NCBI RefSeq assembly: GCF_033845285.1
Contig: NZ_JAWXCX010000001.1
Location: 1,255,495-1,319,494 of the forward strand
Reading direction: 5' to 3'
DNA length: 64,000 nucleotides
Source: Marinococcus sp. PL1-022
Lineage (GTDB): Bacteria; Bacillota; Bacilli; Bacillales; Marinococcaceae
Part shown: in pieces, positions 1-64,000 of the stretch
Position numbering within the stretch: the stretch's first letter is position 1
How the letters are laid out: every line of letters begins with the position of its first letter
The notes under the pieces: generated by a model
Seen by the model: the letters and a program-made list of their open reading frames with translations, nothing else
Database searches by the model: none
Told to the model about the DNA's origin: nothing
Made by a program: the position numbers and the translations under genes

Positions 1-1
1 T

Positions 2-595
2 AGCGCGAAGCAAGAATTGTCCTTTAGTAAATGCAGCTTTGTAGAATTGGACGAGTGGAAGGGTCTTGGGAAAAATGATGAAGGCTCCTGCTATTATATA
101 TTAAACAATCATTTATTCAGTCCATTGGGACTAAGAACAGACCAAATTCATGTGTTTAATGCTGTAGCCCCGTCTTTAACTGAAGAATGCGGACAAATGA
201 TTAAGGTTTTGGAAAAAGCAGGCGGTTTAGACCTTATCGTATTAGGTATAGGAAGAAACGGACATTTAGGCTTCAATGAACCAGGAAGTAATTTTAACAG
301 CAGTATACGTGTTGTAGAATTAGATAATACCACAACCGAAGTAGGGGAAAAATATTTTAACAACAGTAAAGTTGTACCTCCTTCAAGAGGAATAACATTG
401 GGAGTAAAACAAATTTTAGAAGCAGATAAAGCTATTCTAATGGCGAGTGGCAGTAAAAAAGCTGAAATTGTGAAACAATTTTGGGCTGGTCCTATCAGCC
501 GAAGTACACCGGCCAGTGTACTGAAGCTGCATAAAAACTGTATGGTATTTTTAGATGAAGAAGCATCAGAATACTTAAATGAACTAGAAATTTAG
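2..595 (+). CDS. nagB: Glucosamine-6-phosphate deaminase, 5' end outside window
   Basis: Converts glucosamine-6-phosphate to fructose-6-phosphate and ammonia in the cytosol, linking amino-sugar catabolism to glycolysis. The family signature GIGRNGHLGFNEPG lies at about residues 82-95 of the visible protein, with the active-site His and Glu in place; the following SRGITLGVKQIL stretch also fits. The frame is already open at the left edge and the first bases encode in-frame residues, so the TTG at 17 is unlikely to be the start. About 197 residues are visible against roughly 240 for the family, so some 45 N-terminal residues are missing. A strong hairpin terminator follows. Confidence 0.93.
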   Translation, partial: SAKQELSFSKCSFVELDEWKGLGKNDEGSCYYILNNHLFSPLGLRTDQIHVFNAVAPSLTEECGQMIKVLEKAGGLDLIVLGIGRNGHLGFNEPGSNFNSSIRVVELDNTTTEVGEKYFNNSKVVPPSRGITLGVKQILEADKAILMASGSKKAEIVKQFWAGPISRSTPASVLKLHKNCMVFLDEEASEYLNELEI

Positions 596-634
596 GATAA
601 TCAAATTACTTTCGAAGAAACTTTGTTCTGGTTT

Positions 635-679
635 AATAAGCAGGAAATTATCCTTAAAATAATTTCCTGCTTATTTTCT
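635..679 (+). terminator. Rho-independent terminator of nagB
   Basis: A perfect 16-bp inverted repeat (arms 635-650 and 660-675, beginning AATAAGCAGG) with a 9-nt loop, followed by a T-rich stretch. It separates nagB from the TetR gene. Confidence 0.85.
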
Positions 680-710
680 CTGGCAAAGCATCAAGATTCG
701 TGTTAAATTT

Positions 711-724
711 ACCTAACGTTAGGT
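711..724. promoter_or_regulatory. Palindromic operator upstream of the TetR/MFS pair
   Basis: The 14-mer ACCTAACGTTAGGT is a perfect palindrome about 30 bp upstream of the tetR-like start codon. Its size, symmetry and position fit an autoregulatory TetR-family operator. That the adjacent protein binds it is an inference. Confidence 0.72.
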
Positions 725-755
725 AGGGAAAGAATGTAGAAAAGGTGATAATTTG

Positions 756-1349
756 ATGGAAACGCGTGAGCGGATTATTCATACAAGTCTGGAGCTGTTC
801 ACCGAGCGGGGCTACGAAGGAACAACGCTTGCGGCAATTGCCGGGCAAATAGGCATTCAAAAGCCGTCGCTGTATGCTCATTTTGCGAATAAGGAAGCTT
901 TATTCCTCGCTACGGTTAAAAAAGCAGTGCTTGAATATAACCAGATCGTGAGCAGTGAGTTAAAAGCACTTGGGGCAGAAAGTGCCGAGATTCAGTTGAA
1001 AACGTTATTATACCGGCTTGCTGAAGTATATTACGACGAATACACGATCAGCCAGTTTTATTACCGGTTTTTATTTTTTCCACCGCCGGGCCTGGGCCCG
1101 CAAATGCAGGAGCTGGTGGAGTATCACGGCAGTGCTGCGGACCAGCACATCGAAGCTGTCGTTCAGCAGGGCAAGAATGATGGGAAGATAGAGCCATCGA
1201 TTGCCAGTGATCTTATTACGGAAACCTATTTAACCCTGCTGAGCGGCATCGACTTTGACACGCGTTATTACGATTTTAATAAAGAACAAATCCGAACCCA
1301 CGTCGACCGGATATGGCAGGTGTTCTGGCGTGGGATTCGGGCTTTTTGA
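756..1349 (+). CDS. TetR/AcrR family transcriptional regulator
   Basis: Probable repressor of itself and the efflux pump that follows. The N-terminal helix-turn-helix is clear at about residues 5-50 (ELFTERGYEGTTLAAIA, then KPSLYAHFANKEALF); the remainder is the usual variable helical ligand-binding domain. The length of 197 aa is normal. I chose the ATG at 756 over the TTG one codon upstream because AAGGTG lies about 8 nt before it. The perfect palindrome at 711-724 is the likely operator. The MFS gene begins 46 nt downstream on the same strand with no terminator between, so they are probably cotranscribed. Confidence 0.9.
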   Translation: METRERIIHTSLELFTERGYEGTTLAAIAGQIGIQKPSLYAHFANKEALFLATVKKAVLEYNQIVSSELKALGAESAEIQLKTLLYRLAEVYYDEYTISQFYYRFLFFPPPGLGPQMQELVEYHGSAADQHIEAVVQQGKNDGKIEPSIASDLITETYLTLLSGIDFDTRYYDFNKEQIRTHVDRIWQVFWRGIRAF

Positions 1350-1395
1350 CTATACATGAAAGACGGAAGCAGCACAGATTTACAGGAGGGCACTA

Positions 1396-2616
1396 ATGGC
1401 TGATTCATGGACTTCGTTACTAAAAAATAAAACGTTTGTGCTCGTATGGCTGTCGGGCATGACGGTGATGCTCGGCTTTTCCTTTTTCTTTTTGTCCGTT
1501 TCCTGGTTTGTCGTCGATGAAATGCAGCAGCCGGCGATTCTCGGGGTCGTGATGATGACGATCGCCATTCCGCGTGTGGCGATGATGATTTACGGCGGGG
1601 TGCTTGCAGATAAAATTCAGAAGTCGCGTATTATGTTTACGACAAATGCAATGCAGGTGGTCGTCATGATCGTCCTGGTGGTGCTCGTGCAGCAGGACGC
1701 CCTGCAGACGACCTCGTTGATCATTCTGGCGTTCATCTTTGGGTTTCTGGATGCGTTCTTTTTCCCGGCTGCTTCGGCAATGATTCCGAGTATTGTTCCG
1801 GTGAACCAGCTGCAGCAGGCGAACTCCTGGTACCAGGGGTCCACGGAGCTGATGTTTATCCTCGGCCCGGTGGGGGCGGGGCTGCTGTTAACCTTTGGCG
1901 GCTTTAGCTTTGCGTTTTCTGCGGCGGCTGGTTTGATTGCGCTGTCGACGATTTTGATTTATCCGCCGCTGTTGAAGGATCCGGTGCCTGAAGTGAGAAC
2001 CGGCCGTCATACCGCCTGGATGGACCTGAAGGAGGGTCTCGCTTACGTGCGGCAGTCAGGCATCCACCGGTCCGGTACGTTGGTGATTATTACGATTAAT
2101 TTATTGATGATCGGACCGCTGTTGATCAGCATTCCGATGCTTATCAGTGCCCTCGGGGGTGCTCCCTGGCAGCTCAGCCTGTTAGAAGGAGGGTTTTCGA
2201 CCGGCACCTTCCTGTTAAGCGTGCTGCTCGTTACCTGGTCGCTGAAGCAGCGACGGGGCCGATGGGTGCTAAGCGCACTGGGAGCAGGCTTTATTCTCCT
2301 GTTTGTGTTCAGCCAGGTGGAGGCGCTGCCTGTGCTGGTCGCTGTAATTACGCTCATGGGCGGGGCAGGTATGCTTGTGTACCTGCCGACGATTACGATG
2401 ATTCAGGAAAAAACCGACAACAACAAGCTCGGCCGGGTGATGAGCCTCGTGAACTTTGCAGCGAGCGGATTCGAGCCTATTGCCTTTGCGCTCATTTCAT
2501 TTCTCGTCGCGGCATCGATTCCGATTCAGACGGTGCTCATGTACACGTCCATCACTGGACTTGTGCTGGCCGGGCTGCTGCTGTGGCTGAGCCCCGAGTT
2601 CCGGCAGACCGATTAG
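1396..2616 (+). CDS. MFS efflux transporter (DHA3-like)
   Basis: Integral membrane protein of 406 aa with about twelve hydrophobic segments, of the major facilitator type resembling macrolide/siderophore exporters. After the second helix comes the family loop GGVLADKIQKSR, a form of the G-x-x-x-D-R/K-x-G-R/K motif between helices 2 and 3. The start has a strong ACAGGAGGG site 7 nt upstream. It directly follows a TetR-family regulator, the usual layout for a drug-inducible efflux pump. The substrate cannot be read from sequence. A compact hairpin terminator follows. Confidence 0.88.
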   Translation: MADSWTSLLKNKTFVLVWLSGMTVMLGFSFFFLSVSWFVVDEMQQPAILGVVMMTIAIPRVAMMIYGGVLADKIQKSRIMFTTNAMQVVVMIVLVVLVQQDALQTTSLIILAFIFGFLDAFFFPAASAMIPSIVPVNQLQQANSWYQGSTELMFILGPVGAGLLLTFGGFSFAFSAAAGLIALSTILIYPPLLKDPVPEVRTGRHTAWMDLKEGLAYVRQSGIHRSGTLVIITINLLMIGPLLISIPMLISALGGAPWQLSLLEGGFSTGTFLLSVLLVTWSLKQRRGRWVLSALGAGFILLFVFSQVEALPVLVAVITLMGGAGMLVYLPTITMIQEKTDNNKLGRVMSLVNFAASGFEPIAFALISFLVAASIPIQTVLMYTSITGLVLAGLLLWLSPEFRQTD

Positions 2617-2642
2617 AGCCGCCCTTAGAGTACTGCCTAAGT

Positions 2643-2663
2643 CTTCCGCCCGGAAGGCTTTTT
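2643..2663 (+). terminator. Terminator of the TetR/MFS unit
   Basis: Hairpin CTTCCG-CC-CGGAAG followed by GCTTTTTTC, 26 nt after the MFS stop codon. Confidence 0.75.
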
Positions 2664-2796
2664 TCGTTCCAGCAGGACTGCTGCAACCCCTGCCTCAGCA
2701 GAGCTTTCCCGGCATGACGGGAATGTCTTTAAGGGAAAACGGGAAAGGGTCCTTAGACCATACATACATCACTACAATTTAGGGAGGGTGAAAGGC

Positions 2797-3864
2797 ATGA
2801 GGGTATTATATGCGGGCATGGAGAATGAACTGCTTGTACTCACACACAGCGGTGAAGGGTGGCGGATGCAGGCAAAGCTTAAAGGGACTCAGCCCGTCCG
2901 GGTGGCGGTGGATCCTTCTAATGCTTCCATTGTTTATTGTGCCACGTACGGGCATGGGCTTTGGAAAAGCGAGGATGCGGGAGAAAGCTGGCAGGCGATA
3001 GGGAAGCCGCAGTTGTATTTTGAACCGGCGGGGGACCATGGTATTCCTTCGCCGTACATCACGTTTGTCGGTACAAACCCGGTGAAGAAAGGGGAGGAGT
3101 CGCATGTTGTGTATGCCGGCACCGAGCCTTCGGCAATGTATTACTCAGAAGACGGGGGCAGGCACTGGCAGGAGTGGACCGGAATCCAGCACATGACCTC
3201 CAGATCGGAATGGCAGTTTCCGCCCCGTCCCCACACGCATCACGTCCGCTGGATCACGCCGGGCTACGGGAATCCCGATCATATAGCAGTTTCCATTGAG
3301 TACGGGGCCGTGCTTTTGTCAGAGGATCATGGAAGCACCTGGCAGGACCGGCCGGAGCACAGCCCGAGAGATGTGCATACTCTTCTGGCTCATCCGTCTG
3401 CTCCCGGCCGCCTGTACGCAGCCTGCGGGGACGGCTTTATGAACGCTTCATTTTCTTATGCAGAAAGCGAAGACGATGGATGGCACTGGCATTATCAGAG
3501 CGAAGGACTGGAGAAGCATCCGTATCTTTATAATATGGTGCTGAACGCCACGGACGCAGACGACCGGTTCGTTTCCGCCGCCAGAGGGCCGCGCGAGGCC
3601 CATTCTTCTGATGCCGCGAGCTCCGCTATTTACCGAAAGGAGGGAGAGGCTCCTTTCCGGGAAATATCCCGGGGACTTCCGGCAGGTTCCTTTGCCCACG
3701 TCCTGGCCCAGGATCCGGAGGATACCGACATATTTTACGCGCTCAATAATCACGGCATCTTTTTCCTCCGAACGGACGAAGAAATATGGCAGCCTCTCAA
3801 TATAGCCTGGAAGGATGCATATAAGCAGCAGCACCCGTCGTGCTTTACAGCGGGCTCCCTGTAA
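2797..3864 (+). CDS. Asp-box (BNR) repeat beta-propeller protein
   Basis: A 355-aa protein built from repeated Asp-box motifs (S-x-D-x-G-x-x-W): SEDAGESW near residue 55, SEDGGRHW near 115, SEDHGSTW near 180 and a diverged copy near 225. This pattern marks sialidase/sortilin/YCF48-type beta-propellers. No signal peptide or catalytic sialidase residues are evident, so a cytosolic binding or scaffold role, or an undefined hydrolase role, remains open. The ATG at 2797 is preferred because GGGAGGG lies 8 nt before it; a GTG at 2788 overlaps that site. It is monocistronic between two terminators. Confidence 0.82.
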   Translation: MRVLYAGMENELLVLTHSGEGWRMQAKLKGTQPVRVAVDPSNASIVYCATYGHGLWKSEDAGESWQAIGKPQLYFEPAGDHGIPSPYITFVGTNPVKKGEESHVVYAGTEPSAMYYSEDGGRHWQEWTGIQHMTSRSEWQFPPRPHTHHVRWITPGYGNPDHIAVSIEYGAVLLSEDHGSTWQDRPEHSPRDVHTLLAHPSAPGRLYAACGDGFMNASFSYAESEDDGWHWHYQSEGLEKHPYLYNMVLNATDADDRFVSAARGPREAHSSDAASSAIYRKEGEAPFREISRGLPAGSFAHVLAQDPEDTDIFYALNNHGIFFLRTDEEIWQPLNIAWKDAYKQQHPSCFTAGSL

Positions 3865-4218
3865 AAGAATCAACAGGGAGATAAAGCTCACTCCGGCATA
3901 TTAAGAATTGAAGTACCGGTATGTTTTACTTTGAAATCGCGCGGGTAAATATATTTTATAACGCAAAAACCAACACAGCTTTCACTGTTTCAAAATTTAA
4001 ATAAACGGCGGAAATGAATGGATATAAAAGCCAGTACATGAGCCGGAAAAAGGAATTCGTTCCTTTTTCTGGCTTTTTTTATTGGGAAAGCACCCCCCCA
4101 TGTAGCCTGCGCCAAAAGGACTTGGGGTCAGGTATTACGGTAAGAAGGCATTTATTATCGGCTTTTCGGTATGATGCGTTAAAAAATGATGAAATCAAAG
4201 AAAGAGAGGAAGCATAAA
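3865..4218. other. Intergenic stretch with one strong terminator
   Basis: Apart from the TTCG-loop hairpin at 4041-4083 I see no credible gene here. The base composition is AT-rich up to about 4010. A short frame at 4014-4217 runs through the terminator and has no ribosome binding site. Confidence 0.6.
4041..4083 (+). terminator. Strong TTCG-loop terminator
   Basis: A 15-bp stem with one mismatch (AGCCGGAAAAAGGAA pairing with TTCCTTTTTCTGGCT), closed by a TTCG tetraloop and followed by a long T run. It lies about 175 nt after the propeller gene. Confidence 0.82.
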
Positions 4219-4317
4219 ATGGAAATAGCAGCAGTAATTTTGTACGGCGTCTTTGCGGCGCTTCTATTGATTAATCCAGCACAGATTAACAAAACTAAAA
4301 GCCGGCAGCCGAAGTAA
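4219..4317 (+). CDS. Small single-pass membrane protein, 32 aa
   Basis: A 32-residue frame with a good ribosome binding site (GAGAGGAAG, about 8 nt before ATG), one N-terminal hydrophobic helix (AAVILYGVFAALLLI) and a basic polar tail (KTKSRQPK). A hairpin terminator follows within 20 nt, so it looks like a self-contained transcription unit. No family is recognised. The membrane location is inferred from hydrophobicity. Confidence 0.55.
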   Translation: MEIAAVILYGVFAALLLINPAQINKTKSRQPK

Positions 4318-4336
4318 ATATTAAAATTCACGGGGG

Positions 4337-4377
4337 ACCATCAGGGCGCACGCTGACCTGATGGTTTTTAGTTTTTC
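4337..4377 (+). terminator. Terminator of the 32-aa protein gene
   Basis: Nine-bp arms ACCATCAGG (4337-4345) and CCTGATGGT (4357-4365), followed by TTTTAGTTTTT. Confidence 0.78.
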
Positions 4378-4467
4378 GGTCCGGGGGAAAGCTTGTTCAA
4401 GCCGGACCTCCTGTATTGTAAATACAGATATGATGGGCCGGGAGCACCGGCAAAAGCAGTCAGCAAC

Positions 4468-4493
4468 GTTTGAGGAATCCAGCTGCAGGAAAT
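4468..4493 (+). promoter_or_regulatory. Possible sigma-B-type promoter
   Basis: GTTTGA, 14 bp, then GGAAAT, about 50 nt upstream of the GlsB-like gene. The -35 and spacing fit sigma-B; the -10 departs from GGGTAT. Much weaker than the site at 7421. Confidence 0.35.
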
Positions 4494-4544
4494 AGCCGGA
4501 AAAGAACATTAAAAAATATATCCATCCTCAAGGAGATGAATAGC

Positions 4545-4799
4545 ATGCTATCGTTTATTTGGAGCCTTATTATCGGCGGTTTGATTGGCTGGGCTGCAGG
4601 CGCACTTACGGGCCGCGACGTGCCATTTGGTATTATTGGGAATATTATCGCCGGCTTTATCGGAGCGAGTCTAGGAACGGCGCTGCTCGGCAGCTGGGGA
4701 CCGGCTATTGGCGGCTTCGCGATTATTCCTGCGCTTATCGGCGCGGTTATTCTCGTACTGATCGTAAGCTTTATTTTTCGATCCATCAAAAAGAAATAA
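4545..4799 (+). CDS. GlsB/YeaQ/YmgE family stress-response membrane protein
   Basis: An 84-aa protein with three glycine-rich hydrophobic segments (LIIGGLIGWAAGALTGR, then GIIGNIIAGFIGASLGTALLG, then an Ala/Ile/Val-rich helix) and a basic C-terminus (RSIKKK). This is the transglycosylase-associated/GlsB family, small membrane proteins linked to general stress; their biochemical role is unknown. The ATG at 4545 is chosen because AAGGAG is 9 nt upstream. The frame is open further upstream, but those residues are polar and have no binding site. A terminator follows within 30 nt. Confidence 0.88.
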   Translation: MLSFIWSLIIGGLIGWAAGALTGRDVPFGIIGNIIAGFIGASLGTALLGSWGPAIGGFAIIPALIGAVILVLIVSFIFRSIKKK

Positions 4800-4825
4800 G
4801 GAAAAGAACTGCAAGATTGGAAGAG

Positions 4826-4857
4826 AGCTGTCTGTATGAAAGGCAGCTTCTTTTTTG
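4826..4857 (+). terminator. Terminator of the GlsB-like gene
   Basis: AGCTGTCT pairs with AGGCAGCT (one G-U pair) across a 7-nt loop, followed by TTCTTTTTTG. Confidence 0.72.
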
Positions 4858-5081
4858 TTGAAAATAAGTATAAAGAGCCTGTGCTTTCTGCCTGGTAATC
4901 TGCAGCCATTCTTAAAGTGGAACGAAAATAGATGTTTGAAGGGCACGGACTAACAGGAAGTATAATACAGGTACGAAGGGTGTTGAATTTAAAGATGCAT
5001 TGGTTCTTGGAAGGATGCAATACCGCGAACGCTGCAGAACGATAGCGTGGAAAAGAATTTCTACATTTAAGGAGGAACAAC

Positions 5082-5480
5082 ATGAAAATTGAATCTTTTA
5101 CGGACAAGATCGCTGAGAAATACGGAGCAAACGATGAAAAAACGATTGTTGATGAAGGGGCTGCCTTTATTGCCGAATGGGTGAATGCGATGCAAAGGGA
5201 GGTTCAGACGAAGACCCCGGTAGGCGTGCAATTGTATGGAAGCAGGTACACGGAATCCATCATCGCGGTCGGGCATATTCGTATGGTATTTTGTAAGCAT
5301 AATGACCCGGCGCATATTCAGGTATTGGTTTTCGGAGATGAACAAACCGAATCATCCGAACCCTATGATCAGCTGAAGGTTTCGGAAAATTCCCCTGCTC
5401 TTATGAGCACACGCTTTCAGCAGGAATTCAGCAAGGACGTATTCGAAAAATATTTGGATATTTTTCGGGAGGTAGTTTAA
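5082..5480 (+). CDS. Hypothetical cytosolic protein, 132 aa
   Basis: I do not recognise the family. The protein is acidic and soluble, without signal peptide or membrane segment; an N-terminal helical part (SFTDKIAEKYGANDEKT) is followed by a beta-rich centre (GVQLYGSRYTESIIAVGHIRMVF) and a helical C-terminus ending in FEKYLDIFREVV. A strong ribosome binding site (TTAAGGAGGA) lies 8 nt before the ATG. A possible sigma-A promoter (TTGAAG, 19 bp, TATAAT at 4961-4966) lies upstream. It stands alone between convergent neighbours. Confidence 0.75.
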   Translation: MKIESFTDKIAEKYGANDEKTIVDEGAAFIAEWVNAMQREVQTKTPVGVQLYGSRYTESIIAVGHIRMVFCKHNDPAHIQVLVFGDEQTESSEPYDQLKVSENSPALMSTRFQQEFSKDVFEKYLDIFREVV

Positions 5481-5628
5481 GAAGAAACCGATTTCCGGTC
5501 TATATCACGCAGGGGTTTGAAATAAAAATTTCAGCCATGCTGCGTGCATAGCATATACCGTTTTCGTCTCGATTGCCTTCACCTCAGGCATCCTTTCACA
5601 GCATGCAGACAGCGGGAGCCCGGTTTTT

Positions 5629-6087
5629 TTATGAAGTAGTGTTCGAGTATATATGAACCAGCTGTTTATTTATGCGTTTTTCTGCTTCGAACTGCATAGG
5701 GAGAGCTTTTGCTACCTGGATAGAAGGCGTATTCTGCGGCTGAATGAGCGCGATCATTTTTTTAAGGTGCAGCTCTGTTTCACCTAGATGAAAAAAGGTG
5801 CGCGCGGTCTCCTTCGCATAGCCGAGTCCTTGAAATTCCGGCATGATCCAGTAGCCAATTTCATAGTAAAGACGGTGCTCGAGTATCTGGGGAACGATAC
5901 CTGCATGGCCCAGGAGTGCTTTCGTCTGTGAATGCTCGATAACCTTCAAGCCAAGCTGTTCATTTTCCTGATAATGACGGAGGATCCACTGCAGAAAGGC
6001 TTCCGTTTCCTGCAGGGTTTTGGTCTTGCCGTTTCCGATATGCTTCATCACGGCGGGGGAAGCGAGCATCCGATGGAGAAAATCCAA
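5629..6087 (-). CDS. GNAT-family N-acetyltransferase, start uncertain
   Basis: An acetyl-CoA-dependent acetyltransferase of the RimJ/RimL-like type: the core IGYWIMPEFQGLGYAKETAR carries the Q/R-x-x-G-x-G/A acetyl-CoA loop, and IALIQPQNTPSIQVAKAL is the usual helix after strand 5. The visible 152 aa is slightly short. The only start in reach is TTG at 6087, which lacks a convincing ribosome binding site. The frame stays open upstream past 6170 and those residues (HDYTYQDLDFLHRMLASP) look like genuine GNAT N-terminus, so the true start may have been lost or is non-canonical. Substrate unknown. Confidence 0.75.
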   Translation of the reverse strand: MDFLHRMLASPAVMKHIGNGKTKTLQETEAFLQWILRHYQENEQLGLKVIEHSQTKALLGHAGIVPQILEHRLYYEIGYWIMPEFQGLGYAKETARTFFHLGETELHLKKMIALIQPQNTPSIQVAKALPMQFEAEKRINKQLVHIYSNTTS

Positions 6088-6156
6088 ATCCTGATAGGTG
6101 TAATCATGGAAGAGAAATAATGAAAAATTAATATAATTACTAGGATCGTCCGACTT

Positions 6157-6192
6157 AACCCTCCCATTTAAAAATAAAAATAGGAGGGTTTC
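6157..6192. terminator. Hairpin between divergent/convergent units
   Basis: AACCCTCC (6157-6164) pairs with GGAGGGTT (6183-6190) across an AT-rich 18-nt loop, with a T run on the + side. A weak terminator or the relic of one. Confidence 0.4.
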
Positions 6193-6379
6193 TGTTTGAA
6201 ATCATCGAAACATGGAAAAGCATATTCAGTGGATCCGGACAACACAAAAAAATTCAGTCAATTATTTTATGTTTATTCATATATAAAATCGGTAAATAAA
6301 AACAAAGCAATAACCCACCCAATGGGTTACTGATGCTGAGGGGAGGCGCTGTGCTGTTTGAAATTGGGTGATGGTATCA

Positions 6380-6418
6380 ATGGATAATATACAAGGGGAT
6401 ATAGTAAATACAAAATGA
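6380..6418 (+). CDS. Possible 12-residue leader ORF coupled to the metallophosphoesterase
   Basis: An ATG at 6380 opens a 12-codon frame (MDNIQGDIVNTK) whose TGA overlaps the next ATG as ATGA at 6415. The downstream gene has its best purine-rich site (AAGGGG) about 16 nt away, which is too far, so translational coupling through this mini-ORF would explain its expression. A 7-bp hairpin (TAACCCA/TGGGTTA) lies at 6311-6329. Speculative. Confidence 0.3.
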   Translation: MDNIQGDIVNTK

Positions 6419-7317
6419 TAAAATCCAAAAAGAAAATGTTTATGCTTTTAGCTGCAGCAGTCCTATTGGCAATTAGTGCTTGGGGAGCCGTAGAACCTTA
6501 TACTGTAGATGTTGAAGAAGAGCAGGCGGTTGTGCAGAATCTTCCTCAAGAATGGGCACAAAAAGAAATTATCGCTATTGGAGACATGCAAATAGGGATG
6601 TGGTTGGACAATGACCGGAACATGGATAACGTAGTTGATCAAGTCATCCAGCGTTCACCTGAAGCAGTTATCCTGCTGGGTGATTATATTTACCATTCGG
6701 TTGGTGATGAACAAAGTGAAATGAAAAAAGCAGCTTCTTATCTAAAACCTTTAACCGAGGCAGGTATTCCTGTATACGCAGTGCTTGGCAACCACGATTA
6801 TAATATGAGCGGCAAGAAAGTGAAACCAAATATAGCAAGAGCAAATCATGTAAAAAATGAATTGGAACAAATAGGTGTAGAGGTGCTGCAAAATCGTTCG
6901 GTAGCACTGAAAAACGAACAGGCGGATGAGCCATTATACCTGACAGGAATAGGTGCCGAGTGGCCAGGCAAATCCGACATCTCTAAAGCATTTAATGAAG
7001 TGAAGGAGAATGAAGCTCGTTTTGTGGTGATGCATAATCCGGAAACTTTTAACGAAGTCCCCCGGGGCAAAGCTTCTGCTGCCGTCGCCGGCCATACACA
7101 CGGCGGCCAGATCCGAATTCCATTTACTCCCCATTGGTCGTGGAAAAATCTTCTTCCTGAAGATGAAGCGCACGTTGATGGATGGGCAGGTGAAGAGTAT
7201 GGAAATAAAGAAAATAATTTGTATATAAATCGTGGTCTCGGTGTAAGCCTGGCTCCCATAAGAATAAATAATCCTCCAGAAATAACAGAGTTCCAGTTAA
7301 CCTCACAAAAAAGATAA
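6415..7317 (+). CDS. Membrane-anchored metallophosphoesterase
   Basis: A calcineurin-like phosphoesterase of 300 aa with an N-terminal signal anchor (MFMLLAAAVLLAISAWGAV), so probably extracytoplasmic. The metal-binding motifs are present in order: GDMQIG near residue 55, LGDYIYH near 84, GNHDY near 124, an HNPETF His near 204, and AGHTHGGQI near 222. In the first motif the usual D-x-H reads D-M-Q, an H-to-Q change that could alter metal preference. The substrate is unknown. The start codon overlaps a short upstream frame. Confidence 0.86.
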   Translation: MIKSKKKMFMLLAAAVLLAISAWGAVEPYTVDVEEEQAVVQNLPQEWAQKEIIAIGDMQIGMWLDNDRNMDNVVDQVIQRSPEAVILLGDYIYHSVGDEQSEMKKAASYLKPLTEAGIPVYAVLGNHDYNMSGKKVKPNIARANHVKNELEQIGVEVLQNRSVALKNEQADEPLYLTGIGAEWPGKSDISKAFNEVKENEARFVVMHNPETFNEVPRGKASAAVAGHTHGGQIRIPFTPHWSWKNLLPEDEAHVDGWAGEEYGNKENNLYINRGLGVSLAPIRINNPPEITEFQLTSQKR

Positions 7318-7420
7318 AGAATATTTCAGGCTTTTTCCTTTGCATTTCTTTGGTAATTAATTGTTCATAGAACTGAGCGAGTCGCAATTAAGGAAAAGAC
7401 ATCTTCTTCAGTGAAGAAAA

Positions 7421-7446
7421 GTTTGCACCCAGGTACCACGGGGTAT
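7421..7446 (+). promoter_or_regulatory. Sigma-B promoter of the YflT-type gene
   Basis: GTTTGC, a 14-bp spacer, then GGGTAT. This matches the Bacillus sigma-B consensus (GTTT--, 12-15 bp, GGGTAT) almost perfectly. It lies about 120 nt upstream of a general-stress-protein gene. Confidence 0.82.
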
Positions 7447-7565
7447 CATCATCTATGGAGCATTCTTCTTAACCGTTCAATTGGCATTGCTGAGCAATAC
7501 CAAATGAAAAAAAGAAGAAGTCTGGTATTAGACGAAATTTCGAAAAATACGAGGAGGATTTAATA

Positions 7566-7910
7566 ATGAAGCCGCAAGTACAGGAATATACAAACGAAGA
7601 CAACATCGAACAGGACGTGCAGAAGCTCACAGATAATGGTGTGAGCCGCAACGATATTTATGTCATGAGTCACGATGATGACCGCACTGACCGGATTGCT
7701 GATAAAGCAGATACCAATGAACCTACCGATAAAGAATTCGGCATTGATTCTGAGAACCGTTTCTCGAAAAAAGGAGACGAGCTGCGCTTTAAGCTTCAGG
7801 AGCTTGGATTTACGGCACAGGAAGCAGAAGACCTGGAAGACGATCTGGACGAGGGTAAAGTATTACTGATGGTCCAGGACGATAAAAACCTGAGTGAACT
7901 GCTGAAATAG
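7566..7910 (+). CDS. General stress protein, YflT/GSP17M domain
   Basis: A soluble acidic protein of 114 aa of the YflT (general stress protein 17M-like) family, small proteins induced by heat, salt and ethanol in Bacillus with unknown biochemical role. The N-terminal VQEYTNEDNIEQDVQKL and NGVSRNDIYVMSHDDDRTDRIAD blocks match the domain; the C-terminal half is Glu/Asp-rich (EAEDLEDDLDEGKVLLMV). The ribosome binding site GAGGAGG lies about 8 nt before ATG. A near-consensus sigma-B promoter upstream supports the stress assignment. The roughly 120-nt 5' leader is unusually long for such a gene. Confidence 0.88.
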   Translation: MKPQVQEYTNEDNIEQDVQKLTDNGVSRNDIYVMSHDDDRTDRIADKADTNEPTDKEFGIDSENRFSKKGDELRFKLQELGFTAQEAEDLEDDLDEGKVLLMVQDDKNLSELLK

Positions 7911-7961
7911 CATCAGGTAAAACAGTCGGAGGCCGGTGGCTCTCCGGCTTTATCTGTACAT

Positions 7962-7997
7962 AAACAAAGACGCTTCCACGCGGGAGCGTCTTTGTTT
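7962..7997. terminator. Bidirectional terminator, dispersed-repeat copy 1
   Basis: AAACAAAGACGCT pairs with AGCGTCTTTGTTT in a perfect 13-bp stem, with A and T tracts on the two sides. It serves the convergent YflT-type and ABC permease genes. An inverted near-copy occurs at 32903-32940. Confidence 0.85.
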
Positions 7998-8006
7998 TAT
8001 CTTTGA

Positions 8007-8693
8007 TTAAAAATCAGTTTTAACCGCTCTCGCAATCACAAGATAAGCAATTAAAAATCCGGCGATGCCAAGGGTAACAGGGACCGCAGCAAGGGAATAA
8101 AGCGTATCGGTATTATTCATTGGAGAAGAAAGAAGAGTAATAATCAGGATAGAGGAAACAATCGTCGCGGGTACGGAATACTTTCTCATTCCAAAAAATA
8201 AGGGAATCAGGGCTATCCCGGCCGAACTCAGGGCAGACAGAAGGACGCGCAATCCTCTTTCAGTAAACATCTCCAGGGTGAAGGGCTCGCTGATGTAGTG
8301 AAAAATGGAGTTGAGGAAGGTGAAGCCGCCAAATACAATGATATTCGAAAACAGGATAAAAACAAACGTCAGTATGCTTACGATCAGCATTTTTGCGAGC
8401 AGCAATTTTTTGCGGCTGACCGGGTACATAAACAATACGGTGATCGTTTTATCGCGGAATTCTTCTACTACTAAATGAGAAAGAAGCACAGAAGCATAGA
8501 TCACAAAAGAGGCGACAATTAAAGTTTCCATGGTAGTAAATAAACTTTCATAGCTCATTAAAAGCTCTGTCGCATCTTTGTCTATCCTAAAGAGCAGGAA
8601 TAAACCAAGGATGCCCGCATTGATTGCTAAAAAGGTCAGCAGCAGATTTTCTGTATTTATTTTTTTCGTTTCGAGCTTCATCAGATTAAGCAT
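8007..8693 (-). CDS. ABC-2 type permease of a bacitracin-type exporter
   Basis: Six hydrophobic segments in 228 aa, the layout of an ABC-2 family permease. It is the membrane partner of the ATPase just upstream, whose end it overlaps by 8 bp. Order and lengths (regulator, kinase, ATPase of about 308 aa, permease of 228 aa) recall the ycbLMNO locus of Bacillus subtilis. Such modules usually export or detoxify peptide antibiotics or lipid-targeting compounds; the substrate here is not known. Start ATG at 8693 with GGAGG about 8 nt upstream inside the ATPase gene. Confidence 0.85.
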   Translation of the reverse strand: MLNLMKLETKKINTENLLLTFLAINAGILGLFLLFRIDKDATELLMSYESLFTTMETLIVASFVIYASVLLSHLVVEEFRDKTITVLFMYPVSRKKLLLAKMLIVSILTFVFILFSNIIVFGGFTFLNSIFHYISEPFTLEMFTERGLRVLLSALSSAGIALIPLFFGMRKYSVPATIVSSILIITLLSSPMNNTDTLYSLAAVPVTLGIAGFLIAYLVIARAVKTDF

Positions 8694-9612
8694 GGCTGCG
8701 GCCTCCTTCCATCAAATGCAGGAAATAATCCTCTAAGGACTGGCTTTTTTTCGTGATGGATGCAATTTCAATCTGATGCGTGACGAGCGCCTGGATAATA
8801 TCATGCTGGGGCACCGTGCTGTCGTAGATATGAATTAATTCTTCGGGTTCCTTGATTCGAAAATTTTTAATGTGAAGGTCATTTGCCAGTACGAACGCAG
8901 CTCGGGTACGTTCGTGCACGCTTAGTTCAATATGCTCCACGTGATTGCTGTGAATCCGGTCCATTGACGTTTCCTCGAGCAGCTGTCCGTCCCGGATTAC
9001 GCCTATCGTATCTGCAATCTGCTCGATTTCTCCCAGAATGTGGCTGGAAATTAATAACGTCGTGCCGTATTCTCTGCTGAGCGTTAAAAACAAATCCCGT
9101 AATTCGCGGATTCCTACGGGATCCAGGCCGTTGACAGGCTCGTCCAGCACGAGCACCTCGGGCCGGGTGATAATCGCTCTTGCAATGGCCAGCCGCTGCT
9201 TCATTCCGAGCGAAAATGCTTTTACGGGCTTCTTTTCGACGTTCACCAGATGAACCAGCTGCAATGCCTCCGCGATGGCTCCTTTTTTGTAGTAGCCCAT
9301 GTAGCTGCAGTGAAGCTCTAAGTTTTCCTGAGCGGAAAGCCTTTCATAAAAGATAGGGTAGTCAATGATACTTCCCATGCGCTTTAACCGTTCCACAGAA
9401 GAGGCGGTCACTTTTTCACCGAGAAGTTCAATTTCGCCGCTTGTGGGCGTCACAAGACTTGTGATCATCTTCATGACGGTGGTTTTTCCTGCCCCGTTCG
9501 GACCCAGGAATCCGTAAATCTCTCCTTTTTTCACCCGCATATTTACATCGGTTACCACAGAGCTTCCCTTGTAGGCCTTGGTTAATCTATTGGTTTGAAT
9601 GACGTAGCTCAT
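8686..9612 (-). CDS. ABC transporter ATP-binding protein (BcrA-like)
   Basis: The 308-aa ATPase carries Walker A (GPNGAGKTT, residues ~38-46), an ABC signature (FSLGMKQRLA), Walker B (VLVLDEP) followed by VNGLDP, and the switch His in ISSHI. A C-terminal extension of about 90 residues is typical of BcrA/NatA-type exporters. A strong AAGGAGGG site lies 8 nt before the ATG. It pairs with the overlapping ABC-2 permease. A 100-nt gap separates it from the kinase gene, where an independent target promoter is likely. Confidence 0.92.
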   Translation of the reverse strand: MSYVIQTNRLTKAYKGSSVVTDVNMRVKKGEIYGFLGPNGAGKTTVMKMITSLVTPTSGEIELLGEKVTASSVERLKRMGSIIDYPIFYERLSAQENLELHCSYMGYYKKGAIAEALQLVHLVNVEKKPVKAFSLGMKQRLAIARAIITRPEVLVLDEPVNGLDPVGIRELRDLFLTLSREYGTTLLISSHILGEIEQIADTIGVIRDGQLLEETSMDRIHSNHVEHIELSVHERTRAAFVLANDLHIKNFRIKEPEELIHIYDSTVPQHDIIQALVTHQIEIASITKKSQSLEDYFLHLMEGGRSHA

Positions 9613-9640
9613 ATCCAGCCCTCCTTTTCGTTATAGCTTC

Positions 9641-9646
9641 ATTATA
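9641..9646 (-). promoter_or_regulatory. Candidate promoter of the ABC operon
   Basis: On the minus strand the gap between kinase and ATPase genes has TATAAT at 9646-9641 but no good -35. Upstream lie two GTAAGA half-sites in the 9670-9700 region. A weak -35 with upstream repeats is what an activator-dependent target of the neighbouring response regulator would look like. Binding is inference. Confidence 0.45.
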
Positions 9647-9712
9647 GCGAGCGAAAGTGTCTTTTTTCTTACCAAATCCTTAAGTAAATCTTACTTTTCG
9701 AAAAGGCTGCTC

Positions 9713-10642
9713 TTATCCTTGTGGGAAGGTGAGGATAAAGGCCGTTTTTTGATAGGGGGCGCTGATATATTCGATGGTGCCATTCATCTGCTCGGTTAAC
9801 CGCTTGGAAATCGTTAAACCGAGGCCGCTTCCTTTCCCGGAAGCATTCTTGAAAACGGTACTCGTATACAGGCGCTCGAAAATCCGGTTTTGGGCGGAAG
9901 CATCAATGCCCGGGCCTTTATCGGAGACTTCGATTGTTAGCGTCCCGTTATATCCGCTTAACGCCAGTCCAATGAATTTGCCGTCGCTGCCATAGCGGAT
10001 GGCGTTTGACAATAAATTGTTTAAGACACGGGTGAACGCTTCTTCATCACCATAGAAGTAAAGAGGCTCCTCCGGAATATCGATGCTCACGTCGAATTCC
10101 TGCATCGTCAGCGTATCGTGATACCCTAAAATGACCTGGCGGCACACTTCATTGGCATGTATGCGCTTTTCGTCCAGCTCCCAGTCGCCGGACTCGAGCT
10201 TTGCCAGGTCAAAAAACGTATTGATCAACCCTGCTGCCCCAACAACTTTGGCAGCCGCTCTTTCCAGCAAAACGGCTCGCTCTTCAGCCGTATTCTGCAT
10301 GTCATGCTGGAGATTTTCAATATAGCCTAAAATCACGGTCAGCGGTGTTTTTAGGTCATGTGAAATGTTTGTGAGCATACGATTGGTGGAGGCACGCATG
10401 CGGGCATTATCAGCCACAAACTCCTGGTGATCGTCGAGCAGATGGTTGATTTCATTTAACAACTGCTGGAGCTGTTTGTCCTCTGTCTGTAATAAAATTC
10501 GTTCGGAGGAGCGGCTGGAGGTGAGTGCATTAATTTTAGCGGAAATATATTGGACATCGCGGTGCAGCTTATTTCGGGTAAGGTACTGCTGATAAAGAAG
10601 CAGGAGTAAAAAAATGGAAATGATCGAAAGGATGATTATCAT
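9713..10642 (-). CDS. Sensor histidine kinase
   Basis: A membrane-anchored kinase of 309 aa with one N-terminal helix (ILSIISIFLLLLLY) and almost no extracellular sensor, followed by a coiled linker, the H-box (ISHDLKTPLTVILGY, phosphoacceptor His near residue 95), N box (NNLLSNAIRYG), G1 (DKGPGID) and G2 (GKGSGLGL). Kinases with no sensing domain next to ABC exporters often take their signal from the transporter or sense within the membrane. It starts in an ATGA overlap with the regulator gene, with GGAG 8 nt upstream. Confidence 0.93.
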   Translation of the reverse strand: MIIILSIISIFLLLLLYQQYLTRNKLHRDVQYISAKINALTSSRSSERILLQTEDKQLQQLLNEINHLLDDHQEFVADNARMRASTNRMLTNISHDLKTPLTVILGYIENLQHDMQNTAEERAVLLERAAAKVVGAAGLINTFFDLAKLESGDWELDEKRIHANEVCRQVILGYHDTLTMQEFDVSIDIPEEPLYFYGDEEAFTRVLNNLLSNAIRYGSDGKFIGLALSGYNGTLTIEVSDKGPGIDASAQNRIFERLYTSTVFKNASGKGSGLGLTISKRLTEQMNGTIEYISAPYQKTAFILTFPQG

Positions 10643-11349
10643 GGGCTTAACTCCAATTTGTATCCAATCCCCCAGATCGTTTTTATGTACACGGGGGCGG
10701 AAGGGTCTGATTCAATTTTGCTGCGCAGGCGGCGAATGTGGACGTTGATCACGTTTTCATCTCCGTAGTAGCTTTCCTTCCAGACACTTTCAAACAGCTG
10801 GCCTTTGGTGAAAACGTGATTGGGGCGGGCGGCGAGCAAGCTTAAAATTTGAAATTCCTTGGCGGTCAGACTGATGAGCTTACCGTTTTTTTCCACCGTA
10901 AAATTTTCCGGATCGATAACCAGGTCCAGGACCGTGATTTTATTTCCATCTTGCAAAGAAGCGGGCGGGGTATACTGGGTGGACCGTCGTAGGGCTGCAT
11001 GCACCCTTGCGGTCAGCTCGAGGAGAGAGAACGGCTTTCCGATATAATCGTCCGCCCCAAAGCCGAGGCCCAACGCCTTATCGACATCGCTGTCCTTGGC
11101 CGAAATAATCAAAATCGGCATCGAATGGGCTTTTCGGACCTCCTGCACGATGTCGATGCCATTTCTGGAAGGGAGCATCAGGTCAAGCAGGAGTAAATCA
11201 ATACGCTCCCGGGAAAAAAGCACAAGTGCTTCGTCGCCGTCAAAGGCCGAGATTACCCTGTATCCCTCCTTCTTTAAATGGCTGGACACGAGGCTGTGAA
11301 TTTCTTCATCGTCCTCCACGAATAAAATGGTTTCATTCAATGTACTCAT
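10639..11349 (-). CDS. OmpR-family response regulator
   Basis: Receiver domain (acidic pocket EDDEE, phosphoacceptor Asp in LLLLDLMLPSRNGID, Lys in GKPF) followed by an OmpR/PhoB winged helix (LTAKEFQILSLLAARP, then VINVHIRRLRSKIE, IKTIWGIGYKLE). 236 aa. It is first in the two-component unit and probably activates the ABC genes downstream. The ATG at 11349 directly abuts its AAAAGGA site; a TTG three codons later at 11340 has better spacing (about 9 nt), so the protein may start there. Confidence 0.93.
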   Translation of the reverse strand: MSTLNETILFVEDDEEIHSLVSSHLKKEGYRVISAFDGDEALVLFSRERIDLLLLDLMLPSRNGIDIVQEVRKAHSMPILIISAKDSDVDKALGLGFGADDYIGKPFSLLELTARVHAALRRSTQYTPPASLQDGNKITVLDLVIDPENFTVEKNGKLISLTAKEFQILSLLAARPNHVFTKGQLFESVWKESYYGDENVINVHIRRLRSKIESDPSAPVYIKTIWGIGYKLELSP

Positions 11350-11573
11350 TCCTTTTTATATTCATTATTGTTCGTAACTCTAATGTAAATAAAAATCTTT
11401 TATGTACAATAAGCATTGAAAAAGCAATTCATTTCCCGGTGATTGATGCTGCAATGCTGTTAATGTCTATTTTTAACTTTTTAAGTGCGAATGGCAACGT
11501 TATTTTACTGACCATACCACTCTATTTGATACAATGGAAGGAAAATACAATTGAGATGAAAGAAGGAAATGTC

Positions 11574-12395
11574 ATGAAAAAATCGACAATCATTCTTCCT
11601 TTTCTGGGACTGATACTCAGCACAGGGCTCATCGGATGCATCGGCGGGGAAACTTTTTCTGAAAGTGCCGGGACCCAGGAAGCGTCTACGAATAGCGATA
11701 ACAGCCAGGAGGAAGAGAGCGCCGATACCTCCAGTGATCAGAAAGGGGAGACGCAGCCTCAGGGTGGGAAGGAATCCTCCGAAACGTCATCAGAGCAGTC
11801 CCCTGAAGGTGTGCGTCAGGAATTGGTGATGGATGAAGACCAGATTTTCCTGCCGTCCAGTTTTCCCGGCCACTCAACTGAAAATGTGCTCGTTTCTGTA
11901 GCTTCCAACAATGATCAAACCTATAGCGTGCAGTACCAGACCAGTAATGGAGAGCCTCTCGTGCATGTTACAGGTTCACGGTTTGCCAGTAAACAGGAAG
12001 CAGTGGAGGAGCTGGAGTCTTTTCAAAACGGGAAAAAGGTAGGGCCATTCGAGCAGGGAGGGGAGGATCTTGGCTATGGTATTACCGGGTACGGCGAGGG
12101 TGCTGCGGGAAGCCAGTACTTCAGCTGGGAGGAAGGTAATTGGCTTTTAAGTCTCTCCTCTGCGACTGAAGACGAAATTGATCATCCGGCAGTCGCCCGG
12201 GAGATCGTGGAATATCTTGAGAGCCATACCCTCCCGGCTCCAGGTGAACTGGGCGTGGTGGATATCCATTATGACCGGGGAAGCGAAGACGTCACCGTGG
12301 ATATTCGCTGGCAGGACGGCAGGATGGTGTATGAATTAAGAACCGGACATACCCCACTGGAAGCAATGCAGATGGTAACGTCCATGGAGAAATAG
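11574..12395 (+). CDS. Secreted lipoprotein, paralog of the 46.5-kb lipoprotein
   Basis: A 273-aa protein with a signal peptide ending in a lipobox (GLIGC, Cys22), a long Ser/Glu/Gln-rich linker to about residue 80, and a conserved C-terminal domain. It shares that domain with the lipoprotein at 46509-47321: both have FLPSSFPG or KLPSHFPG, SVASNN, TSxGEPL-HVT, and a closing GVVDIxY with SEDVTVDIRWQ. The domain is not one I can name. AAGGA lies 7 nt before the ATG at 11574; the frame is open upstream but those residues do not form a signal peptide. Anchored to the outer face of the membrane. Confidence 0.83.
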   Translation: MKKSTIILPFLGLILSTGLIGCIGGETFSESAGTQEASTNSDNSQEEESADTSSDQKGETQPQGGKESSETSSEQSPEGVRQELVMDEDQIFLPSSFPGHSTENVLVSVASNNDQTYSVQYQTSNGEPLVHVTGSRFASKQEAVEELESFQNGKKVGPFEQGGEDLGYGITGYGEGAAGSQYFSWEEGNWLLSLSSATEDEIDHPAVAREIVEYLESHTLPAPGELGVVDIHYDRGSEDVTVDIRWQDGRMVYELRTGHTPLEAMQMVTSMEK

Positions 12396-12430
12396 ATGAT
12401 TACTCATATTTCCTCCATAAGACAAAAATA

Positions 12431-12483
12431 CTCCCCCCTAAGTAAAACAGACGATTTATTTCATCTGACTCCTTAGAGGGGAG
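12431..12483 (-). terminator. Two-stem terminator of the ABC-F gene
   Basis: A 12-bp outer stem with one mismatch (12431-12442 with 12472-12483) encloses a smaller CAGACGA/TCATCTG hairpin. On the minus strand it ends in TATTTTTG. It lies about 100 nt past the ABC-F stop and may also stop the lipoprotein transcript. Confidence 0.6.
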
Positions 12484-12581
12484 CATATTATTGCCTGGAG
12501 AGTGTCTTTAACAGATTTTTAAAAGCACACTTCAGAAGCCCTCCCGTATTGACGTCTTCCTTTACCTGTCATCCTTATACA

Positions 12582-14231
12582 CTATTCGTGACGTTGAAGA
12601 AGCTGAGCCTCCTGCCGTTTTTGAACTGCGTAGGCATACGTGCCTTCGTATTTTTGCAATACTCCGGAGTCCAGCCAGTACGTAACCGTAAAGAGCTGGT
12701 TCAAAAAATATCGGTCGTGTGAGATCGTGATAATGGTGCCGGGAAACTGCTTCAACGCTTCTTCCAGCGCTTCCTGGGATTCAATATCCAAATGATTGGT
12801 CGGCTCGTCGAGCACAAGAACATTGATATCTTCATACATCATCTGAGCGATTCGCAGACGGGTGCGCTCGCCGCCACTCAAATCGTGCGTCCGTTTGAAC
12901 ACATCGGCACCGTAAAACAGAAACTGGGCCAGAATATTCCGGGCCTGACCTTCATCCACACGGGCCGTCTCGCGAAAGGCCTCTAGAACTGTGGCGGAAG
13001 CGTGAAAAGTTTCCATATGCTGCGTCATTCGCCCAAAACAGACGTTGCTGCCGATATCTATGATGCCTTTATCAGGTTTGATTTCTCCGGTGAGAATCCG
13101 CATTAGCGTAGTTTTGCCGGAACCATTGGCCCCGACGATCGCGACCCGTTCACCCATCCGGATATGCATATCGATCGAATGAAACAGTGTCCTTTGGTCC
13201 CACTCTTTAGCGATATCGACCATGGTCACTACATCATTGCCAGTACGCTGGGATTGGGCGAGCTGCACACGCATGGACGGGCGGTGCAGCAGGGGCTTGG
13301 GGAGCACTTCCATTTTCGCCAGTGCTTTTTCCATGCTTTTCGCCTGGCGATGCATGCCGGCGTTGGGCGGGTTGGCCCGATTCGCCCATTCCTTCAATTG
13401 CTTGATGCTTTGCTTCATTTTTTTAATTTTCTTTTGCTGGTCCTCGTACTGCTGAAACTGCCGCATCAGGTTTTCTTCTTTTGTTTGGACGTACGCATGA
13501 TACGGGGACTCGTACAGGGTGACCGACTGATCCTCCACATCGGCGATTCGTGTAGCGGTATCGGCCAGCAGCGAACGGTCGTGTGAAACGAGGACCACAG
13601 TTCCTGGATAATGATGAATATACTCCGTCAGCCATTCGAGTGCAGCTACATCCAGATGATTGGTTGGCTCGTCCAAAAGCAGAACGTCCGGCTGTCGAAG
13701 AAGCAGGCATGCAAGCCCGACCTTGGTTCGTTCGCCGCCGCTTATCGTGCTCCAGGCCGATGTCAGCTGGTGCTCGATGCCGAGGCCGGCACTCACGCTC
13801 CGCATTCGTCTTTCCATTTCATAGCCGCCGGCATCATGAAAGGCGTCCTGTTTCATTCCGTATTGATGCATCACTTGCTCCAAATGTTTTGGGTCATGGA
13901 GATCCGCCATTTGCTGTTCCAGAACGCGCAACTCCTGCTGGAGCTTGTAAAGATCGTGAAATTCACGCTGCAGGACATTGGCCACTGTGGTTTCATCGTT
14001 TTCTACCGGTCTTTGTCTTAACCGTCCCACGGTAAAGCCTTTTTTTCGGGACACCGTTCCCTGATCAAGTGGGGCTGAGCCGTCCATTACCCGCAGCAGG
14101 GTAGATTTTCCACTGCCGTTGCGGCCGACAACGCCGAGGCGGTCGCCCTGATAAACCTCCAGATGCATCTGCCGAAGGACGGTATCGCCGCCCTGGATGA
14201 TTGTTCCGCGTTGAATGCTGAGTGCTATCAT
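12582..14231 (-). CDS. ABC-F family ATPase (possible ribosome-protection protein)
   Basis: A soluble 549-aa protein with two ABC cassettes and no membrane segments: Walker A GRNGSGKST and GANGSGKTT, signatures ISGGERTKV and LSGGERTRL, and LLLDEPTNHLD / LVLDEPTNHLD Walker B regions, joined by the charged helical linker that defines ABC-F (about residues 225-300). ABC-F proteins act on the ribosome, either as translation factors or by dislodging antibiotics. The ATG at 14231 is chosen because AGGAGG lies 7 nt upstream. The elaborate leader upstream argues for antibiotic-inducible resistance rather than housekeeping. Confidence 0.93.
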   Translation of the reverse strand: MIALSIQRGTIIQGGDTVLRQMHLEVYQGDRLGVVGRNGSGKSTLLRVMDGSAPLDQGTVSRKKGFTVGRLRQRPVENDETTVANVLQREFHDLYKLQQELRVLEQQMADLHDPKHLEQVMHQYGMKQDAFHDAGGYEMERRMRSVSAGLGIEHQLTSAWSTISGGERTKVGLACLLLRQPDVLLLDEPTNHLDVAALEWLTEYIHHYPGTVVLVSHDRSLLADTATRIADVEDQSVTLYESPYHAYVQTKEENLMRQFQQYEDQQKKIKKMKQSIKQLKEWANRANPPNAGMHRQAKSMEKALAKMEVLPKPLLHRPSMRVQLAQSQRTGNDVVTMVDIAKEWDQRTLFHSIDMHIRMGERVAIVGANGSGKTTLMRILTGEIKPDKGIIDIGSNVCFGRMTQHMETFHASATVLEAFRETARVDEGQARNILAQFLFYGADVFKRTHDLSGGERTRLRIAQMMYEDINVLVLDEPTNHLDIESQEALEEALKQFPGTIITISHDRYFLNQLFTVTYWLDSGVLQKYEGTYAYAVQKRQEAQLLQRHE

Positions 14232-14238
14232 GATTATT

Positions 14239-14261
14239 CCTCCTGGTTGACCACCAGGAAG
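14239..14261 (-). promoter_or_regulatory. Hairpin masking the ABC-F ribosome binding site
   Basis: On the transcript CTTCCTGGT pairs with ACCAGGAGG (nine pairs, one G-U) around the loop GGTCA. The 3' arm contains the AGGAGG Shine-Dalgarno, so this fold would block initiation. Confidence 0.65.
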
Positions 14262-14275
14262 ATGGTTTCGGCACA

Positions 14276-14308
14276 TCAAAAAGAGCCGAAGAAACGTCTT
14301 CGACTCTT
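14276..14308 (-). terminator. Leader terminator (attenuator) upstream of the ABC-F gene
   Basis: On the minus strand AAGAGTCGAAGA and TCTTCGGCTCTT form a 12-bp stem (one G-U) with a CGTT loop, followed by TTTTTGA. It lies between the leader ORF and the ABC-F start, about 45 nt upstream of the ATG, so it would end transcription prematurely. Confidence 0.78.
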
Positions 14309-14351
14309 GAGTCTGTCTGCGTGGGACAGGATCAAAGGTGAACGTCTCTTC
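14288..14351 (-). promoter_or_regulatory. Alternative antiterminator pairing
   Basis: The minus-strand segment 14351-14342 (GAAGAGACGT) can pair with 14297-14288 (ACGTTTCTTC), ten pairs with one G-U. The second segment covers the loop and much of the 3' arm of the leader terminator, so the two folds exclude each other. The first segment starts immediately after the leader ORF stop codon. Confidence 0.6.
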
Positions 14352-14486
14352 CTAGTGGTCGTTATTTGCCATGGTCTGTACCGTCTGTTGGACATACGTA
14401 TCCCCTGGGAGAAAAACCATCGCAAAAACGGAACGGCACAAATACATAAACCGGTCGAGTGCCGAACCACTATGAGAAATATTCAC
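14352..14486 (-). CDS. Leader peptide of the ABC-F gene, 44 aa
   Basis: A GTG-initiated frame of 44 codons with a near-perfect ribosome binding site (AAGGAGGG, 7 nt upstream). It begins MNISHSGSALDRFMYLC and ends QTMANNDH. The TAG stop directly abuts the 5' arm of the antiterminator, so ribosome occupancy at the end of the ORF would change leader folding. In known ribosome-mediated attenuation of ABC-F resistance genes, drug-slowed ribosomes on such leaders let transcription continue. The peptide is longer than most leaders and has a weakly hydrophobic centre, so a function of its own is not excluded. Confidence 0.65.
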   Translation of the reverse strand: MNISHSGSALDRFMYLCRSVFAMVFLPGDTYVQQTVQTMANNDH

Positions 14487-14517
14487 CTTAATCCCTCCTT
14501 CCAATTTTTGTATTATT

Positions 14518-14546
14518 ACTGTACCATGTTCATCAGCAGAGAGCAA
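14518..14546 (-). promoter_or_regulatory. Sigma-A promoter of the ABC-F leader
   Basis: On the minus strand TTGCTC (14546-14541), 17 bp, TACAGT (14523-14518). The predicted start is near 14511, about 12 nt upstream of the leader's Shine-Dalgarno. Confidence 0.6.
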
Positions 14547-14595
14547 TAGTCCCGCGCACATAAAGCATTTTCTTATAGAGACGGTCAAAGATAAA

Positions 14596-14772
14596 GTGGA
14601 TGATTTTCTCGTCCGGAAGCAGGAAAAAAAGCGGGAAAATCGGAGAAGAAAGGGAATAACAGTCCTTGTCCTGCTCGGGGTGACCGCTTTGTTTTATCTG
14701 GGTTCACATCTGTTCGGCTACAGCACAGAGACCTTTGAAGCCATTACGGATACGCTGAGCCGTCACGATTAA
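14596..14772 (+). CDS. Possible small single-pass membrane protein
   Basis: A frame ending at the TAA at 14770-14772 encodes a highly charged N-terminus (VRKQEKKRENRRRKG), a hydrophobic helix (ITVLVLLGVTALFYLGSHLF) and a polar tail. The frame is open from the ABC-F promoter region, but no start codon with a ribosome binding site is visible; GTG at 14596 is a placeholder. The pattern looks protein-like, so this may be a real gene with an unusual start or a decayed one. Confidence 0.35.
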   Translation: MDDFLVRKQEKKRENRRRKGITVLVLLGVTALFYLGSHLFGYSTETFEAITDTLSRHD

Positions 14773-14873
14773 AAAGCAGTGAACGCAAGAGCCTCCAGGT
14801 AAAGAAATGGGGCTATATTTATTAACTTGATTTAATCAATCCGTCAACAAATACAACAAAGGGGAGAACTGGT

Positions 14874-15182
14874 ATGAACGCATCTTTATGGGAACAGCTT
14901 CGTACACTGAGCATTCAGGAGCCCAAAACCCTGGAGCAAATGGCTTTAAAGCTTTCGGAGGAAGCGGGCGAAGTCGCCGAAGCGGTGCTGGCGTCTTCGG
15001 GCGCCAGTGGAAGTGAGTACAAACAGGCGTCCCGAAATCATATAGATGAAGAATGCATCGATGTCATTTTGGTAGCTGCCGCGATGTTTTATCAATCCGG
15101 TCATGACAACGCTCATATGGAGGAGCTGCTGCAAAAGAAAATGGAGAAATGGCGGACCCATATGGCGAAGCGGGAGGTTTAG
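14874..15182 (+). CDS. MazG-like nucleotide pyrophosphohydrolase
   Basis: An all-helical protein of 102 aa with the MazG metal-binding pattern: EEAGEVAEAV near residue 30 and DEECIDVILVAAAMF near residue 62, giving the E-x-x-E and E-x-x-D ligands. Such proteins hydrolyse nucleoside triphosphates or damaged nucleotides to the monophosphate as housecleaning enzymes; one-domain forms work as oligomers. Start ATG with AAAGGGGAGA about 8 nt upstream. Transcribed alone; a hairpin follows. Confidence 0.83.
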   Translation: MNASLWEQLRTLSIQEPKTLEQMALKLSEEAGEVAEAVLASSGASGSEYKQASRNHIDEECIDVILVAAAMFYQSGHDNAHMEELLQKKMEKWRTHMAKREV

Positions 15183-15219
15183 TTTAAAAACGAAAAAAGC
15201 AGAAATTGGCTGCTGACAA

Positions 15220-15255
15220 GCAGGGTGCGGACATAATTTCCGGGCCCTGTTTTTA
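15220..15255 (+). terminator. Terminator of the MazG-like gene
   Basis: GCAGGGTGCGG and CCGGGCCCTG form an imperfect stem, followed by TTTTTATC. Confidence 0.5.
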
Positions 15256-15335
15256 TCTACATATTGTTTTAATGCTACAGGGAACCTACATGCAAAAGAA
15301 TTATTGCTTAAGATTTGTATAACGTATTTGAAGGT

Positions 15336-15839
15336 TCACGAATTGCCACTCCAAAAGGCATAAACCATGGCCGCAAGCAGAGCCGGTGAAACCCCCACAG
15401 CTATTTCCTCCATGCGAGTTTCCACCGCAGCGTTCCAAAGAAAGCCTGTACGCTTCGTTTCTCCGACACACTCATTTTTCACATAAATATGACCCTGGCC
15501 GTTCCACTGCATTTGAATAGTCACGTCCGGCAGGTGGTTCATGCCAGAGAGTGTTACCGCGTATTTATGCTTGAATACGTGCAGGCTTGTCATATCTGCG
15601 GTATGCATTTGGTTTTGAAAAACGTGCCAGGAGTGTCCTTGGTCAAATAACTGCTGAACGATGGCGTAACGATCGGATGCTTCCATGACGATGTTAACGT
15701 CGTGAACAGGACTTCGGGAAGGGCGGTCATTCCGAGCGTGAAACCAGCGGTGCATCGAGCCGATTTCTGTTTCCCGATCGTACACGGAAAGGGGCTGCGT
15801 TGATGCCCCCCATAAAGGATGCGAATACGTTACTAGCAT
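15336..15839 (-). CDS. Tubby C-terminal-like/LURP-one fold protein
   Basis: A 167-aa soluble, mostly beta-strand protein. Strand patterns such as DVNIVMEASDRYAIVQQ, KHKYAVTLSGMNHLPDVTIQMQW and GHIYVKNECVGE followed by a hydrophobic C-terminal helix (ALLAAMVYAFW) recall the tubby C-terminal-like (YxjI/LURP-one) barrel with its central helix. The role of bacterial members is unknown; the fold suggests membrane-lipid or ligand binding. AAGGAGAG precedes the ATG by 8 nt. A second protein of the same general type lies at 16966-17517. Family call is by pattern only. Confidence 0.6.
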   Translation of the reverse strand: MLVTYSHPLWGASTQPLSVYDRETEIGSMHRWFHARNDRPSRSPVHDVNIVMEASDRYAIVQQLFDQGHSWHVFQNQMHTADMTSLHVFKHKYAVTLSGMNHLPDVTIQMQWNGQGHIYVKNECVGETKRTGFLWNAAVETRMEEIAVGVSPALLAAMVYAFWSGNS

Positions 15840-15946
15840 GGCGGATTCTCTCCTTTATGATTGTTATACAGATAAAATTTTTATATTTTTCTCTAAACGG
15901 TTAGTGGTAAACAACAGGCGTACGCGTAAAGTTGAAATCACTGCTT

Positions 15947-16186
15947 CTACAAATGAAAGTAGTAGCCTGCTGCCATAAAAACGAAAAAGCTGTTGGCCAT
16001 CAGAAATGTTGGTAGAAGCAGCCACCACAGACGGCCAATCACAGCGAGAACAAAGCCAATAGCACCGAAGGCCTGGCCAATGATCCAGTAGCTGAACCCG
16101 TAATCCCAAATAAAGTTGGGCAGCCACGAAGCCAGGCTCAGAAGCAGACATAAGGAGCTCCATTTGCGAAGCGTGCGACGGTGCAT
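15947..16186 (-). CDS. Small three-helix membrane protein, 79 aa
   Basis: A basic N-terminus (MHRRTLRKW) is followed by three hydrophobic segments rich in Trp and Phe. GGAGGAGG lies about 10 nt before the ATG at 16186; an upstream GTG/ATG region overlaps that site. No family recognised. Its end is about 100 nt upstream of the minus-strand tubby-like gene, so the two may be cotranscribed. Confidence 0.68.
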   Translation of the reverse strand: MHRRTLRKWSSLCLLLSLASWLPNFIWDYGFSYWIIGQAFGAIGFVLAVIGRLWWLLLPTFLMANSFFVFMAAGYYFHL

Positions 16187-16467
16187 GAATAAGCCTCCTC
16201 CCAAAATTCCAACACATTGTAATAATGCAAGTGAATTTCATTTTCGGGTGTTTGGGAAAAAATTGCAACTTGGACTAGAAGGAGAAGTTTTAAGAAGCAG
16301 AGATATAAGCAAATAAGCTTGGCTGCGGTTGCAGTTCTGGAAAGATAAATAGTACAATTCAAATAAATAGGAATAATTTTACATAAATAGTTTTTTCAGG
16401 TTCTGATCAGACTGAAACAGTAAGTGAGAAGAGTAAGAGAACGGACGTGTATATAGGAGGAGGCAAC

Positions 16468-16689
16468 ATGAAATTTCTCCAGGTTATGAAAGGGTTACTG
16501 ACGATATGGATTGCCATTCACAGTTTGAGTGTGATGGTTTTATTAATATTATTGCTGCTTGCAGTTCCCGGTACCGATTTTCCTTTAAGCTCTGTCGGAT
16601 CATTGATTGCGGGAATATTGGGATATGCTGCTGTCGAGTATAAATTAAGGCAAAAGAAAGAAAACCAAAAGGAAAACGTGCAGGAATAG
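16468..16689 (+). CDS. Small two-helix membrane protein, 73 aa
   Basis: Two hydrophobic segments (LLTIWIAIHSLSVMVLLILLLLAV and a Gly/Ala-rich one, LIAGILGYAAVEY) and a strongly charged tail (KLRQKKENQKENVQE). AGGAGGAGG is 6 nt before the ATG at 16468; a short in-frame extension upstream would place the binding site inside the gene. Family not recognised. Confidence 0.7.
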   Translation: MKFLQVMKGLLTIWIAIHSLSVMVLLILLLLAVPGTDFPLSSVGSLIAGILGYAAVEYKLRQKKENQKENVQE

Positions 16690-16821
16690 CAATATTAAAA
16701 TACAAAAGCGCGAGGGGGCTTTACTTGAGCCTCGGAGCTGTAAAACGGGAAAAAACCAATAGCAGCATGTACATCTTTATAATTTTTAAGCAAGTAAATA
16801 TTCAAAGGGAGTGAAGAATCC

Positions 16822-16950
16822 ATGCAGCTTTTTTGGTTTTCCATGCTGTCATCATTTTTTATAGTATCGCTGGTTTTTCCATTTCTGGTGCCGTTAGTGG
16901 CTGTACCGTTTATCTTTTTATTCAATAAACGAATTAAAGCAAAGCATTGA
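16822..16950 (+). CDS. Small membrane protein, 42 aa
   Basis: A 42-codon frame with AGGGAG about 10 nt before ATG. Nearly the whole protein is one or two hydrophobic helices (MLSSFFIVSLVFPFLVPLV, then PFIFLF), followed by NKRIKAKH. The hydrophobic-then-basic pattern and binding site support a real gene. It ends 15 nt before the convergent tubby-like gene. No family recognised. Confidence 0.55.
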   Translation: MQLFWFSMLSSFFIVSLVFPFLVPLVAVPFIFLFNKRIKAKH

Positions 16951-16965
16951 TCTATAGAAAAGATG

Positions 16966-17517
16966 TTAACTGGAAAGCTCCAGGAAGGTAAAAAATGTTT
17001 GGAAAACCCCGAGCAGCAGCATGTCGTCATGTTCTTTGGAGCTTATCTCAATTTCATGCCTGGAAACCGGACTGAAGCGCTCGGTATGCGCTTCTACTAC
17101 CGTTTCGTCGCGCGCATATCCATACGTCTTCGCAGACAATTTGACTGATTCAAAAACAATGCTCTGCTCTTCACCTAATTCAAGCCACATCGTATCCTTC
17201 GACACGTCGAGTTTGGTTTTTAACAGGCCGATAGTATCTCCATTATGATACACATCCCATTTTGTGCCAATCAGGTTTTTATGTAATGGCTGCTGATAAA
17301 AGCTGTAATTGCTCCTGGTCTCACTGCTTTTGACGGTAATATTAAATACACTTGTAGAGCCGTTCATGAGCGCTCCCAGGCCCTGCGTGAGAAATCGTTG
17401 CCACTTACTGTTATAAAAAAGGTTAACCGTGTATCTTTGCTTATTCTCTGCATCGGAAACAACCGACTCCTGTTGAGAAGTATTGATAAGATGTTCGCGG
17501 TAAAAATATGTCGTCAT
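16966..17517 (-). CDS. Second tubby-like fold protein
   Basis: A 183-aa soluble protein with alternating strand patterns (TYFYREHLINTSQ, RSNYSFYQQPL, KWDVYHNGDTIGLLKTKL, HEIEISSKEHDD) and a hydrophobic C-terminal helix (MLLLGVFQTFFTFLEL), the layout of tubby/LURP-one-like proteins. The ATG at 17517 has GGGAGAGG 6 nt upstream. Its start codon lies almost back to back with the divergent small membrane protein gene, implying overlapping control regions. Related in architecture to the protein at 15336-15839, though direct similarity is not obvious by eye. Confidence 0.6.
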   Translation of the reverse strand: MTTYFYREHLINTSQQESVVSDAENKQRYTVNLFYNSKWQRFLTQGLGALMNGSTSVFNITVKSSETRSNYSFYQQPLHKNLIGTKWDVYHNGDTIGLLKTKLDVSKDTMWLELGEEQSIVFESVKLSAKTYGYARDETVVEAHTERFSPVSRHEIEISSKEHDDMLLLGVFQTFFTFLELSS

Positions 17518-17569
17518 GCGGTCCTCTCCCTTTTTTTTAATAATCATTTTGTCTTTGGTGGTGCTAATA

Positions 17570-17842
17570 ATGATAGTATGGGCAGCCATATTGATTTTAG
17601 GTTTCGTATTTTACTTTCATCTGAAAAAAGGATCTTCAAACAGTTTTAAACCAACCAATCAGACGCTGCGCTCTCTTGTAATAGCTTTTATTATTGTGAA
17701 TCTGGTAGTAATGATTCTCTTCAACGATGTTCCGCACACGCCATTAACCTATTTTGTGCTTGGTGCAGGAACAATGGCTGTTATAGGTATTGTAGTAGAG
17801 ATTATGTTGGCTTATACAAAGAAACATGGGAAAAACACATAA
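17570..17842 (+). CDS. Small membrane protein, 90 aa
   Basis: Three predicted helices: MIVWAAILILGFVFYF at the N-terminus, SLVIAFIIVNLVVMILF and YFVLGAGTMAVIGIVVEIML. Basic linkers (HLKKGS, KKHGKNT) set the topology. The ATG at 17570 has GGTGG about 8 nt upstream. The frame is open back to an ATG at 17516 that overlaps the start of the divergent gene, but that start lacks a binding site. Family not recognised. Confidence 0.6.
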   Translation: MIVWAAILILGFVFYFHLKKGSSNSFKPTNQTLRSLVIAFIIVNLVVMILFNDVPHTPLTYFVLGAGTMAVIGIVVEIMLAYTKKHGKNT

Positions 17843-17966
17843 GACTGAAGATAGGAGTTTGTTCATTTATGGTAAAATTAGTTATAAATGTAATTTAAAT
17901 GGTACCATAAAAAGAAAATGCAAGACACACCATACGTTACAAAAAAAGGAGGATAGCGGGCAATCA

Positions 17967-18152
17967 ATGAAATGGACAATGAAGGATACACGTTTGTTTA
18001 TTATATATATAATCGTTGGCTCTGTGTATGTATGGTTATTTAACCTCTTTTCAAGCCACCACCATTCATACCTTTCGTTGCTGGGGATAGGGGTTTTGTA
18101 CGTGTACTTTACTAAGCTGCTTACAAAACTGGAAAAGAAAAAGCGTACCTAA
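17967..18152 (+). CDS. Small two-helix membrane protein, 61 aa
   Basis: Starts MKWTMKDTRLF, followed by two hydrophobic segments (IIYIIVGSVYVWLFNLF and YLSLLGIGVLYVYF) flanking a histidine patch (SSHHHSY), and a basic tail (KLEKKKRT). AAAGGAGG lies 13 nt before ATG, slightly far. It has the layout of a small Bacillus transporter-regulator or stress peptide, but no family is recognised. It precedes the four-gene paralog array in the same direction. Confidence 0.6.
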   Translation: MKWTMKDTRLFIIYIIVGSVYVWLFNLFSSHHHSYLSLLGIGVLYVYFTKLLTKLEKKKRT

Positions 18153-18194
18153 CACGACTTATTTTCACTTTATTGTAGTAAAGGAGGTAGCTTT

Positions 18195-18494
18195 ATTTAT
18201 ACGTCAAATGCGTACAATGTCGCTCTTGTGCTCAATCTCATCTGCGGCGGACTAATCACTCTTTTTATGACCGGTGCTTTTATCACGGGCTTTATTGCGG
18301 AAGGAGACGGGCAAAACCTATGGGGCTATCTGACTCCGGTCGCTTTCGTCCCTCCAGTGCTGACAGCCGTTTACACGTATAAAACAAAGTCGAAATGTCT
18401 TTTCTGGCTCACTATTGCGCTCTGCTGGATACTATCCATTCAATCGATACGCGTAGCAAGCTTCATTCGTGAGTTTGTTCTTTATTTTCAATAA
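18195..18494 (+). CDS. Paralog array member A, membrane protein with apparent ATT start
   Basis: Encodes 99 aa with three hydrophobic segments and the array motif YKTKSKCLFWLTIALCW. AAGGAGG (18181-18187) is 7 nt upstream of an in-frame ATT at 18195, where the protein aligns with its paralogs (initiator-YTSN here, MYTSR in member B, initiator-YSSN in member D). The first conventional start, GTG at 18228, has no binding site and would remove the conserved N-terminus. I therefore infer initiation at ATT, a rare start codon usually seen in genes that sense initiation fidelity such as infC. Function unknown. Confidence 0.65.
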   Translation: MYTSNAYNVALVLNLICGGLITLFMTGAFITGFIAEGDGQNLWGYLTPVAFVPPVLTAVYTYKTKSKCLFWLTIALCWILSIQSIRVASFIREFVLYFQ

Positions 18495-18530
18495 ATAGAG
18501 GAAGGCAGCTGAAAAGAGAGGGGTAGTTCG

Positions 18531-18809
18531 ATGTATACTTCCAGATGGCGCACATTAGTATTAGTTTTACATATTGTCTGGAGCGCTGTGTTTACTTATT
18601 TTATGAGTGCCAGCGTGTGGAACGATGCTATTCCTGAAGGGAAATGGGAATATATTGTTCCTTTTCACTTTCTGATTCCATTACTTGTAGGAATTTATAC
18701 ATTAAAGACGAGGTCCAAATGTGGATTTGTGTTCACCATCGCTGCCTGCTGGCTGTGTCCTTTTTTGTCGACTCAGGTTATGTGGTTCATTGAAGGCTTT
18801 TTTCGATAG
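18531..18809 (+). CDS. Paralog array member B, membrane protein
   Basis: 92 aa starting MYTSRWRTLVLVLHIVW with a normal ATG and GAGAGGGG 7 nt upstream. Three hydrophobic segments; the shared motif reads LKTRSKCGFVFTIAACW. It is closest to member A in both the first five residues and this motif. The ordinary ATG start in this copy anchors the N-terminal alignment that points to ATT starts in A and D. No known family. Confidence 0.72.
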   Translation: MYTSRWRTLVLVLHIVWSAVFTYFMSASVWNDAIPEGKWEYIVPFHFLIPLLVGIYTLKTRSKCGFVFTIAACWLCPFLSTQVMWFIEGFFR

Positions 18810-18820
18810 GGGGGTTGAAG

Positions 18821-19111
18821 GTGGAGAGGGCCTATAAGCGAACACTTATTATTAATGCTGTTTTAAGCTATTTTCTTGCGGCAGGTTTAACCGGGCTTTT
18901 AGCTGGCGGGCCCTTTACCGATCAGGAAAGCGATAACCAGCTGTTTTATTTAGGTATGGCCGGTTATGTCGCTGTCTTAGCCGTTATCGGCTTTGCGTTC
19001 TACAAACGCACCGAATTTTGGCGAACGTTTGGAATTATTTCCTGTTGGACATTCCCGGTTATTGGGCTGGGAATAGCTTTTGTCATTTCTGTGGCGCAAA
19101 GCATAATGTAG
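18821..19111 (+). CDS. Paralog array member C, membrane protein
   Basis: 96 aa from GTG at 18821 (MERAYKRTLIINAVLSYF), with AGGGGGG 6 nt upstream; a TTG at 18815 would abut the binding site. It is the most divergent copy: the shared motif is FYKRTEFWRTFGIISCW followed by FPVIG. Eleven nt separate it from member B, so the array is likely one transcript. Function unknown. Confidence 0.68.
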   Translation: MERAYKRTLIINAVLSYFLAAGLTGLLAGGPFTDQESDNQLFYLGMAGYVAVLAVIGFAFYKRTEFWRTFGIISCWTFPVIGLGIAFVISVAQSIM

Positions 19112-19193
19112 CTGAGCAAACTGCTTTATCAAGGACAGGAACTAAATTTGTTTAGAATATTTACCTTAAACATAAATTTAGGGGGACAGATTT

Positions 19194-19481
19194 ATTTATT
19201 CTTCTAATGTTTACACGATAGTTTTGACTATCAATATCGGACTAACTGGTTTATTTATGTTTCTTATAACATCTGTCGTCACTTCAGCAGGAAACGATGG
19301 CGTTTATTTATTCGGTTTTACCCTTCTTATAGGCTGGTGGATAGCATTATTAATGACCATCCGTGCTATTAAGAGAAAATCGAAGCTCAGGTTCTTCATT
19401 GTGTTGACAGCCGTGTGGGTACTTCCGATTATAAATATTTATATTTTTGGGTATCTGCAGGATTATTTCCCCCAAAGATAG
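19194..19481 (+). CDS. Paralog array member D, membrane protein with apparent ATT start
   Basis: 95 aa with the motif IKRKSKLRFFIVLTAVW and three hydrophobic segments. AGGGGG lies about 9 nt before an in-frame ATT at 19194, followed by TAT TCT TCT AAT (YSSN), matching member A residue for residue at the N-terminus. The next in-frame start, TTG at 19224, has no binding site. As in member A, ATT initiation is inferred from spacing plus alignment. The adenylyltransferase-like gene begins 3-12 nt after its stop. Confidence 0.62.
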   Translation: MYSSNVYTIVLTINIGLTGLFMFLITSVVTSAGNDGVYLFGFTLLIGWWIALLMTIRAIKRKSKLRFFIVLTAVWVLPIINIYIFGYLQDYFPQR

Positions 19482-19493
19482 AGAGTGTATTGG

Positions 19494-20291
19494 ATGAAGG
19501 AAATTGCGTCCGGGGATAACATTGAAGCTTACAGATTCGTCAATCTTCTAGTAGAGAAAATGCATGCGGTGTTAGGCAAAAATTTAACAGGATTGTATCT
19601 GCATGGTTCTTTGGCTTTAGGAGGGTTTCAAGATCATAGTAGTGACATTGACCTGATTGGAATAACAGAAGAGCCTATGGCGAAGGGGGATGCTGAAAAA
19701 CTAACAATGATGCTGTTAGCTTATTCCGCTCATCCTTTTCCAGTCGAAATTAGTTTTTTGAATAAAAACCAACTAACAGATTGGGTTCATCCCAGCCGTT
19801 TTGATTTTCATTTCAGTGAACAATGGAGAAACTATTTTGAATCACAAGTTTCAGAGTTTAATGCTTTTATTTTTCAAGATATGAAAGATGAGGATCTGGC
19901 TGCTCACCTTAAAGTCATCAACCATAGAGGAATTTGTTTGCTGGGAACGCCTATTAACGAAGTTTTTCCCCTGATTCCGGATCGACACTATGTTTCTTCG
20001 ATATTAGGAGATTTTAGAAGTTGTCTGGAGAACATAGAACGGGAGCCTGTATATTGTACGCTAAATATGCTGCGTGTATACCGATATCTGCGAGATTATC
20101 AAATATCTTCAAAACTAGAAGCCGGAAAGTGGGCACAAGATCATTTGCCTGAAGTGTATAAAGAAACCATTCAACTTGTTATTAATCGTTATCTACTTGT
20201 AAATAACAATAAAGAAATTGCCACTGAGGAATTAACTTTCTTAAAAGAACATATAAAAGCAAAGACAAAAAAATTAATAAGTCGATATTAG
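19494..20291 (+). CDS. Aminoglycoside adenylyltransferase-like protein
   Basis: A nucleotidyltransferase of 265 aa resembling AadA/ANT(9) enzymes, which adenylylate streptomycin or spectinomycin. The pol-beta signature LHGSLALGGFQ followed by SSDIDLIGI supplies the G-S and D-x-D residues at about 39-56, and VEISFL gives the third acidic position. The C-terminal half is the helical domain found in this family. The start is ATG 19494 or GTG 19485; neither has a strong binding site, suggesting coupling to paralog D, which ends at 19481. The AT-rich composition fits the accessory zone. Activity on a drug is inferred. Confidence 0.78.
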   Translation: MKEIASGDNIEAYRFVNLLVEKMHAVLGKNLTGLYLHGSLALGGFQDHSSDIDLIGITEEPMAKGDAEKLTMMLLAYSAHPFPVEISFLNKNQLTDWVHPSRFDFHFSEQWRNYFESQVSEFNAFIFQDMKDEDLAAHLKVINHRGICLLGTPINEVFPLIPDRHYVSSILGDFRSCLENIEREPVYCTLNMLRVYRYLRDYQISSKLEAGKWAQDHLPEVYKETIQLVINRYLLVNNNKEIATEELTFLKEHIKAKTKKLISRY

Positions 20292-20501
20292 TTGGAAATT
20301 GAAAACACATGTGATTATAAAATTTAAAAGTACTTATCAAAAAGTGGAAAGAGGTAATGCCAGCAAATAGTAGTAGATAGGCTGGTCGGTCGTGAATGTT
20401 TTTTGGCTTTATTTATTTATCCCAAACTCTATGTTCGTGTGAACAAGGGGGATAGTTAGAGCAGGAGACGTTAAAACACGGTAATAAAGCTTCTTTCATT
20501 A

Positions 20502-20969
20502 TTAAATTAATAAGGCTTTTAGACGCTCACATATCATATCAATATCTAAGTTTGTCGCATCAATCGTGATGTCTGAACTTTCCTTTAATTGCGGAAGGAC
20601 TTGGTAATAATTATGTATTATCTCTTTTCGTTCCTCCAATGTTTTTCCATAATTGTTTGTAGTTCTAGTGTCTATTCTTTTCAATAATTCGTTATGTTCT
20701 ACCGTTAATAGAACCACTAGGTCTACGTATTTATAAATTTGATATTGGTTAGAGTATACACCCGCAATAAACCAATCAGATTTAGGGTTTTCTTTTAAAA
20801 GTGACACTATATTATCTTTATCCAGAACCGTCTCCTCTGTATTACCACTGCCAATATTTTTGACGTAACCGTCATCAGCATCAATAACGTTATAGCCTTG
20901 ATGCTTTAATTTTTCCAGACTGGATGATTTACCGACCCCGGGCAATCCGGTTACAAATACAATCGTCAT
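20502..20969 (-). CDS. P-loop kinase-like protein
   Basis: A small P-loop NTPase of 155 aa of the shikimate/adenylylsulfate-kinase-like type, with Walker A GLPGVGKSS at residues 8-16, DADDGYV as a likely substrate-binding acidic strand, and a lid-like RIDTRTTNNYGKTLEER. The C-terminal IDATNLDID is common in gluconate- and adenylate-like kinases. The ATG at 20969 is chosen because AAGGAG is 9 nt upstream; the upstream residues are polar. It lies in the same direction as the methyltransferase upstream. Substrate unknown. Confidence 0.78.
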   Translation of the reverse strand: MTIVFVTGLPGVGKSSSLEKLKHQGYNVIDADDGYVKNIGSGNTEETVLDKDNIVSLLKENPKSDWFIAGVYSNQYQIYKYVDLVVLLTVEHNELLKRIDTRTTNNYGKTLEERKEIIHNYYQVLPQLKESSDITIDATNLDIDMICERLKALLI

Positions 20970-21058
20970 TGGTGAAGGCTCCTTTTTTATTTGCTGCCAA
21001 TCATTTACTTGGTGAAAGTTATCCAATTAAATAACTGGTATTTAAAAAAAACTAGTTT

Positions 21059-21835
21059 TCATTCAATTTTATGGGCGACGATGCGAATTCGTTGATAGTC
21101 GGCGTACCAGCCGTCACTGGTTTTAAGTTCTGAAGCGAGCTCATGATTGATGGCTGTGTAAAGCTGTTGGCCTTCTCTCTCTGTAAATTCGGGGAAAAAA
21201 TTTTTGGCGAACTGATCCAGCCAGTGATTTAATCCCCGGTCTCCTTTTCCAAGGAATGTAGGTCGCGGGAAATGATGGGCGTAGCTTACGTAAAAGCCTT
21301 GTTTTTCTAAGAGATTTGTATACTCCCCGATACTTGGGAAATACCACGGAATACGCGGGTGGATATCTATCTGGAAGTGCTCGGCCATAACAGTGGAAAT
21401 GCCCCGTATGATGGCAGCTACATTTCCCTTGCCGCCAAACTCGGCTGTCAGCCGTCCCCCGGTCTTTAATACGCTGTAGATGGAAGCCAGCACGCATTCG
21501 GGCCGCTTCATCCAATGAAAAGCAGCATTAGAAAATACAGCGTCGTAATGATCAGAGTAAAAGGCGGATAAATCTTCTGCATCAGCGATATAAAAAGACT
21601 GGTTTGGGTATTTGCTTTTGGCCCGGCTGATCATCTCGGAAGAAGAATCAATCCCGCTTACATAGGCACCGGCCCGTGCAATATCCTGCATCAGATCCCC
21701 AGTGCCGCATCCTATATCCAGAATATTTTCTTTTGGCTTCGGCTGCAGTAATTCGATGACATTCTGGCCGAAACGGGAGACAAAAGCGGCTTGTTGATCG
21801 TAGTGTTTGGCATTCCAAATATGAGTGTTCGACAT
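21059..21835 (-). CDS. Class I SAM-dependent methyltransferase (trans-aconitate type)
   Basis: A Rossmann-fold methyltransferase of 258 aa. Motif I reads ILDIGCGTGDL (residues ~38-48), the acidic residue after strand 2 is in VSGIDSSSEMI, motif II is DAVFSNAAFHW and motif III LKTGGRLTAEFGG. The FSNAAFHW pattern is typical of trans-aconitate methyltransferase-like enzymes; the true substrate is open. AAAGGAG lies 8 nt before the ATG. Transcribed towards the P-loop kinase gene, about 90 nt apart. Confidence 0.85.
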   Translation of the reverse strand: MSNTHIWNAKHYDQQAAFVSRFGQNVIELLQPKPKENILDIGCGTGDLMQDIARAGAYVSGIDSSSEMISRAKSKYPNQSFYIADAEDLSAFYSDHYDAVFSNAAFHWMKRPECVLASIYSVLKTGGRLTAEFGGKGNVAAIIRGISTVMAEHFQIDIHPRIPWYFPSIGEYTNLLEKQGFYVSYAHHFPRPTFLGKGDRGLNHWLDQFAKNFFPEFTEREGQQLYTAINHELASELKTSDGWYADYQRIRIVAHKIE

Positions 21836-22058
21836 AAAATAGCTCCTTTTATAATGGATAAAGATTTATGTGAAGTTATTTTTTCTCAATTCTACTACCG
21901 GCGCATCGAAAGATAAATAAATCTTTTTACCGGCCTAACGTATACATGTGTAATTTTTTATAGAAATAAACAGTGGCGTTTTAATAAAAATGAAGGCTTT
22001 AATCAGTATTTTTTGCAGAAGCCTTTAAGATGAAATAAGGAGAAATGGGTGATGTTAA

Positions 22059-22835
22059 GTGGGAATGGACTTCCACAACTCAAATAATTCTAAAACATAC
22101 GCTACCAGAGAAGCAGACGTATCGTGGTATGAAGCTATGCAGGCGATCCTGCCTTTGCATGATATCTCTACAGCTTTAGATATTGGCTGCGGCGGAGGCA
22201 TTTATACGAAAGCTCTTGCCGATATGGGCATTAAAACAGTTATTGGCGTTGACTTTTCAGAGACGATTCTTCATGGAGCGAGAGAAAACGGGCTGAATTA
22301 TCAGAACATCGATTTTGTGAAAGGCAATGCGCTAGATACGAAGATACAAGCCAACAGCTATGATTTATTACTTGAAAGAGCATTGATACATCATATAGAT
22401 GATTTACCTTCCTGCTTTGCTGAAGCCTATAGGCTCTTGAGAAATAATGGAACATTCGTGATCCAGGACCGAACACCTGAGGATTGCTTATTAGAGGGAA
22501 ACGAACATCATATCAGAGGATTTTTCTTTGAAGCGTATCCGGAACTAGGAGAAAAAGAAAAGAAGCGGAGACACAACAACGATTACGTCATAGATAGACT
22601 GAAGACAGCAGGTTTTAAAAGTATTGAAGTAGTCAAACTATGGGAAACACGTGCTGCTTACAGCAATAAACAGTCATTGCTCGAGGATTTGAGGAAACGG
22701 ACTGGAAGAAGTATATTACATGAATTAACTGAGAAGGAACTAGCAAAATTGGTTCAATGTATTGATCAGGCTTTGCCTGAAAATACAAACATCGTTGAAA
22801 AAGACAGATGGACGATTTGGAAAGCGAAAAAATGA
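22059..22835 (+). CDS. Class I SAM-dependent methyltransferase
   Basis: A 258-aa methyltransferase with motif I ALDIGCGGGIYTKAL (about residues 38-52), VIGVDFSE after strand 2, and RALIHHIDDLPSCF plus LRNNGTFVIQDRTPED as the later core. The C-terminal third (residues ~150-258) does not match a subfamily I know. The start is uncertain: GTG 22059 follows GGGTGA by 6 nt; ATG 22065 is in frame; AAGGAG at 22037 is too far for either. Divergent from the methyltransferase at 21.1-21.8 kb across an AT-rich control region. Confidence 0.82.
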   Translation: MGMDFHNSNNSKTYATREADVSWYEAMQAILPLHDISTALDIGCGGGIYTKALADMGIKTVIGVDFSETILHGARENGLNYQNIDFVKGNALDTKIQANSYDLLLERALIHHIDDLPSCFAEAYRLLRNNGTFVIQDRTPEDCLLEGNEHHIRGFFFEAYPELGEKEKKRRHNNDYVIDRLKTAGFKSIEVVKLWETRAAYSNKQSLLEDLRKRTGRSILHELTEKELAKLVQCIDQALPENTNIVEKDRWTIWKAKK

Positions 22836-22858
22836 AAAAGCAAGCAGGGGTTATTACG

Positions 22859-23154
22859 ATGCAGGATAGAAAAAACATGTTCATACTGCTTATTGGGGTG
22901 ATGGTTCTATTGGCGGGATGCCTAAGCGATGATAAAAGCAGCACCGCAACCAATGAAAGTCCAAATATTGCTGAAGCCGAACTATCCTACACCCAGGATG
23001 GAAAAGAGGTTGAAGCCAGTTTTATCGCTGAATGTCTTCCGAGGGGGCTGCTCACTTACTGGCCTTTTATGAGCAGCGGGGATATCGGTTTATTGAATAC
23101 GCTGACTGGGATGTCACCAACTACCAGAGCGTTGTGCTGAGCAAAACGTTATAG
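22859..23154 (+). pseudogene. Composite remnant: lipoprotein 5' end joined to a GNAT 3' end
   Basis: From ATG 22859 (AGGGG 9 nt upstream) the frame encodes a lipoprotein signal (IGVMVLLAGC, Cys about residue 21) and some 45 more residues, ending VEASFIAEC near 23030. Past that point this frame turns to unlikely sequence and stops at 23140. In another frame the bases from about 23045 to the TAG at 23152 encode HLLAFYEQRGYRFIEYADW and QSVVLSKTL, the characteristic C-terminus of a GNAT acetyltransferase. Two gene remnants have evidently been joined by a deletion. Confidence 0.72.
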
Positions 23155-23181
23155 CAAAAGGGCACTGATTTTTGCATAAAA

Positions 23182-23207
23182 AAAGCAGAGCGCTAGCGTT
23201 CTGCTTT
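23182..23207 (-). terminator. Terminator of the ABC exporter operon
   Basis: AAAGCAGAGCGCT pairs with AGCGTTCTGCTTT (one G-U) with essentially no loop beyond the central bases; on the minus strand a run of seven T follows. Confidence 0.75.
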
Positions 23208-23253
23208 CCGGGAGACGTGTACATAGAGTGTTCTATGACGTGTCTTTTGGTTA

Positions 23254-24003
23254 TTATTCACTGTCTAATCCGTTTTTCTTATAGACGTACATAAATATGC
23301 CCAATGTGAGGACAAGCCAGGCGAGAAGAACGCTGGTGTCTGTGATGTTCCACTGGTACTCCGTGCTCGAAGACAGCGTTTCGGCCAAATTGGCCAGCAC
23401 CCCGCTGTACGTGTAATTCAATACTTCCGCAAACGTCTCATTGAATACTTTGAGCACCGGAGTCGAGGTGAAAAGAACTAAAATAGGCGTGCTGACGAGC
23501 GTAGCCTGTGCCTGGTTTTTAGCGAACACACCAATAATGTAGCCAATCACAATACTGATCAGAGTGGCGAGGGTCGTAATCACCAGATACGTGAACAGCG
23601 GAATGTCTCCAAGAGAGACACCGCTCGCGGGAACGAGCAGAATGTTGGTGGCTACCAGGATTACGAGGATCGGAATCATGCTGCCAATGAAATATTCGGG
23701 CCCTCTCACCGAAGACGTCATCAACACGCGCAGCGTGTGTTTTTCTTTTTCTTCCGCGATCGGGGAGCTGCTCATGGAGATACCGGCAATCGCAATATTA
23801 AAAATCAGGCCAAAGCTGAGCAGAAACCCTTCCGTGGAAAACGGCATCGCTGTTTCGTTTGTATCCACCTGCGGCATGAGATTTCCCATTACTATGACAA
23901 AGATGATGGCAAAAACCGGGGTGAAAATGATGCTCATATTGCTTACAATTAGTCGTAATTTCAATTGAAGCACCGCGCTTATTTTCCGGAACGATACACT
24001 CAC
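23254..24003 (-). CDS. ABC-2 type permease
   Basis: Six membrane segments in 249 aa, of the NatB/YhaP-like ABC-2 type (LIVSNMSIIFTPVFAIIFVIVMG near the N-terminus; TSSVRGPEYFIGSMIPILVIL in the middle). It overlaps the ATPase gene by 4 bp (ATGA) and should form the exporter with it. A LytTR regulator with a degenerate ATPase domain lies upstream in the same direction, which suggests a quorum- or stress-controlled peptide or drug exporter. Substrate unknown. Confidence 0.88.
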   Translation of the reverse strand: MSVSFRKISAVLQLKLRLIVSNMSIIFTPVFAIIFVIVMGNLMPQVDTNETAMPFSTEGFLLSFGLIFNIAIAGISMSSSPIAEEKEKHTLRVLMTSSVRGPEYFIGSMIPILVILVATNILLVPASGVSLGDIPLFTYLVITTLATLISIVIGYIIGVFAKNQAQATLVSTPILVLFTSTPVLKVFNETFAEVLNYTYSGVLANLAETLSSSTEYQWNITDTSVLLAWLVLTLGIFMYVYKKNGLDSE

Positions 24004-24851
24004 ACTAATTCCCTCCCCGTCACTTCAAGAAATACCTTTTCCAAATTCGGTTCATTGGAATGAATCGTTGCAACGTCGTCGCCGGTCAGCCAGCGGTTAA
24101 GCTTCTGGATCGCTTCGGCGGTATGGGGCAGCGTCACTTCCTGACCATCCCTCAACAGCACCTGGTACCGTTTATCCTTATTGTACTTGAGTGTCAGCGC
24201 CTTAGGCGAATCATGCTCGACAATCAGGCCGTCATTCAGGAGTGCCACATGATCACACAGCTTGGTCGCTTCGTTCATATTGTGCGTCGTCAAAAAGATG
24301 GCTGTGCCGCTGTCTCTTATTTCCATCAGCAGGGCATGAATGGATTCGGTGGTGACCGGGTCGAGCCCGCTGGTCGGCTCATCCAAAAAGAGCATTTTCG
24401 GCTGGTGCAGCATCGCTCTGGTCAGAACGAGGCGCTGCTTCATTCCCTTCGACAGCTTGCTGGCCAGCTTATGTTTCTCCTCATACAGACCGACCTTTTT
24501 AAGGAGGACATCAATGCGTTTTTTGTCCACCTTCAACAGCTTCGCGAACGCGCTCAAATTATGATACACGCTCAGCCTCTCATACACCCCGCTGTTATCA
24601 GTCACAATTCCCAGCTGCTCGTAGATGCTTTCGTCAATGCGTTCCACAGGGTGCCCCAAAACGAACGCGCGGCCGGAGGTTTGGGCCAGCTGACCGGTCA
24701 AGATTTTAATCGTCGTTGTTTTGCCCGATCCGGACGGGCCCAAAAATCCAAAGATTTCGCCTGCACGAACGGAGAAACTGATGTCTTTTAAGGCGGTTTC
24801 GCCTTTGAATTTTTTGGATAACTGATTCACCTGGATGAATTCCTGTTCCAT
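24000..24851 (-). CDS. ABC transporter ATP-binding protein
   Basis: 283 aa with Walker A GPSGSGKTT (about residues 38-46), signature LSKGMKQRL, Walker B MLFLDEPTSGLDP and switch TTHNM. The C-terminal part (KDKRYQVLLRDGQEV and LEKVFLEVTGREL) is typical of CcmA/NatA-like exporter ATPases. GAAGGAG lies about 9 nt before ATG. Translationally coupled to the permease. Confidence 0.92.
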   Translation of the reverse strand: MEQEFIQVNQLSKKFKGETALKDISFSVRAGEIFGFLGPSGSGKTTTIKILTGQLAQTSGRAFVLGHPVERIDESIYEQLGIVTDNSGVYERLSVYHNLSAFAKLLKVDKKRIDVLLKKVGLYEEKHKLASKLSKGMKQRLVLTRAMLHQPKMLFLDEPTSGLDPVTTESIHALLMEIRDSGTAIFLTTHNMNEATKLCDHVALLNDGLIVEHDSPKALTLKYNKDKRYQVLLRDGQEVTLPHTAEAIQKLNRWLTGDDVATIHSNEPNLEKVFLEVTGRELV

Positions 24852-24987
24852 CTGTCTTCACTCCTTCGGTTGTGATTCAAGAGGGGTCTTCGTTCAATGC
24901 CCCTTTCTTAAGCTCAACTTTACTGGAGTTCGGCAGAAAAGTCGTACATATCCCGTGAACAGTAACGGCCAAACGCTCAAATGTACC

Positions 24988-25018
24988 AAAAAGAGGCTGA
25001 AATCATCTCATTTCAGCC
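24988..25018 (-). terminator. Terminator of the LytTR regulator gene
   Basis: GGCTGAAAT and ATTTCAGCC form a perfect 9-bp stem; on the minus strand it is followed by CTCTTTTTGG. The ABC genes downstream must then have their own promoter. Confidence 0.75.
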
Positions 25019-25029
25019 CCAAATGTACG

Positions 25030-26034
25030 TTAAAATTCCATTAATGCTTTCATTTCCTCCAGGCGGTTCCGGGACAGCGGCAGCTTGAGATTGGTGTTTC
25101 CCTTCAACACGAGCGTATAGCTGTTTTTGGAATAGCTCACGAGCTCCGAGACCCGCTGCAGGTTAACCAAATACGAGCGGTGGCAGCGGAAGAAACCGAA
25201 ATTCGTTAATTTTGCTTCCAGCTCGTTCATCGTCAGGTCAGTCGGAAAGTGTTCCTCTCCGATGCGAATCGTGCTGACGCTGTTAACGCTTTCGATAAAA
25301 TCAATCTCATTCGGACTGAAAAAAATAGTTTTGTCCGCCATCCTGCTGGACACTTTATATACCTTGTTAGGCTTTGGATCCGGATCGTTTGTTTCTGACT
25401 GCGTAGAAATACCGCTGTCGGCAAGGTCGGTTTTTTCCAGACCGGTGTAACGGTTGTAGCGGTACACATCGTTGCTTAACAGTAACAGCTCCTCCAAAAA
25501 TGTGGAGGTGCAGACAACGGCCGTGTTTTTCGAGCGAAGATGATCCAATGCCTGTAGATATAACTCAATGCCTTCGTCTGTCGCATTGCTTAACGGACTT
25601 TGGATTAAAAGCAGCCTGGGCGAAAACAGGAACATCCGAAACAGGCTGATGCGTTTTTTCTGATCCAGCGACAGGCGGCTGATTCTTGTGTGCCAAACGT
25701 CGGATAAGGAAAAAACGCCGATAAATGTTTCCAGAGGCTCCTGGAAATCAGCAAGCTTTTTAAAGATATTCAGATAGCTGGAGACCGTTAATCCCTCATA
25801 CAGTGCATCCTCTGTTAATTCTGTTACGATGGCACTGGTTTCTATTTTTACATCTCCGCTCGAGGGAGCGAGTTCCCCGGAGAGAAGTTTAAAAAACACG
25901 AGGCTCTCGTGGTGAGTCATTTTAATTCCTATTTGAGATTTCTCTTCGATCGTTAAGGTCAGGTTCTTTAAAACAGTACGATCGTTCTCCTGCTTCATGA
26001 CATTTTCAAGCGTTAATAAGGGCAAAGAGGCCAC
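25030..26034 (-). CDS. LytTR regulator with degenerate ABC ATPase domain
   Basis: Residues 1 to about 210 align by pattern with an ABC ATPase (LTLENVMKQENDRTVLKNLTL; FFKLLSGELAPSSGDV) but the nucleotide-binding motifs are gone: Walker A is replaced by KMTHHESLVF, the signature is RLSLDQKKRIS and Walker B reads LLLIQSP with neither Asp nor Glu. Residues about 225-334 form a LytTR DNA-binding domain (ESVNSVSTIRIG, FFRCHRSYLVNL, LVLKGNTNLKLPLSR). Such fusions are known beside ABC exporters in Bacillales. Start GTG 26034 keeps the first ABC strand; its binding site is weak. The dead domain may bind the transporter or sense substrate. Confidence 0.88.
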   Translation of the reverse strand: MASLPLLTLENVMKQENDRTVLKNLTLTIEEKSQIGIKMTHHESLVFFKLLSGELAPSSGDVKIETSAIVTELTEDALYEGLTVSSYLNIFKKLADFQEPLETFIGVFSLSDVWHTRISRLSLDQKKRISLFRMFLFSPRLLLIQSPLSNATDEGIELYLQALDHLRSKNTAVVCTSTFLEELLLLSNDVYRYNRYTGLEKTDLADSGISTQSETNDPDPKPNKVYKVSSRMADKTIFFSPNEIDFIESVNSVSTIRIGEEHFPTDLTMNELEAKLTNFGFFRCHRSYLVNLQRVSELVSYSKNSYTLVLKGNTNLKLPLSRNRLEEMKALMEF

Positions 26035-26086
26035 TCGCTTTCGTATGTGATTTAGGGGTATTTTTCAAAGGATTTAGCACAAACAC

Positions 26087-26433
26087 CTACAGCTTTTGAA
26101 TATGGGTATCCTTAAAGCCGGAGGGATACTTCAGGCCGTACCCGAGCATTCGGTCCAGGCCAATATGAATGATCCAGATGAGGCTGATAAGCACCGGCCA
26201 TTCGAGAGACAGAAGGTAGCCTGAAAATAAAAGCAGCAGGGGAAGGATATACGTATGAGCGGCGTTATAGACATAAGCGCCTGTCCTTGAATTGACAGCA
26301 TATCCGATCATGGAGATATCAGGCAGAAAAAGCAGCAGCAGGAAGAGAAGCCAGGAGTAGCCATTGGAAAAATACAAAGCAGAACCCAGAGCGGAAACAT
26401 AAAGCCTTCTGTTTTAATCAGTCTTTGGTTCAT
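26087..26433 (-). pseudogene. DUF4260 membrane protein gene with N-terminal frameshift
   Basis: The 3' part (26087-26400) encodes NGYSWLLFLLLLFLPDISM through HIGLDRMLGYGLKYPSGFKD, the clear DUF4260 signature. The matching N-terminus, MNQRLIKTEGF with GGAGACGAGG upstream, starts at ATG 26433 in a different frame. Joining them requires a single frameshift near 26395-26410. The protein would then be about 115 aa with four helices, normal for the family. Either a real mutation or a sequencing error. Confidence 0.75.
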
Positions 26434-26606
26434 TTTCCTCGTCTCCTTTTTACTCCTCAGACCGGATAGAGATAAACCTATCATATAACGATTTGCCCGA
26501 ACAGCCAATTGGTGAATCGCTTAAATGCTTAAATACATACCGGAGACTGCTGATCAATGTGATTGTATTTACGTAAGCGTAGTTTAGAAGTTCGGGCTTA
26601 AAGGCA

Positions 26607-27107
26607 TTAGCTGTCGAGGGGGAGGCAGCCGTGAAGATGGGCCTGGAAAAGCGCAAAGCTTAATTCTCCGTCAGAAAACGTATTGTTTTTAACTTTATGG
26701 ATGCATTCGGTAATGGGAAGAGAATATACCTGAATGTTTTCGTGGTCTTCGAGCTGCTGCTCATGCTGAAGATTCACGTCCTCGGTAAAGAAAACGTGGG
26801 TGCGGTCGTTACTTCGCCAGGAGGCCGGAAGCATCGTTCCTAAATAACTTAAGTGTTCACATATGTATCCTGTTTCTTCAGCCAGCTCTCTCCGGGCGGC
26901 TTGCACGAGTGTTTCGCCCGGTTCCACTCCGCCGCCTGGCAGCTGCACAACCACAGCGTCGACCGCCGGACGGTATTGCCTGATAAGAAGAAAAGCGTCT
27001 TCTTTTTTGGCCAGAACAACGACACCGTCCGGTTCGTCCAGCGTAATGTACTTTCTGCCCCGTTGATCCGATATAACGTGCTCGCCCTGTTCCTGCTTCT
27101 CATCCAT
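26607..27107 (-). CDS. Nudix hydrolase, ADP-ribose pyrophosphatase-like
   Basis: A 166-aa Nudix protein. The box GGGVEPGETLVQAARREL followed by AEETGY gives the full G-x5-E-x7-RE-x-x-EE-x-G pattern around residues 55-78. The N-terminal KYITLDEPDGVVVLAKKEDAFLLIRQYRP is the beta-strand arrangement seen in ADP-ribose/NUDT5-type hydrolases. GGAGG lies about 8 nt before ATG. It probably cleaves ADP-ribose or a related nucleotide sugar; the specificity is inferred. Confidence 0.87.
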   Translation of the reverse strand: MDEKQEQGEHVISDQRGRKYITLDEPDGVVVLAKKEDAFLLIRQYRPAVDAVVVQLPGGGVEPGETLVQAARRELAEETGYICEHLSYLGTMLPASWRSNDRTHVFFTEDVNLQHEQQLEDHENIQVYSLPITECIHKVKNNTFSDGELSFALFQAHLHGCLPLDS

Positions 27108-27410
27108 GATAACTGCCTCCGTTTATTAGTTAGTGGTGATACATTATCTTAAAAAGTGGTATTCGATTTTTTTCATAGAAAGAGATTTTTTCTCACTCTA
27201 TGTACTGTAAAAAGTATCGTGGAAAACCATCACTTACAAACAAGATAACATTTTATTACAATTGCAAGGAAAACATCTGTATTTACGTGTCGACAAGATC
27301 ATAATTAAAGACATGAGGTGAAGAAAGCAAGTGATTGAGGCAGGGTGAAATGTTTCAGCTTCTCCATCAGCTAGCCATCGTCATGACTTGTGAAATGTTA
27401 AATGAAAAAG

Positions 27411-27440
27411 TTGACATATCGAATTAACTCGATATACAAT
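27411..27440 (+). promoter_or_regulatory. arsR-type promoter with embedded operator
   Basis: TTGACA (27411-27416), 18 bp, TACAAT (27435-27440). A palindrome ATATCGA-6-TCGATAT (27416-27435) fills the spacer exactly. The predicted transcription start, about 7 nt after the -10, falls at or just before the ATG at 27448. Confidence 0.78.
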
Positions 27441-27447
27441 GCTGGTT

Positions 27448-27762
27448 ATGGACCCAATAGATCTGTTTAAAGCACTTTCAAACGAAACCCGTCTGAAGAT
27501 TCTCTGGTGGCTGAAGGAACCGGAAAAGCATTTTCCTAAACAGCAGGCCCACCTGCCGAAGGAGGTAAGCATTGAAGGGGGCGTCTGCGTGGGAGATATT
27601 CAGGAAAAAGTGCAGGCTTCCCAGTCCACGGTGTCGCACTATCTGAATATGATGCAGAAGGCCGGACTGCTGGAATCCGTCCGCTACGGCCAATGGACGT
27701 ACTACAGACGAAATGAAGACACACTTCAACGGCTGGCGGAGTATCTGAAAACAGAAATCTAG
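27448..27762 (+). CDS. ArsR-family repressor, probably leaderless mRNA
   Basis: A winged-helix regulator of 104 aa starting MDPIDLFKALSNETRLKIL, the canonical ArsR N-terminus. The recognition region is VQASQSTVSHYLNMMQKAGLL and the wing RYGQWTYYR. No ribosome binding site precedes the ATG, because the -10 box ends 7 nt upstream; the transcript would begin at the start codon. An ATG at 27439 overlaps the -10 and is ruled out. The metal-binding ELCVC helix motif is absent. It is followed by an MFS gene with a matching operator, a layout like ybzH-ybcL of B. subtilis. Confidence 0.88.
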   Translation: MDPIDLFKALSNETRLKILWWLKEPEKHFPKQQAHLPKEVSIEGGVCVGDIQEKVQASQSTVSHYLNMMQKAGLLESVRYGQWTYYRRNEDTLQRLAEYLKTEI

Positions 27763-27794
27763 TCATTCAGGTTTCTGTTTTTTTATGGCCCATT

Positions 27795-27825
27795 AAATCG
27801 AAAAATCTAGATATTTAATTATAAT
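27795..27825 (+). promoter_or_regulatory. Second ArsR operator and MFS promoter
   Basis: AAATCGA-6-TAGATAT (27795-27814) has the same 7-6-7 geometry as the upstream operator, with 12 of 14 arm bases identical. A perfect -10 TATAAT follows at 27820-27825; the -35 is poor. Confidence 0.65.
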
Positions 27826-27847
27826 GAAATGAATTGAGGTTGAAAAA

Positions 27848-29074
27848 ATGAGTGTACATGAACAGGAAAATCATTTGAGCCGCAAACAAAAGGTGTTGGC
27901 GTTTACGCTGACGCTGCTGACGTTTGTGATGGGAACGAGCGAGTTTGTTATTGTCGGGCTGCTTTCAGAAATCTCCTCCGATCTGGGCATACGCCTGGCC
28001 ACGGCAGGAACGCTTGTGTCAGGGTTCGCGATTGCCTATGCGATCGGTACGCCGGTATTAACCGCCTTTTTGAGCCGGTTTCCTAAATACAGAATTATGA
28101 TTATGCTGATCATATTGTTTATCGCTGGCAATGTGGTCAGCGCCTTGGCAGGCACGTACGCAGTGCTGCTGTTATCAAGGATTGCTACGGCGATGGTGAG
28201 CGGCGTATTAACGGCCCTCGCCATGTCGGTCGCAGGGGACACGATGCCGGCGGCCAAAAAGCCGGCGGTGATCGCTTCCATTTTTGCCGGTTTTACGATC
28301 GCCAACGTGCTGGGCGTACCTCTGGGGACGTTTATCGGCCAGCTGTCGAACTGGCAGGTAACGTTCTGGGTGACAGCGCTTCTCGGGGTCGTGGCGCTCC
28401 TGATTAGTTTAGGGGTTCTTCCGAAAGATATAAAAAGTGAAAAAAGCTCGATCAAGGACCAGGCTGCCCTTTTTACACAGCCGCGGATTCTGTTAGCCTT
28501 CTTGATTCCTATTTTCGGTATCGCCGGCACGTATACGATTTATACGTATATCACGCCTATTATTGAAGACGGGCTGTCGATCTCGAGCAGCTATGTGAGT
28601 GTCGTGCTTCTCGGCTACGGTGCTTTTTCGATTTTCAGTAACGTATTGGCAGGAAAAATTGCCAGCCGTAACGGCATCTCGAGGCTCAGGTATGTATTCG
28701 TTGTTCAAAGCGTGGTGCTGCTTTCGCTCTATTTCACCATGGCCTCCACCATTGCCGGTTTAATCAGCATTATGCTTATCGCGGTCATGATTTATGCCAT
28801 GAACGCCACCATCCAGCTGTATTTAATGAACCTCGCGGAATTGTATTCTCCTTCCGCGAAAGACCTGGCGTCTGCGCTGACGCCTGTTGCGGTAAATGTC
28901 GGGATCGCTTTGGGCTCTGCGGCGGGAGGAGTCGTAGTAGCAGCGGGAAGCATTGCGTTCCTTCCCTGGGCCGGCGGCTTTTCCGCCCTGATAGCTGCAG
29001 GATTGGCTTCGTTAAGCTATGTTCTGGATAGGAAGGAAGCGCGAACTCGGACAGTAAGTATTTCATCCGAATAA
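27848..29074 (+). CDS. MFS efflux transporter (DHA1-like)
   Basis: A 408-aa drug:proton antiporter-type transporter with twelve helices. It begins LTLLTFVMGTSEFVIVGLL, the hallmark of AraJ/YdhP/PbuE-type DHA1 members, and has the loop FLSRFPKYR between helices 2 and 3 and GVPLGTFIGQ as motif C-like region. A weak GAGGTTG precedes the ATG by about 7 nt. The preceding ArsR-family gene and shared operator suggest inducible export. The substrate (drug, purine or sugar) is unknown. Confidence 0.9.
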   Translation: MSVHEQENHLSRKQKVLAFTLTLLTFVMGTSEFVIVGLLSEISSDLGIRLATAGTLVSGFAIAYAIGTPVLTAFLSRFPKYRIMIMLIILFIAGNVVSALAGTYAVLLLSRIATAMVSGVLTALAMSVAGDTMPAAKKPAVIASIFAGFTIANVLGVPLGTFIGQLSNWQVTFWVTALLGVVALLISLGVLPKDIKSEKSSIKDQAALFTQPRILLAFLIPIFGIAGTYTIYTYITPIIEDGLSISSSYVSVVLLGYGAFSIFSNVLAGKIASRNGISRLRYVFVVQSVVLLSLYFTMASTIAGLISIMLIAVMIYAMNATIQLYLMNLAELYSPSAKDLASALTPVAVNVGIALGSAAGGVVVAAGSIAFLPWAGGFSALIAAGLASLSYVLDRKEARTRTVSISSE

Positions 29075-29095
29075 AGACGGCATATATTACTAAAA

Positions 29096-29133
29096 AGCAT
29101 CTCTGGCAAAAAAAAACAGAGATGCTTTTTTTG
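29096..29133 (+). terminator. Terminator of the ArsR/MFS unit
   Basis: AGCATCTCTG (29096-29105) pairs with CAGAGATGCT (29117-29126), followed by TTTTTT. Confidence 0.85.
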
Positions 29134-29198
29134 ATTGGAAGCTGCAGCAATAGGTATAATAAAGCTAAACAATGAGCTGTGAAAGGCGGAGAGGAATA

Positions 29199-30281
29199 AT
29201 GCAAAAAACAAATCAGAACGGCGGTAAAATGAAAGCTGTACAGGTGGTGGGCTATGGCGGCCTGGATAAGCTGGAGCTCGCAGAGGTTCCTGTTCCGGAG
29301 CCTAAGGACGGGGAAGTACTGGTCAAAGTAAAGGCATGTGCAATTAATAACACGGAAATCTGGATGAGGGAGGGAGCTTACGGAACCGGGAAAGACTCCG
29401 GCTGGCGGCCGGAGGGCGTCCAGTTCCCGCGCATTCCCGGATCAGATATCACTGGGGAGGTCGTGCAGGCAGGGAGCAGGGAAAACGAAGATCTGCTCGG
29501 TAAACGGGTAGTATTGTTTCCGTTCACCTCCAGCGGCGAGCCTGGTTATGAGCATATTTCAGAGGATATGTCTTTTATAGGCTCAGAATACGATAGAGGC
29601 TACGCTGAATATGTCGTATGGCCGGCTGAGCTGTGCTTTGATATGCCGTTATCCAGCTATTCAGACAGTGCCGCGTTCTCGGTGAGCGGACTGACGGCCT
29701 GGCATATGGCCCGGCAGGTGAACATCCAGCCGGGGGAAACGATTATGGTTACGGGAGCCAATGGCGGCGTCGGCTCGTTAAATGTGCAAATTGCCTCAAA
29801 GGTGTTTGGAGCCAGAGTGATCGCCCTCGCAGGAAGTTTCGAGCATGAGGAAAACCTCAAAGCATTAGGCGCTTCCCTGGGGCTATCTTACAAATCCGAT
29901 CAGCTTCAGGAAGAGATTTTGGAGTGGAACGGTGGACCTATTGATGCAGTGTTGGACGTTGTTGGAGATGCGCTGTTTTCCCTGTCCCTTGACGTGCTGA
30001 AAAAGGGAGGCAGATTTTGTATCTCCGGATCTGCCGGCGGACAGATAACTACGCTTGATTTACGGACGCTGTACTTAAAGCATATTACAATGTATGGTTC
30101 TGTCCTGGGCACAAAAGCAGAGTTTAAAGAGTTGATAAACGCTGTTTCTGATGGACGGATCAAGCCGGTCATCGATAAATATTTTCCTTTAGAGGAAGCA
30201 AGAGAGGCTCAGAGATACTTTAAAAATAAAGGCAAAGCAGGAAAAATCGTTCTGCTTCCTGATACGCCCATTGTCCAGTAA
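29199..30281 (+). CDS. Zinc-type alcohol dehydrogenase-like / quinone oxidoreductase
   Basis: A medium-chain dehydrogenase of 360 aa. The GroES-like N-terminus (KAVQVVGYGGLDKLELAEVPVPEP; PRIPGSDITGEV) is followed by an NAD(P)-binding domain with VTGANGGVGSLNVQIA, the A-x-x-G-x-x-G type motif of quinone oxidoreductases. The Cys ligands of structural zinc are lacking, so it is probably zinc-independent and NADPH-linked. GGAGAGG lies about 7 nt before ATG 29199. Reduces quinones or reactive enones by family analogy. Confidence 0.86.
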   Translation: MQKTNQNGGKMKAVQVVGYGGLDKLELAEVPVPEPKDGEVLVKVKACAINNTEIWMREGAYGTGKDSGWRPEGVQFPRIPGSDITGEVVQAGSRENEDLLGKRVVLFPFTSSGEPGYEHISEDMSFIGSEYDRGYAEYVVWPAELCFDMPLSSYSDSAAFSVSGLTAWHMARQVNIQPGETIMVTGANGGVGSLNVQIASKVFGARVIALAGSFEHEENLKALGASLGLSYKSDQLQEEILEWNGGPIDAVLDVVGDALFSLSLDVLKKGGRFCISGSAGGQITTLDLRTLYLKHITMYGSVLGTKAEFKELINAVSDGRIKPVIDKYFPLEEAREAQRYFKNKGKAGKIVLLPDTPIVQ

Positions 30282-30348
30282 ACAGGAAACAGTATAGAAG
30301 TTGATCGTGTTTGGGCCAATTATCGTCTAATCCCGTGGAAGTATAAAG

Positions 30349-30402
30349 AAAAAACCCGAATCATACACGCTGTTTTTTCGTGTTAATGGTTCGGGTTTTA
30401 AT
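30349..30402. terminator. Bidirectional terminator
   Basis: AAAACCCGAATCAT pairs with ATGGTTCGGGTTTT (one wobble) around a T-rich loop. A and T tracts on both sides let it serve the convergent dehydrogenase and FMN reductase genes. Confidence 0.82.
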
Positions 30403-30425
30403 TTATTTTTTCTCATTACAATCTG

Positions 30426-30983
30426 CTAAAAGTCATATTGGCTTTCCCGTATTTGTTCAAAGGTCTGCGAGAGGACAACGGTATCCTCCGCTAAGCGGTC
30501 CAGACGGTCGAGCACATCGGTATTAATAATTTCTTTCTGATGAAAGTCTTTTTCTTCAATAAATACATACGTCTGAACGATTTGGGCCTTCATATAGGAC
30601 AAAATCGGCTTAAGCTGCAGATCTGCAACTAAATAATGCTTAGGCGACCCGGCGGTGACGAGCATACTCACTGTTTTGTCACGAAATGCATCAACCGGCA
30701 GCAGATCGAATACGTTCTTTAAAGCTCCTGGAATAGACGCCTGAAAGATGGGCATGCCGATAATAACAGCGTCTGCTGCCATCAGCTGTTGGGTGACATA
30801 GCCGGTGTCTCCTTCGTAGTCGAGGTAATGGCGGCCGTCGCTGAACAGCATCGAGTATTCCGCCAGATCAATCACCTCGGTTTCAATATCAGGATATCTC
30901 TCATTAACCTTTATTATAGCTTTGTTCATGGCCGTTCTCGTTTTGGAACCGACCTGTGAGCCGGACAAGCCAATTAGTTTCAT
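30426..30983 (-). CDS. NAD(P)H-dependent FMN reductase
   Basis: A flavodoxin-like protein of 185 aa (SsuE/MsuE type): KLIGLSGSQVGSKTRTAMN at the N-terminus is the FMN phosphate-binding loop, and GMPIFQASIPGALKNVFDLL is the signature central block. It supplies reduced FMN to the flavin monooxygenase encoded just upstream (12-nt gap, same strand). AAGGAG lies about 8 nt before ATG. The pair resembles two-component alkanesulfonate or related sulfur-scavenging monooxygenases. Confidence 0.9.
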   Translation of the reverse strand: MKLIGLSGSQVGSKTRTAMNKAIIKVNERYPDIETEVIDLAEYSMLFSDGRHYLDYEGDTGYVTQQLMAADAVIIGMPIFQASIPGALKNVFDLLPVDAFRDKTVSMLVTAGSPKHYLVADLQLKPILSYMKAQIVQTYVFIEEKDFHQKEIINTDVLDRLDRLAEDTVVLSQTFEQIRESQYDF

Positions 30984-30995
30984 TTGTTATTCTCC

Positions 30996-32054
30996 TTATT
31001 TTTGTGCCGTGTATTTTTTAACAGCCGGCAGAATGGTATCCCCGATCAGTTCGATATTTTTTCTTATTTTATCCATTGGCATCCCGCCGAAATCAATCTG
31101 GGCAATGTAGCGCTGATGCCCGAATACTTCATGCTGGTGCAGTATTTTTTCGATAATTTCCTGGGGACTGCCCGTGTTCATAATATTATGCGGCTCGGCC
31201 CCCTGGGCAAACAGCTGCTTCGGGAAGCCTCCACCGTTGGTGCGCTTCATGCCTTCATTAATGTGGGGATACAGGTCCTTGAGCGCCTGCTGGGTTGTCT
31301 CGGCTGCGTAAAAGAAGCCAGCTGTGGCCACCGGCAGCTCCGCCGGATCATGGCCGCCGGCACGGGCTGCATCCCTGTAAGCATCAACGGTTTGTTTAAA
31401 ACGGTCCGACGATCCGCCTAAATGAGCCATAAACATAGGAACCCCGGCATAACCGGCTTTCATCGCGCTGGCCGGTGTTCCGCCGACGGCACGCCAGATG
31501 GGAAGCGACCCCTCCGCAGGGCGGGGGAGCACTTTGGCATTCGTTAACGGTGCCCGGAATTCTCCTTCCCAATTTATATTTTTCTGTTCATTGATCTGCC
31601 GAAGCAGATCAAATTTTTCTTCATACAGGGCCTCATAATCGCGGACATTATAGCCCAGCAGGTCAAACAATCCAACTCGGGAGGCGCGTCCTGCCACAAG
31701 CTCGGTGCGTCCTTTGGAAATCAAGTCAATGGTGGCGAAATTCTCGTATACCCGGACAGGATCCGAGGTGCTGATGATCGTGGAGGAGCTGCCGATTTTT
31801 ATTCGATTTGTCGCCTGGGCAATAGCTGAAAGAACAACCGCGTGGGCCTGGGTGGCGAAATATTCCTGATGGCTTTCCCCGATGCTGAAGAAATCCAGTC
31901 CCGCCTGTTCAGCAAGCGTGGCGTATTCGATTAATTCATGAATCCGGTCCTGGGCTGATATTCTCTCTCCCGTATGCGGATCGGGCAGATGATCTCCCAG
32001 GGTATAAATGCCAAATTCCAGTCCATTCTCCGGATGAATGCGATATTGTTTCAT
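30996..32054 (-). CDS. LLM-class flavin-dependent oxidoreductase
   Basis: A bacterial luciferase-like TIM barrel of 352 aa: EFGIYTLGD at strand 1, FFSIGESHQEYFATQ, IKIGSSSTIISTSDPVRV, and LVAGRASRVGLFDLLGY are conserved blocks. These enzymes use reduced FMN and O2 to oxidise or desulfonate small substrates. The ATG at 32054 has AAGGTGG 8 nt upstream; the longer frame upstream is not needed. First gene of a two-gene operon with the FMN reductase. The exact substrate cannot be read. Confidence 0.9.
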   Translation of the reverse strand: MKQYRIHPENGLEFGIYTLGDHLPDPHTGERISAQDRIHELIEYATLAEQAGLDFFSIGESHQEYFATQAHAVVLSAIAQATNRIKIGSSSTIISTSDPVRVYENFATIDLISKGRTELVAGRASRVGLFDLLGYNVRDYEALYEEKFDLLRQINEQKNINWEGEFRAPLTNAKVLPRPAEGSLPIWRAVGGTPASAMKAGYAGVPMFMAHLGGSSDRFKQTVDAYRDAARAGGHDPAELPVATAGFFYAAETTQQALKDLYPHINEGMKRTNGGGFPKQLFAQGAEPHNIMNTGSPQEIIEKILHQHEVFGHQRYIAQIDFGGMPMDKIRKNIELIGDTILPAVKKYTAQK

Positions 32055-32417
32055 AACGTAAAGGCCACCTTTTTTTATTTTGTCTAATGCTATTATAATT
32101 AATACCCAACACATTAGTAAGTACGTACATCAAAGTGGCATAGTATAAAAAAGGGTACCTGGAATAGAAAATTTTCCCGGGCTGTCGATCAAAATCATCA
32201 AAACAGCTATCCGGACGATGGAAAGGACGACGCGTTCCATCAGCAAAGTAAGAAAAACTCCGGTTTTTATGGGGCCGTTTTCCAGTTAAGAAGGTTATAA
32301 AAAAGGACAGGAGGGAATGGTTGAATACCATCTTTAACGATAGTAAGGGTGTCTTCTTCAAAAGGAGACAGAAGGTGTGGAAGAACACGGTTATCCTGAA
32401 AAACAAGGAGGAGAAAT
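32055..32417. other. Intergenic control region between divergent genes
   Basis: Holds the promoter of the monooxygenase operon and the leader of the universal stress gene. From about 32130 to 32390 I see only weak short repeats and no gene with a credible ribosome binding site. Confidence 0.55.
32092..32120 (-). promoter_or_regulatory. Promoter of the monooxygenase/FMN reductase operon
   Basis: On the minus strand TTACTA (32120-32115), 17 bp, TATAAT (32097-32092). The 8-bp palindrome GTACGTAC at 32121-32128 abuts the -35 and could be a regulator half-site. Confidence 0.5.
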
Positions 32418-32858
32418 ATGGCTCATTATCAACGGATTTTAGTAGGAATTGATGCTGTCGAGATTCCCACCTATACAGTGTTCGACGAGGCAAAGAAAAT
32501 GGCGGCCGACCACGGGGCCACATTAATCATAGCTTTTGTGTTCGATCAAAAAAGGTATGCAACGCTGCAGCGCATGGACCCCAAGGGGATTGAACAATTG
32601 CGGACGAAAGCCGCTCTGTATCTCGAAGCTTGTCAGCAGGCGGCGTGGGCTCATGGAATTGAGAATGTGGAAACAGTTATGGATTCCGGGGTTCCGAAGA
32701 AACGATTAGCGGTCGATTTAGCTAACCGTTACCAGGCGGATGCTATTATTGTAGGCGAAAGCGGTGGTACGCGGTTCGAACGTCTGATGTTTGGCCACAC
32801 GTCTAAAGCCATCCGCCGAAAAGCAAACTGTGATGTGCATGTAGTGCAAAACAGCTGA
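32418..32858 (+). CDS. Universal stress protein (UspA family)
   Basis: 146 aa of the UspA fold. The N-terminal RILVGIDAVE and the C-terminal ATP-binding pattern IIVGESGGTRFERLMFGHTS (G-2x-G-9x-G-S/T type) are both present, so it probably binds ATP. AAGGAGG lies about 8 nt before ATG. No sigma-B site is evident upstream. Transcribed alone; a bidirectional terminator follows. Confidence 0.9.
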   Translation: MAHYQRILVGIDAVEIPTYTVFDEAKKMAADHGATLIIAFVFDQKRYATLQRMDPKGIEQLRTKAALYLEACQQAAWAHGIENVETVMDSGVPKKRLAVDLANRYQADAIIVGESGGTRFERLMFGHTSKAIRRKANCDVHVVQNS

Positions 32859-32902
32859 AAGGCGTCTTAGATATAAGAATAGAGAACGTTCTATATTGGG
32901 GT

Positions 32903-32940
32903 AAACAAAGAGACGCTCCCGCATGGAAGCGTCTTTGTTT
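32903..32940. terminator. Bidirectional terminator, dispersed-repeat copy 2
   Basis: AAACAAAG-AG-ACGCT pairs with AGCGTCTTTGTTT with a 2-nt bulge. The whole element is an inverted near-copy of the one at 7962-7997. Confidence 0.8.
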
Positions 32941-32958
32941 TATCCTGCTATCCAGCCG

Positions 32959-34314
32959 TTAAACAAAAATCAGCCATAAAGCGAATGTAACAAAAATCGC
33001 GGTCACGCCCTGAATCAGCGTTCCCGTAGTCTGCGCCTTGTACGCCTGAGTGACCGACATGCCGCTGAACTCCTTGACGACCCAGAAGTAGCTGTCGTTC
33101 ACGTGGGAGACGACCATAGCCCCTGCGCCAACAGCCATGACCACGAGCGCCAGCGGCAGGGCTCCTTCGATGCCCAGCTCGCCCAAGAGCGGTGCGACCA
33201 GCGACGAAGTGATGACAAGCGCCGCAGTGGACGAGCCCTGGGCAGTTTTCAGAGCGGCCGCAATCAGGAACGGGATAAAGACAAAGATGGCACCGGCGAA
33301 GGCTTCATTGGCGGCGACGCCCTCGATGAACTGGGCCACCGGCGTTGCCGTAATAACCGAGCCGAAAGCGCCTCCTGCGCCGGTGATCAGCAGGATCGGC
33401 GCGGCTTCTTTAATGCCGGTCCCTACCCATTCCGTCAAGGTTTCCTCATCGTATTTGGGCAGGAGACTAAATGCGGACAGAAGGCCGATCAAAAGAGCCA
33501 CTGCCGGTGCGCCGAGAAAAAGAAAAACCTCAAATAGCGGTCCCTGCCAGCCGGCAAACGTAATGACCGAGCTGAACCCGATGAGAAGAATCGGCACCAC
33601 TATCGGGGCAAAGGACTTGAGAGCCGAGGGCATTGCCCCAAATTCGTTTACGATGGCATTATAGTCGAACGAATGGTCATCCTCGCCTTCGATATGTATG
33701 TTAGTTCCTGCCTTCATGGCCCACAGATAGCCGGCCATGATGGTTGGAACAGCTACAACAATACCGATTAAAATGATCGTGCCCAGATAGTCTTCCGCTC
33801 CAATATTTCCGGCAGCTGCGATTGGTCCGGGCGTTGGAGGCACGAGAGTATGAGTGGCAAACAGCCCTGTGGACAAGGCGATGGCCATGGAAGCGACGGT
33901 GACCTTCGCTCTGCGCGCAAGAGCCTTCTTCAAGGACGACAATATAACGTAGCCGGAATCGCAAAAGACGGGGATACTGACGATGCTTCCAATTACACTC
34001 ATGGCGAGCTGGGGCCTCCGTTCCCCTACAAGACGCAAAACGACCTCCGCCATGCGCAGCGCTGCCCCGGATTTTTCCAGAATCACTCCAATGATCGTTC
34101 CAAACACAATCACCAGCCCGATGCCGCCCATCAGATCCCCGAATCCGCTGTTCACAGCCTCTACCACGTCAGGAAGCGGGAGCCCTGCGGCAATGCCAAG
34201 ACCAAAGGCAGCAATTAACAGGGACAAAAACGGATGAAGCTTTAATTTCGCTGTGGCAAAAATAACAAACAGCACTCCCAGCGCGATTACTACAATCAGA
34301 CCGAAGCCTTCCAT
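32959..34314 (-). CDS. GntP-family gluconate/organic acid permease
   Basis: A proton symporter of 451 aa with about 12-14 hydrophobic segments. SIPVFCDSGYVIL and ATHTLVPPTPGPIAAAG are the conserved GntP blocks around residues 115 and 155. Members import gluconate, glycerate or related hydroxy acids. No kinase or dehydrogenase gene for such a substrate sits beside it. GGAG lies about 9 nt before ATG. The substrate is inferred at family level only. Confidence 0.9.
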   Translation of the reverse strand: MEGFGLIVVIALGVLFVIFATAKLKLHPFLSLLIAAFGLGIAAGLPLPDVVEAVNSGFGDLMGGIGLVIVFGTIIGVILEKSGAALRMAEVVLRLVGERRPQLAMSVIGSIVSIPVFCDSGYVILSSLKKALARRAKVTVASMAIALSTGLFATHTLVPPTPGPIAAAGNIGAEDYLGTIILIGIVVAVPTIMAGYLWAMKAGTNIHIEGEDDHSFDYNAIVNEFGAMPSALKSFAPIVVPILLIGFSSVITFAGWQGPLFEVFLFLGAPAVALLIGLLSAFSLLPKYDEETLTEWVGTGIKEAAPILLITGAGGAFGSVITATPVAQFIEGVAANEAFAGAIFVFIPFLIAAALKTAQGSSTAALVITSSLVAPLLGELGIEGALPLALVVMAVGAGAMVVSHVNDSYFWVVKEFSGMSVTQAYKAQTTGTLIQGVTAIFVTFALWLIFV

Positions 34315-34450
34315 TCGATCACTCCTTTTTAAAATTTTATTGCCAGAGCTGAAAATACATATACCAATATCTCTCCATTATATGGGAAAGACAGCGGTCA
34401 AAGAAGGGTATAAAAGGAAAAATCAGTGAATTATAATCCCGTGACTGTAT

Positions 34451-34494
34451 TAAAAAAGCAGACGAACCAAGCTCAGAAGTAGGCGCGTCTGCTT
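34451..34494 (-). terminator. Terminator of the POT transporter gene
   Basis: AAGCAGACG (34456-34464) pairs with CGTCTGCTT (34486-34494); on the minus strand a TTTTTTA run follows. The hairpin lies just past the stop codon. Confidence 0.78.
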
Positions 34495-34504
34495 GCTATT
34501 TTTA

Positions 34505-35998
34505 TTAATTAACGCCCCGCATCAATCGCTGAATCAGCGGAGACAGAGCTAAGAGAAGGGCGCCCAATAGAATAGAAGCGCCTCCGATCACTCCGAAATA
34601 AACGATCTCCGAGTCGGGGGAGTAAAACTTCACAATTTGCGCGTTAATCGCCTGCGCGGAGGCATTTGTTAAAAACCACAGGCTCATCGTCTGGGCAGAG
34701 AAGGCAACTGGCGCGAGCTTTGTGGTGGATGAAAGGCCGACGGGAGATAAACAGAGCTCCCCGAGAACGACAAGGAAAAAGCTGAGCACGAGCCACCATG
34801 GGCTGACGAGAGACGACGTGCCATTGATGACGGCAGGAACAATCATGACTAAAAATGACAGTCCGGCAAAAAATAAGCCGAAGGCGAATTTTTTAGGAGT
34901 GGAAGGCTGGCGGTCGCCCCATTTCAGCCAGAGCCAGGCAAACAGCGGTGCAAGAAAGATGATAAACAGCGGGTTGAGCGACTGAAACCAGGAAGACTGC
35001 AGTTCAATGCCAAAGGAGCTGAGCTCTGTCCGCTGATCGGCATAGCGTGCAAGAATCACTGACCCCTGCTCCTGAATGGCCCAAAACATCATTGCAGCCA
35101 CAAACAAAGGAATGTAGGCGAGCAGCCGGGACTGCTCTGTCGCCGTAGTCTTCGGGCTTTTATACATTACGATAAAGTATATCGTAGGAATAACCACCCC
35201 GAGAATACTGATAAGAAAGATAAAGCTATCAATGGTCAAAATGCCGAGGTAGCTTGAAGCGGCACCGAGCAGGCCAAGAATAATGATGCCAATGCCCAGG
35301 CGGCCGGCGACGGTTTTTCTCTCCGCTTTGGATAACGGGTTCGGAACATTGGTTCCGGCGAGCCCAAGGTATTTCTTTTTGGTGACAATAAATACGATCA
35401 GCCCCGCGAGCATTCCCACAGCGGCAATACCAAATCCAAGATGGAAATTGTAGCTCTGGCCGACGGTGCCGACAATTAACGGGGCGATAAACGCACCCAG
35501 ATTAATACCCATGTAAAAGATACTGAAGCCGGAATCTCTCCGGTTGTCTGTTTCGCTGTATAAATCTCCAACCACGCTCGAAACGTTCGGCTTCAACAGC
35601 CCGGTCCCGATAACGATCAGAAACATGCTGACAAATAATGCCTGCACGCCTCCGGGGAAGGAAAGGGCTACGTGCCCGAGCATAATGAGGATGCCCCCGT
35701 AAAAAACGGTGCCTGTGCTGCCAAGCAGCCGGTCGGCAATCCAGCCGCCAATAATCCCTGACATGTAAACGAGCGACCCGTAGATGGCCATGATCGAAGC
35801 TGCTGTTCCTTCGTCCAGGCCCAGGCCCCCGTTAGAAACTTCGTTATACATGTAAAATAACAGAATGGCCCGCATTCCGTAGTAGGAGAACCGTTCCCAA
35901 AACTCCGTGAAAAATAATGTGAACAGCCCTTTAGGATGGCCTAAAAAACCCTTTTGAGGGACACTGTCCAAAATCTCCTGCTTGCTTTTCCCATTCAT
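34505..35998 (-). CDS. POT-family di-/tripeptide transporter
   Basis: A 497-aa proton-coupled peptide transporter. The N-terminal FTEFWERFSYYGMRAIL is the E-x-x-E-R-F-x-Y-Y-G motif of the family, IGGWIADRLLG follows helix 2, and FSIFYMGINLGAFIAPL is the PTR2 signature near residue 160. Imports small peptides into the cell by family analogy (DtpT-like). GGAG lies about 8 nt before ATG. Monocistronic. Confidence 0.93.
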   Translation of the reverse strand: MNGKSKQEILDSVPQKGFLGHPKGLFTLFFTEFWERFSYYGMRAILLFYMYNEVSNGGLGLDEGTAASIMAIYGSLVYMSGIIGGWIADRLLGSTGTVFYGGILIMLGHVALSFPGGVQALFVSMFLIVIGTGLLKPNVSSVVGDLYSETDNRRDSGFSIFYMGINLGAFIAPLIVGTVGQSYNFHLGFGIAAVGMLAGLIVFIVTKKKYLGLAGTNVPNPLSKAERKTVAGRLGIGIIILGLLGAASSYLGILTIDSFIFLISILGVVIPTIYFIVMYKSPKTTATEQSRLLAYIPLFVAAMMFWAIQEQGSVILARYADQRTELSSFGIELQSSWFQSLNPLFIIFLAPLFAWLWLKWGDRQPSTPKKFAFGLFFAGLSFLVMIVPAVINGTSSLVSPWWLVLSFFLVVLGELCLSPVGLSSTTKLAPVAFSAQTMSLWFLTNASAQAINAQIVKFYSPDSEIVYFGVIGGASILLGALLLALSPLIQRLMRGVN

Positions 35999-36147
35999 GA
36001 TTTAATCTCTCCTTGATGATGGCAGGGGGAAGGTGTAATACCTTTTGAAAAATGACTTGCTTTCCCCTGAATAGTCCAGCTAATATATGTAAGCCGTTTC
36101 CATTCTCAAACTTTCCTATAAAAAATGCAACCCTGAAAAATAAAAAA

Positions 36148-36175
36148 ACCAGGGGCGGGTTCGCTCCTGGTTTTA
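36148..36175. terminator. Bidirectional terminator
   Basis: ACCAGGGGCG and CGCTCCTGGT form a 10-bp stem with one G-T pair and a GGTT loop, with A and T tracts on both sides. It ends the HD-GYP gene on the minus strand. Confidence 0.78.
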
Positions 36176-36236
36176 ACGACTGCTTTAGAAAAAATAAATA
36201 CTACGTTTTTTTGTTTTCCGGGCTTAAAGTAATAGA

Positions 36237-37292
36237 TTAGGATTCATGCTGCAGCATGGTATCCACCTTGAGTGACCGGTTGGTGGGCATGGTGAATACG
36301 TGCTTGGATTGGGCGTCTTTCAACAGAGGAAAGGTAGGAATTTTGCTGTCCACACGCACGACCTTTGCGATGCTTTTATCTGTCAGGCTTACGGTGGCTC
36401 CCACCGGATAAATCTCCAGAATTTCACACAGCATTTTTATAAGCTCCAGTTCGAGTCCGTGCTGCTCTTCAAACAATATTTCAATGGCTTGATGCGAAGG
36501 CATCGCCGGCCGGTACGGACGGTCGAGGGACAGGGCCGAATAGACATCCACGACACTTAGTATCCGGACAGCTTTGGGAATATGAAGGGCTGAAAGCTCC
36601 CAGGGATAGCCGCTGCCGTCAAGTCGTTCATGGTGGCTCTGCGCCAGCATGGCAACCTCTTCGGGGAACCCATAATCTGTCAGGATCTGATAGCCATAGA
36701 GCGTATGAAGCTTTACGAATGTCATCTCCTGGGAAGTGAGAGCACGGGGTTTATCCAGAATAGCTGAAGGAATTTTGGTTTTACCAATATCATGCAGTAA
36801 AAACCCGGCTGCCACATCCTGAAGTTCCGTTATACCGGACTTGGCGGCTATTAAGCTTCCAAGCACAAAGGTGTCGAATGAATGCTGATATGTATAATCG
36901 TCCACCGCCTGAATTTTTTCCAGTAGGGTAATCATGGCTGGATGCTCATGTAACGATACAAATAAGGCTTCGAGCCAGTGCAGGGTATCAAGATCATTTA
37001 AGGCAAACCCAAGCCGGTATTCGTTTCCGATCCCGGCGATACCCTGAAAGAAATTACCCTTAATACGGAATAATTCTTCCTCTGAAAAAGGTTCTTTTGC
37101 CGGCGGGGCTTTGGGCTCCGGAGAAGCGTCCCGGGTTTCACCCGTAATTGTCACTTCTTCGATACGCCAGTGCTTTAATTTCTCAACCAGCCGGGGGGTA
37201 AGTACCGTTCCACGCCGCAATACCACTGTATTTTTACGCAGCACGTCTTTAGTCAGAACATCGCCCGGCTGTATATCAAAAAGTCTGGTCAT
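36237..37292 (-). CDS. HD-GYP domain phosphodiesterase
   Basis: A soluble 351-aa protein likely to hydrolyse cyclic di-GMP. The HD-GYP core from about residue 130 has LLHDIGKTKIP, SHHERLDGSGYP and DVYSALSLDRPYR, with the metal ligands and GYP motif intact. The N-terminal 60 residues (DIQPGDVLTKDVLRKNTVVLRRGTVLT) form the small domain common in Bacillus HD-GYP proteins. ATG 37292 is preferred because GAAGGG lies 7 nt upstream. It is one of three c-di-GMP proteins in the window. Confidence 0.9.
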   Translation of the reverse strand: MTRLFDIQPGDVLTKDVLRKNTVVLRRGTVLTPRLVEKLKHWRIEEVTITGETRDASPEPKAPPAKEPFSEEELFRIKGNFFQGIAGIGNEYRLGFALNDLDTLHWLEALFVSLHEHPAMITLLEKIQAVDDYTYQHSFDTFVLGSLIAAKSGITELQDVAAGFLLHDIGKTKIPSAILDKPRALTSQEMTFVKLHTLYGYQILTDYGFPEEVAMLAQSHHERLDGSGYPWELSALHIPKAVRILSVVDVYSALSLDRPYRPAMPSHQAIEILFEEQHGLELELIKMLCEILEIYPVGATVSLTDKSIAKVVRVDSKIPTFPLLKDAQSKHVFTMPTNRSLKVDTMLQHES

Positions 37293-37425
37293 CCAATCCC
37301 TTCTTTCTAATGGATAGTATATATTCATTTATAGCACAAAAGTACTACAAAAAGACATAGTTAATACATATTTTTCCTCGGCAATTTTTATTTTGTTTAT
37401 TAAATGAAAAAATTAGGTTATCATA

Positions 37426-37447
37426 TTGACATAACATTATAATGATA
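37426..37447 (+). promoter_or_regulatory. Operator/promoter region of the GntR gene
   Basis: TTGACA at 37426-37431 runs into ATAACATTATAATGATA. The 10-mer ATAACATTAT recurs in the operator upstream of manA, so the regulator probably represses itself. The -10 assignment is unclear. Confidence 0.5.
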
Positions 37448-37467
37448 TTTTAAAAAGGAGTTATTAG

Positions 37468-38217
37468 ATGAATCAGCCGTTAAATTTAAATAAAGATGCT
37501 CCTCCTTTATATATTCAAGTGAAAAATGATCTGAAGGGTAAAATTGAAGAGGGACACTGGGTACCGGGGGATAAAATTACGTCTGAATTGGACCTGTGTG
37601 AACAATACCAGGTCAGCAGAACCACCGTTCGGGACGCTATTAATGAATTAGTGTGGGAGAAATTTTTAATCCGTAAAAGAGCAAGGGGCACCTTTGTGCT
37701 TGATTACAAGGAACGCAGTGTTGATAAGGATTATTATACCTATATTAAGAGTTATACGTATGAATTAAATGAGCTGGGGCAAACAGCTAAAACCTATCAG
37801 GTCTCACTTCAAAAAATTAAGGCCACAGAAAAGCTCGCTGACAAACTCAATATAAGAGTAGGGGACGAAGTAGTAGAGCTTATTCGAGTGCGGGGCAGTG
37901 AAAATAGGCATCCGGCTTATTTTAAAACCTATTGGCAGTATAAAGAAGAATTTTCTTTAAACCCTGAAGATTACTATGGTTCTTTTTACGAACTATTAAA
38001 TGAAAAATGGATTGTTCTGGAAAACATTCAGGAGTATTTAGAAGCAATTATTCCTGATGAAGAAGTGACTGGCGCATTAAATATTTCTCAGGAAACCCCG
38101 GTTTTAAAAAGAGTTCGGCAGGCAAGAAACGAGAATTATACTTTTATTGAATATACCGAATGCTTTTATGTAGGAGAAGATTACCGGTACTATATAGAAT
38201 TAACGAAGGGCAAATAA
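37468..38217 (+). CDS. GntR-family (HutC/UTRA) regulator of the PTS operon
   Basis: 249 aa with an N-terminal winged helix (PPLYIQVKNDLKGKIEEGHW; LCEQYQVSRTTVRDAINEL) and a C-terminal UTRA effector domain (YTYELNELGQTAKTYQVSL; DYRYYIELTKGK). The UTRA domain usually binds a sugar phosphate. Its gene precedes the PTS genes in the same direction and related AT-rich operator sequences flank it. AAGGAG lies about 8 nt before ATG. Probably senses mannose-6-phosphate or a related ester; inferred. Confidence 0.9.
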   Translation: MNQPLNLNKDAPPLYIQVKNDLKGKIEEGHWVPGDKITSELDLCEQYQVSRTTVRDAINELVWEKFLIRKRARGTFVLDYKERSVDKDYYTYIKSYTYELNELGQTAKTYQVSLQKIKATEKLADKLNIRVGDEVVELIRVRGSENRHPAYFKTYWQYKEEFSLNPEDYYGSFYELLNEKWIVLENIQEYLEAIIPDEEVTGALNISQETPVLKRVRQARNENYTFIEYTECFYVGEDYRYYIELTKGK

Positions 38218-38230
38218 AAAAAGATTGCTA

Positions 38231-38283
38231 TTGTTATAACATTATGATAATTTATATTTAACCTTATTGTTATAACAATATGA
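38231..38283. repeat. Tandem operator upstream of the manA-PTS operon
   Basis: TTGTTATAACATTATGA (38231-38247) is repeated with one mismatch at 38267-38283, 36 bp apart. The second copy includes the perfect palindrome ATTGTTATAACAAT (38266-38279). Likely operators for the adjacent GntR protein. Confidence 0.7.
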
Positions 38284-38322
38284 CATTAATCTTTATTGAG
38301 GGATAAAGAAGGAGAAAAGCAG

Positions 38323-40071
38323 ATGAAAAACTATAATGTGAGTCCGGAGATTGTGGTTAGTAATAAAGCTGACGGCGCATGGGAAGGGTACGAAAATATT
38401 CACAAAGCAATTTTGAAAGCGGTTACTAAGAGCGGAAAGGAGAAATCAGTTCTAACAATCGAATGCTATCCAGGAGTCAATTATGAAGAATTGGAACAAA
38501 GCCTTATCTTTCCATTAAAAGCTTCGAAAATAGTGCATTCGGATGAATTGGCCTTGAAGGAAGATGCCATACAGCAGCTCATTGAGAAAAATCTTACAGA
38601 TGATCGTGTATTTGGACTTCAAAGCAGTCATCAGCTGCAGGATTTCTTTAGCGGTGAAGCCATCTTAAAAGTCCGGGATGATATTAAAAATATACAGGAG
38701 GGTCTTGTGATCGTTTATGGCGTGGGCGCCCGGCTGGTCTGCGAGCCCGATGTGCTGATTTATGCCGACTTAACCAGGTGGGAAATACAGAGAAGATTTA
38801 GTGAAGAAGGCTTATCCAACTGGAAAGCTGATAATAGCGATGAAGAGCTGTTAAGAAAGTATAAAAGGGGCTATTTTGTAGAATGGAGGGTGGCGGATAA
38901 ACATAAGAAAAAACTTTTTGGCAGCATAGATTTTTTACTGGATACTAATTTGAAAATGATCCCGAAAATGATAACAGCGGAAAATTTTCGGGTCGGTATG
39001 AAGCAGGCAACGCAGCAGCCGTTTCGTTTAGTTCCTTATTTCGCTCCCGGGATTTGGGGAGGGCAGTGGATGAAGGAACAATTTGGTTTGAATGAATCCG
39101 AGGAAAATTATGCATGGAGCTTTGACGGCGTTCCTGAAGAAAACAGTGTGCAGCTGGCCTACGGGGATGTTCGGGTCTCCATCCCATCGATGAATATAGT
39201 GTTTCAGCATCCGCGCGAATTGCTGGGAGAAGGGGTTCATGCCAGATTTGGAGATGAGTTTCCTATCCGGTTTGATCTTCTGGATACCATGGGGGGACAA
39301 AATTTGAGCCTTCAGGTTCATCCTATTACTGAATACATTCAGGAGCATTTTGGCATGCATTACACTCAGGATGAAAGCTATTACCTGCTGGATGCCAAAG
39401 AGGACGCTGTAGTTTATTTAGGAACAAAAAATAAGGTTAACAAAGAAGAAATGCTGGAGGATCTATACGAGGCAAACGACGGGCACAAAGACTTTCCCGA
39501 TGATAAATACATTAACAAGTATCCCGCAAAAAAGCATGACCATTTTCTGATTCCCGCGGGTACTATTCATTGCTCCGGAGCCAATTCTATGGTTTTAGAA
39601 ATCAGTGCTACGCCCTATATATTCACTTTTAAGCTGTGGGACTGGGGAAGGCTGGGTTTAGACGGGCTGCCAAGGCCGGTACATCTTGAGCATGGAAAAG
39701 AAGTTATTCAATGGGAGAGAAATACGGAATGGGTAGAAAAAAATCTTATAAATCAAGTGGAACAAATAGATTCAGGTGACGGCTGGATAGAGGAGAGAAC
39801 CGGATTACATGAGAGAGAGTTTATTGAAACCAGGAGACACTGGTTTTCAAAGAAGGTTCATCACCACACTGGAGGCAGCGTAAACGTATTAAATCTTGTA
39901 GAAGGAGAAGAAGCTGTTGTGGAAAGTCCCGACAACGCCTTTACGCCGTTTGTCGTCCATTATGCGGAAACCTTCATCATTCCATGCTCAGTGAAGGAAT
40001 ATACTATTCGCCCATACGGGGAGGCTGAAGGCAAAACAATTGTAACTGTTAAGGCGAGCGTTAGAATCTGA
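38323..40071 (+). CDS. manA: Class I mannose-6-phosphate isomerase with kinase-like N-terminal domain
   Basis: A 582-aa protein, about 260 residues longer than ordinary ManA. The C-terminal part from about residue 235 is a type I phosphomannose isomerase: NLSLQVHP (zinc ligands Gln and His), DESYYLLDA (Glu), DHFLIPAGTIHCSG (His). The N-terminal 230 residues resemble a nucleoside/uridine-kinase fold (VIVYGVGARLVCEPDVLIYA; DLTRWEIQRRF), but where a P-loop should be the sequence is ECYPGVNYEE, without the G-K-S/T. Converts mannose-6-phosphate to fructose-6-phosphate. ATG 38323 follows AGGAG by 8 nt. First gene of the PTS operon. Confidence 0.88.
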   Translation: MKNYNVSPEIVVSNKADGAWEGYENIHKAILKAVTKSGKEKSVLTIECYPGVNYEELEQSLIFPLKASKIVHSDELALKEDAIQQLIEKNLTDDRVFGLQSSHQLQDFFSGEAILKVRDDIKNIQEGLVIVYGVGARLVCEPDVLIYADLTRWEIQRRFSEEGLSNWKADNSDEELLRKYKRGYFVEWRVADKHKKKLFGSIDFLLDTNLKMIPKMITAENFRVGMKQATQQPFRLVPYFAPGIWGGQWMKEQFGLNESEENYAWSFDGVPEENSVQLAYGDVRVSIPSMNIVFQHPRELLGEGVHARFGDEFPIRFDLLDTMGGQNLSLQVHPITEYIQEHFGMHYTQDESYYLLDAKEDAVVYLGTKNKVNKEEMLEDLYEANDGHKDFPDDKYINKYPAKKHDHFLIPAGTIHCSGANSMVLEISATPYIFTFKLWDWGRLGLDGLPRPVHLEHGKEVIQWERNTEWVEKNLINQVEQIDSGDGWIEERTGLHEREFIETRRHWFSKKVHHHTGGSVNVLNLVEGEEAVVESPDNAFTPFVVHYAETFIIPCSVKEYTIRPYGEAEGKTIVTVKASVRI

Positions 40072-40091
40072 AAACATAAGGAGGGCTGGCT

Positions 40092-40472
40092 ATGATAGCA
40101 ATGGTGCTGGCAACACATGGAAGTTTGGCCTACGGATTGAAGGATTCCTTCGAGATGATAGCAGGGGAGTCTGAGCACATATATCCTGTATCTCTGGTCG
40201 AAGGAATTGATTCATATACCACCTCGGTGGAAGAGCTTATTGAAGACCTTCTAAAGAAGTACCAGGGCATCTTAATACTTAGTGATTTAAAGGGAGGGAC
40301 GCCATATAACGTTTCGTTAAAGCAGTCTTTTGTTCACGAAAACAAAGTCAAAGTGGTAGCTGGGGTGAATTTGCCGATGGTAATAGAAACGTCTCTGCTT
40401 CTCCAGAACGGGGATTTAGAAGAAATTACGACAAAAGCCATCGATAATGGAAAAGAAGCAATTGATAAATAA
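40092..40472 (+). CDS. Mannose-family PTS EIIA component
   Basis: A 126-aa EIIA of the mannose superfamily: MVLATHGSLAYGLKDS carries the phosphorylated His9, and LSDLKGGTPYN is the conserved central motif. Accepts phosphate from HPr and passes it to EIIB. AAGGAGG lies about 8 nt before ATG, 20 nt after the manA stop. Confidence 0.92.
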   Translation: MIAMVLATHGSLAYGLKDSFEMIAGESEHIYPVSLVEGIDSYTTSVEELIEDLLKKYQGILILSDLKGGTPYNVSLKQSFVHENKVKVVAGVNLPMVIETSLLLQNGDLEEITTKAIDNGKEAIDK

Positions 40473-40491
40473 TTTAAGGAGGTAACTTAAA

Positions 40492-40974
40492 ATGCCAATC
40501 AGCTTTGTAAGAATCGATGACAGGGTGATCCACGGGCAAATCATAGCCCGGTGGACGAGATGGAAGGACTGCCACGGTATTTTGGTTATTGATGACCAGA
40601 TAGCGGAGGATCCCATGCAAAAAAAGATTTTCAGTAATGCAGTGCCAAAGTCAATAAAAGTCGGTATTTATTCTTTAGAAGAAGGCGTGGAGAAAATAAA
40701 TAAAGCTAAAAACGCTCAAAACAGTTATTTTGTTATTGTGAAATCGCCTATAATGCTGAAAAAACTTAAAGAAAAGGGAGCAGATTTCGGCGAAGAAGTG
40801 AATGTGGGCCCGATAAGTGCGCGCGAAGGAGCAGAAAACATTGGGAGAAATGTTGCTATAACGCCGGATGAACGGGTAGCATTTGATTATTTATTAAACG
40901 AAGGGGTCGGCATTTCCTTCCAGCTGGTTCCTGAAGAGAGTGCTTATACTTGGGAGAAGATTCGTAATCAATAA
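40492..40974 (+). CDS. Mannose-family PTS EIIB component
   Basis: 160 aa with the family motif FVRIDDRVIHGQIIARW; His14 is the phosphoacceptor. The C-terminal GISFQLVPEES is also typical. It transfers phosphate to the sugar as it passes the IIC/IID channel. AAGGAGG lies about 8 nt before ATG; it begins 19 nt after the EIIA stop. Confidence 0.93.
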   Translation: MPISFVRIDDRVIHGQIIARWTRWKDCHGILVIDDQIAEDPMQKKIFSNAVPKSIKVGIYSLEEGVEKINKAKNAQNSYFVIVKSPIMLKKLKEKGADFGEEVNVGPISAREGAENIGRNVAITPDERVAFDYLLNEGVGISFQLVPEESAYTWEKIRNQ

Positions 40975-40988
40975 AAGGGTGTGAGGGC

Positions 40989-41783
40989 ATGGATGTTGTA
41001 TTAATGATTCAAGCGTTATTGATAGGTATATTCTGCTATCTTGGTTCAGTATCTTCTCCCTGGCTACTGGGGGTTACTGGAGGTTATTACACTATCGGGA
41101 GACCGCTGGTGGCGGGTTTAATTGTCGGTCTTATTCTTGGAGATGTGACTACGGGAATTATTCTCGGCGTAGCGGTTCAGGCTGCCTTTATCGCTACGAT
41201 TTCCACCGGCGGCACGCAAAACCAGGAAATTACGTACGCAGCTTATGGAGGCATCGCGTTGGGAATTCTTGCCGGGGCATCGAGTGGTGTCACAGTAACT
41301 TTAGCTGTAGGTATTGGAGTTCTCGGTCTGTTTCTTCACAATTTAATGATGGTGTTAAACTCAGGCTGGAATCGCAGAGCGGAGAAGGCAGCCAAACAAG
41401 GAAGTGCCAGAGGTATTATTAATAACAACGGCATTTATCCTCAAATAGTTAACTTTTTACTACGGGTCCTGCCTGTCGGGCTGGCGGTATATTTAGGAGA
41501 AGGATTTGTAACCTCTTTTCTTAACTTTGTACCAGATAAAGTCACTCACATGATGGATGTTTTAGGCGGACTGCTGCCTGCGCTTGGGATAGCATTATTA
41601 ATGAATCTTTTAATCAGGGAAAAAACCCATTTTATCTTTTTTGTTACCGGCTTTGTGTTCATAGTTTTTCTATCAGACAGTATGATATCGCTAACGGTCT
41701 TTGCCTTGCTGATCGCCTATATTATTTATTTGGCCACTAATAATTTCACGCCTGCTCCTAATTCTGATGACGAGGTGATATAA
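40989..41783 (+). CDS. Mannose-family PTS EIIC component
   Basis: An integral membrane protein of 264 aa. The conserved GGYYTIGRPLVAGLIVGLILGD and the AAFIATISTGGTQNQEITYAA region (around residue 60) identify the IIC subunit. Forms the sugar channel with IID. Its TAA is immediately followed by the IID ATG. Confidence 0.92.
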   Translation: MDVVLMIQALLIGIFCYLGSVSSPWLLGVTGGYYTIGRPLVAGLIVGLILGDVTTGIILGVAVQAAFIATISTGGTQNQEITYAAYGGIALGILAGASSGVTVTLAVGIGVLGLFLHNLMMVLNSGWNRRAEKAAKQGSARGIINNNGIYPQIVNFLLRVLPVGLAVYLGEGFVTSFLNFVPDKVTHMMDVLGGLLPALGIALLMNLLIREKTHFIFFVTGFVFIVFLSDSMISLTVFALLIAYIIYLATNNFTPAPNSDDEVI

Positions 41784-42590
41784 ATGCCTAAATTAGAAAA
41801 GAAAGATTTACGTAAATCATGGTTAAATTGGGCAATGTTTCATTTATCGTCCATGAGCTTTGAAAAACTTGAAGCTCACGGCTTTGCCCATTCAATGATA
41901 CCGATTGCAAAAAAGCTTTATAAAAATGATCCAGAGGAACATAGAAAAGCTTTAGAGAGACATTCCGTTTTTTATAATGTAGAACCTCAAGTTGGAAGCG
42001 TTATCAACGGCATAACAGCTTCAATGGAAGAGGAAAAAGCAAATGGCAAGGAAATAGATGATGAAGTCTTTGTCAGTGTGAAAACTAGTATGATGGGTCC
42101 CCTTTCGGGTATTGGGGATTCTACAATACAGGGTATTCTGATCCCGGTGCTGCTTTCCATAGCTATGGCTATATCTGCTGGCGGCAATCCTTTAGGGGTA
42201 CTATTGTATATGGTGGGCTACGTTACAATTGCCGCGGGCCTTTCTTATTTCCTGTATATGAGAGGGTACCAGCTGGGAGTTAGTTCCATAGATACGATTG
42301 TAGGGGAAGGATCTGAAAGGCTAAGAGATGCTTTTAATATATTGGGAATTATCGTCATCGGGGGTCTTGCCGCTTCTTTTGTCAGTCTAAGTACGCCCCT
42401 TGAGATACCTAATGGAGAAGAAAGCCTTGTACTGCAGGAAACTTTAGACAGCTTTTTTCCCGGCTTTTTAGGGCTGCTGGCTGTCATTTTTAGCTGGTAT
42501 CTGATTTCAAAAAGGCGGATTTCTGCTACGAAAATATTATTAATATTAATCGGCATATCAGTGGTCGGTGTACTGCTGGGTATATTCTAG
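41784..42590 (+). CDS. Mannose-family PTS EIID component
   Basis: A 268-aa membrane subunit. LRKSWLNWAMFHLSSMSFEKL and HSVFYNVEPQVGSVINGI at the N-terminus and MGPLSGIGDSTIQG in the middle are IID hallmarks. With IIC it forms the transport complex. Together with ManA the operon suggests uptake of mannose or a closely related hexose, though mannose-family PTS members also take glucosamine and fructosamine derivatives. Confidence 0.92.
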   Translation: MPKLEKKDLRKSWLNWAMFHLSSMSFEKLEAHGFAHSMIPIAKKLYKNDPEEHRKALERHSVFYNVEPQVGSVINGITASMEEEKANGKEIDDEVFVSVKTSMMGPLSGIGDSTIQGILIPVLLSIAMAISAGGNPLGVLLYMVGYVTIAAGLSYFLYMRGYQLGVSSIDTIVGEGSERLRDAFNILGIIVIGGLAASFVSLSTPLEIPNGEESLVLQETLDSFFPGFLGLLAVIFSWYLISKRRISATKILLILIGISVVGVLLGIF

Positions 42591-42633
42591 CATTGAAAGT
42601 TTATTTCCCAAAATTTGTTTTAATAGTTCTGCC

Positions 42634-42674
42634 ACAAGCATTTCGCTGCCAAGGGGCCGGAATGCTTGTTTTTG
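42634..42674 (+). terminator. Terminator of the PTS operon
   Basis: ACAAGCATT (42634-42642) pairs with AATGCTTGT (42661-42669), followed by TTTTG. The remainder of the gap up to 42.9 kb holds no gene that I can support. Confidence 0.72.
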
Positions 42675-42906
42675 TCGGGTAGAAAATCTGGTGGCGACTA
42701 CGATAATTTTCTGGACATCGAAGCCTGACCGGATAATTTCTCAATGCAGGTTTGAGCCATGTATATGGTATGCAAAACGAGTTTTGGGCATAAAAACTTA
42801 GGCTGATAAAAATATTTTCACAATAAGAGTAGTAAAATTATTTATTTAAGGTATACAATATATGTAAGAAAAAGGACCTATTTAATTGAATGGAAGGGGC
42901 AATGCA

Positions 42907-44631
42907 ATGCTACACACCGATGTACCGTATTATACGCAGCTGCATCACGTTCTAAGTGATCTGTTGCGCGATATCGCTCAGGTCTTCCCCCGTCACTCGG
43001 TATTTTTTGCCACCCATGACGGGGTCACGAATACGATTCAGCAGGTAGATGATCAGGTCGGCCTTGCTATTCCGGAGGGCTACACGGAACCTTTTCAACA
43101 ATCGCTCTGCCGGTTGGCTGCAGCCGCTACAGCCAAGGTGGTAGCTATTCCCGACTTGACCGCTCATGCAGACACCAGGAGCCACCCATTCACACTTCAA
43201 TGTGGAACCGGCAGCTTTTTAGGAGCCGCGGTTACTCATCCGGATGGGAGCACTATGGGCAGCTTATGCCTGATCAGTGATGAGCCCTACTCATTCACCG
43301 ACCGGGAGGAGAAGTGGGTGGGGAGTCTGGCGCGCATGGTCAGCGGAGTGATTCGCATGGAGCAGGGTCAGGTGCGCGACGGGCTCACGCATCAATACCA
43401 CGCAAATGTATTGCCACCCATGTTTCAGGAGATGGCCGCCCGTGACGCCGGAATTTTGTTATTTGTCATATCAATCAATGATTTCCAGTGGATCAATCAG
43501 CAGAATGGGTGCGAGCAGGGAGACCAGCTGCTGCGGACGTTTGCGCAGGTGCTGCAGGAAGAATTCTCGGCGAAGGCAGTTCCATCCCGGATCGAGCCGG
43601 ATACGTTTGTTGTGATGCTTCCCTGTGCAGAGGATGAGCATCCGGAGCACCGTGCCCGCACACTGGCCAGCCGATTCCTGCATCATATCCACAGTACTCC
43701 GTTTCGGATGAAGGACCGGGACCAGTATGTGCAGATTAACATGGGCATTTCTTATTATCCCAAGGAAGATACCCATTTCGAGCAATGCCTCGAAACCGCC
43801 CGGAAACGCATGAAGCGGGCGAAGCAGCTGCCTGCTGGAGAACACATGGTGGACAGCGATGAAGCCCTGCTTGTCAGTGAACGGGAATTCCGGCTGCGCA
43901 ATGATTTGAACCACGACGGTCTGTATCAGCAGCTGTGTCTGCAGTATCAGCCGCAGGTGCATCTCGCCGACCGCAGCATGCAGGGAGTGGAAGCTCTTGT
44001 GCGCTGGAACCATCCGTCCTACGGCTGGCTCGCGCCAAATATCTGGATTCCGATTGCTGAAGCCTACGGTCACATCCACGCCATAGGAAAATGGGTTATC
44101 CGGCAGGGGTGTATCGACATGCTTGCATACGGAGCACAGCATGAGCCTATAGATCTGGCTGTTAATATTTCGCCCCTGCAGCTGCGTGAGGCTGATTTTG
44201 CAGAACAGGTGCTGGCTATTGTGGCCGAGGTCGCCTTTCCGGCGGACCGGCTCGTGCTTGAGATCACTGAAACGCTGCTGCTTGAGGACCATGCCCACGT
44301 GATGAATAACCTGCAGACGCTCCGGAGCCGCGGGATTCGCATTGCAATTGATGATTTTGGGGTCGGCTACGCGTCATTTCACCTGCTGCACAAGTTTCCA
44401 ATCGACATTTTAAAAATTGACCGGCAGTTAAGCCGTCCATTGACGTCGCCGGCTAATAAAAAAATCGTCAGCGCCCTACTGGAGCTGGCTTATTCCCTGG
44501 GAATGCACTGTATTGTGGAAGGCATTGAAACCGCCGAACAGCATGCCTTTTACCAGCAGTACGATAACTATTGGGGTCAGGGATACTACTACCACCGGCC
44601 CGTCTCCCCGGATGAGCTGCCAGCGCTGTAG
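42907..44631 (+). CDS. GAF-GGDEF-EAL protein, c-di-GMP phosphodiesterase
   Basis: 574 aa: a GAF-like sensor (about residues 10-150), a degenerate GGDEF domain (about 160-310) in which the active motif reads IEPDTF, and an EAL domain (about 330-574) with EALVRWNHP, NISPLQL, LEITETLLLED, AIDDFGVGYASF, LKIDRQL and EGIET. The catalytic EAL residues appear intact, so it should hydrolyse c-di-GMP, with the GGDEF half perhaps acting as a GTP sensor. ATG 42907 has AAGGGG about 8 nt upstream. Confidence 0.9.
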   Translation: MLHTDVPYYTQLHHVLSDLLRDIAQVFPRHSVFFATHDGVTNTIQQVDDQVGLAIPEGYTEPFQQSLCRLAAAATAKVVAIPDLTAHADTRSHPFTLQCGTGSFLGAAVTHPDGSTMGSLCLISDEPYSFTDREEKWVGSLARMVSGVIRMEQGQVRDGLTHQYHANVLPPMFQEMAARDAGILLFVISINDFQWINQQNGCEQGDQLLRTFAQVLQEEFSAKAVPSRIEPDTFVVMLPCAEDEHPEHRARTLASRFLHHIHSTPFRMKDRDQYVQINMGISYYPKEDTHFEQCLETARKRMKRAKQLPAGEHMVDSDEALLVSEREFRLRNDLNHDGLYQQLCLQYQPQVHLADRSMQGVEALVRWNHPSYGWLAPNIWIPIAEAYGHIHAIGKWVIRQGCIDMLAYGAQHEPIDLAVNISPLQLREADFAEQVLAIVAEVAFPADRLVLEITETLLLEDHAHVMNNLQTLRSRGIRIAIDDFGVGYASFHLLHKFPIDILKIDRQLSRPLTSPANKKIVSALLELAYSLGMHCIVEGIETAEQHAFYQQYDNYWGQGYYYHRPVSPDELPAL

Positions 44632-44687
44632 AGTGAAGACGGCATAAATCAAAAAAGATGAAATGGGCAGCTTTTTAAGTTTGTCAT

Positions 44688-45188
44688 TTAATTGCTGCCG
44701 CCGCCTGTCTGAAAATAATGGTTAAGCCTTCGCAGTCCTTCAGTCAGTTCTTCAAATGAATGGGTGGCCGAAAGGGAGAGGCGAAGGTACTTTTGCTCTG
44801 ACGATTGTCCTCCGCTAATAAAACGGTCGGAATGCAGCACATGCACCTGCTTTCGTTTAATATCCTCCTCGACCTCGCGCCCAGGGGCCCTGGAGGAAAG
44901 GGGCAGCCACCGAAAGTAACTGAGCGGATTGCCCTGAGCCTGCCCGACCGGAAAATACGAATCATAAATGCGGTTGGCCTGCTTAAGCAGGGCTTTTTTT
45001 TGATTAAAAATCGTTTGTGCCTTCCCGTTATGAATGAGCTCAGAGATCACCTCCGTATCAAGCGAAGAGAGCTTGATATTGAGATAAGGTCGATGCCTGA
45101 TATAAAATGATTTTTCGTAAAAAAGCTTTTGCCTGCGCGAGAAACTTTGAATTTCAAGTGCTAATATCTGTTCTCCAAAAATAAACAT
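44688..45188 (-). pseudogene. C-terminal remnant of a MocR/PdxR-type aminotransferase-like regulator
   Basis: The open frame encodes 166 residues, of which the last ~140 (SELIHNGKAQTIFNQKKALL; LSYFRWLPLSS; KYLRLSLSATHSFEELTEGL) match the small C-terminal domain of class I/II aminotransferase-like proteins, as found in MocR regulators. The DNA-binding domain and PLP-lysine region are absent, and the first ~45 residues look unrelated. There is no convincing ribosome binding site. It is best read as a truncated gene. Confidence 0.65.
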
Positions 45189-45376
45189 TTATCAGAAATT
45201 ATAAAACTTTCGCATATTCGGTTGACATGAAAAAAGCGGCCTGCGTATATTAGATGCAACTCTTTGGAATATACGGACGTGGTTTTCGTATTAATGACTG
45301 AAAATACAAAAAAAGCGGTTGCCAGAGGGAGAGCAGTTAGGAATATTTAATAGGCATAGAAAAGGGTGGAGAATGA

Positions 45377-46426
45377 ATGAAGCGAAGTTTACAGGAGCGT
45401 TTAGAGGCAGGGCCGGTTATCGCAGGAGAAGGATACTTATTTGAATTGGAGCGTCGGGGCTATTTACAGGCAGGCACGTTTGTGCCGGAAGTGGCACTGG
45501 AAAACCCCGAGGCCTTAAAGCAGACGTACCGGGATTATATGCGTGCCGGTTCGGATGTCATACTGGCGTTCACGTATAACGCCCACCGGGAAAAAATGCG
45601 CATTATCGGAAAAGAAGATCTGCTCGAGCCGTTAAACCGGCAGGCAATCCGGCTGGCAAAGGAAGTCGCCCAGGAGCATCCGGAGGAAGAGGCGCTCGTT
45701 GCAGGCAATATTTCCAACACAAATATTTTCAATCCGGACGATGAGGATTCCAAAACCGCTGTCCGCCAGATGTTTGCCGAAATGATTGGCTGGTGCAGTG
45801 AGGAAGGCGTCGACTACATTAAGGGCGAAACCTTTTATTATCACGAAGAAGCGCTGATTGCCCTCGAGGAAATTCAAAAGCAGGGACTGCCAGCGGTTGT
45901 TACCCTCGGACTAATGGGCGAAAACATTCTGCGGGACGGCTATACAGTGGAGGATTCCTGCCGCATTTTATCTGAGAGCGGGGCGCTCGTGGTCGGCATG
46001 AACTGCTTCCGCGGCCCGAATACGATGCAGCCGTACATGGAAAAAATCCGGGAATCGGTCGATGGATATGTGGCGGCTCTTCCTGTTCCTTACCGGACCA
46101 CAGAGAGCCATCCTACCTTTTTTAATTTACCTGATTCCGGATGCAGCTGCCATACTCCTCTGGAAACAACGTTTCCTACCGCACTGGAGCCGCTTTACCA
46201 TAACCGGTATGAACTGGCGGAATGGGCGAAGGAAGCGACAGACGGCGGCGTGAACTATATCGGTTTGTGCTGCGGAGCCTCTCCGGCTATGCTGCGGTCG
46301 GTAGCTGAAGCCGCTGGCCTGCAGACAATAAGCTCAGAATACTCCCCGAACATGGAAAAGCACTTCCTGTTCGGCCAGGACGAAACCCTTCAGGACCACA
46401 ATACAAGCTACCGCACAAAAGCATAA
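45377..46426 (+). CDS. Homocysteine S-methyltransferase family protein
   Basis: A TIM-barrel methyltransferase of 349 aa of the Pfam S-methyl_trans type. Zinc-binding cysteines occur in GMNCFRGP (about residue 213) and GLCCGASP (about residue 295). AGSDVILAFTYNAH resembles the family block after strand 2. Such enzymes move a methyl group from betaine, S-methylmethionine or similar donors to homocysteine. GGTGGAG lies about 8 nt before ATG. No S-box or other riboswitch was recognised upstream. Confidence 0.86.
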   Translation: MKRSLQERLEAGPVIAGEGYLFELERRGYLQAGTFVPEVALENPEALKQTYRDYMRAGSDVILAFTYNAHREKMRIIGKEDLLEPLNRQAIRLAKEVAQEHPEEEALVAGNISNTNIFNPDDEDSKTAVRQMFAEMIGWCSEEGVDYIKGETFYYHEEALIALEEIQKQGLPAVVTLGLMGENILRDGYTVEDSCRILSESGALVVGMNCFRGPNTMQPYMEKIRESVDGYVAALPVPYRTTESHPTFFNLPDSGCSCHTPLETTFPTALEPLYHNRYELAEWAKEATDGGVNYIGLCCGASPAMLRSVAEAAGLQTISSEYSPNMEKHFLFGQDETLQDHNTSYRTKA

Positions 46427-46434
46427 GTAAGAAA

Positions 46435-46472
46435 GAAGCTCTCCCGCTGTATATGCAGGAGGGCTTCTTTTG
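46435..46472. terminator. Terminator between convergent genes
   Basis: GAAGCTCTCCC pairs with GGAGGGCTTC (one wobble/bulge), followed by TTTTGTTT. Confidence 0.72.
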
Positions 46473-46508
46473 TTTAAGGGAGGCATTTAAATAAACGGCG
46501 GGAACTTT

Positions 46509-47321
46509 TTATTTCATGGAATTTGCGATCTGTAAGGATTCTATTGGTGGGAGACTGGTCCGAACCGCATAAACGGTTTTTCCTTCCTGCCAGCGGATGT
46601 CCACAGTGACATCCTCACTGGACGGAGCGTAATAAATATCGACGACTCCCTGGTCAGCAGAAGCAGGAAGTGGGTGATGCTTCAGGTATTCCGTCATTTG
46701 ACGGATCACGGCTGTCTGATCGAGATTCCTCGAAGATGAAGAAGAAAGGCTCACCAGCCATTGATTTTGCTGACCGCTGTAGCGATACTGGTCTGCGCTG
46801 TCTTTCATGTGTCCGGATAAGCCGTTCTCAAAGGGTTCTACTCTTGGAGCGGAGGGGTCAACGGTTTTTCCTTCCTGAAAATCCTCGATTTCACTGGAGG
46901 CTTCCTGCAAATCTCTGTACCGAGCAGCAGTCACGTGCGCTAAAGGCTCTCCGGTACTGGTGTGATACTGGATGCTGTAGGTGGCTGAATTGTTGGAAGC
47001 CACCGATCCCTGGATCTGCCTGTTCTGCTGACCGGGGAAATGTGAAGGCAGCTTAATCCACTTATCGTTCATCAGAAGCTCCTTCCTTATTTTTTCAACG
47101 TCCAGTTCTGAGGGTGTAGGAGAAGACATATTTTCCCTTTGAGGCTCCGGCTGGGAAACGGGCTTTTCTTCTACATCCTTCTCGGGCAGGTCATCTTCAT
47201 CCTCAATGGAAGCTCCCTGGGCATTTGAGGCCTGGGGAGTTTCTTTTTCGCTCGTACAGCCAAAAAGGAAAGCTGCAAGCAGGGTTCCTGACAGAAAATA
47301 CATCAGTCGTGGTTTTTTCAA
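46509..47321 (-). CDS. Secreted lipoprotein, paralog of the 11.6-kb lipoprotein
   Basis: 270 aa with a signal peptide and lipobox (AAFLFGC, Cys22), a Glu/Pro/Ser-rich linker to about residue 75, and a conserved C-terminal domain shared with the lipoprotein at 11574-12395. Shared blocks include KLPSHFPG, GSVASNN, YSIQYHTSTGEPLAHVT, QWLVSLSSS, GVVDIYY and SEDVTVDIRWQEGKTVY. GAAGGG lies about 8 nt before ATG. No named family; membrane-anchored on the outside. Confidence 0.84.
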   Translation of the reverse strand: MKKPRLMYFLSGTLLAAFLFGCTSEKETPQASNAQGASIEDEDDLPEKDVEEKPVSQPEPQRENMSSPTPSELDVEKIRKELLMNDKWIKLPSHFPGQQNRQIQGSVASNNSATYSIQYHTSTGEPLAHVTAARYRDLQEASSEIEDFQEGKTVDPSAPRVEPFENGLSGHMKDSADQYRYSGQQNQWLVSLSSSSSRNLDQTAVIRQMTEYLKHHPLPASADQGVVDIYYAPSSEDVTVDIRWQEGKTVYAVRTSLPPIESLQIANSMK

Positions 47322-47387
47322 AGGGTTCCCTTCTTTCTAAATGGGAGTAGCCAAAGACCGGGTTGAAATTTTTTCCATAAACAAAGA

Positions 47388-47423
47388 AAAAGCCAGAAAA
47401 AGTATTGTCCTCTTTTCCTGGCT
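47388..47423 (-). terminator. Terminator of the tag gene
   Basis: AGCCAGAAAAA pairs with TTTTCCTGGCT (near-perfect); on the minus strand TTTTTC follows. Confidence 0.65.
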
Positions 47424-47529
47424 TATGGATCGGCTGTAGTATCCATCCATTGCTGCCTTGTATATTTTGTGATTTCCCCTTAGAGCTAGTAGTAAAACGA
47501 TATACTGGCGGCTCACTCCCAACAATTTT

Positions 47530-48093
47530 TCAGTTAGTATTGAGCGTGTGAAAGCTGCAGGAGATAATATGATCATCGACCATGCCAACCGCCTGCAGAA
47601 AGGAATAGGTAATGACCGGGCCCATGAATTTGAAGCCTCTTTTTTTAAGATTCTTACTGATTCGGACGGATAAAGAGGACTGGGCAGGAATTTCCGTGTC
47701 GGCTGTCCAGTTATTGATAATCGGTTTAAAATCCACATAGCTCCACAGAAAGTCGGCGAAGCTTCCGAATTCCCTTTGTATTTTCAGTACCGCCTCCGCA
47801 TTGGAGCGAACCGATTGAAGCTTCGAAAAATGCTTGATGACTTGATAATTCTCTTTGATTGCTTCCAAATCCGCGTCCGTGAGGCCGGCGCAATATTCGA
47901 TCTCAAAGTTGTTAAAGGCAGATTGGTAAGCCTGTCGTTTCGCCAATACAATATTCCACGATAGGCCGGCCTGTGCCCCCTCCAACGTAAGCATCTCGAA
48001 AATGTACCGGTCATCCCGGGCGGGTCTGCACCATTCTTCATCATGATACGCTTGCAAAAGCTCACTGCCCTGGGGCCATAAACATTGTTCCAT
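47530..48093 (-). CDS. tag: DNA-3-methyladenine glycosylase I
   Basis: A base-excision repair enzyme of 187 aa that removes 3-methyladenine. CLWPQGSELLQAYHDEEWCRP is the N-terminal block with the zinc-ligand Cys and His, RYIFEMLTLEGAQAGLSW follows, and the C-terminal GMVDDHIISCSFH carries the other His and Cys ligands. The length matches the family. Transcribed alone; the binding site upstream is AAAGGAGAG. Confidence 0.92.
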   Translation of the reverse strand: MEQCLWPQGSELLQAYHDEEWCRPARDDRYIFEMLTLEGAQAGLSWNIVLAKRQAYQSAFNNFEIEYCAGLTDADLEAIKENYQVIKHFSKLQSVRSNAEAVLKIQREFGSFADFLWSYVDFKPIINNWTADTEIPAQSSLSVRISKNLKKRGFKFMGPVITYSFLQAVGMVDDHIISCSFHTLNTN

Positions 48094-48273
48094 CGACTAT
48101 GCTCTCCTTTCCTTCTGTTGAACCTACTGTACCATGCAAAATAGGACAACTGCGTGTCATATTAAAAATTGTGTCATTCGACGAATGTATTATTTCAGCT
48201 TTTATATGAATGATTTAAAAGGATTCCAGGAGGGCAAAGGAGAAAAGAATAAAAAAGAAACGGAGGGAAGATC

Positions 48274-48822
48274 GTGGCAAAGGTATGTCTGGGCATGATT
48301 TTATCGCTGGATGGGTACGTTAATGACCGGCACGGAAAGATGGGGAAGCTTTATGCCAGCTTTGAGCCGAATGAAGCGATTGAAGCGGCGATGGCCAATA
48401 CAGGAGCTGTGGTAATGGGCCGGAACAGCTTTGATGAAAGTCCGGATCCGGATGCCTACGCGGATGATTACGAATTTCAGGTGCCGTTGTTTGTGCTGAC
48501 GCACCGTCCGCCGCCCAATCACCCGAAGGAAAATGAAAACCTTACAATCACCTTCGTGACGGACGGCATTGAAAGCGCGGTCCAGCAGGCCAGAGAAGCA
48601 GCCGGAGAAAAAGATGTTGTGGTGCTCGGGGCGGACGTTGGCCAGCAGCTGTTAAAGGCAAAGCTCGCGGACGAGCTGCAGGTCGCGTTTGCGCCCATCA
48701 TACTCGGCAAGGGACTGCGGCTGTTTGAGCACCTGGAGGATCTTGAAATTCACCTCGAGAAGCTGCGGACTATTGAGACCGCCCAGCAGGTGGAAATCTG
48801 GTATAGGGTCCTTAAGGAATAG
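48274..48822 (+). CDS. Dihydrofolate reductase-like (RibD C-terminal) protein
   Basis: 182 aa of the RibD C-terminal/DHFR-like family: KVCLGMILSLDGYVND at the N-terminus, GAVVMGRNSFDE in the middle and VVVLGADVGQQLLKAKL in the NADPH-binding part. These are reductases of unknown substrate in Bacillus (YwjB/YyaP type). GTG 48274 has CGGAGGG 7 nt upstream. Confidence 0.85.
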   Translation: MAKVCLGMILSLDGYVNDRHGKMGKLYASFEPNEAIEAAMANTGAVVMGRNSFDESPDPDAYADDYEFQVPLFVLTHRPPPNHPKENENLTITFVTDGIESAVQQAREAAGEKDVVVLGADVGQQLLKAKLADELQVAFAPIILGKGLRLFEHLEDLEIHLEKLRTIETAQQVEIWYRVLKE

Positions 48823-49124
48823 GGAAAAGGTTTAGATGAAGTTCTTCTGCTTTTACAGCGGGAGGGCTTTTATTTTTGTGCCAGACCGCGTTTGAAAAAA
48901 TAATGTAAGCCAGCTTACATTTAAAAATATAAACATGCAGGAACACTGTCTGGAGAAAATCGTTAATTACTTTTGGAAAAAAGCTTTTAAAACACAATGA
49001 AATAAATATAGACGCTATAAAATAAAAAATGAAACATAATAAAAAAGGGACGAACCATTAAGTTGGCTCGTTCCTTTTACTGATATTTCATCCACCGCTT
49101 CAATGTTGCTGACAAACGTATATG
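48823..49124. other. Intergenic stretch with terminator
   Basis: AT-rich and without a credible gene. It holds the hairpin at 49043-49079 near its right end. Confidence 0.55.
49043..49079 (-). terminator. Terminator of the 92-aa protein gene
   Basis: AAAGGGACGAACCA pairs with TGGCTCGTTCCTTT (one or two mismatches) across a short loop; on the minus strand a T run follows. Confidence 0.65.
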
Positions 49125-49403
49125 CTACGAAGACTCTATCTCTTCCCGTACCTGCATCAATCGCGGCAGGGGGATGGCTTCAAGAACAACGTGGGCCTGG
49201 AGTCCGCGACGGGAGGAATCGTCCACAGAGTCGAAATGCACAAAGTTTTCTTCGCGAAGAAAATGGAATACATCATGCAGTTTTTGTTCTTCTTTGGCAT
49301 TCAGATATAAAAATGCCGGCTCGCCCTGAATTAAGAACGTAGATACCTCTTCGCCGGCGTGTTTGTTTAAGCGGTGAAACGCTTCTTCGAGTTTCCACTT
49401 CAT
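49125..49403 (-). CDS. Hypothetical cytosolic protein, 92 aa
   Basis: Not recognised. It begins MKWKLEEAFHRLNKHAGEE and is a mixed alpha/beta soluble protein with an amphipathic N-terminal helix, two strands (STFLIQGEPAFLYLNAK) and a C-terminal helix. AAGGAGG lies about 8 nt before ATG; a TATAAT lies about 100 nt upstream. It is isolated between genes of other functions. Confidence 0.7.
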   Translation of the reverse strand: MKWKLEEAFHRLNKHAGEEVSTFLIQGEPAFLYLNAKEEQKLHDVFHFLREENFVHFDSVDDSSRRGLQAHVVLEAIPLPRLMQVREEIESS

Positions 49404-49573
49404 AAAAGTGCCTCCTTGAGTGATTTATCCTTGTTTGTGAGAATTCTTGTTGCGTGTCAGGAATGGTTTGGTCACTCCCGTTTGTTGCTCTATTTTCATT
49501 ATAATGCCGTGAGATGAGTATTTTTTAATAAGAAAATGAGAAATTGATGAAAATTATAGGCGGAATGCTTTCA

Positions 49574-50488
49574 TTACATTATTTTCTTTGTTTCTTTAAT
49601 CATACAGCTGAGGGCAAGGATAAACAGGCTCATGCCAATCAACGGGATGAGCACAAGCCAGTAAGCGCTGCTCAGCTGCAGAGTGTATTGATACATGCCA
49701 ACAAGCGATCCCCAATCATAAACTACGGGGGTGGGGGGACCGCCGCCCATTCCATATTCAATCTCGGTACCGCCGTAAAAGAGATTGAATATGCCGAGGT
49801 GAGTCATAATCAGGATAACCTGAATAGCAGTGGCGAACCCCAGCGTAAACAGAGAGACGCGGAGACTGGGAAAAATATGCTTCCAAAATACCTGCCAGGA
49901 GGATGCCCCCATTAGACGGGCAGCTACGGCAAATTCCCGTTGATTAATGACGGAGGCTTCGTTGGCAATAAGAATAGCAGGCGCAGGTACGAGCACCAGG
50001 CTGATGAATATGGATTCGACGATGAGCCTATAGAGCAGTGACGTAGCAAACCCGTCGGGCGACTCCCACAGTAGTGGGAACAGCGCCTGATAAATGATCA
50101 ATGCGGCTGGCACAAAGTAAAAAATCATAAGGATCTGTTCGATGGCTTTATGTACCCGCCGGTAACGCTTCAGCTGACCCATCCAGGCCCCGAGCCCAAA
50201 AGCAATGATCATGCAAATAATAGTGATAGCAAGCGTTCCAAGCATTGTATACTTTGCGCCCTGAAGCATGTAAAACAAAAGATGATTGCCCGACGAATCC
50301 GTTCCGAGTATGGAGTGGTCAAAAGGCGCAAACGGAGGCCCCTGCAGCGTACCGGTATCATCAGTGACAAATGGCGTCCGGGGGATGTGCGAATCGAAAA
50401 AGACAGAGTGAATAAAGCTTGCAGTCAGTGTACCACCGAGGAAAAGAAAGCTGAGCAGCAGCAGTGGTTTCCGTAGGAGCTGTTTCAT
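49574..50488 (-). CDS. Oligopeptide-type ABC permease (OppC/DppC-like)
   Basis: 304 aa: an N-terminal helix, a periplasmic-type domain containing PFAPFDHSILGTDSSGNHLL (the typical HPLGTDxxGRD region), and five helices with the EAA loop region EFAVAARLMGASSWQVFWKH. Forms the second membrane subunit of a binding-protein-dependent importer with the neighbouring permease (4-bp ATGA overlap). No ATPase or substrate-binding protein is encoded nearby. Confidence 0.88.
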   Translation of the reverse strand: MKQLLRKPLLLLSFLFLGGTLTASFIHSVFFDSHIPRTPFVTDDTGTLQGPPFAPFDHSILGTDSSGNHLLFYMLQGAKYTMLGTLAITIICMIIAFGLGAWMGQLKRYRRVHKAIEQILMIFYFVPAALIIYQALFPLLWESPDGFATSLLYRLIVESIFISLVLVPAPAILIANEASVINQREFAVAARLMGASSWQVFWKHIFPSLRVSLFTLGFATAIQVILIMTHLGIFNLFYGGTEIEYGMGGGPPTPVVYDWGSLVGMYQYTLQLSSAYWLVLIPLIGMSLFILALSCMIKETKKIM

Positions 50489-51357
50489 AGATGCACGCTC
50501 TGATTTGTTATTAAATACGTACTTCCTTCGACGACTTTCAACAATAGATAAATAGGCAGAAAAAAGAGAACAGCTGTCACCAGAAATACTGATGGCTGCG
50601 TGAAGGAAAACAGGAACTGCGTCATTCCGGCGTTTTCAAACAAATATTCCACGATTAATAAATTACTAACAAGCATACTGACGACGTATTTTGACCGGTA
50701 GGCGACCGATAAAAGTGTATTCCGAAGGATATGCCTCCAAAGAAGGGGACCTTTAGAATGTCCCTTGCTGCGAGCGAATTCTACATATAGTTCAGCAGTT
50801 TCATTTTCAATTGATTCCATCAGGGCGTGCACCAAGTATATTGTCGGAACGATTGCTAAAATAAGTACGGGCAGGACAATCGCCGTGGAGTCCCCCGCTC
50901 CTGTGAAGCTCAGAAGGGTAAAATGAAATGTTTGAGACAGCCAGATGACCAGCATTTGGGCGGCAAGAATAAAGATGACATCCGGGATGCTTTGTAAAAA
51001 AGCAAGGCCTGCATCAATCGCCTTTTTCCCTCGATGAGAAACGTACTGGAGGCCCAGGGCCAGCAGAAATGAGCTTCCAACCGCCAGTGCCCAGGCCGAA
51101 ATAAATACGGTGATGGACAACGTAAAAGGTTTGAAAATAAAGGGGAAAAGATCACGTTCAATCCCAGAATCCGGATGAACGTAGGTAAGATGCTGAAGAT
51201 TGGTGAGTGGGTGCAAAGCCTCTGCCCATTTACGGGAAGAAGGCCAAATGATTCCCTGAGCACTAAAAAATAAAGGAAGAAAACTAACCAGGCCGATACC
51301 TAAAAACAAATATAGCACCCGCAGTAATTCCCTGCCGAAAATTTGATAGACCATCAT
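50485..51357 (-). CDS. Oligopeptide-type ABC permease (OppB/DppB-like)
   Basis: 290 aa with six helices and the EAA-loop block ETAELYVEFARSKG followed by LLWRHILRNTLLS. ATG 51357 is preferred over an upstream GTG because GGAG lies 6 nt before it. It is first in the two-gene unit. The permease family transports peptides or nickel; the missing ATPase must be encoded elsewhere or lost. Confidence 0.87.
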   Translation of the reverse strand: MMVYQIFGRELLRVLYLFLGIGLVSFLPLFFSAQGIIWPSSRKWAEALHPLTNLQHLTYVHPDSGIERDLFPFIFKPFTLSITVFISAWALAVGSSFLLALGLQYVSHRGKKAIDAGLAFLQSIPDVIFILAAQMLVIWLSQTFHFTLLSFTGAGDSTAIVLPVLILAIVPTIYLVHALMESIENETAELYVEFARSKGHSKGPLLWRHILRNTLLSVAYRSKYVVSMLVSNLLIVEYLFENAGMTQFLFSFTQPSVFLVTAVLFFLPIYLLLKVVEGSTYLITNQSVHL

Positions 51358-51682
51358 TAACACTCCTCAAACACTTTAAAGTGACTCCTTTATGTAACGA
51401 GTATTCATTTATTGTAGTATCTATCATGGCCAGGGAGAGGTTTTTTGTCAAATAATGTCTGAAGCTATTGAATGCGGAAAAAATGAACGAAAATCCTACC
51501 AAAAGAAACGCCGTAATACACAGACGGGGTGAAAAATCCATAAGGGTGGACGATATAAAGAGTATATGATGTTCGGGAGGAATGCATAATGCCAGCCATT
51601 TGCGATAAATGCTTTTTGCTTTCAAAAAATAATATAAATTTTTTGAAATACATCATGTCTCCCGGAAGCCTTCAGGCAGCGT
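51358..51682. other. Intergenic region between divergent genes
   Basis: I see no supported gene here. It should carry the promoters of the permease pair and of the diguanylate cyclase. Confidence 0.5.
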
Positions 51683-52729
51683 ATGCGTAAGTCGTCGTGG
51701 GAAGCACCGGGGTTTGAATATATATTTCGTTTTTTATTGACTGAACGGGAGAGAGCTGTTTTATATACTCTCTATCTGCTGTTTGTAGGTGTTTTATTCT
51801 TCGACAGTATTGTAGTGGTGGATTTTCCGTGGCCGGTTCTTATAGCATGGCTAATGTTTATAAGCGCCGGGCTTTATTTGATTCGACGTGGTTTTCGACG
51901 CCAACAGTCCATGCTCTTAACATTCTACATGATAGGCAGTATGGGCTGGTGGGCGGGAGCTGTCATAGCTACTGGCGGGGTGGTTAATAGTCCACTGGTG
52001 CATTACGGACAGGTGTTATGGGTGTTAAGTGCCCTGTCAGCCTCATGGCGCCTGAATGTGGCGGGTGGCACGGTGTTTGCAGCGACCCTCGTGGCTAGCT
52101 TGAGTATGTCCATGAGCCGCGTCGAGATGCTTGAAGCCGGGGGCGTAGTAGCCATTCACGGGCTGACGCTCGCTTTTGGCTGCCTGGCGGCAGTAGCTGT
52201 GCACCGGCACAGGATATGGATTACTCACTGGCAGGAGCAGGCTCATACCGACGATTTGACAGGCATGGCCAATCGGTCCGGATGGCTGGCCTGGTGGAAG
52301 CAGAAGGCGCCGACAGACGGCTGGATCGGCATAATTGACCTGAATAATTTTAAAACCATGAACGATACGTACGGTCATGAATGCGGGGATCAGGTATTGA
52401 TGGCAATGGCGGAAGAGCTGCAGGCATCACTGCCCCCGGAGTCATCTGCCGCCCGCATTGGCGGGGACGAGTTTATGATTTATCTTCCCTCTCACATGAG
52501 CGAAGCCGAGGCGGTGGACACCGTGTGGCAGTTGGCCCAGTGTGTCGGCCAGACTATGCAGATGCCGGTAACAGCGGCGCTGGGGCTGGCCCGGATAACA
52601 CCGAAGCATTGCGATTTTCAAGAGCTGTACCGGCGGGCTGATGCTCATATGTATCAGCAGAAGCAATCCAAAGCCTCATTTACGATGAATCCGGAGGCAC
52701 AAAATCGAAAAAGGACTGTCCAAAATTAG
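51683..52729 (+). CDS. Membrane-bound diguanylate cyclase (GGDEF)
   Basis: 348 aa: about six membrane helices (residues ~20-180) and a GGDEF domain with HTDDLTGMANRSGW, IIDLNNFKTMNDTYGHECGD and an intact RIGGDEFMIYL. It should make c-di-GMP from two GTP. The RxxD inhibitory site before GGDEF is missing, so product feedback is unlikely. The ATG at 51683 has only a weak binding site. The last codons run into the terminator stem and the TAG lies in its loop. Confidence 0.9.
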   Translation: MRKSSWEAPGFEYIFRFLLTERERAVLYTLYLLFVGVLFFDSIVVVDFPWPVLIAWLMFISAGLYLIRRGFRRQQSMLLTFYMIGSMGWWAGAVIATGGVVNSPLVHYGQVLWVLSALSASWRLNVAGGTVFAATLVASLSMSMSRVEMLEAGGVVAIHGLTLAFGCLAAVAVHRHRIWITHWQEQAHTDDLTGMANRSGWLAWWKQKAPTDGWIGIIDLNNFKTMNDTYGHECGDQVLMAMAEELQASLPPESSAARIGGDEFMIYLPSHMSEAEAVDTVWQLAQCVGQTMQMPVTAALGLARITPKHCDFQELYRRADAHMYQQKQSKASFTMNPEAQNRKRTVQN

Positions 52730-52747
52730 GACAGTCCTTTTTCGATT
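52703..52747 (+). terminator. Terminator overlapping the 3' end of the diguanylate cyclase gene
   Basis: A perfect 19-bp stem (52703-52721 with 52729-52747) around the 7-nt loop AAAATTA. The stem contains a run of five A and its T complement. Confidence 0.85.
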
Positions 52748-53014
52748 GAAGGTAAGCCCTGTGCTGTAGTTCTGGTTCTACATAAAGTGAAATTTACAAA
52801 GCCCTGCAAGAAAGATTAAGGAAAAATTAATTCATTTGCATTTATTACATAATATGGGAAAATATTTAAGGAAAGGACTGAATGCTCCAAGCCTATATCA
52901 AGGCATAAAAAGCAGCCGTGCGGATAGGCATACCGCCTGCCAGCTTTGTATATGGTTCACGTGAGGCAATTGTAGAAATTCAATTCAGATAGATACAGGA
53001 AAAGGGTGATTCTC

Positions 53015-53266
53015 TTGAGGAGATGGGGACCGAATACGTATCAGGATCGCAAGCAACGTCTCGAAGACCCACTGCAGCCCCGAAAAAAGGAGCAAAAATT
53101 CGATAAAATACCTATTGGTACTTTTTTTCTTATTGTACTGGCCATTTTCGTCGTTTATGGTTTCGTTTCTGCCGTTTTCGGCTATCATAATGAATTTATT
53201 GAACAGCTTTTTCATTGGGTGGCTAACGAACTGCTTTCAAGAGGCGGAAATGATTTAGAAATTTAA
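53015..53266 (+). CDS. Small membrane protein, 83 aa
   Basis: A basic, Gln/Arg-rich N-terminus (RRWGPNTYQDRKQRLEDPLQ) is followed by one hydrophobic helix (GTFFLIVLAIFVVYGFVSAVFGY) and an amphipathic C-terminus. TTG 53015 has AAGGGTG 8 nt upstream; GTG 53006 is an alternative. Not a recognised family. Confidence 0.6.
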   Translation: MRRWGPNTYQDRKQRLEDPLQPRKKEQKFDKIPIGTFFLIVLAIFVVYGFVSAVFGYHNEFIEQLFHWVANELLSRGGNDLEI

Positions 53267-53351
53267 CCGCAAGAATGCACAGAGAAAACTCTGATACTGT
53301 GTTTTATATGCATTTTCATCAAATAATATTTAAATTGCAGGTGTGTTAGCC

Positions 53352-53543
53352 ATGAAAGCCTTTATGTATATTTTCAGCATTGTATTAATAGTGTTTGGTT
53401 TATGTGTATTTGGAAGTACTTTTTTTCCTTTCTTTGATGGGCGGAGCACTATCATGTACAGAATACTGAGCGCGGTCATTGTTATAGGAAGTGTTTTAAG
53501 AATCGTTCGTTATAAAAAACGGAAAAAATTTATGGAAGCTTGA
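53352..53543 (+). CDS. Small two-helix membrane protein, 63 aa
   Basis: Starts MKAFMYIFSIVLIVFGLCVFG; a second helix is RILSAVIVIGSVLRIV, and the tail is RYKKRKKFMEA. ATG 53352 has CAGGTG about 8 nt upstream. It resembles other short Bacillus membrane proteins in layout only. Confidence 0.62.
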   Translation: MKAFMYIFSIVLIVFGLCVFGSTFFPFFDGRSTIMYRILSAVIVIGSVLRIVRYKKRKKFMEA

Positions 53544-53602
53544 AATCTGAGTTGAATACCGGAAAGCTTGTTGATGGATAGGTCATTTAGGAGGGTTTTT
53601 GG

Positions 53603-53776
53603 ATGAAATCTGAACGTTTATTGGGCCTGGTTGTTGCCTTGGTGGTCTGTTTAACTGTATTTTCTCTCGATGTCTGGGCATCGCCGCCTTTTGTAATTCT
53701 ATTGAGTATAGCTGTGGTTGCAGGTGTGGCCGCCACATTTTTGGGACATGAAATCTTTAGTCAGAAGAAGACATGA
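53603..53776 (+). CDS. Small two-helix membrane protein, 57 aa
   Basis: A 57-codon frame starting MKSERLLGLVVALVVCL with GGAGGG about 8 nt before ATG. Two hydrophobic helices separated by SLDVWASPP and a short polar tail (GHEIFSQKKT). Family not recognised; the binding site and hydrophobic pattern support it. Confidence 0.58.
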   Translation: MKSERLLGLVVALVVCLTVFSLDVWASPPFVILLSIAVVAGVAATFLGHEIFSQKKT

Positions 53777-53953
53777 AAGAAGAAGTATGAAGGCTGAATA
53801 GGAAAACAGCATTGATTATCTGCATGAAAATGAATATTTTAAAACAGGAGTATTTACGTTGGTAGTACGCACGAAGGTTGAGGAATATGAAGAATAGAAG
53901 TTTATTTGTACGTTATCTGATTGTTTTAAGATATGTAAGGAGCCAGGGAAAAT

Positions 53954-54136
53954 ATGCATATAAAAACATTCATTAAAGGCAGCTTATATGTTGTACTTGC
54001 ACTCTATACGATAGTTTTTCTGGCTTACAGTATAAAAACGGGGGACTGGAACCTTCTAGTGTATATTTTTGGTCTCATTTTTATGGCCAGTCCTTTTATT
54101 GGTATGTACTATGTGTTTTTTCCGCCGAGTCCATAG
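53954..54136 (+). CDS. Small two-helix membrane protein, 60 aa
   Basis: Starts MHIKTFIKGSLYVVLALY; helices are YVVLALYTIVFLAYSI and LLVYIFGLIFMASPFIGMYYVFF. CAGGGA lies about 6 nt before ATG, and AAGGAG further up. Fourth in a row of short membrane proteins on the + strand (53.0-54.1 kb). Not recognised. Confidence 0.58.
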   Translation: MHIKTFIKGSLYVVLALYTIVFLAYSIKTGDWNLLVYIFGLIFMASPFIGMYYVFFPPSP

Positions 54137-54335
54137 GTGTTGAAGTGTAATCAATCTTTTGGGAAAGCATGGCTGCTTTAGGAATTTTGGCGTTAAAAAT
54201 AATGGTTGTTTCTTTATTATTCCAAATGAATGCTTTTTTTATAAATAATTTTAGACATAGGGGATAATATTATTTATTACTTTTAAGAGAATTACGAAAA
54301 ATCAGGCTTTCATGATTTGATTTATATGTATCGCC

Positions 54336-54359
54336 TTCCTCATGAGCGCTCATGAGGAA
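54336..54359. repeat. 24-bp perfect palindrome
   Basis: Arms TTCCTCATGAGC and GCTCATGAGGAA meet without a loop. No T tract follows, so it is not a standard terminator. It is followed directly by CACGTG. It could be a regulator operator. Confidence 0.7.
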
Positions 54360-54375
54360 CACGTGTGGCATGAAA

Positions 54376-54399
54376 GAGCAAAGCTTATCATCTTTGCTC
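54376..54399 (-). terminator. Hairpin past the DUF421 gene
   Basis: GAGCAAAG and CTTTGCTC form an 8-bp stem, followed on the minus strand by only TTTC. Possibly the DUF421 gene terminator. Nothing else gene-like lies between 54137 and 54449. Confidence 0.4.
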
Positions 54400-54449
54400 C
54401 TGGTCAACGTATTTCTTTTTTTGCTCCGGTGTAAACGTGGGACGGACAA

Positions 54450-55127
54450 TTACGTTTCTTGTCTTGTTTGTACAAAAAAGCCGTCTTTGCTGGTCCATTC
54501 TGCAAAATAAAGGTCATTCAGCTGGTAGCCGAGGTGATGCAATGCTTCTTTTAGGCGCGGGGCATCCCAGCCCGAGGCCTGAAGATTGGATAGATGCATG
54601 GCTCCATTTTCCACGAGCAAAAAAGAAGGTTCATTTCGTGCTGGTGTTTCCGGATTATCGTTCGTGGAGGAAGGGCCTGCATCGGCCTTTTCCAAAACAC
54701 TGACTGTGCCGCTGGTTTCCAGAATCGCATATTCGACATCACGAAAAGAAAAAATCCCCTGGGTGCGCAGCAGCATGCGAAGCTGTTCCAGTTCCAGCTT
54801 ATTTTTCTTGAGATTGTGGTGATAGACCTGCCCATCCTGCATCAGCACCGTGTTTGCTCCTTTGATAAACCAGCGGAATCCGTCAAACTTTTGCGTTAAT
54901 GTTTCTAGCGCATAAATGACGAGGCCCCAAAGGACAAAGGTAAATACCATATGAAACCAGTGGACATCAGTGTTGTATAACCCCTGTTCGACGATGCCCC
55001 CAAGTACTAAAACGTAGACAAAATCCAACGGGGTCACTTGAGCCAGCTGCTTTTTGCCCAGCAGACGGGTAATCACAATGATTCCGATCAGCCCAATGCC
55101 AATGGAGATCATAATAGACATAAACAT
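54450..55127 (-). CDS. DUF421 (YetF/YrbG-type) membrane protein
   Basis: 225 aa with three N-terminal helices and a cytosolic alpha/beta domain. TRLLGKKQLAQVTPLDFVYVLVLGG is the diagnostic first block (residues 20-45), and LRMLLRTQGIFSFRDVEYAILE the second. The family has no assigned biochemical role; in Bacillus some members are sporulation-linked. The ATG sits 6-8 nt past AAAGGAA. Confidence 0.87.
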   Translation of the reverse strand: MFMSIMISIGIGLIGIIVITRLLGKKQLAQVTPLDFVYVLVLGGIVEQGLYNTDVHWFHMVFTFVLWGLVIYALETLTQKFDGFRWFIKGANTVLMQDGQVYHHNLKKNKLELEQLRMLLRTQGIFSFRDVEYAILETSGTVSVLEKADAGPSSTNDNPETPARNEPSFLLVENGAMHLSNLQASGWDAPRLKEALHHLGYQLNDLYFAEWTSKDGFFVQTRQET

Positions 55128-55487
55128 AAGCTGTCTTTCCTTTCTATAACTTCAGATTGAGCCTGCTAGAACGTGAAAATACTCATACGAAGGCCGCTAC
55201 CCCGACACAAATATTGATGTATGGTTTCTGGGGGAAGGATTTGGCACGTACTCGTTAATGTTAATATGCATTTCACACGAAGAGGGCTGATCCATCTTTT
55301 CATTTTTCATGGCTTATCGCAAATTTTTCAACAATATAGAGGTAATTATTAAAAATCCCTCTTCGAATCATTCATCGTTTGGAGGCTAAGGCTCGAAAGA
55401 GATACATTCTGGATAAATATACTCTGAGAAGCCGATTCTTTATTGGATGGTATCGTGACAAGAGAACAAAAATAGAAGGGAAAGCTC
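55128..55487. other. Intergenic region between divergent genes
   Basis: A 360-bp stretch with no gene that I can support. It should hold the promoters of the flanking membrane-protein genes, but no consensus site stands out. Confidence 0.5.
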
Positions 55488-55898
55488 ATGATGAATGAAC
55501 AACTATGGTTTCTCGTAGAACTGTTCGCAAATTTATTGCTAATATCGAGTGGATTGGCCCTGACAATGACTCTGACAAAGCGATGGTATAGGAAGCGTAA
55601 TGGAGAGGATCGTCCACAAGACTATGCGAACGATACTCATCAAAAAATCACAATGTGGTTTGTCCTCATTATCGTTTTTCTTTTGGTTCCACTCATGAAT
55701 CTGGAACGAACCTCGGGCCATTTGGTCTTCCTGTTCATTACCCTTCCCTTATTTTTGTTGTACCTCCTGATTGGAACGTATTTATGGAAAAAGGTGAGCA
55801 GTAATAAAGATGATTATTGGTATGACTGGTGGCTCTCAGGAGGTTTTTTGGTATGGTTTGTGCTTTTCATGATGGGTAAGCAATGGTGGGGGATATAA
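55488..55898 (+). CDS. Membrane protein of unknown family, 136 aa
   Basis: Four hydrophobic segments: WFLVELFANLLLISSGLALTM, MWFVLIIVFLLVPLM, LVFLFITLPLFLLYLLIGTYLW and a Trp/Gly-rich last one (WWLSGGFLVWFVLFMMG). The loop between the first two is charged (KRWYRKRNGEDRPQD). GAAGGGAAAG lies about 8 nt before the paired ATGs at 55488/55491. Not recognised. Confidence 0.72.
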   Translation: MMNEQLWFLVELFANLLLISSGLALTMTLTKRWYRKRNGEDRPQDYANDTHQKITMWFVLIIVFLLVPLMNLERTSGHLVFLFITLPLFLLYLLIGTYLWKKVSSNKDDYWYDWWLSGGFLVWFVLFMMGKQWWGI

Positions 55899-56134
55899 AA
55901 GTTTTGATAAATGGCGGTAACGTAACAAACAGAAGAATGTTGGCTTCTCATCTATGAACGGACACAGGTGGGCACTTATGAAAAGAGAAGGTTTAGGAAG
56001 AATGAGATTTTGAGGCAATAATCACTATGGAGCATTAAGAGCCCGAACATTGTTTTTTCAGGGTAAGCAAAAATGCTTCCTGGAAGAGGTCTATAGTCCG
56101 TTTTCGTTTATATAGAAACGAAAAAAAAGAGCCA

Positions 56135-56166
56135 GGCTTTGATGACGGCCAGGTCCTGGTTTTTTG
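56135..56166 (+). terminator. Weak hairpin with T run
   Basis: CCAGG and CCTGG arms with a long loop, followed by TTTTTTG. A possible terminator of the upstream 136-aa membrane protein transcript. Confidence 0.35.
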
Positions 56167-56847
56167 ATCACGTTGCATATGATAGTAGAAGACGGGATTC
56201 TCTTAACACAAAAGCAACCCTTCACCCGGATTCCCTTATTCTCTCGCGGCAGGCAGGGGTTCGCGTCTGGAGGGGTGACTGGTACCAAGGAAGCCCCATT
56301 TTTTCCGAACATTCCTACGGGGGAAATATTTTCAGTTACCCATAAAGAAGAAGTAAATGGCAGGCTCGTAGCCAAAAAACCGCTCGTCTATGAGGGAACG
56401 GTTATTAACGATATTTCCCTTACATTTCAAGATGGACGAATAACGTCCTATGCTGCAGCCAATGGACAAAAAGCATTAGAGCGTCTGATCGAAACAGACG
56501 AAGGTTCTCATTATTTAGGGGGAATTGCCCTAGTCTCTAGCCATTCACTTCTTGCTCAGACAAATACGCTTTTTTACAATACTCTGTTTGATGAAAATAC
56601 AGACTGCCATATTGGCATCTGTAACGCTTCGCCTTTCAATCTTCAATATGGCAGCAGTTTATCGAAACAAGCGTTGGAGGCAGCCGGACTGAATACATCC
56701 CTTCTGACGGTAAATGTCACTTTCGGCACGGAAGATATGAAGGTGATGGGGGTCAAAAAAGACTGGGAAGAAACTGTATCTATGAAAGTAGATACAGTTT
56801 CTTCTTTGTTAAAAGGTGTGGCAATAATGTTACATATTGATATATAA
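56164..56847 (+). pseudogene. C-terminal remnant of an M29 aminopeptidase
   Basis: From about residue 45 on, the frame matches the C-terminal half of M29 (AmpS/PepS) aminopeptidases: PNIPTGEIFSVTHKEEVNG, KPLVYEGTVINDISLTFQDG, LIETDEGSHYLGGIALV and NTLFYNTLFDENTDCHIG. The N-terminal domain (~180 aa) is missing and the first ~45 residues look like non-coding sequence. Where a catalytic Glu is expected (LGEIAL) it reads LGGIAL. The C-terminus runs into a terminator. The gene is therefore almost certainly dead. Confidence 0.75.
56767..56808 (+). terminator. Terminator inside the end of the M29 remnant
   Basis: GAAGAAACTGTATCTA pairs perfectly with TAGATACAGTTTCTTC (16 bp) around a 6-nt loop, followed by TTTGTT. 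Confidence 0.75.
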
Positions 56848-56875
56848 AAACAATTTTCAAACAATTGTCACAGCA

Positions 56876-56905
56876 TTGATGAGTGAAAACCGATACGATG
56901 ATACT
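56876..56905 (+). promoter_or_regulatory. Candidate promoter of the nos-like operon
   Basis: TTGATG, 17-18 bp, TGATAC/GATACT, about 60 nt upstream of the first gene. No full FNR palindrome is visible; a TGTCACA-like half-site is present at about 56866. Confidence 0.35.
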
Positions 56906-56966
56906 AACGAGTCCGGTAAACGTTTGGAGTCTTGCCGGGCTACCATCGAATAGAGGGGAGAACCAT

Positions 56967-57611
56967 ATGAACAAGAAAAGCATGATAATGCTGTCATCAA
57001 TGCTGGTAACAACAGGAATCATGACGTCGTGTGGTGGAGAAACAGGCCAGGAGGAAAACAGTGAAGGTCAAAACCAGATGCAGGAAGAATCGCAGGAGGA
57101 GAATGGAGAAAACGCCAGCGGGGACGACACAGCCAATATCGACAACATGACGGCCGAAGAGCCGGGGAAAAATGAAACCTGCTACTACTGTGAAATGGGG
57201 ATTCCACATCCAGAAGACGAGCAGTCTGTGTTTACCGCCCAGGCCATCACGAATGACGGCGAGCGCGTCTTTTTTGATGATTCCGGGTGCGTAGAAAATG
57301 CGGAACAGGAACAGGATGAGGAGTTCGCGAAAGTATGGGTAAAAGATTACAGTTCGGATGAATGGACCGAGCGGGAAGGAACCACGGTAGTGGCCGATAA
57401 TTCTCTCGAGACACCAATGAGTTATCAGTATGCGTTCTTTGAAGAAGAAGCGGATGCCGATGCGTATGTGGAAGAGCATGAGGCTGAAGCTGCTTCCTGG
57501 GAAGATGTACAGGCCGATGCTCATGAGCGCGCACAGGGTGGGAGCATGGATCATGAAGAAATGAATCATGAGGACATGGACAGTCACGATGACGAACAGG
57601 ACAACTCGTAA
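56967..57611 (+). CDS. NosL-like lipoprotein with acidic linker and His/Met-rich tail
   Basis: 214 aa: a signal peptide with Cys22 (IMTSC), a long Glu/Gln/Asn-rich linker to about residue 68, a NosL domain containing CYYCEMGIP (Cys72, Cys75, Met77), ERVFFDDSGCV and ETPMSYQYAFF, and a tail with MDHEEMNHEDMDSH. CxxCxM is the copper(I)-binding motif of NosL; the His/Met/Asp tail may bind extra metal. AGGGGAGA lies about 7 nt before ATG. First gene of the operon; its end overlaps the nosD start by 23 nt. Confidence 0.85.
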   Translation: MNKKSMIMLSSMLVTTGIMTSCGGETGQEENSEGQNQMQEESQEENGENASGDDTANIDNMTAEEPGKNETCYYCEMGIPHPEDEQSVFTAQAITNDGERVFFDDSGCVENAEQEQDEEFAKVWVKDYSSDEWTEREGTTVVADNSLETPMSYQYAFFEEEADADAYVEEHEAEAASWEDVQADAHERAQGGSMDHEEMNHEDMDSHDDEQDNS

Positions 57612-58977
57612 GAACGGCAGGCGGCTTTCGAGTCTCCTGTTATTTACATTGCTGACTATGAGTTACCCCGGTCAAGCCCAGGCCGAAACCTCGATACAGG
57701 AACAGATCGATCAAGCGGAACCGGGAGACACGGTCACTGTGAGCGAAGATGTCGCAGAAGAATCGGTAACGATCGATAAACCGCTAACGCTGCAAGGCGA
57801 CGGCGTGACGATGAGGAATGATGCGGGAGAAACTCTTCTCGCTGTCGAATCGGAGGATGTCACCATCGAAGGGATCCGCTTCGTGCAGGAAGATACCCAA
57901 ATTGAGGAAAGCATTGTGCCGGGGCAGGAATACGAGGCCGTTGAGTCCGAACCGGTCGTTTCTATTACGGATAGTGAGGGATTTACGTTTACCAATAACG
58001 AAGTAAAGATGATCGGATCTGGGCTGTATGCGGAAGCCAGCGATGCGTTTACCGTCACGAATAATGAATTTAACGGAACCTATTCTTCCTACGTGAACCA
58101 GGGGCTGGCAGCCGTCGAATTGTACGAAACCAATCAGGTGACCATTACGGGAAATGATGTCGAAAATGCGCTCGACGGTTTTTACCTGGATTCGCTTCAG
58201 GAAGCCGTCATTCATGAAAACGCGGTGACCGATTCCAGGTATGCCGTTCACTTGATGTACAGCTCCCAGGTGGAAGGTCACTCCAACCGTTTTCAGGACA
58301 ATGTCAACGGGCTGATGATCATGGATTCGGAGGAAGCGGAATTTTTTGAAAACACCTTAACGGATCAGTTTGATGTCCGCGGCTATGGGCTGCTGGTGTA
58401 CCGGTCGGAAAATATTCACCTGCATGACAATGAGATTTCACGTAACAGTACCGGGGTAAAACTCGAGGAAACCGAAAACGTTTCGATTCACGATAATGTG
58501 ATTGCCGGGAATCAGGTGGGACTGAGCTGGGAACGGCAGCAGGCAGACGTCAACTTTTATCATAATGACATGGTCAGCAATGTTCTATCTACGCAAGGGG
58601 CATTCGTCGAGAAACTATCCCTGTCCCATCAAGCAAAAGGAAACTACTGGAGTGACTATGCTTTGATCGATAAGAATGGGGATGGTGTAGGAGAGGCACC
58701 ATATGTCGCAGGATCCATCTACGACGCCATGCTGACGGATCATCCGGAATGGCAATTGTTTATGCACAGCCCGTCCATGACGCTGTGGAGTCAGGTGTCC
58801 GAGTGGCTTCCCTCACAGACCGGCCAAGAAGTCACGGACGAACAACCCCGTGTCGATTCCGATTTTGAACGAGCCAATGAGCCGTTAACGTCCGGAACAT
58901 TTGCCGGCGTTGGCGGCGTACTGCTTCTGCTTTCCGGGGCTGGGATGTACTATTTCCAAAGGAGGAACAGCAAATGA
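57589..58977 (+). CDS. nosD: NosD, periplasmic-type beta-helix protein
   Basis: 462 aa with a signal peptide (LLLFTLLTMSYPGQAQAE), a right-handed beta-helix made of repeated strand blocks (GLYAEASDAFTVTNNEFNG; VTITGNDVENALDGFY; SENIHLHDNEISRNSTGV; GNYWSDY near the end) and a C-terminal membrane helix (GVLLLLSGAGMYYF). NosD works outside the membrane with NosF and NosY in maturing the copper site of nitrous oxide reductase. ATG 57589 is chosen because it gives a clean signal peptide; initiation is probably coupled to the upstream gene. Confidence 0.9.
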   Translation: MTNRTTRKNGRRLSSLLLFTLLTMSYPGQAQAETSIQEQIDQAEPGDTVTVSEDVAEESVTIDKPLTLQGDGVTMRNDAGETLLAVESEDVTIEGIRFVQEDTQIEESIVPGQEYEAVESEPVVSITDSEGFTFTNNEVKMIGSGLYAEASDAFTVTNNEFNGTYSSYVNQGLAAVELYETNQVTITGNDVENALDGFYLDSLQEAVIHENAVTDSRYAVHLMYSSQVEGHSNRFQDNVNGLMIMDSEEAEFFENTLTDQFDVRGYGLLVYRSENIHLHDNEISRNSTGVKLEETENVSIHDNVIAGNQVGLSWERQQADVNFYHNDMVSNVLSTQGAFVEKLSLSHQAKGNYWSDYALIDKNGDGVGEAPYVAGSIYDAMLTDHPEWQLFMHSPSMTLWSQVSEWLPSQTGQEVTDEQPRVDSDFERANEPLTSGTFAGVGGVLLLLSGAGMYYFQRRNSK

Positions 58978-59432
58978 AAAAAGCACCGATGGTTTTAACG
59001 GTCATGGCAAGTCTTGCGTTGAGTGCCTGTCAGCAGGCCTCGCATGATCCCCACGGCATCGACCATGACGTGGATACATGCGAAATCTGTAACATGGCCA
59101 TTAACAACACCCAGGCGGCGACTCAAATCGTCATGGAAGATGGCAGTGCCGTGAAATTTGATGATATTGGCTGCATGATGCAGTACAAAAAAGAGCAGGC
59201 AGGGGAGTCGGAAAGCTTCCATACCGAATATATTAACAGCTACGGGGAAGAAAGCTGGACCGAGGCCGAAGAAAGCGTCTACGTTTACGATGAAGATATC
59301 TCGACCCCGATGGGGAACGGTGTGATCAGCTTTGGCTCTGAGTCAGAAGCCGAAGCTTATATGGAATCGGAGGACCAGGGTGAATTACTGAGTTATCAAG
59401 ATCTATCTGACCACGACTGGAACAGCTTTTAA
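58974..59432 (+). CDS. nosL: NosL copper-binding lipoprotein
   Basis: 152 aa with lipobox Cys19 (LALSAC), the copper motif CEICNMAI (Cys36, Cys39, Met41), KFDDIGCMMQY and STPMGNGVISF. It starts in an ATGA overlap with nosD; the SD-like AGGAGG lies inside the nosD end. This is the ordinary-size NosL; the operon also has a longer NosL-like protein first, so the function is duplicated. Delivers Cu(I) by family analogy. Confidence 0.9.
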   Translation: MKKAPMVLTVMASLALSACQQASHDPHGIDHDVDTCEICNMAINNTQAATQIVMEDGSAVKFDDIGCMMQYKKEQAGESESFHTEYINSYGEESWTEAEESVYVYDEDISTPMGNGVISFGSESEAEAYMESEDQGELLSYQDLSDHDWNSF

Positions 59433-59434
59433 CG

Positions 59435-60259
59435 ATGTTTGCAGCCTTTTACAGAAACGATATGAAGCAATTCACCCGCAATCAGTGGCTTGTATGGTTT
59501 GGCCTGTTATTTGTGTTGGTCTCGACCAGCTTCATTCTCTTTGGAGGCGCCAACACGGAAACTTATGACGGCTTCAATACCACAACGGCGAGCCTGCTGA
59601 ACGTGAATCTATTCCTGCTGCCACTTATCCTCTTTGTCATGGGAGCCGTCAGTGTAGCAGCAGAAAAAGAGGAAGGGTTGTTTGCATTGGTAGTAAGCTA
59701 TCCGATCTCTTATATGCAGCTGGTAACGGCAAAAATATTGTCGCTTGTTACAGCCATGCTGCTTATCTTATGTTTTAGCTACGGCGTAGCTTCCATGGCG
59801 GGCTTTTTTACAGGAACATCACTTGCCTCGAATACATTGATATTATTTCTCTTTTTATCCGTGCTGCTTATAGTACTGTTGGCTCCGTTAGCCATTTTCA
59901 TGGGTGTTTGTACGTCCACGAAGTTTCAAGCGATGGCTCTGGCCCTGGGCGTATGGGCTTTTTTGGTGCTGTTGTATGAATTTTTGTTTATGGGCCTGAT
60001 TACGATGGTACCACCATTGTCGCTGACGGTCTTTTTAACCCTGGCCGTGGCAGCTAACCCAGTGGAATTGGTACGCGTAGCGACCATTATCATTATGGAT
60101 GGCGGGGTGTCCCTCGGACCTTCCTTATATGATTTTACGGCCTATTTATCCGGGGGATTCGGTGCTTTGATTCTGGCCGTCTTTGCAGTGCTCTGGCTAA
60201 TAGTGCCAACGGCCGTTAGTTACGGTCTGATTCGAGGAGGGAAAACGCATGGAAGCTAG
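59435..60259 (+). CDS. nosY: NosY-like ABC-2 permease
   Basis: A 274-aa membrane protein with six helices, starting FYRNDMKQFTRNQWLVWFGLLF. VMGAVSVAAEKEEGLFALVV and SYMQLVTAKILS form the typical cytosolic loop of NosY. It begins 2 nt after the nosL stop and overlaps the ATPase gene by 11 bp. It should pair with the ATPase and NosD. Confidence 0.86.
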   Translation: MFAAFYRNDMKQFTRNQWLVWFGLLFVLVSTSFILFGGANTETYDGFNTTTASLLNVNLFLLPLILFVMGAVSVAAEKEEGLFALVVSYPISYMQLVTAKILSLVTAMLLILCFSYGVASMAGFFTGTSLASNTLILFLFLSVLLIVLLAPLAIFMGVCTSTKFQAMALALGVWAFLVLLYEFLFMGLITMVPPLSLTVFLTLAVAANPVELVRVATIIIMDGGVSLGPSLYDFTAYLSGGFGALILAVFAVLWLIVPTAVSYGLIRGGKTHGS

Positions 60260-60974
60260 CTCATCGATCTTGCGACTGGAAAACATTTCTTTAAAGCACC
60301 GATTTCAGCCGCTGACGTTTTCCATTACTAAAGGAAGCATTTATGCCCTTTGTGGTGGGAATGGCGCGGGAAAAACGTCATTATTCAGCGTGCTCACAGG
60401 GATGAACCGACCGTCGAGCGGAACAATGTATATGAGCAATGGGGAAATTCAAAACCATTCAAACACGTATCGGCAGTCTTTTTCCTACATGCCCGATCAA
60501 CTGGTTTTTCCCCGACATTTAACTGGGATTGAAACCCTTCGTTTTTTTTCGGACTTGATGGGGGAACAGCAATACAAGGTCACCGAAATTTTGCCATATG
60601 TAGGGTTGGAAGAAGCAAAGGATCAAAAAGTGAAAACCTATTCGAAAGGCATGCAGCAGCGGTTGAATCTGGCTCAGTGTTTGATGGCAGATGTTCCCTT
60701 GTATATGCTCGACGAACCGACGAACGGGCTGGACCCTTACTGGGCTTATCAAATGAAGGATATTATTTTGGATCAGAAAAAGAAAGGAAAAACGATTATT
60801 TTTTCGACACACTCATTATCTCTGGTCGATGATATTGCCGATGACCTGTTGTTTTTACAGCAGGGAAAGGTGCTGATCAACGAGCCCATTTCCCACCTGC
60901 AGCAACAATTTGGAGATCAGAACGATCTGAGTTCCTATGTGTACCATTTGGTTGCTTCCCAGGAACATACATGA
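60249..60974 (+). CDS. nosF: NosF-like ABC ATPase
   Basis: 241 aa with Walker A CGGNGAGKTS (about residues 35-44), signature YSKGMQQRLN, Walker B LYMLDEPTNGLDP and switch STHSL. It energises the NosDFY complex by family analogy. Translation is probably coupled to nosY. Confidence 0.9.
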   Translation: MEASSSILRLENISLKHRFQPLTFSITKGSIYALCGGNGAGKTSLFSVLTGMNRPSSGTMYMSNGEIQNHSNTYRQSFSYMPDQLVFPRHLTGIETLRFFSDLMGEQQYKVTEILPYVGLEEAKDQKVKTYSKGMQQRLNLAQCLMADVPLYMLDEPTNGLDPYWAYQMKDIILDQKKKGKTIIFSTHSLSLVDDIADDLLFLQQGKVLINEPISHLQQQFGDQNDLSSYVYHLVASQEHT

Positions 60975-60989
60975 AGGAGGAGTAAGTTT

Positions 60990-61562
60990 ATGCATAGCGA
61001 TAAACGCCAGGAACAAATCGTAGCCTGGGCGAAGCAGTACGGCACCGTCCGCATCGCTTTTTTAAAAGAGCAATTGGGCGTCTCCGAGATGACCATTTAC
61101 CGCGATATACAGAAAATCATGCAGGAAGAAACGATGGAACGAGTACCCGGAGGCGTGAAGTATCTGGAGCCTTCCGCGAGCCCCAAGCAATGCCGGGTCT
61201 GTTTTCAATCGTCCTTTTCCGTGCAGGCCGCGCAGCTTATGCATCCGGATGGCACGATGGAGCACTTCTGCTGTCCGCACTGCCTGCTGATGTTCACGGC
61301 GCATCACGGACATGACGACCAACAGCTGATCGGACGTGATTTTCTGCAGGGAACGACGATGAATGCGCGGCTGGGAACCTTTTTGATCGGGGCGGACGAA
61401 TGCCTGCACTGCTGCGCGCCGCAGGTGCTTGTATTCCGACAGCACGAGCAGGCCGTCAAATTTCAAGCGGGCTTTGGCGGGCAGATCCATGGCTTTTCCG
61501 GGGCGGTAACAGCCGTAACTTCAGCCATGTCCTGCTGCTCATCAGAATCCAGGCATCCTTAG
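60990..61562 (+). CDS. DeoR-type regulator with NosL-like metal-binding domain
   Basis: 190 aa. Residues 1 to about 60 form a DeoR-like winged helix (YGTVRIAFLKEQLGVSEMTI; YRDIQKIM). The rest is rich in Cys and His: CRVC, FCCPHC, LHCC and MSCC, with the segment LIGADECLHCCAPQVLVF then KFQAGFGGQIHGFSGAV reading like a degenerate NosL/TRASH domain. I infer a metal-sensing regulator of the operon, perhaps of copper. AAGGAGGAG lies about 9 nt before ATG, in the middle of the operon. Confidence 0.8.
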   Translation: MHSDKRQEQIVAWAKQYGTVRIAFLKEQLGVSEMTIYRDIQKIMQEETMERVPGGVKYLEPSASPKQCRVCFQSSFSVQAAQLMHPDGTMEHFCCPHCLLMFTAHHGHDDQQLIGRDFLQGTTMNARLGTFLIGADECLHCCAPQVLVFRQHEQAVKFQAGFGGQIHGFSGAVTAVTSAMSCCSSESRHP

Positions 61563-61603
61563 AACGAGATAATTCCCCGGAATGTTTAGCACAGGAGGAA
61601 CCC

Positions 61604-62974
61604 ATGAAACCACAGACAAACCACAAAAATAAAACAAACCGGCAGCATTATAATGTATTCTGGCGGTGGCATTTTTATGCCGGGATCATCCTGGCTCCGA
61701 TTTTATTGATGCTGGCTATTACGGGAGCGACGTATCTGTTTCGCGGCAATATTGAACAATGGCTGTATCAGGACTATACAGAGGTAGCTGCGGAGGGGGG
61801 GCAACGGGAAGCCTCTGCCATTACCGGCGCGGCCATGGAAGCGTATCCCGATGGTACAGTGGCCCGCTACCAGCCGCCGTCCGAAGAGGGTGAAACGGCA
61901 GAGGTGGGAATAACCAACGCCTCCGGAGAGGGAATGACGGTATTTGTGAATCCCTATAACCTGGAGAGCACCGGAACGCTGCTGGACCAGAACCGGATCA
62001 TGGACCGGGTGGAAGAATTACACGGAGAGCTGATGGCCGGCACGGTGGGGGACCGTATCGTGGAGACCGCTGCCTGCTGGACTATCTTTATGCTGGTCAG
62101 CGGGCTGTATCTCTGGTGGCCGTCCCGGCACCAGATGGCTTCCCGGAAAAGCTTTCTGCCATCGACGTCGACCAACGCTCGGGAGAAGCGCAAGCGCTGG
62201 CATTCGGTGCCGGCTTTTTGGATTTCGGGCGGTCTCGCTTTCTTTTTATTGACGGGCATGCTTTGGACCGGTTTTTGGGGAAACGGCATCCAGCAGTTGA
62301 CCACTAGCCAGGGCATCGGTTACCCGCCGTCGATCTGGGTCGGGGACGCTCCGGTGTCCGACCAGGTTACCGAAGAAACGGGGGACGTCTCGTGGGCTGC
62401 CGAGCAGATGCCGGTGCCGGAATCTTATGCTGCCAACAATTATGAACAAATATCCATCGACCGGGTCGTGAACGAGGCGGAACAAACCGGTGTGGCTTCC
62501 GGCTACGATGTGTTTTATCCGTCTTCCGACGAAGGCGTTTATACGGTGTCGGCCTTTCCGGACCAGGCCCAGGGGGAAGTGACGATGCATATGAATCAGT
62601 ATACCGGCAGTGTCCTGGCCGACTACCGGTGGGAGCAGTACCCGCCGCTCGCCAAGGTCATGGCGATGGGAATTACGATTCATAAAGGCCTGCAGTTTGG
62701 TATCTGGAACCAGCTGGCCGGGCTCCTCATCTGCCTGGGACTGATCGGCATGATCGTCAGCGGGATCCGGCTGTGGTGGACCCGCCGGCCGGAAGGAAAG
62801 CTTGGAGCACCTAAAAGCATGAGCAGCTGGCGGTTTCGGGGGTTTGTCGGCCTTGTGATTGGTTTTGGCGTCTTTTTCCCGTTATTCGGATTGTCGGTGT
62901 TGCTGATATACGCGGTGGACCGGCTGATTATTCGAAACAACCGGCGATTACGGTCGTTATTCCATGCGTCATAG
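61604..62974 (+). CDS. PepSY-associated membrane protein
   Basis: 456 aa with four to five helices of the PepSY_TM type: FWRWHFYAGIILAPILLMLA near residue 20, CWTIFMLVSGLYLWWP near 170, FWISGGLAFFLLTGMLWTGF near 205, LLICLGLIGMIVSGIRLWW and FGVFFPLFGLSVLLIYAVD near the C-terminus. PepSY regions lie in the extracytoplasmic loops. Related proteins are linked to iron reduction or copper handling and often sit in denitrification clusters. ATG 61604 has AGGAGGA 5-6 nt upstream. Confidence 0.84.
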   Translation: MKPQTNHKNKTNRQHYNVFWRWHFYAGIILAPILLMLAITGATYLFRGNIEQWLYQDYTEVAAEGGQREASAITGAAMEAYPDGTVARYQPPSEEGETAEVGITNASGEGMTVFVNPYNLESTGTLLDQNRIMDRVEELHGELMAGTVGDRIVETAACWTIFMLVSGLYLWWPSRHQMASRKSFLPSTSTNAREKRKRWHSVPAFWISGGLAFFLLTGMLWTGFWGNGIQQLTTSQGIGYPPSIWVGDAPVSDQVTEETGDVSWAAEQMPVPESYAANNYEQISIDRVVNEAEQTGVASGYDVFYPSSDEGVYTVSAFPDQAQGEVTMHMNQYTGSVLADYRWEQYPPLAKVMAMGITIHKGLQFGIWNQLAGLLICLGLIGMIVSGIRLWWTRRPEGKLGAPKSMSSWRFRGFVGLVIGFGVFFPLFGLSVLLIYAVDRLIIRNNRRLRSLFHAS

Positions 62975-62989
62975 GAAGGAGCAGTTATC

Positions 62990-63445
62990 ATGAAAATCAT
63001 GTTCATAGGCATAGCTGTATTGCTGCTCGTGAGCGGGTGTTCGACGCTCGATGCAAGCAATCATGAGGATTACGGCACCGCATCGCCTCCGGCGATGTAT
63101 ATCCACCCAGATCAGAGCCTGGAACCGCAGGAAGAGGAAGAGGTACAGATTCATGTGCTGCAAAACGAACAGCCATACGCTTTGGAGGACGAGGTCACCT
63201 TAACGGTCTATCATAAAGACCGGGAACAGATGCAGAAAATGACGGCGGAAGCTGTCCGTGAAGGCGTTTATACCGCGACCATTCGTGTGCCGGACGACGG
63301 GGTTTACACCCTGGAAGCTGCAGCGGGCCAGAATGAAGCAGGGCTGCGGACAGCGAAACAGATCGGCATCGGGGAGCTTACGTCAGACGAGCAGAGTATG
63401 TTGGCCGATGAAGAAGCGATGAATCATGACCACAGTCACCATTAA
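62990..63445 (+). CDS. FixH/YtkA-like lipoprotein
   Basis: 151 aa: signal peptide with lipobox Cys17 (LLLVSGC), a beta-sandwich domain (EVQIHVLQNEQPYALEDEVT; EGVYTATIRVPDDGVYTLEA) of the FixH/YtkA type, and a histidine-rich end (MNHDHSHH). Such proteins are thought to bind copper for oxidases. AAGGAG lies about 10 nt before ATG. Last gene of the operon; a terminator follows. Confidence 0.8.
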   Translation: MKIMFIGIAVLLLVSGCSTLDASNHEDYGTASPPAMYIHPDQSLEPQEEEEVQIHVLQNEQPYALEDEVTLTVYHKDREQMQKMTAEAVREGVYTATIRVPDDGVYTLEAAAGQNEAGLRTAKQIGIGELTSDEQSMLADEEAMNHDHSHH

Positions 63446-63500
63446 CATAGGGGAAATATCTTTTTTTGATGTATATAGACGTGGAAATATGAGTAGAGAA

Positions 63501-63533
63501 AGCAAAGCCTGGGCATGAGGGCTTTGCTTTTAT
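63501..63533 (+). terminator. Terminator of the nos-like operon
   Basis: AGCAAAGCC (63501-63509) and GGCTTTGCT (63520-63528) form a perfect 9-bp stem, followed by TTTTA. Confidence 0.78.
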
Positions 63534-63655
63534 ATGTTTAATGAATCACAATAATAGCCTATTGAGTAAACCAGTAAGACGTCGATTACAGTGCTAATAA
63601 TTTATTTAATCATTCGAAAAAAGTATTAAAGGATATATGAAATTAAAGAAGAACC

Positions 63656-64000
63656 TTAACATTTAGTGCATCGGCCGTAGATCTCAAATTTATATGATGA
63701 TACAGAAAAACATAGATAGGGGACTAATGTTCTTGAAGAATTCATCACCACACTTTTGATCGATCGACATTTCATGCAAATAATATGGCCGTAAAAAGAA
63801 TTTTCCATTCTATTACGATAATAATAGGTTTGTTTTTGAAACTCTGTGTGGTGTATTAAAGAGAGTTGTTTAAATAAATTCAAATTCCTGTAGATAGTGT
63901 CAATGCTAATGGCTGGATAGTGAACTTTCATGAAATCAAATATGATTTTAGCTGAGAAAATATAATCATGATTAAAGAATATTCTAATCATTTCTTTTCG
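63656..64000 (-). CDS. Fur-family regulator, 5' end outside window
   Basis: About 114 residues visible, with the frame open to the right edge (RKEM precedes the visible Met). Helix-turn-helix YPAISIDTIYRNLNLFKQLSL, then GHIICMKCRSI (first CxxC zinc pair) and FEIYGRCTKC (second CxxC pair) at the C-terminus identify the Fur/Zur/PerR superfamily. The His-rich HHHIIC stretch is reduced to FYGHIIC, and there is no clear PerR Asp. It could be a zinc or iron regulator. AT-rich compared with the nos operon. Confidence 0.82.
   Translation of the reverse strand, partial: RKEMIRIFFNHDYIFSAKIIFDFMKVHYPAISIDTIYRNLNLFKQLSLIHHTEFQKQTYYYRNRMENSFYGHIICMKCRSIKSVVMNSSRTLVPYLCFSVSSYKFEIYGRCTKC

Follow-up and report, generated by a model that had tools for sequence, protein, structure and literature searches.

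A NosZ-less nos accessory operon with a YcnK-like regulator in Marinococcus and its candidate role in copper limitation

In the window, the whole 64,000-nt stretch of Marinococcus sp. PL1-022 DNA analysed here, eight genes at 56967-63445 combine a full NosL-NosDFY relay with a YcnK-like regulator, a PepSY_TM membrane protein and a YtkA-like lipoprotein. Since a copper relay and a YtkA-like protein are found here behind a promoter linked to YcnK, we regard the locus, with a probability of about 0.6, as a copper-limitation operon that delivers copper to a site exposed on the outer side of the membrane, its client most likely being CuB of the Qox oxidase or a solitary CuA-domain lipoprotein. The usual view reserves NosL and NosDFY for the CuZ site of N2O reductase, and CuZ of NosZ is the one target that they have been shown to serve (PMC7558416); a full relay joined to a regulator of the copper-starvation type, in a genome where NosZ, NirK and multicopper oxidases went undetected, offers a clean test for other clients. 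Orphan NosDFYL is itself already in print (PMC13068155, PMC3475470), and what is new here is the linkage of the nos genes to YcnK together with the lack of a known client.

All eight genes lie on the + strand, tightly packed and with every frame open in our ORF and Pfam-type domain searches (Table 1). An earlier, sequence-only reading had named the same families and placed the genes with overlaps or gaps below 45 nt, and we recovered all of these ORFs and domains: the largest overlap, of nosL1 with nosD, is 44 nt, nosD and nosL2 overlap by 4 nt and nosY and nosF by 11 nt; nosL2 and nosY are separated by 2 nt, nosF and the regulator by 15 nt, the regulator and the PepSY gene by 41 nt, the largest gap, counting the PepSY start at 61604 (a longer ORF from 61400 was set aside), and the PepSY gene and the lipoprotein gene by 15 nt. 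NosL1 carries a lipobox, the motifs CxxCxM and FDDxGC, and a tail rich in His, Met and Asp. A signal peptide and a C-terminal TM helix were assigned to NosD by eye, and its score against TIGR04247, 248.9 bits, is under the curated cut-off of 300, as expected of a divergent member. The last protein scores 23.7 bits for YtkA (PF13115; cut-off 25.9) and 21.4 for FixH (cut-off 23), and, the PF13115 score being under its cut-off, we name it only YtkA-like. The four nos families of the operon correspond one by one to those of the NosDFYL complex of Pseudomonas stutzeri (PDB 7osj, 7znq), NosD, NosY and NosF matching chains of the solved complex and NosL being reached through a profile of the NosL set; the window differs from it in having two NosL, the order L-D-L-Y-F and a YcnK-PepSY-YtkA tail, and in that NosZ was not found.

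Table 1. Features of the operon and its borders in the window.
Feature	Coordinates	Strand	Evidence
Candidate promoter/operator region, common to G012 ycnK leader	56817..56902	+	Local alignment
nosL1, NosL-family copper lipoprotein	56967..57611	+	Pfam NosL 46.7 bits; alignment
nosD, beta-helix NosD	57568..58977	+	Pfam NosD 111 bits; PDB NosD E 2.9e-18
nosL2, second NosL lipoprotein	58974..59432	+	Pfam NosL 63.5 bits
nosY, ABC permease	59435..60259	+	ABC2_membrane_2; sole PDB match NosY, E 1.9e-10
nosF, ABC ATPase	60249..60974	+	ABC_tran; PDB NosF E 7.7e-33
ycnK-like regulator, DeoR HTH and C-terminal NosL-fold Cys/His-rich sensor domain	60990..61562	+	HTH_DeoR
PepSY_TM membrane protein, candidate metal (cupric) reductase	61604..62974	+	PepSY_TM (PF03929) 223 bits
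YtkA/FixH-like lipoprotein, His-rich C-terminus	62990..63445	+	Sub-cut-off Pfam matches; G012 orthologue
Terminator-like hairpin, operon 3' end	63498..63531	+	13-pair

The operon is bounded at both ends, as had been proposed. At the left is an M29 aminopeptidase pseudogene (56164-56847), a 227-codon ORF in which the Pfam model is matched only over its C-terminal portion, with a 16-pair hairpin after it at 56767-56804; an intact gene for 416-417 aa is found in the sister species G012, in G013 of the same genus and in G015 of the same species. At the right, a convergent Fur-family ORF lies beyond the terminator-like hairpin. GC3 was dropped as a sign of foreign origin, the values for the nos genes (0.51-0.58) and for ycnK-PepSY-ytkA (0.61-0.68) being uninformative against the mean of the other window genes, 0.515 (sd 0.10). 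Farther out, the operon is flanked by a pair of GGDEF-type genes, 51683-52729 of the window and 3345-4376 of locus L142, which are 63% identical and about 15 kb apart.

That the operon has a metal regulator of its own, as the first reading held, is borne out by the joining of a DeoR HTH to a NosL-fold sensor domain. The C-terminal half, rich in Cys and His that are invariant among 15 aligned homologues, is related to the NosL family by profile comparison (95.6% probability, E 1.3e-8), and for an AlphaFold2 model of the regulator (pLDDT 86) the top PDB hits of Foldseek are the NosL structures 7og7 and 7znq_L. An HTH followed by a NosL-like sensor domain is what we take to be the YcnK architecture, as in YcnK of B. 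subtilis, and on this domain make-up the regulator is YcnK-like, a member of a known copper-sensor family. YcnK is the copper-dependent repressor of B. subtilis ycnKJI (PMC8424229), an operon whose expression is raised by copper starvation and lowered by ample copper (PMC12154828, PMC13344008) and whose YcnJ, a CopC-CopD-YtkA fusion under YcnK control, supports Qox in copper starvation (PMC13344008). As in ycnKJI, a regulator of the YcnK type here shares its operon with a YtkA-like domain (PMC13344008, PMC8424229); on the other hand, NosL-NosDFY-PepSY stand in place of the CopC-CopD importer, copC and copD are located elsewhere, and there is no YcnI-type gene.

Of 397 genomes of the order, 58 have a homologue of the regulator, and most of these are without NosD. 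Across 20 of these loci (L046-L065), the next gene is mostly PepSY_TM and less often YtkA, and in one locus, in genome G016, the ycnK homologue is divergent from copC-copD. Pairs of a ycnK-like and a PepSY_TM gene are seen in most of the 20, nos genes in the window locus alone. A ycnK homologue is present in 6 of the 71 genomes that carry NosD; in the five besides ours it is separated from nosD by over 1 Mb or lies on a different contig, so that, within the sample, ycnK adjoins nos genes only in the window. Other PepSY_TM proteins are known as siderophore reductases, and this analogy, along with the linkage to ycnK, makes the PepSY_TM protein of the operon a possible cupric reductase; the recurrent pairing makes a YcnK-controlled copper reductase across Bacillales possible. 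According to its authors, the B. subtilis work still lacks a dedicated copper reductase (PMC13344008), and the YcnK-PepSY_TM pair is a candidate for it.

The history of the promoter ties the regulator to the nos genes. The 86 bases at 56817-56902, 5' of nosL1, align with the upstream region of ycnK in G012 with a local alignment score of 63, which none of 2000 shuffles reached. They enclose an 11-nt direct repeat, AACAATTTTCA-AACAATTGTCA at 56849-56870, and YcnK of B. subtilis requires a direct repeat; by comparison with one species, G012, the region is a candidate operator. A motif trained on distant ycnK genes is present in most of them and gives no score in the window's promoter region, and it was rejected as the operator here; upstream of copC in the same genome, no YcnK-like site was found. 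In G012, the nosL1-type promoter block is directly 5' of ycnK, PepSY and ytkA, which are 76, 85 and 54% identical to the window genes, the YtkA-like orthologue being in the same place, and two nosF fragments are found in between: the first encodes DVPLYMWDEPTSG, where the window counterpart is DVPLYMLDEPTNG, and the second the final residues VYHLIASQKNT-stop, which in the window are VYHLVASQEHT-stop. The remnants mean that, before the split of the two species, ancestral nos genes sat between the promoter block and ycnK-PepSY-ytkA, and that they were then lost in G012, with the block, ycnK, PepSY and ytkA being kept; as read from this alignment of two genomes, the nos genes and ycnK were already under a common promoter before the split. 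That the nos genes came in only recently, behind a ycnK promoter, seemed likely at first but is ruled out by the same remnants, which indicate loss. The operon DNA has no match in G015 or in G013 and G014 of the same genus, and an intact nos set is missing from all four other sampled genomes of the genus; its role is therefore dispensable in close relatives. In locus L047, the two fragments of the nos deletion scar in the ycnK leader occupy 2060-2240 on the minus strand.

The genome searched is complete, with 3.2 Mb in three contigs. NosZ was sought with TIGR04246, the clade II/Gram-positive model, alone, and no credible nosZ was found: the best score is 20.4 bits against a cut-off of 625, and this lone weak match comes from the CuA domain in a small lipoprotein. 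The claim that the N2O reductase gene is absent thus agrees with the genome-wide search that had been proposed for it, and the idea that the operon supplies a nosZ encoded elsewhere finds no support. The other option put forward at the time, another copper enzyme, could be narrowed. The copper nitrite reductase model has no match in the genome, even at the level of multicopper oxidases, for which it is presumably that the B. subtilis and E. coli control genomes are positive; a CuA-type cytochrome oxidase subunit was not found either, the sole COX2 match being weak and QoxA-like. On these searches, nosZ elsewhere, NirK or a multicopper oxidase, and a CuA cytochrome oxidase were rejected as clients, and Qox and the solitary CuA lipoprotein remain. 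With NosZ not found, copper would have to go to some other client site exposed on the outside of the cell membrane, and, as Qox provides the only heme-copper oxidase subunit I detected, it is the first candidate and the lipoprotein the second. The genome has copC and copD as separate genes, so the operon is not the sole candidate route of copper uptake, and NosDLYF as a substitute for CopD was set aside because both are present. For that reason we made no use of the rarity of CopD in genomes with NosD and without NosZ (14/42 against 25/38 hand-chosen controls, p 0.007, uncorrected for kinship).

In the copper-limitation operon that we favour, a YcnK-like repressor would hold the promoter down in copper plenty and release it when copper is scarce. 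The two NosL lipoproteins would capture copper outside the cytoplasm, and the ABC complex of NosD, NosF and NosY would receive it from NosL and pass it onward, presumably in this direction, using ATP. Reduction of Cu(II) to Cu(I) may fall to the PepSY_TM protein, the YtkA/FixH-like lipoprotein would be a further copper carrier, and the copper would most likely end in CuB of Qox or in the solitary CuA-domain lipoprotein. The latter, of 122 aa, is encoded at about 1861755-1862123 of contig C1 of this genome, G000 (L001 1396-1764), and contains CSVPCGEGHTDM, with the ligand set H...CxxxCxxxHxxM. Being the sole CuA protein found, with the CuA domains of cytochrome oxidases as its best PDB matches, it could also be served alone, with Qox left out; we hold this narrower reading to be unlikely, however, as the gene is unlinked, some 0.55 Mb from the operon, and NosL is tied to the CuZ and not the CuA of NosZ (PMC7558416).

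In favour of the copper-limitation operon, some NosZ-less loci elsewhere stand next to CopA, CsoR or nirK, and in Shouchella the same partners are accompanied by an SCO protein and a copper ATPase. The presence of CopA and CsoR, together with the His/Met/Asp-rich tails of NosL1 and of the last protein, would also fit a copper tolerance device, with NosDFY and NosL shifting surplus copper, or trapping it, on the outside of the membrane. We find this quite improbable: the ycnKJI operon under YcnK rises in starvation and falls in plenty (PMC12154828, PMC13344008), and the YcnK linkage of the window is older than the split of G000 and G012.

The wider survey covered 397 genomes of the order, with NosD counted at E values up to 1e-40. 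NosD occurs in 71 genomes, and 41 of these, several of them single-contig, are without NosZ, against 30 of the 397 that are positive with TIGR04246. Conservation of the nos accessory genes only together with nosZ, which had been named beforehand as refuting the sequence-only reading, is thus not what is seen, and the rarity that this reading implied does not hold: NosZ-less nosDLYF is common in the order and orphan NosDFYL was in print already (PMC13068155, PMC3475470). Of that reading, the nos accessory operon without NosZ and the metal regulator within it endure; the rarity and the nosZ elsewhere do not. With 41 genomes having nosD without nosZ and 30 with it, nosD is unsafe as a marker of N2O reduction. 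The NosZ loci have the order cytochrome c-nosZ-nosB-nosD-nosY-nosF and the NosZ-less ones nosD-nosL-nosY-nosF, with a second nosL in 19 of 55 loci and with nirK, CopA, CsoR, PepSY, YtkA, a beta-propeller lipoprotein and a histidine kinase pair among the neighbours. A quick tree built from 84 NosD puts the NosZ-linked rows together in a single group, and the window row is outside it, with Halobacillus and Shouchella. In one genome, G264 (L120), nosZ is interrupted by stop codons and nosD, nosY and nosF are still open.

Such decay invites the view that the window genes are a functionless relic of N2O respiration, left after the loss of nosZ. The failure of TIGR04246 to find nosZ in the genome, the absence of the gene set from most of the genus and its decay in G012, and the broken nosZ of G264 would all suit it, but we give it little credence, given that none of the eight closely spaced frames is broken, that the window NosD is outside the single NosZ-linked clade, that the D-L-Y-F order is unlike that of the NosZ loci, and that 41 genomes of the order retain NosD without NosZ. 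Still less probable is a role in maturing a multicopper oxidase or a copper nitrite reductase, which has been suggested in Parageobacillus (PMC13068155): nirK adjoins nosD-nosL-nosY-nosF without nosZ in eight sampled loci (L087, L093, L098, L100, L101, L102, L112 and L115), whose NosD group together with one further row in the quick tree, and NirK is enriched in the genomes with NosD and without NosZ (9/41 against 19/326; Fisher p 0.0016, uncorrected for kinship), but 32 of the 41, and the window's genome, whose search gave no match where the control genomes did, are without NirK, so that such a client may hold for the nirK clade and not here.

The published loci without nosZ are similar in part. 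In Parageobacillus thermoglucosidasius (PMC13068155) and in nos clusters 4 and 5 of Bacillus azotoformans (PMC3475470), nosDLYF or part of it is found without nosZ, as in the window; NirK was proposed as the client of the orphan NosDFYL in the former, and supply of NirK by the extra nos copies was suggested by the authors of the latter. Those species have NirK or NosZ as possible clients, whereas neither was found in the window's genome, and the accessible text of both accounts makes no mention of a YcnK link. Taken more broadly, and only tentatively, NosDFYL in Bacillales could be a general machine for copper delivery with clade-specific clients, NosZ in some, NirK in others and, under YcnK control in copper starvation, CuB of Qox or the solitary CuA protein, with PepSY_TM as the missing cupric reductase.

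The nearest relatives of the window NosD, from Halobacillus sp. A1 (L034; 55% identity) and Shouchella oshimensis (L035; 40%), stand in loci that share with the window the order nosL-D-L-Y-F, the two NosL genes and the PepSY gene. The S. oshimensis locus also has a YtkA-like gene, as in the window, and in addition an SCO protein and a copper ATPase. Both differ from the window in having no ycnK, and in both a gene for a beta-propeller lipoprotein is nearby, along with a histidine kinase/response regulator pair. The lipoprotein is YncE-like and recurs in the vicinity of nosDLYF loci that have two nosL genes and no nosZ, at 4445-5428 of L034 and 7727-8704 of L035 and in L107-L109 and L117.
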